This document shows, piece after piece, positions 1 through 14,262 of a stretch of 14,262 nucleotides of DNA. How positions within the stretch are numbered: the first letter of the stretch is position 1; each line of letters starts with the position of its first letter. The position numbers were made by a program, and so were the translations under genes. A model generated the notes under the pieces. That model had not been told where the DNA came from. It saw nothing but the letters and a program-made list of their open reading frames with translations, and searched no databases. This stretch comes from an uncultured Bacilli bacterium (GTDB lineage Bacteria; Bacillota_I; Bacilli_A; RF39; UBA660), in contig CANTWQ010000099.1 of assembly GCA_947853365.1 (NCBI GenBank), positions 1-14,262 on the forward strand. The letters run 5' to 3'.

Positions 1-1059
1 ACCAAAGGAGCCAGATTGGCTGAACCTGGTGAATTTACCAAACGTGCTTTTTTAAATGGACGTATCGATTTGGTCGAAGCAGAATCTGTTATGGATTTAA
101 TTGAAGGAAAAACGGAAGCAGCAAGAAAACTGGCTATCAATGGTTTAGAGGGAAGAATCAGCCAGCAAATTCGCAAAATTCGTGAAAAACTAGTGTCCGT
201 AATCACGGCAATTGAAGTAAATATAGATTATCCAGAATATGAAGACATTGAAGAGATGACAAATGAGAAGATTAAGCCACCTTTATTAGAAATACAAAAA
301 ATGTTAACTAAAATGATTGCTGATAGCCAAACGGGTAAATTGATTAAAAATGGGATTCAAACTATCATTGTTGGACGTCCTAACGTTGGGAAAAGTAGTA
401 TTTTAAATCGGATGTTAAACGAACAGAAAGCAATTGTAACAGATATTGCAGGAACAACCCGTGATATTGTAGAAGGAAGTATCCAAATCGATGGGGTGTT
501 ACTTAATATAATAGATACTGCGGGAATTCGTGAAACCAAAGACGTAGTAGAAAAAATCGGCGTAGAAAAAAGTTTATCTTTAATTTCTGAAGCAGATCTA
601 GTGTTAATCGTTTTAAATAATAACGAACCACTTACGGAGGAAGATCAAAAAATATTATCCTCGACGAAAGATAAGGCAAATATTGTAGTAATTAACAAAA
701 ATGATTTACCAACGAAATTGGATTTTCATGAATTACAAGATCGCCAAGTCGTAGAAATCAATACACTTTCAGAAGAAAGTATGTTGCCATTATATGATAA
801 AATCAAAAAGATGTTTCAATTAGAACAGATCCAAACAAAAGACTATAATTACTTATCTAATGTTCGACAAATTTCTTTAGCAAAAGAAGCCAATCAACAC
901 ATCGTCGAATCTTTAAAAAATATAGAAACTAAAACACCTATCGATATGGTAGAGATAGATATCAAACAAGCTTGGGAAAAATTAGGAGAAATGATTGGAG
1001 AAACTTATACGGAAGAATTATTAGATGAATTATTTCAACGTTTTTGTGTAGGAAAGTGA
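1..1059 (+). CDS. mnmE: MnmE (TrmE), tRNA modification GTPase, 5'-truncated by window edge
   Basis: MnmE with MnmG installs the (carboxymethyl)aminomethyl group at C5 of the wobble uridine of certain tRNAs, using a formyl-folate derivative and GTP. The reading frame is open from base 1 (TKGARLAEPGEFTKRAFLNG...), a stretch typical of the end of the N-terminal folate-binding domain, so about 100 residues are missing upstream. The TTG at 16 is an internal Leu codon, not a start. The G domain inserted in the helical domain shows G1 GRPNVGKS (373-396), the TTRD switch, G3 DTAG (514-525) and G4 NKND (694-705). The protein ends in the family signature CVGK, whose Cys is catalytically required in the family. 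It stops at TGA 1057-1059, followed directly by TAG. It is the first gene of the mnmE-mnmG-rsmG block. Confidence 0.97.
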   Translation, partial: TKGARLAEPGEFTKRAFLNGRIDLVEAESVMDLIEGKTEAARKLAINGLEGRISQQIRKIREKLVSVITAIEVNIDYPEYEDIEEMTNEKIKPPLLEIQKMLTKMIADSQTGKLIKNGIQTIIVGRPNVGKSSILNRMLNEQKAIVTDIAGTTRDIVEGSIQIDGVLLNIIDTAGIRETKDVVEKIGVEKSLSLISEADLVLIVLNNNEPLTEEDQKILSSTKDKANIVVINKNDLPTKLDFHELQDRQVVEINTLSEESMLPLYDKIKKMFQLEQIQTKDYNYLSNVRQISLAKEANQHIVESLKNIETKTPIDMVEIDIKQAWEKLGEMIGETYTEELLDELFQRFCVGK

Positions 1060-1063
1060 TAGA

Positions 1064-1087
1064 AAATTATTTCCCGGGAAATAATTT
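1064..1087. promoter_or_regulatory. 24-bp perfect palindrome containing a Noc-binding sequence (NBS)
   Basis: Bases 1064-1087 are a perfect inverted repeat with no spacer, centred between 1075 and 1076. Its core at 1069-1082 reads ATTTCCCGGGAAAT, identical to the 14-bp consensus bound by Noc in Bacillus subtilis (established literature). A Noc-family gene lies 2.7 kb downstream. The repeat sits 2-6 nt upstream of the candidate -35 of mnmG. It could also fold in RNA as a CCGG-loop hairpin followed by an interrupted T-rich tract (1089-1100) and act as a weak mnmE terminator; both roles are possible. Confidence 0.8.
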
Positions 1088-1088
1088 C

Positions 1089-1116
1089 TTGTTCTTTTTT
1101 CTCTTTCCTATATAAT
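1089..1116 (+). promoter_or_regulatory. Putative sigma-A promoter of mnmG
   Basis: A perfect TATAAT lies at 1111-1116, with a weak -35 TTGTTC at 1089-1094 and a 16-bp spacer. The expected start of transcription is near 1123, leaving a short leader before the mnmG ribosome binding site AAGGAAGTG (1131-1139). The -35 nearly abuts the NBS palindrome, so a bound Noc could interfere with RNA polymerase. Confidence 0.55.
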
Positions 1117-1145
1117 ATAAGGTTGCAAAAAAGGAAGTGTAATCA

Positions 1146-3020
1146 ATGAATTATGACATTATTGTTGTCGGTGGAGGACACGCTGGATGTGAAGCTTGTT
1201 TAGCATCTGCCCGCCTTCATCATAAGACATTACTTATTACAGGAAATAAAAATAATATAGCAGATATGCCATGTAATCCTTCTATCGGTGGGCCTGCCAA
1301 AGGGATTATTGTACGAGAAATTGATGCCCTTGGGGGTGAGATGGCTAATAATATTGATCATAGCTCACTACAGATGAAAATGTTAAATACGAAAAAGGGA
1401 CCAGCAGTTAGAGCATTAAGAGCCCAGGGGGATAAGATTACCTATCCAGAGCAAATGATAAATACTTTAGAAACCACACCTAATTTAACTATTTTAGAAG
1501 CCATGGTTGAAGATTTAATCGTCGAGAACAATACTGTACAAGGAGTTATTTTAGAAGACGGTACAAAAATTGTCAGTAAAATTGTAATTTTAACAACTGG
1601 TACATATTTAAAGGGAACAGTCTTAGTCGGATCGATGAAAACTCCATCTGGTCCTCACGGCGAAAAACCATCCAAGCATCTTAGTGATACCCTAAGAAAA
1701 TTAGGATTTACGATTCAACGGCTTAAAACAGGAACTCCACCACGGATTCAAAAGGATAGTATTGATTTTTCAAAAACCGAAATTGAACCAGGAGATGAAA
1801 AAGCATACGCTTTTTCTTTTGATCATGCCCCTCTTTACCAACCGAAAGATCAACTCCCATGTTACCTCACCTATACTACTGCCCAAACGCATCAAATCAT
1901 TCATGAGCATTTAACCGAATCTAGTATGTATGGTGGTTATGTCGAAGGCGTAGGTCCGCGCTATTGTCCATCCATCGAAGATAAAGTGGTTCGTTTTCAA
2001 GATAAAGAACGTCATCAATTATTTCTAGAGCCAGAAAGTAAATACTATGATGATATCTACTTACAAGGCTTTTCTACGAGTATGCCTCATGAAATTCAAG
2101 AACAAATGGTAAAAAGTATTCCTGGCTTAGAGCATGCGATTATTAAAAAATATGCTTATGCGATTGAATATGATGCAATTGATCCGACGCAACTAAAACA
2201 ATCACTAGAAACAAAGCTTATTGAGAATCTTTTTACTGCTGGTCAAATTAATGGTACTAGTGGATATGAAGAAGCCGCTGGACAAGGATTGATTGCAGGC
2301 ATCAATGCTTCCTTAAAATTGAATCATAAGCCACCCCTTATTTTAAAGAGAAATGAAGCATATATTGGTGTTTTGATTGATGATCTTGTCACCAAAGGAA
2401 CCAAAGAACCCTATCGTATGTTAACTTCTCGTGCGGAATATCGTTTGCTTCTTCGTCATGACAATGCAGATCTTCGCCTTCGAAAATATGGATATGAAAT
2501 TGGACTGATATCGAAAGAAAAATATGAACGATTAAAAAAGAAAGAAGCCCAAATTGAAGATTTAATATCTTTATTAAAAAGTCATAAAATTACCCCAAAG
2601 CAAGAAGTAAATGCCTATTTGGAAGCCAATGGATCTACGCCTCTATATGACGGAATTACATTGTATCAATTATTAAAAAGACCAGAAATTACCATGACTG
2701 AGATTGCTCATTTTATTTCTTTAGATTCTTATGAAAAAGAAGTGTTAGAACAAGTAGAAATTATGGATCGATACGAAGGCTATATCAAAAAGGCAAATCA
2801 AGAAGCCGAAAAGATGCTTTCTATGGAAAGTATTATCATTCCCCAAGAATTTGACTATCAACTGGTACACAATTTAGCAACGGAAGCTCGTCAAAAGTTA
2901 GAAGCGATACGTCCTACTTCGTTAGGGCAAGCGTCTCGTATTAGTGGAGTAAATCCAGCGGATATTGCAATATTGAGTGTAATGTTAAAAAAGCAAGAAC
3001 AAAGGAAGATCAATGTATGA
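1146..3020 (+). CDS. mnmG: MnmG (GidA), FAD-dependent tRNA wobble-uridine modification enzyme
   Basis: MnmG is the FAD and NADH-dependent partner of MnmE in forming (c)mnm5U34 in tRNA. The 624-residue length is usual for the family. The N terminus carries the Rossmann FAD-binding motif GGGHAG (9-14). The conserved CNPSIGG loop has Cys43, the second conserved Cys is at 274 in GPRYCPSIEDK, and the FAD-contacting GQINGTSGYEEAAGQG segment is at 366-381. The C-terminal helical region that contacts MnmE and tRNA is present. The start ATG 1146 has a good ribosome binding site 6 nt upstream. The stop TGA overlaps the rsmG start (ATGA), which suggests translational coupling. Nothing in the protein looks atypical. 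Confidence 0.98.
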   Translation: MNYDIIVVGGGHAGCEACLASARLHHKTLLITGNKNNIADMPCNPSIGGPAKGIIVREIDALGGEMANNIDHSSLQMKMLNTKKGPAVRALRAQGDKITYPEQMINTLETTPNLTILEAMVEDLIVENNTVQGVILEDGTKIVSKIVILTTGTYLKGTVLVGSMKTPSGPHGEKPSKHLSDTLRKLGFTIQRLKTGTPPRIQKDSIDFSKTEIEPGDEKAYAFSFDHAPLYQPKDQLPCYLTYTTAQTHQIIHEHLTESSMYGGYVEGVGPRYCPSIEDKVVRFQDKERHQLFLEPESKYYDDIYLQGFSTSMPHEIQEQMVKSIPGLEHAIIKKYAYAIEYDAIDPTQLKQSLETKLIENLFTAGQINGTSGYEEAAGQGLIAGINASLKLNHKPPLILKRNEAYIGVLIDDLVTKGTKEPYRMLTSRAEYRLLLRHDNADLRLRKYGYEIGLISKEKYERLKKKEAQIEDLISLLKSHKITPKQEVNAYLEANGSTPLYDGITLYQLLKRPEITMTEIAHFISLDSYEKEVLEQVEIMDRYEGYIKKANQEAEKMLSMESIIIPQEFDYQLVHNLATEARQKLEAIRPTSLGQASRISGVNPADIAILSVMLKKQEQRKINV

Positions 3021-3721
3021 CTGAAGAAGAATTTTATGAATATCTCAAAAAAGAAAATATCATATTAAATGACAAACAAAAACAACAGTTAGATACCTTT
3101 TATCATTTACTTCTCGCGTGGAATGAAAAAATGAATTTGACTAGAATTACCGAAAAAAAAGAAGTTTATCTCAAACATTTTTATGATAGTCTTACCCTAC
3201 ATAATGCCTATGACTTAACCCAACCCATTCATCTATGTGATGTTGGAACCGGCGCTGGATTTCCTGGCATTGTTTTAAAAATTGTTTTTCCCAACTTAAA
3301 AGTAACTTTGATTGACTCCCTTCAAAAACGAACCAATTATTTAAAAGATGTGATTGCTAGATTAGGATTAACCAATATTACCGTTATTCATAGTCGCGGT
3401 GAAGATTATGCCAAAAAAAATCGTGAAATTTTCGATGTTGTTACAGCTCGTGCTGTTACAAATTTAAATGCACTATTAGAAATATGTGCTCCTATGACGA
3501 AAGTAAATGGATATATCATACCAATGAAAGCAAACGTCGAAGAAGAATTAAAATCTGCCAAGAAGGCATTTTCTCTTTTACACTTAACTCTAGTGAATAA
3601 AATTTGTTTTTTACTTCCTATAGAAAATAGCACACGAACCCTTTTAGTCATTCAAAAAAATCAAAAAACAGATTTTAAATATCCACGTCACGCAAATGAA
3701 ATCAAAAAATATCCATTGTAA
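3017..3721 (+). CDS. rsmG: RsmG (GidB), 16S rRNA m7G527 methyltransferase
   Basis: RsmG methylates N7 of G527 (E. coli numbering) in 16S rRNA using SAM; loss gives low-level streptomycin resistance in other bacteria. The 234 residues include the KHFYDSL motif (53-59), the SAM-binding loop DVGTGAGFPG (75-84), the LIDSLQKR segment (98-105) and ARAV (144-147). The family C terminus in Bacillota usually reads like YPRKPGTPxKxPL; here it is YPRHANEIKKYPL (222-234), so the Gly/Pro-rich part has drifted. The ATG lies inside the mnmG stop (4-nt overlap), with an SD-like AAAGGAAGA at 3001-3009. It belongs to the mnmG transcript. Confidence 0.97.
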   Translation: MTEEEFYEYLKKENIILNDKQKQQLDTFYHLLLAWNEKMNLTRITEKKEVYLKHFYDSLTLHNAYDLTQPIHLCDVGTGAGFPGIVLKIVFPNLKVTLIDSLQKRTNYLKDVIARLGLTNITVIHSRGEDYAKKNREIFDVVTARAVTNLNALLEICAPMTKVNGYIIPMKANVEEELKSAKKAFSLLHLTLVNKICFLLPIENSTRTLLVIQKNQKTDFKYPRHANEIKKYPL

Positions 3722-3744
3722 ATTTGCGAAAAATTTACTATAAT
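3716..3744 (+). promoter_or_regulatory. Putative sigma-A promoter of noc
   Basis: TTGTAA (3716-3721, overlapping the rsmG stop codon) is followed after 17 bp by a perfect TATAAT (3739-3744). A second TATAAT at 3750-3755 lacks a well-spaced -35. The start of transcription would be near 3751, with the noc ribosome binding site GAGGGG at 3777-3782. No terminator is visible after rsmG, so read-through from mnmG-rsmG is also likely. Confidence 0.6.
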
Positions 3745-3788
3745 GATACTATAATAGAAAATAGAAAGAATAAAGTGAGGGGTATCAC

Positions 3789-5258
3789 ATGAATATGGAA
3801 AGAGAAATCGTAGATTTATATGTAGATGATATCATACCAAATCGCTTTCAGCCACGTGAAATTTTTGAAGATAAAGCATTACGAGAATTATCTGCATCCA
3901 TTAAAGAACACGGCGTGATTCAACCAATCATTGTTCGTAAAATTGGTGATAAATATGAAATCATTGCCGGAGAACGTCGATATAAAGCGTCTGTTATGGC
4001 TGGACTTACGAAAATTCCAGCAATTATTAGAAATTTAGATGATAAAGAAAGTTCAAAAGTTGCCCTCCTTGAAAATTTGCAAAGAAGAGACTTAACACCG
4101 ATTGAGGAAGCGCGCACTTATCAAAAAATATTAGATCTAGATTCGATGACCCAAGAAGAATTAGGACGCACTATGGGCAAAAGCCAAGCCGCAATTGCCA
4201 ATAAACTACGCTTGCTATCCCTTGCGGATGAAGTACAAGAAGCGTTATTGAATGATAAAATTTCAGAACGTCATGCGCGTAGTTTATTAAATATTAAAGA
4301 TAAAGAAAAACAAGTAGAAATGTTAAAGAAAGTGATTGCAAATCGTATGACAGTTCGAGAATTAGATGCTGAAATTAAAAAAATGAATCAAGAATCAGAA
4401 AGCAAGGTAGAAAATAGTACCGTTTCTAGTCCTGAAAAAGCCGGACAAGCAAATACAACCATTACTACACCATCTGAAAATCAGGCAACCCCGACGTTGG
4501 AAGATCCGTTTATTCCACATCCTAAAGTATATAATCCATCGGCCAATGCCGTCGATATCAAAGCATCGTCTAATATCGATTTAGATGAATTGAAATCAAA
4601 AACGACAGACATCATTGGTCCAGAAAAAGAATCTCCTGATTTTGATAAATTATTACAAGTTCCTAAAAAAGAAGAGGAAGAAGATCCTGCCTGGAAACAG
4701 AATTTTAAATTTGTCCCTAATTTTGACGAAGAACCTGAAAAAACAACGACTCCAGAAAAGAATGAAAGGACAATTCCAACCTTTGATTATATTTCTTTAT
4801 CGCCAGATCAAACTTCGTCATCCAATGTATCATCGGCACCAGCCGAAACTGAAAAATTAGAGTCAATTTCTTCACTACCGACATCCGTGGAAACGACCAC
4901 TTCTGAAAATACACTTGATCATCTAACGATGGAGCCAAGTTACCAAGAAGTAAAAACTCCAACAGCCCCTACTCCAATTGAAATTCCAGATGAAATTGAA
5001 ATGTTAGATGATACACCAAAGAAACAAAGTTATCAACCATTTACCAATACCGAGTCATTACTTAATGAATTTCGCAATAAAAATGGTATCGAACATCCAA
5101 CTGCACCAAAAGAAGAAAGTCAACCTGCAACTTTAAAATTGGCAATCAACGATGTTCGAGATCTCATCAATCGTTTAGAAGCTGGAGGTTTAAAAATCGA
5201 TTTGGATGAGATGGATTTACCAAATTCATATCAAATTACAATAAAAATAGATAAATAA
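3789..5258 (+). CDS. noc: Noc, ParB-family nucleoid occlusion protein with long disordered insert
   Basis: Noc is a ParB-like CTPase that binds NBS sites and keeps the division septum off the nucleoid in Bacilli. Residues 8-115 form the ParB N-terminal CTP-binding domain with GERRYKAS (61-68) and ENLQRRDL (95-102); the helix-turn-helix domain spans about 118-200. Aligned to published ParB/Noc specificity positions 173/179/184/201, this protein has Q133, K139, S144 and R161, three of four Noc-type. Residues 447-489 (LAINDVRDLINRL... YQITIKI) resemble the Noc C-terminal dimerisation domain. Between lies about 245 residues of acidic S/T/P/E-rich low-complexity sequence, making it 489 residues against about 280 for B. 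subtilis Noc. The basic, aromatic amphipathic N-terminal extension of B. subtilis Noc is absent: the ParB core starts about 8 residues in. The start 3789 has GAGGGG 6 nt upstream. Confidence 0.88.
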   Translation: MNMEREIVDLYVDDIIPNRFQPREIFEDKALRELSASIKEHGVIQPIIVRKIGDKYEIIAGERRYKASVMAGLTKIPAIIRNLDDKESSKVALLENLQRRDLTPIEEARTYQKILDLDSMTQEELGRTMGKSQAAIANKLRLLSLADEVQEALLNDKISERHARSLLNIKDKEKQVEMLKKVIANRMTVRELDAEIKKMNQESESKVENSTVSSPEKAGQANTTITTPSENQATPTLEDPFIPHPKVYNPSANAVDIKASSNIDLDELKSKTTDIIGPEKESPDFDKLLQVPKKEEEEDPAWKQNFKFVPNFDEEPEKTTTPEKNERTIPTFDYISLSPDQTSSSNVSSAPAETEKLESISSLPTSVETTTSENTLDHLTMEPSYQEVKTPTAPTPIEIPDEIEMLDDTPKKQSYQPFTNTESLLNEFRNKNGIEHPTAPKEESQPATLKLAINDVRDLINRLEAGGLKIDLDEMDLPNSYQITIKIDK

Positions 5259-5260
5259 AC

Positions 5261-5286
5261 AAAAAGGTAGAGAAATCTACTTTTTT
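5261..5286 (+). terminator. Rho-independent terminator after noc
   Basis: The stem AAAAAGGTAGA (5261-5271) pairs with TCTACTTTTTT (5276-5286) around a GAAA tetraloop, with one G-T wobble. The U-tract forms the distal part of the stem. It begins two bases after the noc stop codon and separates noc from soj. Confidence 0.85.
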
Positions 5287-5491
5287 GATATCATCGGAAA
5301 GTAATGATAGGAAATTGACATGATTTTTTGTGAGAATACCAAATTGTCTACGTGACTTAGGACCAGCAGTGTAAAGACAACTTTTGTTAAATTACAGGAA
5401 TGTTTTCGACCATTCACAAAGGGACTATTAAGAAACGAAGCATTTTGGCGAAGTAGACAAAATTTATTTTTCTTTTGTTTCTCTCGATACT
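5287..5491. other. Non-coding spacer upstream of soj with flanking inverted repeat
   Basis: No + strand gene is supported here. TTGTCTAC (5344-5351) and GTAGACAA (5453-5460) are perfect inverted repeats enclosing about 100 bp. A perfect -35 hexamer TTGACA sits at 5315-5320, but its best -10 (TACCAA, 5337-5342) is poor. A 108-codon open frame on the - strand (5277-5603) crosses the soj promoter and start, has no convincing ribosome binding site and matches no family I recognise. The region could be a decayed mobile repeat or an untranslated RNA; neither is shown. Confidence 0.4.
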
Positions 5492-5519
5492 TTGCAAATG
5501 ATTTGAATTTTGATACAAT
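5492..5519 (+). promoter_or_regulatory. Putative extended -10 promoter of the soj-spo0J operon
   Basis: TGATACAAT (5511-5519) is an extended -10, with TTGCAA at 5492-5497 as -35 and a 16-bp spacer. Transcription should start near 5526, close to the soj ribosome binding site AAAGGTGA (5533-5540). It would serve soj, spo0J, mscS, DUF951 and abgT, since no terminator is visible among them. Confidence 0.65.
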
Positions 5520-5545
5520 GAATATGAAAAGAAAAGGTGATTTTG

Positions 5546-6334
5546 ATGGGAAAGATAATTTCATTAGTGAATCAAAAAGGTGGCGTAGGAAAGACAACAA
5601 CAAGTATCAATCTTTCTGCATCCCTTGCATTATTAGGAAAAAAAGTTTTATTACTAGATTTAGATCCCCAAGGAAATGCAACAACTGGTGTAGGTATGAA
5701 TAAAGGGGATATTGAAAAAAGTATCTATGATGTCATTACGGGAAAATGTACAGTTCAAGAAGCAATCCATAAAACAAAATATAGAAATTTGTATTTGTTA
5801 CCAGCAACGATCAACTTGGCGGGAGTCGATATCGAATTGATTGAAAAAAGTCAATCGGAACCAGGCTTTGCTAAAGGAGTTCAGTTAAAACAAGCATTGG
5901 AGCCAATTAAAGATGATTTTAATTATATTATCATCGATTGTCCTCCATCTCTTGGCTTATTGACTACCAATGCCCTAACGGCATCGAACTCTGTGATTAT
6001 TCCAGTACAATGTGAATTCTTTGCGCTAGAAGGAATCACACAATTATTAAATACAATTATGTTAGCACAAAAAAACTTGAATCCGACGTTAAATATTGAA
6101 GGAGTATTATTAACGATGTTGGATTCTAGAACTAATTTAGGATTAGAAGTCGTTGAAGAGATTAGACGTTACTTTAAAGAACGTGTCTACAATACGATTA
6201 TTCCAAGATTGATTCGTTTGACAGAAGCCCCATCTCATGGGAAACCAATACTGGCGTATGATCCGAAAAGTCGTGGATCAGAAGCTTACTTAAATTTAGC
6301 AAAGGAAGTGATCGAGCGAAATGGAAACGTCTAA
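5546..6334 (+). CDS. soj: Soj (ParA), chromosome-partitioning ATPase
   Basis: Soj is a deviant-Walker ParA ATPase that dimerises with ATP, binds DNA non-specifically and works with Spo0J in origin segregation and control of DnaA. The 262 residues show KGGVGKTT (11-18, deviant Walker A with the signature first Lys), DLDPQGN (38-44, A' motif) and IIIDCPPSLG (128-137, Walker B). The frame can be opened earlier at GTG 5537, but that codon lies inside the ribosome binding site AAAGGTGA; ATG 5546 is correctly spaced and gives the usual MGKIISLVNQKGG start. The 3' end overlaps spo0J by 14 nt, which suggests coupled translation of the pair. Confidence 0.97.
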   Translation: MGKIISLVNQKGGVGKTTTSINLSASLALLGKKVLLLDLDPQGNATTGVGMNKGDIEKSIYDVITGKCTVQEAIHKTKYRNLYLLPATINLAGVDIELIEKSQSEPGFAKGVQLKQALEPIKDDFNYIIIDCPPSLGLLTTNALTASNSVIIPVQCEFFALEGITQLLNTIMLAQKNLNPTLNIEGVLLTMLDSRTNLGLEVVEEIRRYFKERVYNTIIPRLIRLTEAPSHGKPILAYDPKSRGSEAYLNLAKEVIERNGNV

Positions 6335-7205
6335 GAGAAGAGCCTTAGGAAGAGGATTAGAAGAACTATTTAACAATGAACCAATCGATTATCAAGGGAT
6401 GGAAGAAAAAATCATCGAAACAACCCCAAAAGATAATATTGTTGAAATCCCTTTAAAAGATTTACGAAGCAATCCTTATCAACCACGAAAACATTTTGAT
6501 CAAGATGCTTTAGAAGAATTGGCAAAATCGATTAAAGAACACGGGGTATTTCAACCAATCATTGTAAAAAAAAGCATCAAAGGATATGATATCATTGCTG
6601 GAGAGCGGCGTGCCAAAGCATCAGAACTAGCAGGAAAAACAACAGTTCCCGCCATTGTGCGTGACTTTACAGATGACGAAATGATGGAAATTGCGCTCCT
6701 AGAAAATTTACAGAGAGAAGATTTGAATGCCATCGAAGAAGCGACAGCTTATAAAAAATTAGTAGAAGCTCTTCACCTTACCCAAGAAGAATTAGCCGAT
6801 CGTCTTGGCAAAAGTCGTAGTTATGTCACAAATATGTTGGGATTATTGTCATTACCAGAAATGGTAAAAACAATGATCGTCAATGGCGATATTTCTATGA
6901 GCCATGCCCGGGTATTAAGTAAAATAGCAGATTCCGAAAAAGTATTGATGCTTGCAAATCGTATTTTAAACGAAAATCTCAGTGTCAGACAAATAGAACA
7001 ATTAGCGAGCGCCTCTGATGTAGTCAAAAAAAATCAAGTGACAAGACATACTTCTTCTCGTTCCAATGAATATCATTATATTGAAGAAGTTTTAAGAGAT
7101 AAATTAGATACCAAGGTAAAAATCAAAAATAAAAAAATTGAAATTAGTTTTACCAATACCAATGATCTTAACCGGATTTTAGAAATTTTAGAAATAGAAA
7201 GTTAA
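6321..7205 (+). CDS. spo0J: Spo0J (ParB), parS-binding CTPase of the partition system
   Basis: ParB loads at parS, slides as a CTP clamp, recruits SMC and stimulates Soj. The 294 residues contain the N-terminal basic RRALGRGLEELF segment (6-17), which in the family activates ParA ATPase, then the CTP-binding domain with GERRAKAS (94-101) and ENLQRED (128-134), then the helix-turn-helix (about 153-178) with KSRSYVTN, and a C-terminal dimerisation domain (about 245-294). The residue matching ParB position 173 is Arg (R166), the ParB type, in contrast with the Gln of the neighbouring Noc paralogue. The start ATG 6321 lies inside soj, with an SD-like AAGGAAGTG upstream. No full parS sequence is visible in the gene or elsewhere in the window, unlike in B. 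subtilis where one lies within spo0J. Confidence 0.96.
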   Translation: METSKRRALGRGLEELFNNEPIDYQGMEEKIIETTPKDNIVEIPLKDLRSNPYQPRKHFDQDALEELAKSIKEHGVFQPIIVKKSIKGYDIIAGERRAKASELAGKTTVPAIVRDFTDDEMMEIALLENLQREDLNAIEEATAYKKLVEALHLTQEELADRLGKSRSYVTNMLGLLSLPEMVKTMIVNGDISMSHARVLSKIADSEKVLMLANRILNENLSVRQIEQLASASDVVKKNQVTRHTSSRSNEYHYIEEVLRDKLDTKVKIKNKKIEISFTNTNDLNRILEILEIES

Positions 7206-7216
7206 GGTGAAGGATA

Positions 7217-8023
7217 ATGGAATTTTTTAAAAGTCCTAAATTTTATTTACCCATCATTTATGTTGTAATTGGCGTTTTCTTGATTATTGTTATAAAAAAA
7301 ATTATCGGTAAGGGATTTGATTTAAAAGCCAATACCTTGCGAAAAAACAGTCACAATTATAAAAAAACAGAAACGATTAAAGTTCTTGTTCAAAATATTA
7401 TCAGTTATTTTATCGGTGCAGTTGTTATTTTATCCATTTTAGGTGTTTATGGCGTCGATGTAGGCTCTTTAATTGCAGGTCTTGGAATTTTGGGAGCAGT
7501 CGTAGGACTTGCGTTTCAAGATACATTAAAAGATCTTTTTGCTGGTGTATCTATTATTTTAGAAAACCATTATGCCATTGGCGACAATATTGAAATCAAT
7601 GGCTTTCGTGGCGAAGTAATTTTTCTTGGATTAAAAACAACGAAAATTAAAAGTTATGATGGTGCCGTCATGATGGTTGCAAATCGGAATGTATCCGAGG
7701 TCATCAATTATAGTATCGAAGAATCTCGGTCAACGATTGATATTTCTATTTCTTATGATGAAAATACAGATAAAGTTTTGAAGGTATTAAATGAAATTGC
7801 GGATACATTAAACAAAGAATTGACCAATACCAAAGGCAAAGTAGAAGTGTTAGGTATTGAAGAATTGGCGGATAGTGCGGTCATTTACCGCATGACTGTG
7901 CCAACCGTAGCGATGGAAAACTTCGGTATATCAAGAAAAATGAATAAAGAAATCAAAGATCGCTTGGATGAAGCCCATATTCCAATTGTATATCCACAAA
8001 TTGAGGTGCATCATGGAGAATAA
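7217..8023 (+). CDS. MscS-family small-conductance mechanosensitive channel
   Basis: This is a predicted membrane channel that opens under membrane tension to release solutes on hypo-osmotic shock. The 268 residues have three predicted transmembrane segments: about 9-29, 58-78 and the pore-lining 82-117. The pore helix has the Gly/Ala-rich packing pattern of MscS (LIAGLGILGAVVGLAFQD). It is followed by the beta domain motif IGDNIEINGFRGEV (121-134) and a soluble alpha/beta domain, as in MscS and B. subtilis YkuT. The ATG lies 11 nt after spo0J with ribosome binding site GGTGAAGG. The last 11 nt overlap the DUF951 start. A mscS gene after parB also occurs in other Bacilli such as staphylococci (from memory). 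Confidence 0.93.
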   Translation: MEFFKSPKFYLPIIYVVIGVFLIIVIKKIIGKGFDLKANTLRKNSHNYKKTETIKVLVQNIISYFIGAVVILSILGVYGVDVGSLIAGLGILGAVVGLAFQDTLKDLFAGVSIILENHYAIGDNIEINGFRGEVIFLGLKTTKIKSYDGAVMMVANRNVSEVINYSIEESRSTIDISISYDENTDKVLKVLNEIADTLNKELTNTKGKVEVLGIEELADSAVIYRMTVPTVAMENFGISRKMNKEIKDRLDEAHIPIVYPQIEVHHGE

Positions 8024-8222
8024 TTATAAATTAGGAACCATCGTAATGATGAAAAAAGGCCATCCGTGTGGTAGCAATGCTTGGGAAATCGTGCGCCTTG
8101 GAGCTGATATTAAGATAAAATGTCAAGGATGTGGCCGAATTGTTCTATTGCCTCGCGTAGAATTCAATAAAAAGCTAAAGAAAATATTGTCGGAGGAGGA
8201 TGATTCCGATGAAAGAGCGTAA
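8013..8222 (+). CDS. DUF951 family small protein (YyzM-like)
   Basis: This 69-residue protein belongs to DUF951, a family of unknown function conserved in this chromosomal position in Bacillota. It shows the family pattern YKLGTIVMMKKGHPCGSNAWEI, RLGADIKIKCQGCGRIVLLPR. The HPCGSN and CxxC (KCQGC) elements suggest a metal-binding or nucleic-acid-binding small beta fold, but this is inference. An earlier in-frame ATG (7968) lies well inside mscS; ATG 8013 follows GAGGTG at 8003-8008 and gives the family N terminus MENNYKLG. It overlaps mscS by 11 nt and the transporter gene by 14 nt. Confidence 0.9.
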   Translation: MENNYKLGTIVMMKKGHPCGSNAWEIVRLGADIKIKCQGCGRIVLLPRVEFNKKLKKILSEEDDSDERA

Positions 8223-9804
8223 GAAGTTAAAATTAAGGAAATTTCATTTTCATCCAATTACGACATTTATATTGCTTATCTTTTTGGTCATTGTATTAAG
8301 CGGAATCTTTTCTGCCTTTGAAATGCAAGGAACTTACAATCGTATCAATCCAAGTACCAATCAATTAGAAGCGGTACTCGTTACAGTAGAAAATATATGT
8401 AATTATGATGGATTGAAATATATGATAGGAAATGCGGCTCGAAACTTCATTAGTTTTGCTCCACTTAGTACGATGTTAATTGCTTTAATTGGTGTAAGTG
8501 TAGCCCAAGCTACAGGGCTGTTAGATACGTTTATTAAACGCCATATGATAAAATTGGATAACAAGAAAACAACGTTTTTATTGATTTTCTTGGCTACGAT
8601 TTCTAGTTTGATCAACGACGTTGGATATGTACTATTGATACCACTTGGAGCGATTCTTTTCTTGGCCAAAGGAAGAAACCCATTAGCAGGCATCATTGCC
8701 GCCTTTTGTGGCGTCGCTTTTGGTTACGGTGCCACAATCTTTGTAGGATCGATGGAAGTCAATTTAATTAGCACAACTACCACTGCTGCTTCATTGATTG
8801 ATTCTACGGCGCATATTAGTTTGACTTCCAATCTATTTATTATCATTGTAACAAGTATTATTCTATCCATTGTAGGAACTCTAGTGATGGAAAAAATCAT
8901 TATTCCGAAATTAGGAAGATATAGAGAAAAAAATGATTTAGAAAGTACTAAAGAAGTAGAGTTTGTAGATATCGAAGAAGAAGAACAAAAGAAAATTGAA
9001 ACGGAGCTAAGGGAAAAGAAAGGATTACAAAATGCTTTGATAGCAGCAATTATTTTTATTTTGTTTTTCATCTATGCCTTAATTCCGAATCTTCCGTTTT
9101 CTGGTTTATTACTCGATATGGAAGAAACCACCTATTTAGGTCAAGTATTTGGACCGAATTCTTATTTCCAAGATGGCTTTACTTATATGGTATCGTTATT
9201 TTTCTTGGTTACAGGTGTTGCCTATGGAATTGGTGCGAAAACAATTAAAAATGATCGTGATCTCATTCAAAAAACAAGTGTTTATATGAAACAAATTTCA
9301 AGTATTATTATATTGATTTTCTTTGCATCTCAATTTGTTTCTGTATTTAGAAGCACGAATATTGGTAATGTCGTTACTGCTTGGGGTTCTTCTTTAATCA
9401 GTAATCTAAACTTTACAGGAATTCCATTGATACTGTTAGTTTTAGCAGTCATTGCCGTTTGTAATCTCTTTGTTACAACGCCCCTTGCAAAATGGACGAT
9501 ATTAGCCCCTGTTGTTGTTCCTAGTTTAATGCAATCAAATATTACGCCCCAATTTGCCCAATTTATTATGCGTGCTGGAGACTCTTTAACAAAGGGAATC
9601 ACTCCCCTACTTGCTTATTTTGTTATCTACATCGGATATTTGAACATCTATAACCAGAAACAAGATAAGCCTATTACCATAGGACATTCCCTTTCGTTAA
9701 TTATGCCTTATTGCGCCATTGTTGGAATTACTTGGATTTTAATTGTCATTGGTTGGTATTTAATTGGGTTACCAATTGGACCAAATGTTTTTCCAACGGC
9801 TTAG
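8209..9804 (+). CDS. AbgT-family inner-membrane transporter
   Basis: AbgT-family proteins include E. coli AbgT (p-aminobenzoyl-glutamate uptake) and MtrF/YdaH (drug export reported); the substrate here cannot be read from sequence. The 531 residues have a hydrophobic segment at about 17-36, then the family blocks: NAARNFISFAPLSTML (75-90), ISSLINDVGYVLLIP (131-145) with Asp137, LAKWTILAPVVVPS (426-439) with Trp429, and MRAGDSLTKGITPLLAYF (454-471) with Asp458. The C terminus WYLIGLPIGP is typical. A charged loop at about 237-272 is cytoplasmic in the family. ATG 8200 abuts the SD GGAGGAGG (8192-8199) with no spacing, so ATG 8209 is chosen; it overlaps DUF951 by 14 nt. It is the last gene of the soj operon, and its stop codon lies at the base of the terminator hairpin. 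Confidence 0.9.
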   Translation: MKERKKLKLRKFHFHPITTFILLIFLVIVLSGIFSAFEMQGTYNRINPSTNQLEAVLVTVENICNYDGLKYMIGNAARNFISFAPLSTMLIALIGVSVAQATGLLDTFIKRHMIKLDNKKTTFLLIFLATISSLINDVGYVLLIPLGAILFLAKGRNPLAGIIAAFCGVAFGYGATIFVGSMEVNLISTTTTAASLIDSTAHISLTSNLFIIIVTSIILSIVGTLVMEKIIIPKLGRYREKNDLESTKEVEFVDIEEEEQKKIETELREKKGLQNALIAAIIFILFFIYALIPNLPFSGLLLDMEETTYLGQVFGPNSYFQDGFTYMVSLFFLVTGVAYGIGAKTIKNDRDLIQKTSVYMKQISSIIILIFFASQFVSVFRSTNIGNVVTAWGSSLISNLNFTGIPLILLVLAVIAVCNLFVTTPLAKWTILAPVVVPSLMQSNITPQFAQFIMRAGDSLTKGITPLLAYFVIYIGYLNIYNQKQDKPITIGHSLSLIMPYCAIVGITWILIVIGWYLIGLPIGPNVFPTA

Positions 9805-9832
9805 AAAACAATTTGTTGTTTTCTTTTTTTTT
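9803..9832 (+). terminator. Rho-independent terminator after abgT
   Basis: GAAAACAA (9804-9811) pairs with TTGTTTTC (9816-9823) around loop TTTG, followed by a run of T (9824-9832). The stem starts within the TAG stop codon of the transporter gene. The stem is AT-rich, but the T-run is long. Confidence 0.8.
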
Positions 9833-9843
9833 CGAGTGGGATA

Positions 9844-9852
9844 TGTTATAAT
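9844..9852 (+). promoter_or_regulatory. Putative extended -10 promoter of ychF
   Basis: TGTTATAAT (9844-9852) is a perfect extended -10 (TGn plus TATAAT). The -35 region falls in the T-run of the preceding terminator and has no good hexamer, which fits an extended -10 promoter. The start of transcription would be near 9859, leaving only about 18 nt before the ychF start codon. Confidence 0.6.
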
Positions 9853-9876
9853 ACATTATTAGAAATGAGGGATATT

Positions 9877-10977
9877 ATGAGTTTAACTGCCGGTATTGTT
9901 GGACTTCCAAATGTAGGAAAATCAACCCTTTTTAATGCCATTACCAAAAAACACATTTTAGCTGCTAACTACCCGTTTGCAACGATCGATCCAAATGTAG
10001 GAGTTGTTACTGTTCCGGATGAAAGATTAGCCCATCTAGAAGAAATGTATCAACCGGATCGTACAATACCCACTTCTTTTGAGTTTACTGACATTGCTGG
10101 TTTGGTCAAAGGAGCAAGTCATGGCGAAGGCTTAGGAAATCAATTTTTATCGGCCATTCGCGAAACCGATGCAATTGTAGAAGTTGTTCGTTGTTTTGAG
10201 GATGAAAATATCATCCACGTCGAAGGAAGTGTCGATCCGATTCGCGATATTGAAATTATCAATTTAGAATTAGTATTAGCCGATCTAGAAATTGTTGGAA
10301 ATCGCATTGAAAAGATGCGTAAAAAGGCTGAATCAAGCAAAGATAAAGAAGCCTTAGCCGAAATGCATGCACTACAAAAAGCCAAAGAAGCCTTAGAACA
10401 AAATAAAGTTTTAAGAAATATTTCTTTCACTGCGGAAGAAAAACATTATTTAAAATCGTATCAATTTTTAACAATCAAACCAATTATTTATGTGGCAAAC
10501 ATTGGCGAAGAAGAATTAACAAAAATGGATAATTCATATGTAATGCAAGTAAAGGAATATGCCACAAAAGAAAATTCAAAATGTGTGAAACTTTGTGCCA
10601 AGGTAGAATCGGAATTAAGCGAATTAAATGATGATGATAAAAAAGACATGTTAGAAATGTTAGGAATTACAGATTCAGGATTAGATATCTTAATTCGTGA
10701 AACTTACGATTTATTAGGTCTTGCTACATATTTTACAGCGGGTAGTGATGAATGTCGGTGCTGGACTTTTCATAAAGGAATGAATGCCAAAGAATGCGCG
10801 GGAATCATTCACTCTGATTTTGAAAAAGGATTTATTCGCGCCGAAGTAATGTCATATGATGATTTGATGGCTTGTGGAAGTGAATTGAAAGTGAAAGAAG
10901 CTGGTAAAATGCGTTTAGAAGGTAAAGATTATCTCATGCAAGATGGCGATATTTGTCACTTTCGCTTTAATGTTTAA
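9877..10977 (+). CDS. ychF: YchF (EngD/OLA1), ribosome-associated P-loop ATPase
   Basis: YchF is an Obg-family P-loop NTPase that prefers ATP and binds ribosomes; in other bacteria it affects stress response and translation. The 366 residues equal the usual family length. It has G1 GLPNVGKS (9-16), G3 DIAG (72-75) and, in place of the GTP-specific NKxD, the NIGE (208-211) that marks YchF. A coiled-coil segment (about 140-180) and a C-terminal TGS domain (about 281-366) follow. An upstream in-frame ATG at 9865 overlaps the ribosome binding site GAGGGA (9867-9872); ATG 9877 is correctly spaced and gives MSLTAGIVGLPN. It is flanked by a terminator and a promoter on each side, so it appears monocistronic. 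Confidence 0.97.
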   Translation: MSLTAGIVGLPNVGKSTLFNAITKKHILAANYPFATIDPNVGVVTVPDERLAHLEEMYQPDRTIPTSFEFTDIAGLVKGASHGEGLGNQFLSAIRETDAIVEVVRCFEDENIIHVEGSVDPIRDIEIINLELVLADLEIVGNRIEKMRKKAESSKDKEALAEMHALQKAKEALEQNKVLRNISFTAEEKHYLKSYQFLTIKPIIYVANIGEEELTKMDNSYVMQVKEYATKENSKCVKLCAKVESELSELNDDDKKDMLEMLGITDSGLDILIRETYDLLGLATYFTAGSDECRCWTFHKGMNAKECAGIIHSDFEKGFIRAEVMSYDDLMACGSELKVKEAGKMRLEGKDYLMQDGDICHFRFNV

Positions 10978-10979
10978 AG

Positions 10980-11005
10980 ATGTAAAAAAACATTTACATT
11001 TTTTT
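10980..11005 (+). terminator. Rho-independent terminator after ychF
   Basis: ATGTAAA (10980-10986) pairs with TTTACAT (10993-10999) around a 6-nt loop, followed by a T-run (11000-11005). It begins 3 nt after the ychF stop. Its right arm also forms the -35 hexamer of the rpsF promoter. Confidence 0.75.
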
Positions 11006-11021
11006 CATTTTTTGATACAAT
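10993..11021 (+). promoter_or_regulatory. Strong sigma-A promoter of rpsF-ssb-rpsR
   Basis: TTTACA (10993-10998, five of six consensus bases) is followed after 17 bp by TACAAT (11016-11021), preceded by an extended TG at 11013-11014. The expected start of transcription is near 11028, giving a leader of about 66 nt before rpsF. A perfect small inverted repeat AATACT-TGCG-AGTATT (11019-11034) overlaps the -10 and start site. Confidence 0.8.
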
Positions 11022-11027
11022 ACTTGC

Positions 11028-11086
11028 GAGTATTTTGATATACTCCTTGCCTATGGAATGATAGGCCTTATGTCCAAAAGGAGGTG
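11028..11086 (+). promoter_or_regulatory. Structured rpsF leader with SD-sequestering fold (candidate S6:S18 autoregulatory RNA)
   Basis: CTCCTT (11043-11048) can pair with AAGGAG (11078-11083), the rpsF Shine-Dalgarno. This encloses a hairpin GCCTAT-GGAATG-ATAGGC (11049-11066) and a one-sided 11-nt bulge. A competing hairpin GAGTAT-TTTGAT-ATACTC (11028-11045) shares CTC (11043-11045) with the SD-blocking strand. The rpsF leaders of many bacteria bind the S6:S18 complex (known motif). The overall shape here fits, but I do not see the CCG trinucleotide I associate with that motif, so the assignment is tentative. Confidence 0.5.
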
Positions 11087-11093
11087 GAAAGAC

Positions 11094-11384
11094 ATGAAAA
11101 AATATGAAATTACATTCATTGTCCGTCCTGATTTAGAGGAGAATGCTGTTGCTGCCGTTGCAGAAACAATGAAAAACATTCTTACAACAAATAATAGTAA
11201 AGTTGTTGAAGAAAAAGCATTAGGACAAAAAGAAATGGCTTATGAAATGAAGAAATATAAAAATGGAATTTACTATTTCTTTGTTGTAGAAGCTAGTAAT
11301 GCTGATGCAATCAATGAATTTGATCGCCTTGCAACGTTAAACGAAGACATTCTTCGTCATCTAGTCATACGTGTAGAAGCATAA
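11094..11384 (+). CDS. rpsF: Ribosomal protein bS6
   Basis: bS6 binds the central domain of 16S rRNA in the 30S platform as a heterodimer with bS18. The 96 residues are the usual length and show the family fold: [12 protein letters not shown] at the N terminus, [25 protein letters not shown] in the centre and a C-terminal beta strand [10 protein letters not shown]. An in-frame ATG 36 nt earlier (11058) falls inside the predicted leader hairpin loop and lacks a ribosome binding site. ATG 11094 follows AAGGAGGTGG (11078-11087). It is the first gene of rpsF-ssb-rpsR, in the order found across Bacillota. Confidence 0.97.
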
Positions 11385-11394
11385 GGAGAAGTAT

Positions 11395-11877
11395 ATGAAT
11401 AAAGTATTTTTAATTGGTCGCTTAACCAAAGATCCAGAATTAAGATATACAGGTAATAATACCCCAGTTGCATCGTTTACAGTTGCTATCAATCGTACCT
11501 TTGCTAACCAACAAGGAGAAAGAGAAGCCGATTTTATTCCTGTAGTGGTATGGCGTAAGCAAGCCGAAAATGTGAAAAACTATCTACATCAAGGAAGCCA
11601 AATTGCGATTGATGGTAGAATTCAAACGAGAAGTTATGACGGAAACGATGGCCAACGGCGTTATGTAACTGAAGTGGTTGCAGATAATGTACAATTTTTG
11701 GATAGTCGAAATGCGAATGTATCAACCAATCCCAATCCAAATATGACGAACACCAATGAACCAACACCATATGATTTTACATCAGAGACAGAAACCAAGA
11801 CGACGGATATTAAAAATGATCCATTTGCTGATTTTGGATCAAGCATTGAAATTAGTGATGATGATTTACCATTCTAA
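11395..11877 (+). CDS. ssb: Single-stranded DNA-binding protein SSB
   Basis: SSB coats single-stranded DNA at forks and recruits partner proteins. Residues 1 to about 105 form the OB fold ([34 protein letters not shown] at the start, [15 protein letters not shown] in the middle). Residues about 110-150 are a disordered N/T-rich linker. The protein ends DDDLPF, the acidic C-terminal tip that binds partner proteins. At 160 residues it is close to the family norm. The ribosome binding site AAGGAG overlaps the rpsF stop codon, and the spacing to rpsF is 10 nt. Placement between the S6 and S18 genes ties SSB output to ribosomal-protein control. Confidence 0.98.
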
Positions 11878-11892
11878 AGAAGGAGGATAATA

Positions 11893-12114
11893 ATGGCAGA
11901 ATTTTATCGTAAGAAAAAGAAAGTTTGCTATATGTGTACAGGAAAAGACATTGACTACAAAGATATCGAAACATTAAAACGTTATGTCAATGATAGTGGA
12001 AAAATTTTACCGCGCCGTGTCACAGGTGCATGTGCCAAACATCAAAGACACATTGCAGAACAAATCAAACGGGCTCGGGCCCTTGGTTATTTACCATATA
12101 CAAAACAAAATTAA
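11893..12114 (+). CDS. rpsR: Ribosomal protein bS18, Cys-containing zinc-type form
   Basis: bS18 pairs with bS6 on the 30S platform. The 73 residues contain the conserved core [22 protein letters not shown] and the C-terminal helix [22 protein letters not shown]. Cys12, Cys15, Cys47 and His50 (CxxC and CxxH) make a likely zinc-binding set, so this is the C+ form of S18. A second, C- paralogue elsewhere in the genome cannot be excluded. The ribosome binding site AAGGAGGA lies upstream of ATG 11893, 15 nt after ssb. A terminator follows directly. Confidence 0.97.
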
Positions 12115-12141
12115 AAAGAGGATGCCAAGCGCATCTTTTTT
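12115..12141 (+). terminator. Rho-independent terminator after rpsR
   Basis: GATGC (12121-12125) and GCATC (12131-12135) form the core stem around CAAGC. An A-rich left side (12115-12120) pairs with TTTTTT (12136-12141) through A-T and G-T pairs. It begins immediately after the rpsR stop codon and closes the rpsF-ssb-rpsR unit. Confidence 0.8.
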
Positions 12142-12144
12142 GAT

Positions 12145-12162
12145 TAGAGGGATATACCTCTA
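12145..12162. repeat. Perfect inverted repeat upstream of the DHH gene promoter
   Basis: TAGAGG (12145-12150) and CCTCTA (12157-12162) are a perfect inverted repeat with a 6-bp spacer GATATA. It lies 2 nt upstream of the -35 region of the following promoter. It could be an operator or a second hairpin behind the rpsR terminator; it has no T-run. Confidence 0.5.
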
Positions 12163-12163
12163 C

Positions 12164-12192
12164 TACCCAAAAGCGAATTTTTATAGTATAAT
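12164..12192 (+). promoter_or_regulatory. Putative promoter of the DHH-rplI-dnaB unit
   Basis: A perfect TATAAT lies at 12187-12192. The 17-bp-spaced -35 candidate TACCCA (12164-12169) is weak. The start of transcription would be near 12199, with ribosome binding site AAGGAGG at 12215-12221. As the preceding operon ends in a terminator, this promoter likely drives the DHH gene, rplI and dnaB, among which no terminator is seen. Confidence 0.6.
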
Positions 12193-12225
12193 AAATAATA
12201 GACAAATGTCATTTAAGGAGGACAC

Positions 12226-13176
12226 ATGAGAGAAATTTTTACCCAGATGAAAGAAAAAATCAATCAAGCAAGTGAAATATATATTTCTGGACATATCGAT
12301 TTAGATTTAGATGCAATCGGAAGTGCCATTGGCTTAATAACGCTTCTTTCCATTTGGGGTAAAAAGGCTTATATGATATTGGATGATACACACCATGAAT
12401 TAGCCGTAAAGCAAGTAATTGACCGAATTCATGATAAAATAAAAATGATCAAAACATCGGATATCATTCATCAAGACAACCAATTACTCATTGTCGTTGA
12501 TACCAACAAAAAGTCATTATTACAATCGAATGCATTATTGAATTCATTTCCAAATAGGATGATCATCGACCATCACCAAAAAGGCGATGACACCATTCAA
12601 GATGCTTTGGCATGGATTGATCCTTATGCTTCTAGTACATGCGAAATGTTAACCGAATGGCTGGATTTTGAACAGATTATTTTGCCAAAAGAGATCAATA
12701 CTTATCTTTTATCAGGAATTGTATTAGATACCAACAATTTTGTTGTCAAAACTGACGAAAAGACGTATTATAGTGCTTATCAGTTAACTAAAAATGGTGC
12801 TGATCCAACTGAAGTTCAATACCTCTTAAAACAAGACTTGAATGAATATATCGCCCGCCAAAAAGTGATTACAAACGTAGAAGTACACCATAATATTGCA
12901 ATCACGAAAGGAGATGAAACAATTCGTTATCGTCGGGAAGATTTAGCCAAAATTGCAGATACGCTATTGCAATTTAAAGGAATTGAAGCCTCCTTTGTGA
13001 TTGGTAAATTTACAAATTCCCTTATTGGTATTAGCGCTCGTTCGATGGGAGATATTAAAGTGTCGGAAGTAGTATCTTGTTTTGGTGGAGGTGGCGATAG
13101 TCACGATGCCGCGGCTAGAGTGGAAAATAAAACGATGGACGAAGTGGAACAAATGATTTTAGAAAAAATCAATTAA
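12226..13176 (+). CDS. Stand-alone DHH/DHHA1 phosphodiesterase in the gdpP position
   Basis: DHH/DHHA1 proteins cleave cyclic dinucleotides, linear dinucleotides or nano-RNA with two metal ions. In Bacilli this position (rpsR-x-rplI-dnaB) normally holds gdpP (about 655 residues: two transmembrane helices, PAS, degenerate GGDEF, DHH, DHHA1), which degrades c-di-AMP. Here the protein has 316 residues and only DHH and DHHA1, so it should be cytosolic. It has GHxxxDxD (H23, D27, D29), VVDTN (D92), DHH (115-117) and VLDTN (D168). The segments DPYASSTCEMLTE and ISARSMGDIKV look more like GdpP than NrnA. The usual GGGH of DHHA1 reads GGGGDSHDAAA (287-297). The leader upstream is only 111 nt with its own terminator and promoter, so no N-terminal remnant exists. 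NrnA-like activity is the alternative. Confidence 0.88.
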   Translation: MREIFTQMKEKINQASEIYISGHIDLDLDAIGSAIGLITLLSIWGKKAYMILDDTHHELAVKQVIDRIHDKIKMIKTSDIIHQDNQLLIVVDTNKKSLLQSNALLNSFPNRMIIDHHQKGDDTIQDALAWIDPYASSTCEMLTEWLDFEQIILPKEINTYLLSGIVLDTNNFVVKTDEKTYYSAYQLTKNGADPTEVQYLLKQDLNEYIARQKVITNVEVHHNIAITKGDETIRYRREDLAKIADTLLQFKGIEASFVIGKFTNSLIGISARSMGDIKVSEVVSCFGGGGDSHDAAARVENKTMDEVEQMILEKIN

Positions 13177-13188
13177 GGAGGGATAAAT

Positions 13189-13629
13189 ATGAAAGTTATC
13201 TTTGTCAAAGATCTCAAAGGACAAGGAAAAAAAGATGAAATAAAGAACGTAAAAGATGGGTATGCCGAAAACTTTTTAATAAAAAAAGGATATGCCGTTC
13301 CCCTAACCGAACAAAATTTAAATAAATTAAAAAGAGATCAACATAATGCCCAAGTAGAAGATGAAAAAAACAAACAAAACGCATTACAATTAAAGGCAAA
13401 ATTAGAACAAGAACGGCTCTATTTTACAGTTAAAACAGGTGAACAGGATCGTGTGTTTGGAAGTGTGAGTCCAAAACAAATCAAAGAAGCTTTAGATAAA
13501 AAAGGATATAAAATTGATAAAAAGCAAATAAAATTAGAAACAAACTTAGCAAGTTTAGGATATCATGAAGTAACAATTGAATTATATAAAGGAGTAACAG
13601 CACAATTAAAAGTCCAACTGACGCATTAA
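13189..13629 (+). CDS. rplI: Ribosomal protein bL9
   Basis: bL9 binds 23S rRNA near the L1 stalk and influences reading-frame fidelity. The 146 residues are the usual length: N-terminal domain [21 protein letters not shown] with [15 protein letters not shown] (about residues 1-40), a long connecting charged helix (about 41-75) and a C-terminal domain including [17 protein letters not shown] 13189 follows AAGGAGGG that overlaps the upstream stop codon; spacing to the DHH gene is 12 nt and to dnaB also 12 nt. The DHH-rplI-dnaB order matches gdpP-rplI-dnaC of B. subtilis. Confidence 0.98.
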
Positions 13630-13641
13630 GGAGGTGTAAAC

Positions 13642-14262
13642 ATGGCAATGAAAACAGTACCAAATGATTTGGAAGCAGAACAGTCTGTATTGGGATCGAT
13701 GTTTCTATCGAAGCAGGCACTACAAAGAGCTTGTGAAGTTTTGACCGAAGAATCATTTTATTCTCCCCAAAACGGAAAAATCTTTGCCGTCTTACAATCT
13801 TTAAATGATGAGAAAACACCGGTTGATTTAACAACTGTAACCGCTGCTTTAAAACAAAAAAATATTTTAAATGAAGTCGGTGGTGTTGAGTATTTATCAG
13901 ATATTTTAAATTTCGTTCCAACAGCTGCGAACATTGATTATTACATTAAGATTGTCGAAGATGATGCTATTTTACGAAAACTGATCGAAACAGCAACTGA
14001 TGTTGCTACATTGGGTTATAACAGTGAATTATCTTTAAATGAAACATTAGATGAAGCGGAACGAAAAATATTTAATGTAGTAAAGAATCGAAAATCGAGT
14101 GAATTTCGTTCGATTAAAGAAGTGCTATATAAAACACAGTCTGATCTAGAACAATTATCCGCAGCCAAGGGCGAAGTAACCGGCCTAGCTACAGGATGGT
14201 ACGATATTGATCGAATCACATCTGGACTTCACGAAAACGAAATGATCATCATCGCCGCCCGC
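13642..14262 (+). CDS. dnaB: Replicative DNA helicase DnaB (DnaC of Bacillus), 3'-truncated by window edge
   Basis: This is the hexameric 5'-3' replicative helicase that unwinds DNA at the fork. The frame is open to the window end, giving 207 codons of about 450. The N-terminal domain begins MAMKTVPNDLEAEQSVLGSMFL and continues through GGVEYLSDILNFVPTAANIDYY. The linker region DEAERKIFNVV leads into TGLATGWYDIDRITSGLHENEMIIIAAR, the start of the RecA-like domain. The window ends just before the expected Walker A loop. ATG 13642 follows AAGGAGGTG that overlaps the rplI stop codon, so this start is preferred over ATG 13648. Confidence 0.96.
   Translation, partial: MAMKTVPNDLEAEQSVLGSMFLSKQALQRACEVLTEESFYSPQNGKIFAVLQSLNDEKTPVDLTTVTAALKQKNILNEVGGVEYLSDILNFVPTAANIDYYIKIVEDDAILRKLIETATDVATLGYNSELSLNETLDEAERKIFNVVKNRKSSEFRSIKEVLYKTQSDLEQLSAAKGEVTGLATGWYDIDRITSGLHENEMIIIAAR

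Follow-up and report, generated by a model that had tools for sequence, protein, structure and literature searches.

A predicted Noc-binding site upstream of mnmG and an origin-proximal set of such sites in a family of uncultured Bacilli

The mnmE-mnmG gap and its palindrome

We analysed a stretch of 14,262 nucleotides (the window), which is contig C99 of a draft assembly of 893,991 bp in 133 contigs that is 73.8% complete. Six genes follow one another on the forward strand: mnmE (1-1059, 5'-truncated at the window edge; TIGR00450), mnmG (1146-3020; TIGR00136), a gene at 3017-3721 taken from the ORF list, which from its place in the gene order we take to be rsmG-like, noc (3789-5258), parA/soj (5546-6334; ParA/MinD-type families, with the name soj based on its position before parB) and parB/spo0J (6321-7205; family and Pfam matches and the tree described below). 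For parA the ATG at 5546 was taken as the start, while the ORF list starts at the GTG at 5537.

Between mnmE and mnmG, a perfect palindrome of 24 bp without strand, AAATTATTTCCCGGGAAATAATTT, occupies 1064-1087 and ends there, the next outward pair (A1063/C1088) being mismatched. It encloses at 1069-1082 the 14-bp core ATTTCCCGGGAAAT, also without strand, which we take to be identical to the B. subtilis consensus for the Noc-binding site (NBS). The palindrome and the exact 14-mer, on which the original prediction was built, were both confirmed by direct reading. With three mismatches allowed the window count is 1 against 1.19 in shuffled sequences, so that only the exact 14-mer match is informative. 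The assembly holds three exact copies (on C7, C59 and C99; none for the reversed-pattern control) and one copy with one mismatch, and up to two mismatches give 9 copies against 3 for the reversed pattern; further copies of the kind expected of a genuine NBS thus exist in the genome. The exact palindromic core, its recurrence above control in a Noc-encoding genome and the NBS-reading residues of the encoded Noc (see below) agree with the view first put forward for this site, and we predict with high confidence that the palindrome is a Noc-binding site.

The five further symmetric pairs on either side of the core had been thought to point to a second use as a terminator hairpin for mnmE. The extra symmetry is real and family-wide: at 69 intergenic family sites (C/T and A/G allowed at the centre; sites of related genomes are non-independent) left-right symmetry is 0.99, 0.64, 0.59, 0.64 and 0.71 at positions +1 to +5 and 0.28-0.38 from +6 outward, against a background, taken from intergenic DNA only, of 0.31-0.33, and 29 within-ORF sites give 0.90 at +1 and 0.52-0.69 at +2 to +5. 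Going by these flanks the extended NBS of the family is 24 bp, and the size thus reflects this form of the site and not a terminator hairpin. That the palindrome terminates mnmE is very improbable: the mnmE stop codon does precede it, a T-rich stretch follows in the window, and in one relative (L128) the corresponding stretch has a better fold than its shuffled versions (z = -3.25), but the scan called no terminator, the RNA folds of the window and of two other relatives gave z = -1.0, -0.73 and -0.27, the T tract is missing in three genomes that keep the site (G001, G003 and G016), and symmetric flanks are also present within ORFs. The GC-rich hairpin and T run of an intrinsic terminator were not found at the palindrome.

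A possible weak mnmG promoter was picked out by eye on the forward strand at 1089-1116, with TTGTTC at 1089-1094 and, after a 16-nt spacer, TATAAT at 1111-1116; this pair was not among the hits of the promoter scan. The NBS core ends 6 nt before this possible -35 by eye; the -35 named in the original prediction is weak. Conservation upstream of mnmG was checked as well: the palindromic core is kept there in all five genomes of the window's genus, and across the family an NBS precedes mnmG in 8 of the 26 genomes with that gap available, a share that may be high since part of the regions had been selected for containing an NBS. The distance from the core to the mnmG start is 63 nt in the window and 64 nt in G046 (counted from the near end of the core to the printed start and good within a dozen nt), in which an AT-rich TATATA was seen by eye in the spacer, and 24-32 nt in the other six genomes, where it is too short for a promoter. 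Since six of the seven other genomes leave only these 24-32 nt, the link between an mnmG promoter and the NBS looks private to the window genome, and the overlap thus appears to be either coincidental in this genome or recently gained. Regulation of mnmG-rsmG transcription by Noc from 1064-1087, the special role suggested for the site, is hence improbable; the closeness to the possible -35 and the presence of the site throughout the genus would fit such a role, but the spacers of the six relatives would not, nor would its absence before mnmG in 18 of the 26 genomes, and NBSs of the family occur in several gaps and within genes. Several positions are interchangeable for the NBS, the one upstream of mnmG among them, and an effect on mnmG would therefore be incidental.

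Distribution of NBSs around dnaA and together with parS

Exact NBSs were found in 52 of 58 family genomes and in 3 of 39 other class members. A second sample (genomes at least 95% complete plus the window's own genome) gave 32 of 38 family genomes against 8 of 207 others, and a phylum sample, which comprised the same class only and so had the many-NBS control (Bacillaceae) outside it, gave 16 of 19 against 11 of 374; the site numbers for B. subtilis and S. aureus used below come from papers. In 51 family genomes (a count that leaves out G035, whose four sites agree) there are 130 exact sites, of which 86, from 39 of these genomes, are on dnaA contigs; all 86 lie within 28 kb of the dnaA start, 83 of them within 20 kb. 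Some dnaA contigs are short, which limits the distance, and at least 14 site-bearing ones are longer than 60 kb, up to 297 kb. Five assemblies of about 10 contigs or fewer (G017, G034, G040, G042 and G052) have one exact site each, 8.9-15.9 kb from dnaA.

The remaining 44 exact sites map near dnaA by gene order in 43 cases: for 41, orthologues of the neighbouring genes lie near dnaA in at least two family genomes, the site on G003:C50 was placed by gene order in mainly one genus-mate, and the window copy was placed near the origin through its own mnmE-mnmG genes. The sole exception, G019:C1:104579, had no origin placement by gene order. Relative to dnaA the sites extend from roughly -26 kb to +28 kb, a span of about 54 kb where most genomes measure 0.8-1.7 Mb, and a distribution across the greater part of the chromosome that spares the terminus was not seen in the family. 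From these positions we conclude that the NBS set is very probably confined to the origin in the window's family. This changes the original view of a site that marks the nucleoid: the sites keep to the origin region and do not extend over the nucleoid as a whole (86 of 86 and 43 of 44 sites), and the membrane anchor that the marking model relies on is missing from this Noc (see below). Searching open-licence papers, as far as their accessible text goes, returned nothing on origin-confined NBSs or on NBS-parS arrays.

A one-mismatch search in 12 family genomes (six without an exact site and six others) gave 13 additional sites and none for the control; 12 of these are no more than about 10.1 kb away from dnaA, the thirteenth (G037) is on an unplaced contig, and three genomes gave none. 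Twelve of the 13 are ATTTCCTGGGAAAT or its complement ATTTCCCAGGAAAT, a commonest variant that breaks the central symmetry and is the sole form in G012 and G049. G022, G032 and G038 have no site at up to one mismatch despite a Noc-type hit, and one relative locus (L039) has no exact NBS within the 10.7 kb examined. In the window's own genome the one-mismatch copy, on C116, was considered as a member of the origin set and rejected; it is probably due to chance, since a long ORF encloses it and none of the C116 ORFs matched the origin-region loci.

Some family sites are arranged in other ways. In G026 (L154, 18141-19103) at least 13 tandem NBSs (12 exact and one central variant) follow gyrA with a period of about 79-80 bp; this array runs towards the contig end, and more copies are present on two small contigs (L219 and L220). 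In several family genomes an NBS recurs within the same ORF, which is rsmI-like by eye and located about 15.6 kb from dnaA (NBS at L203 5416, L207 5406, L210 663, L212 4985 and L214 4997), and other NBSs lie inside ORFs at the dnaX position, at about +10.5 kb.

The other two exact copies of the window's own genome, C7:4515 and C59:6945, adjoin perfect parS sites, 16-mers of which there are four (C7:4542, C7:4783, C59:6772 and C59:6915). Contig C7 carries gyrB-gyrA and then ends in NBS/parS sites; C59 carries NBS/parS sites, followed by a deaminase gene, presumably tadA, and then dnaX. Judged by gene order, both contigs seemingly break within a single cluster of NBS and parS between gyrA and tadA, like that of the intact gap of G018 (PPNPNPNPNPNNPNPN). 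As in a ParABS centromere, four perfect parS sites are thus placed near the origin by gene order, and ParA- and ParB-type genes are present in the window.

Across the family, the pattern parS-N0-30-NBS is found in 41 of 386 genomes (control 0). In regions selected for the presence of NBS, dnaA or noc, a parS is found within 60 bp of 18 of the 77 intergenic NBSs, compared with a mean of 7.3 and a maximum of 15 in 1000 trials with random intergenic positions; a fixed phasing or closeness of the two within gaps that hold both was not significant (18 of 32, p = 0.068). The two motifs are mixed mainly in the gyrA-tadA gap; where it was available in full (23 genomes), NBS or parS is present in 20, and a manual count gave 14 with NBS, 16 with parS and 10 with both. 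Part of the G017 gap shows parS alternating with a variant NBS at a period of 62 bp. Such mixing in many arrays might suggest that the site is a divergent parS bound by ParB and not by Noc, as might G015 (69% complete) and G029 (91%), which have exact NBSs but only a ParB-like hit. We consider this most unlikely, for the perfect parS 16-mers are present separately, as in the window's own genome with its four, two or more Noc/ParB-type hits were obtained in 56 of 58 family genomes, and it is Noc that carries the NBS-reading residues.

The Noc protein of the window and its family

The gene at 3789-5258 encodes a Noc-family protein of 489 aa, as had been predicted. Pfam identifies ParB_N and HTH_ParB and names no domain in the C-terminal part, and the curated NCBIfam family TIGR04285 matches with 300.6 bits, below its cut-off of 315. 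In a tree of 37 proteins, computed without the Noc of f8 and G080, the Noc/ParB split is found at 100/100 with the window protein on the Noc branch, and the family Noc are grouped at 97/89. Q133, K139 and R161 are invariant in the 16 aligned Noc and by alignment match Q158, K164 and R186, the residues described as setting NBS specificity (PMC7383237). The equivalent of lysine 169 is not kept (S in the window Noc), and the G050 Noc has T at the position of lysine 164; Q158 and R186 together with a lysine at 164 or 169, the combination expected of a Noc, have their equivalents in the window Noc.

The alignment with the 7nfu and 7ol9 chains (the solved chain of 7ng0 is shorter) starts at their residue 26 or 27, which faces residue 5 or 4 of the window Noc, and so the latter is without about 21-23 N-terminal residues. 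No clear N-terminal extension was seen in the 30 family Noc closest to the window (that of G007 is ambiguous, with in-frame starts upstream), and four further ones (G034, G036, G042 and G047) agree. The predicted structure of the window Noc (mean pLDDT 63.5, from an alignment of 16) has no helix of at least four residues before residue 28; by alignment and model, the N-terminal amphipathic helix of a membrane-tethering Noc is absent. The model is folded at about 8-208 and 449-487, with pLDDT <50 over 211-263, 272-282 and 290-444, so that a disordered linker of about 240 residues is predicted at about 209-448. The C-terminal part is conserved among the Noc and by eye resembles that of class-mates. 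The window Noc is also without the LGRGLEELF N-terminus that its ParB carries; an N-terminus of this type is the ParA-facing end in Spo0J.

A proposed role for the family Noc at the origin

Given the absence of both a membrane helix and an LGRGLEELF-type N-terminus, we favour a role at the origin over nucleoid tethering, and propose that Noc in the window's family is probably a membrane-free origin clamp beside ParB. The palindrome would be one NBS of an origin-restricted set, at which Noc would nucleate, close with CTP into a clamp and slide over the origin domain beside ParB, with the long disordered linker recruiting or spacing its partners. It would serve to organise the origin domain and/or to control the initiation of replication rather than to tether the whole nucleoid to the membrane, and a membrane link may still be made through a partner or the linker.

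The family Noc has in common with B. subtilis Noc a ParB-type clamp with the Q/K/R reading residues and what we take to be the same 14-bp core, but has few, origin-confined sites, no helix and the linker of about 240 residues. B. subtilis Noc is described as having an amphipathic helix at its N-terminus and about 70 sites, which are distributed around most of the chromosome (PMC4331003), and without the helix it is reported to be impaired in occlusion (PMC8429893, PMC4331003). Chromosomal ParABS likewise has origin-near clusters of sites, and the family NBSs often share a gap with parS; both systems have a protein of the sliding-clamp family; site and protein are different, and the LGRGLEELF N-terminus is with the family ParB and not with its Noc. 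In S. aureus the NBS core consensus is described as identical to that of B. subtilis (PMC5540599), and a link to the origin is plausible for both the S. aureus and the family Noc.

The S. aureus comparison raises the possibility that Noc mainly limits replication initiation, through a complex over the oriC region and a putative contact with DnaA. Nearly all family sites surround dnaA, with one 0.3 kb upstream of it in G027 and in G048, and S. aureus Noc is described as restraining initiation and giving small ChIP peaks around dnaA (PMC5540599). However, many family sites are 9-16 kb from dnaA, several of them mixed with parS, and the 41 ChIP loci given for S. aureus, all but one within 700 kb on either side of the origin, cover a far wider region than the roughly 28 kb from dnaA within which the family sites lie (PMC5540599). 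By analogy such a mechanism is possible, if unlikely, as the main function.

Ordinary nucleoid occlusion with few sites, in which FtsZ is blocked over the origin through a putative membrane or divisome partner, is in our judgement rather unlikely. The noc gene does adjoin parA-parB in the window, the S. aureus work argues that partners matter (PMC5540599), and a spatial division cue may be needed, because MinD was unmatched at E 1e-30 in all 56 genomes searched (35 of the family and 21 others of the class; controls including B. subtilis were positive). Against this stand the absence of the N-terminal helix in 30 family Noc, a loss that impairs the B. subtilis protein, and a span of sites of only about 54 kb. 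In the literature, Spo0J and Noc are also described as acting together on Z rings (PMC6852036). "Nucleoid occlusion" is for the family Noc a name by descent.

Returning to the membrane-free clamp, we tentatively suggest that the family Noc may have become, or stayed, a second centromere-binding clamp, with NBS and parS forming a composite origin centromere for two CTP clamps. It is conceivable, and we offer it with the same reserve, that the ParB clamp would there be linked to ParA and the Noc clamp free of ParA and membrane, both organising or licensing the origin. If true, the family would have a Noc that does not serve nucleoid occlusion, and this state could reflect an intermediate step in the divergence of noc from parB. 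Noc is familiar as a membrane-tethering factor whose sites number in the dozens and lie scattered; in a family with small genomes, the same DNA code is origin-confined and mixed with parS and the protein has no membrane helix, which amounts to a natural deletion that parts the clamp from membrane occlusion. This makes it possible to test the function of Noc without the membrane, whether initiation control or origin organisation was the older role, and the sharing of one centromere region between duplicate ParB-type clamps.

Class-mates outside the family served as a control. The Noc of G062 (f6) and those of G067 and G078 (f11) have an N-terminal extension with hydrophobic residues near the start, judged amphipathic by eye only, and these genomes have scattered one-mismatch sites and no exact site: 8 over 3.0 Mb in G078, 5 over 2.4 Mb in G067 and 3 on three contigs in G062, one of the latter 4.6 kb from dnaA. 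G436, of the same family as G078, has 19 one-mismatch sites on 18 contigs. The extension is missing in f13 and short in f8 and f17. The link between a missing helix and confined sites is imperfect, because G080 (f13), whose Noc is without the extension, has six near-sites scattered over 2.5 Mb. G089 has one one-mismatch site (control 1), and G064 no NBS at up to one mismatch though a Noc-type protein is present, whose binding site may be of another sequence. In G084 (f17) there are five one-mismatch sites, all between 13 kb upstream and 26 kb downstream of dnaA. The 681-aa Noc-type frame of this genome (L174) has a short hydrophobic start, MALFNRKDKEE, and its C-terminus ends in GFWNLFK, so that a membrane motif may possibly lie at the opposite terminus.
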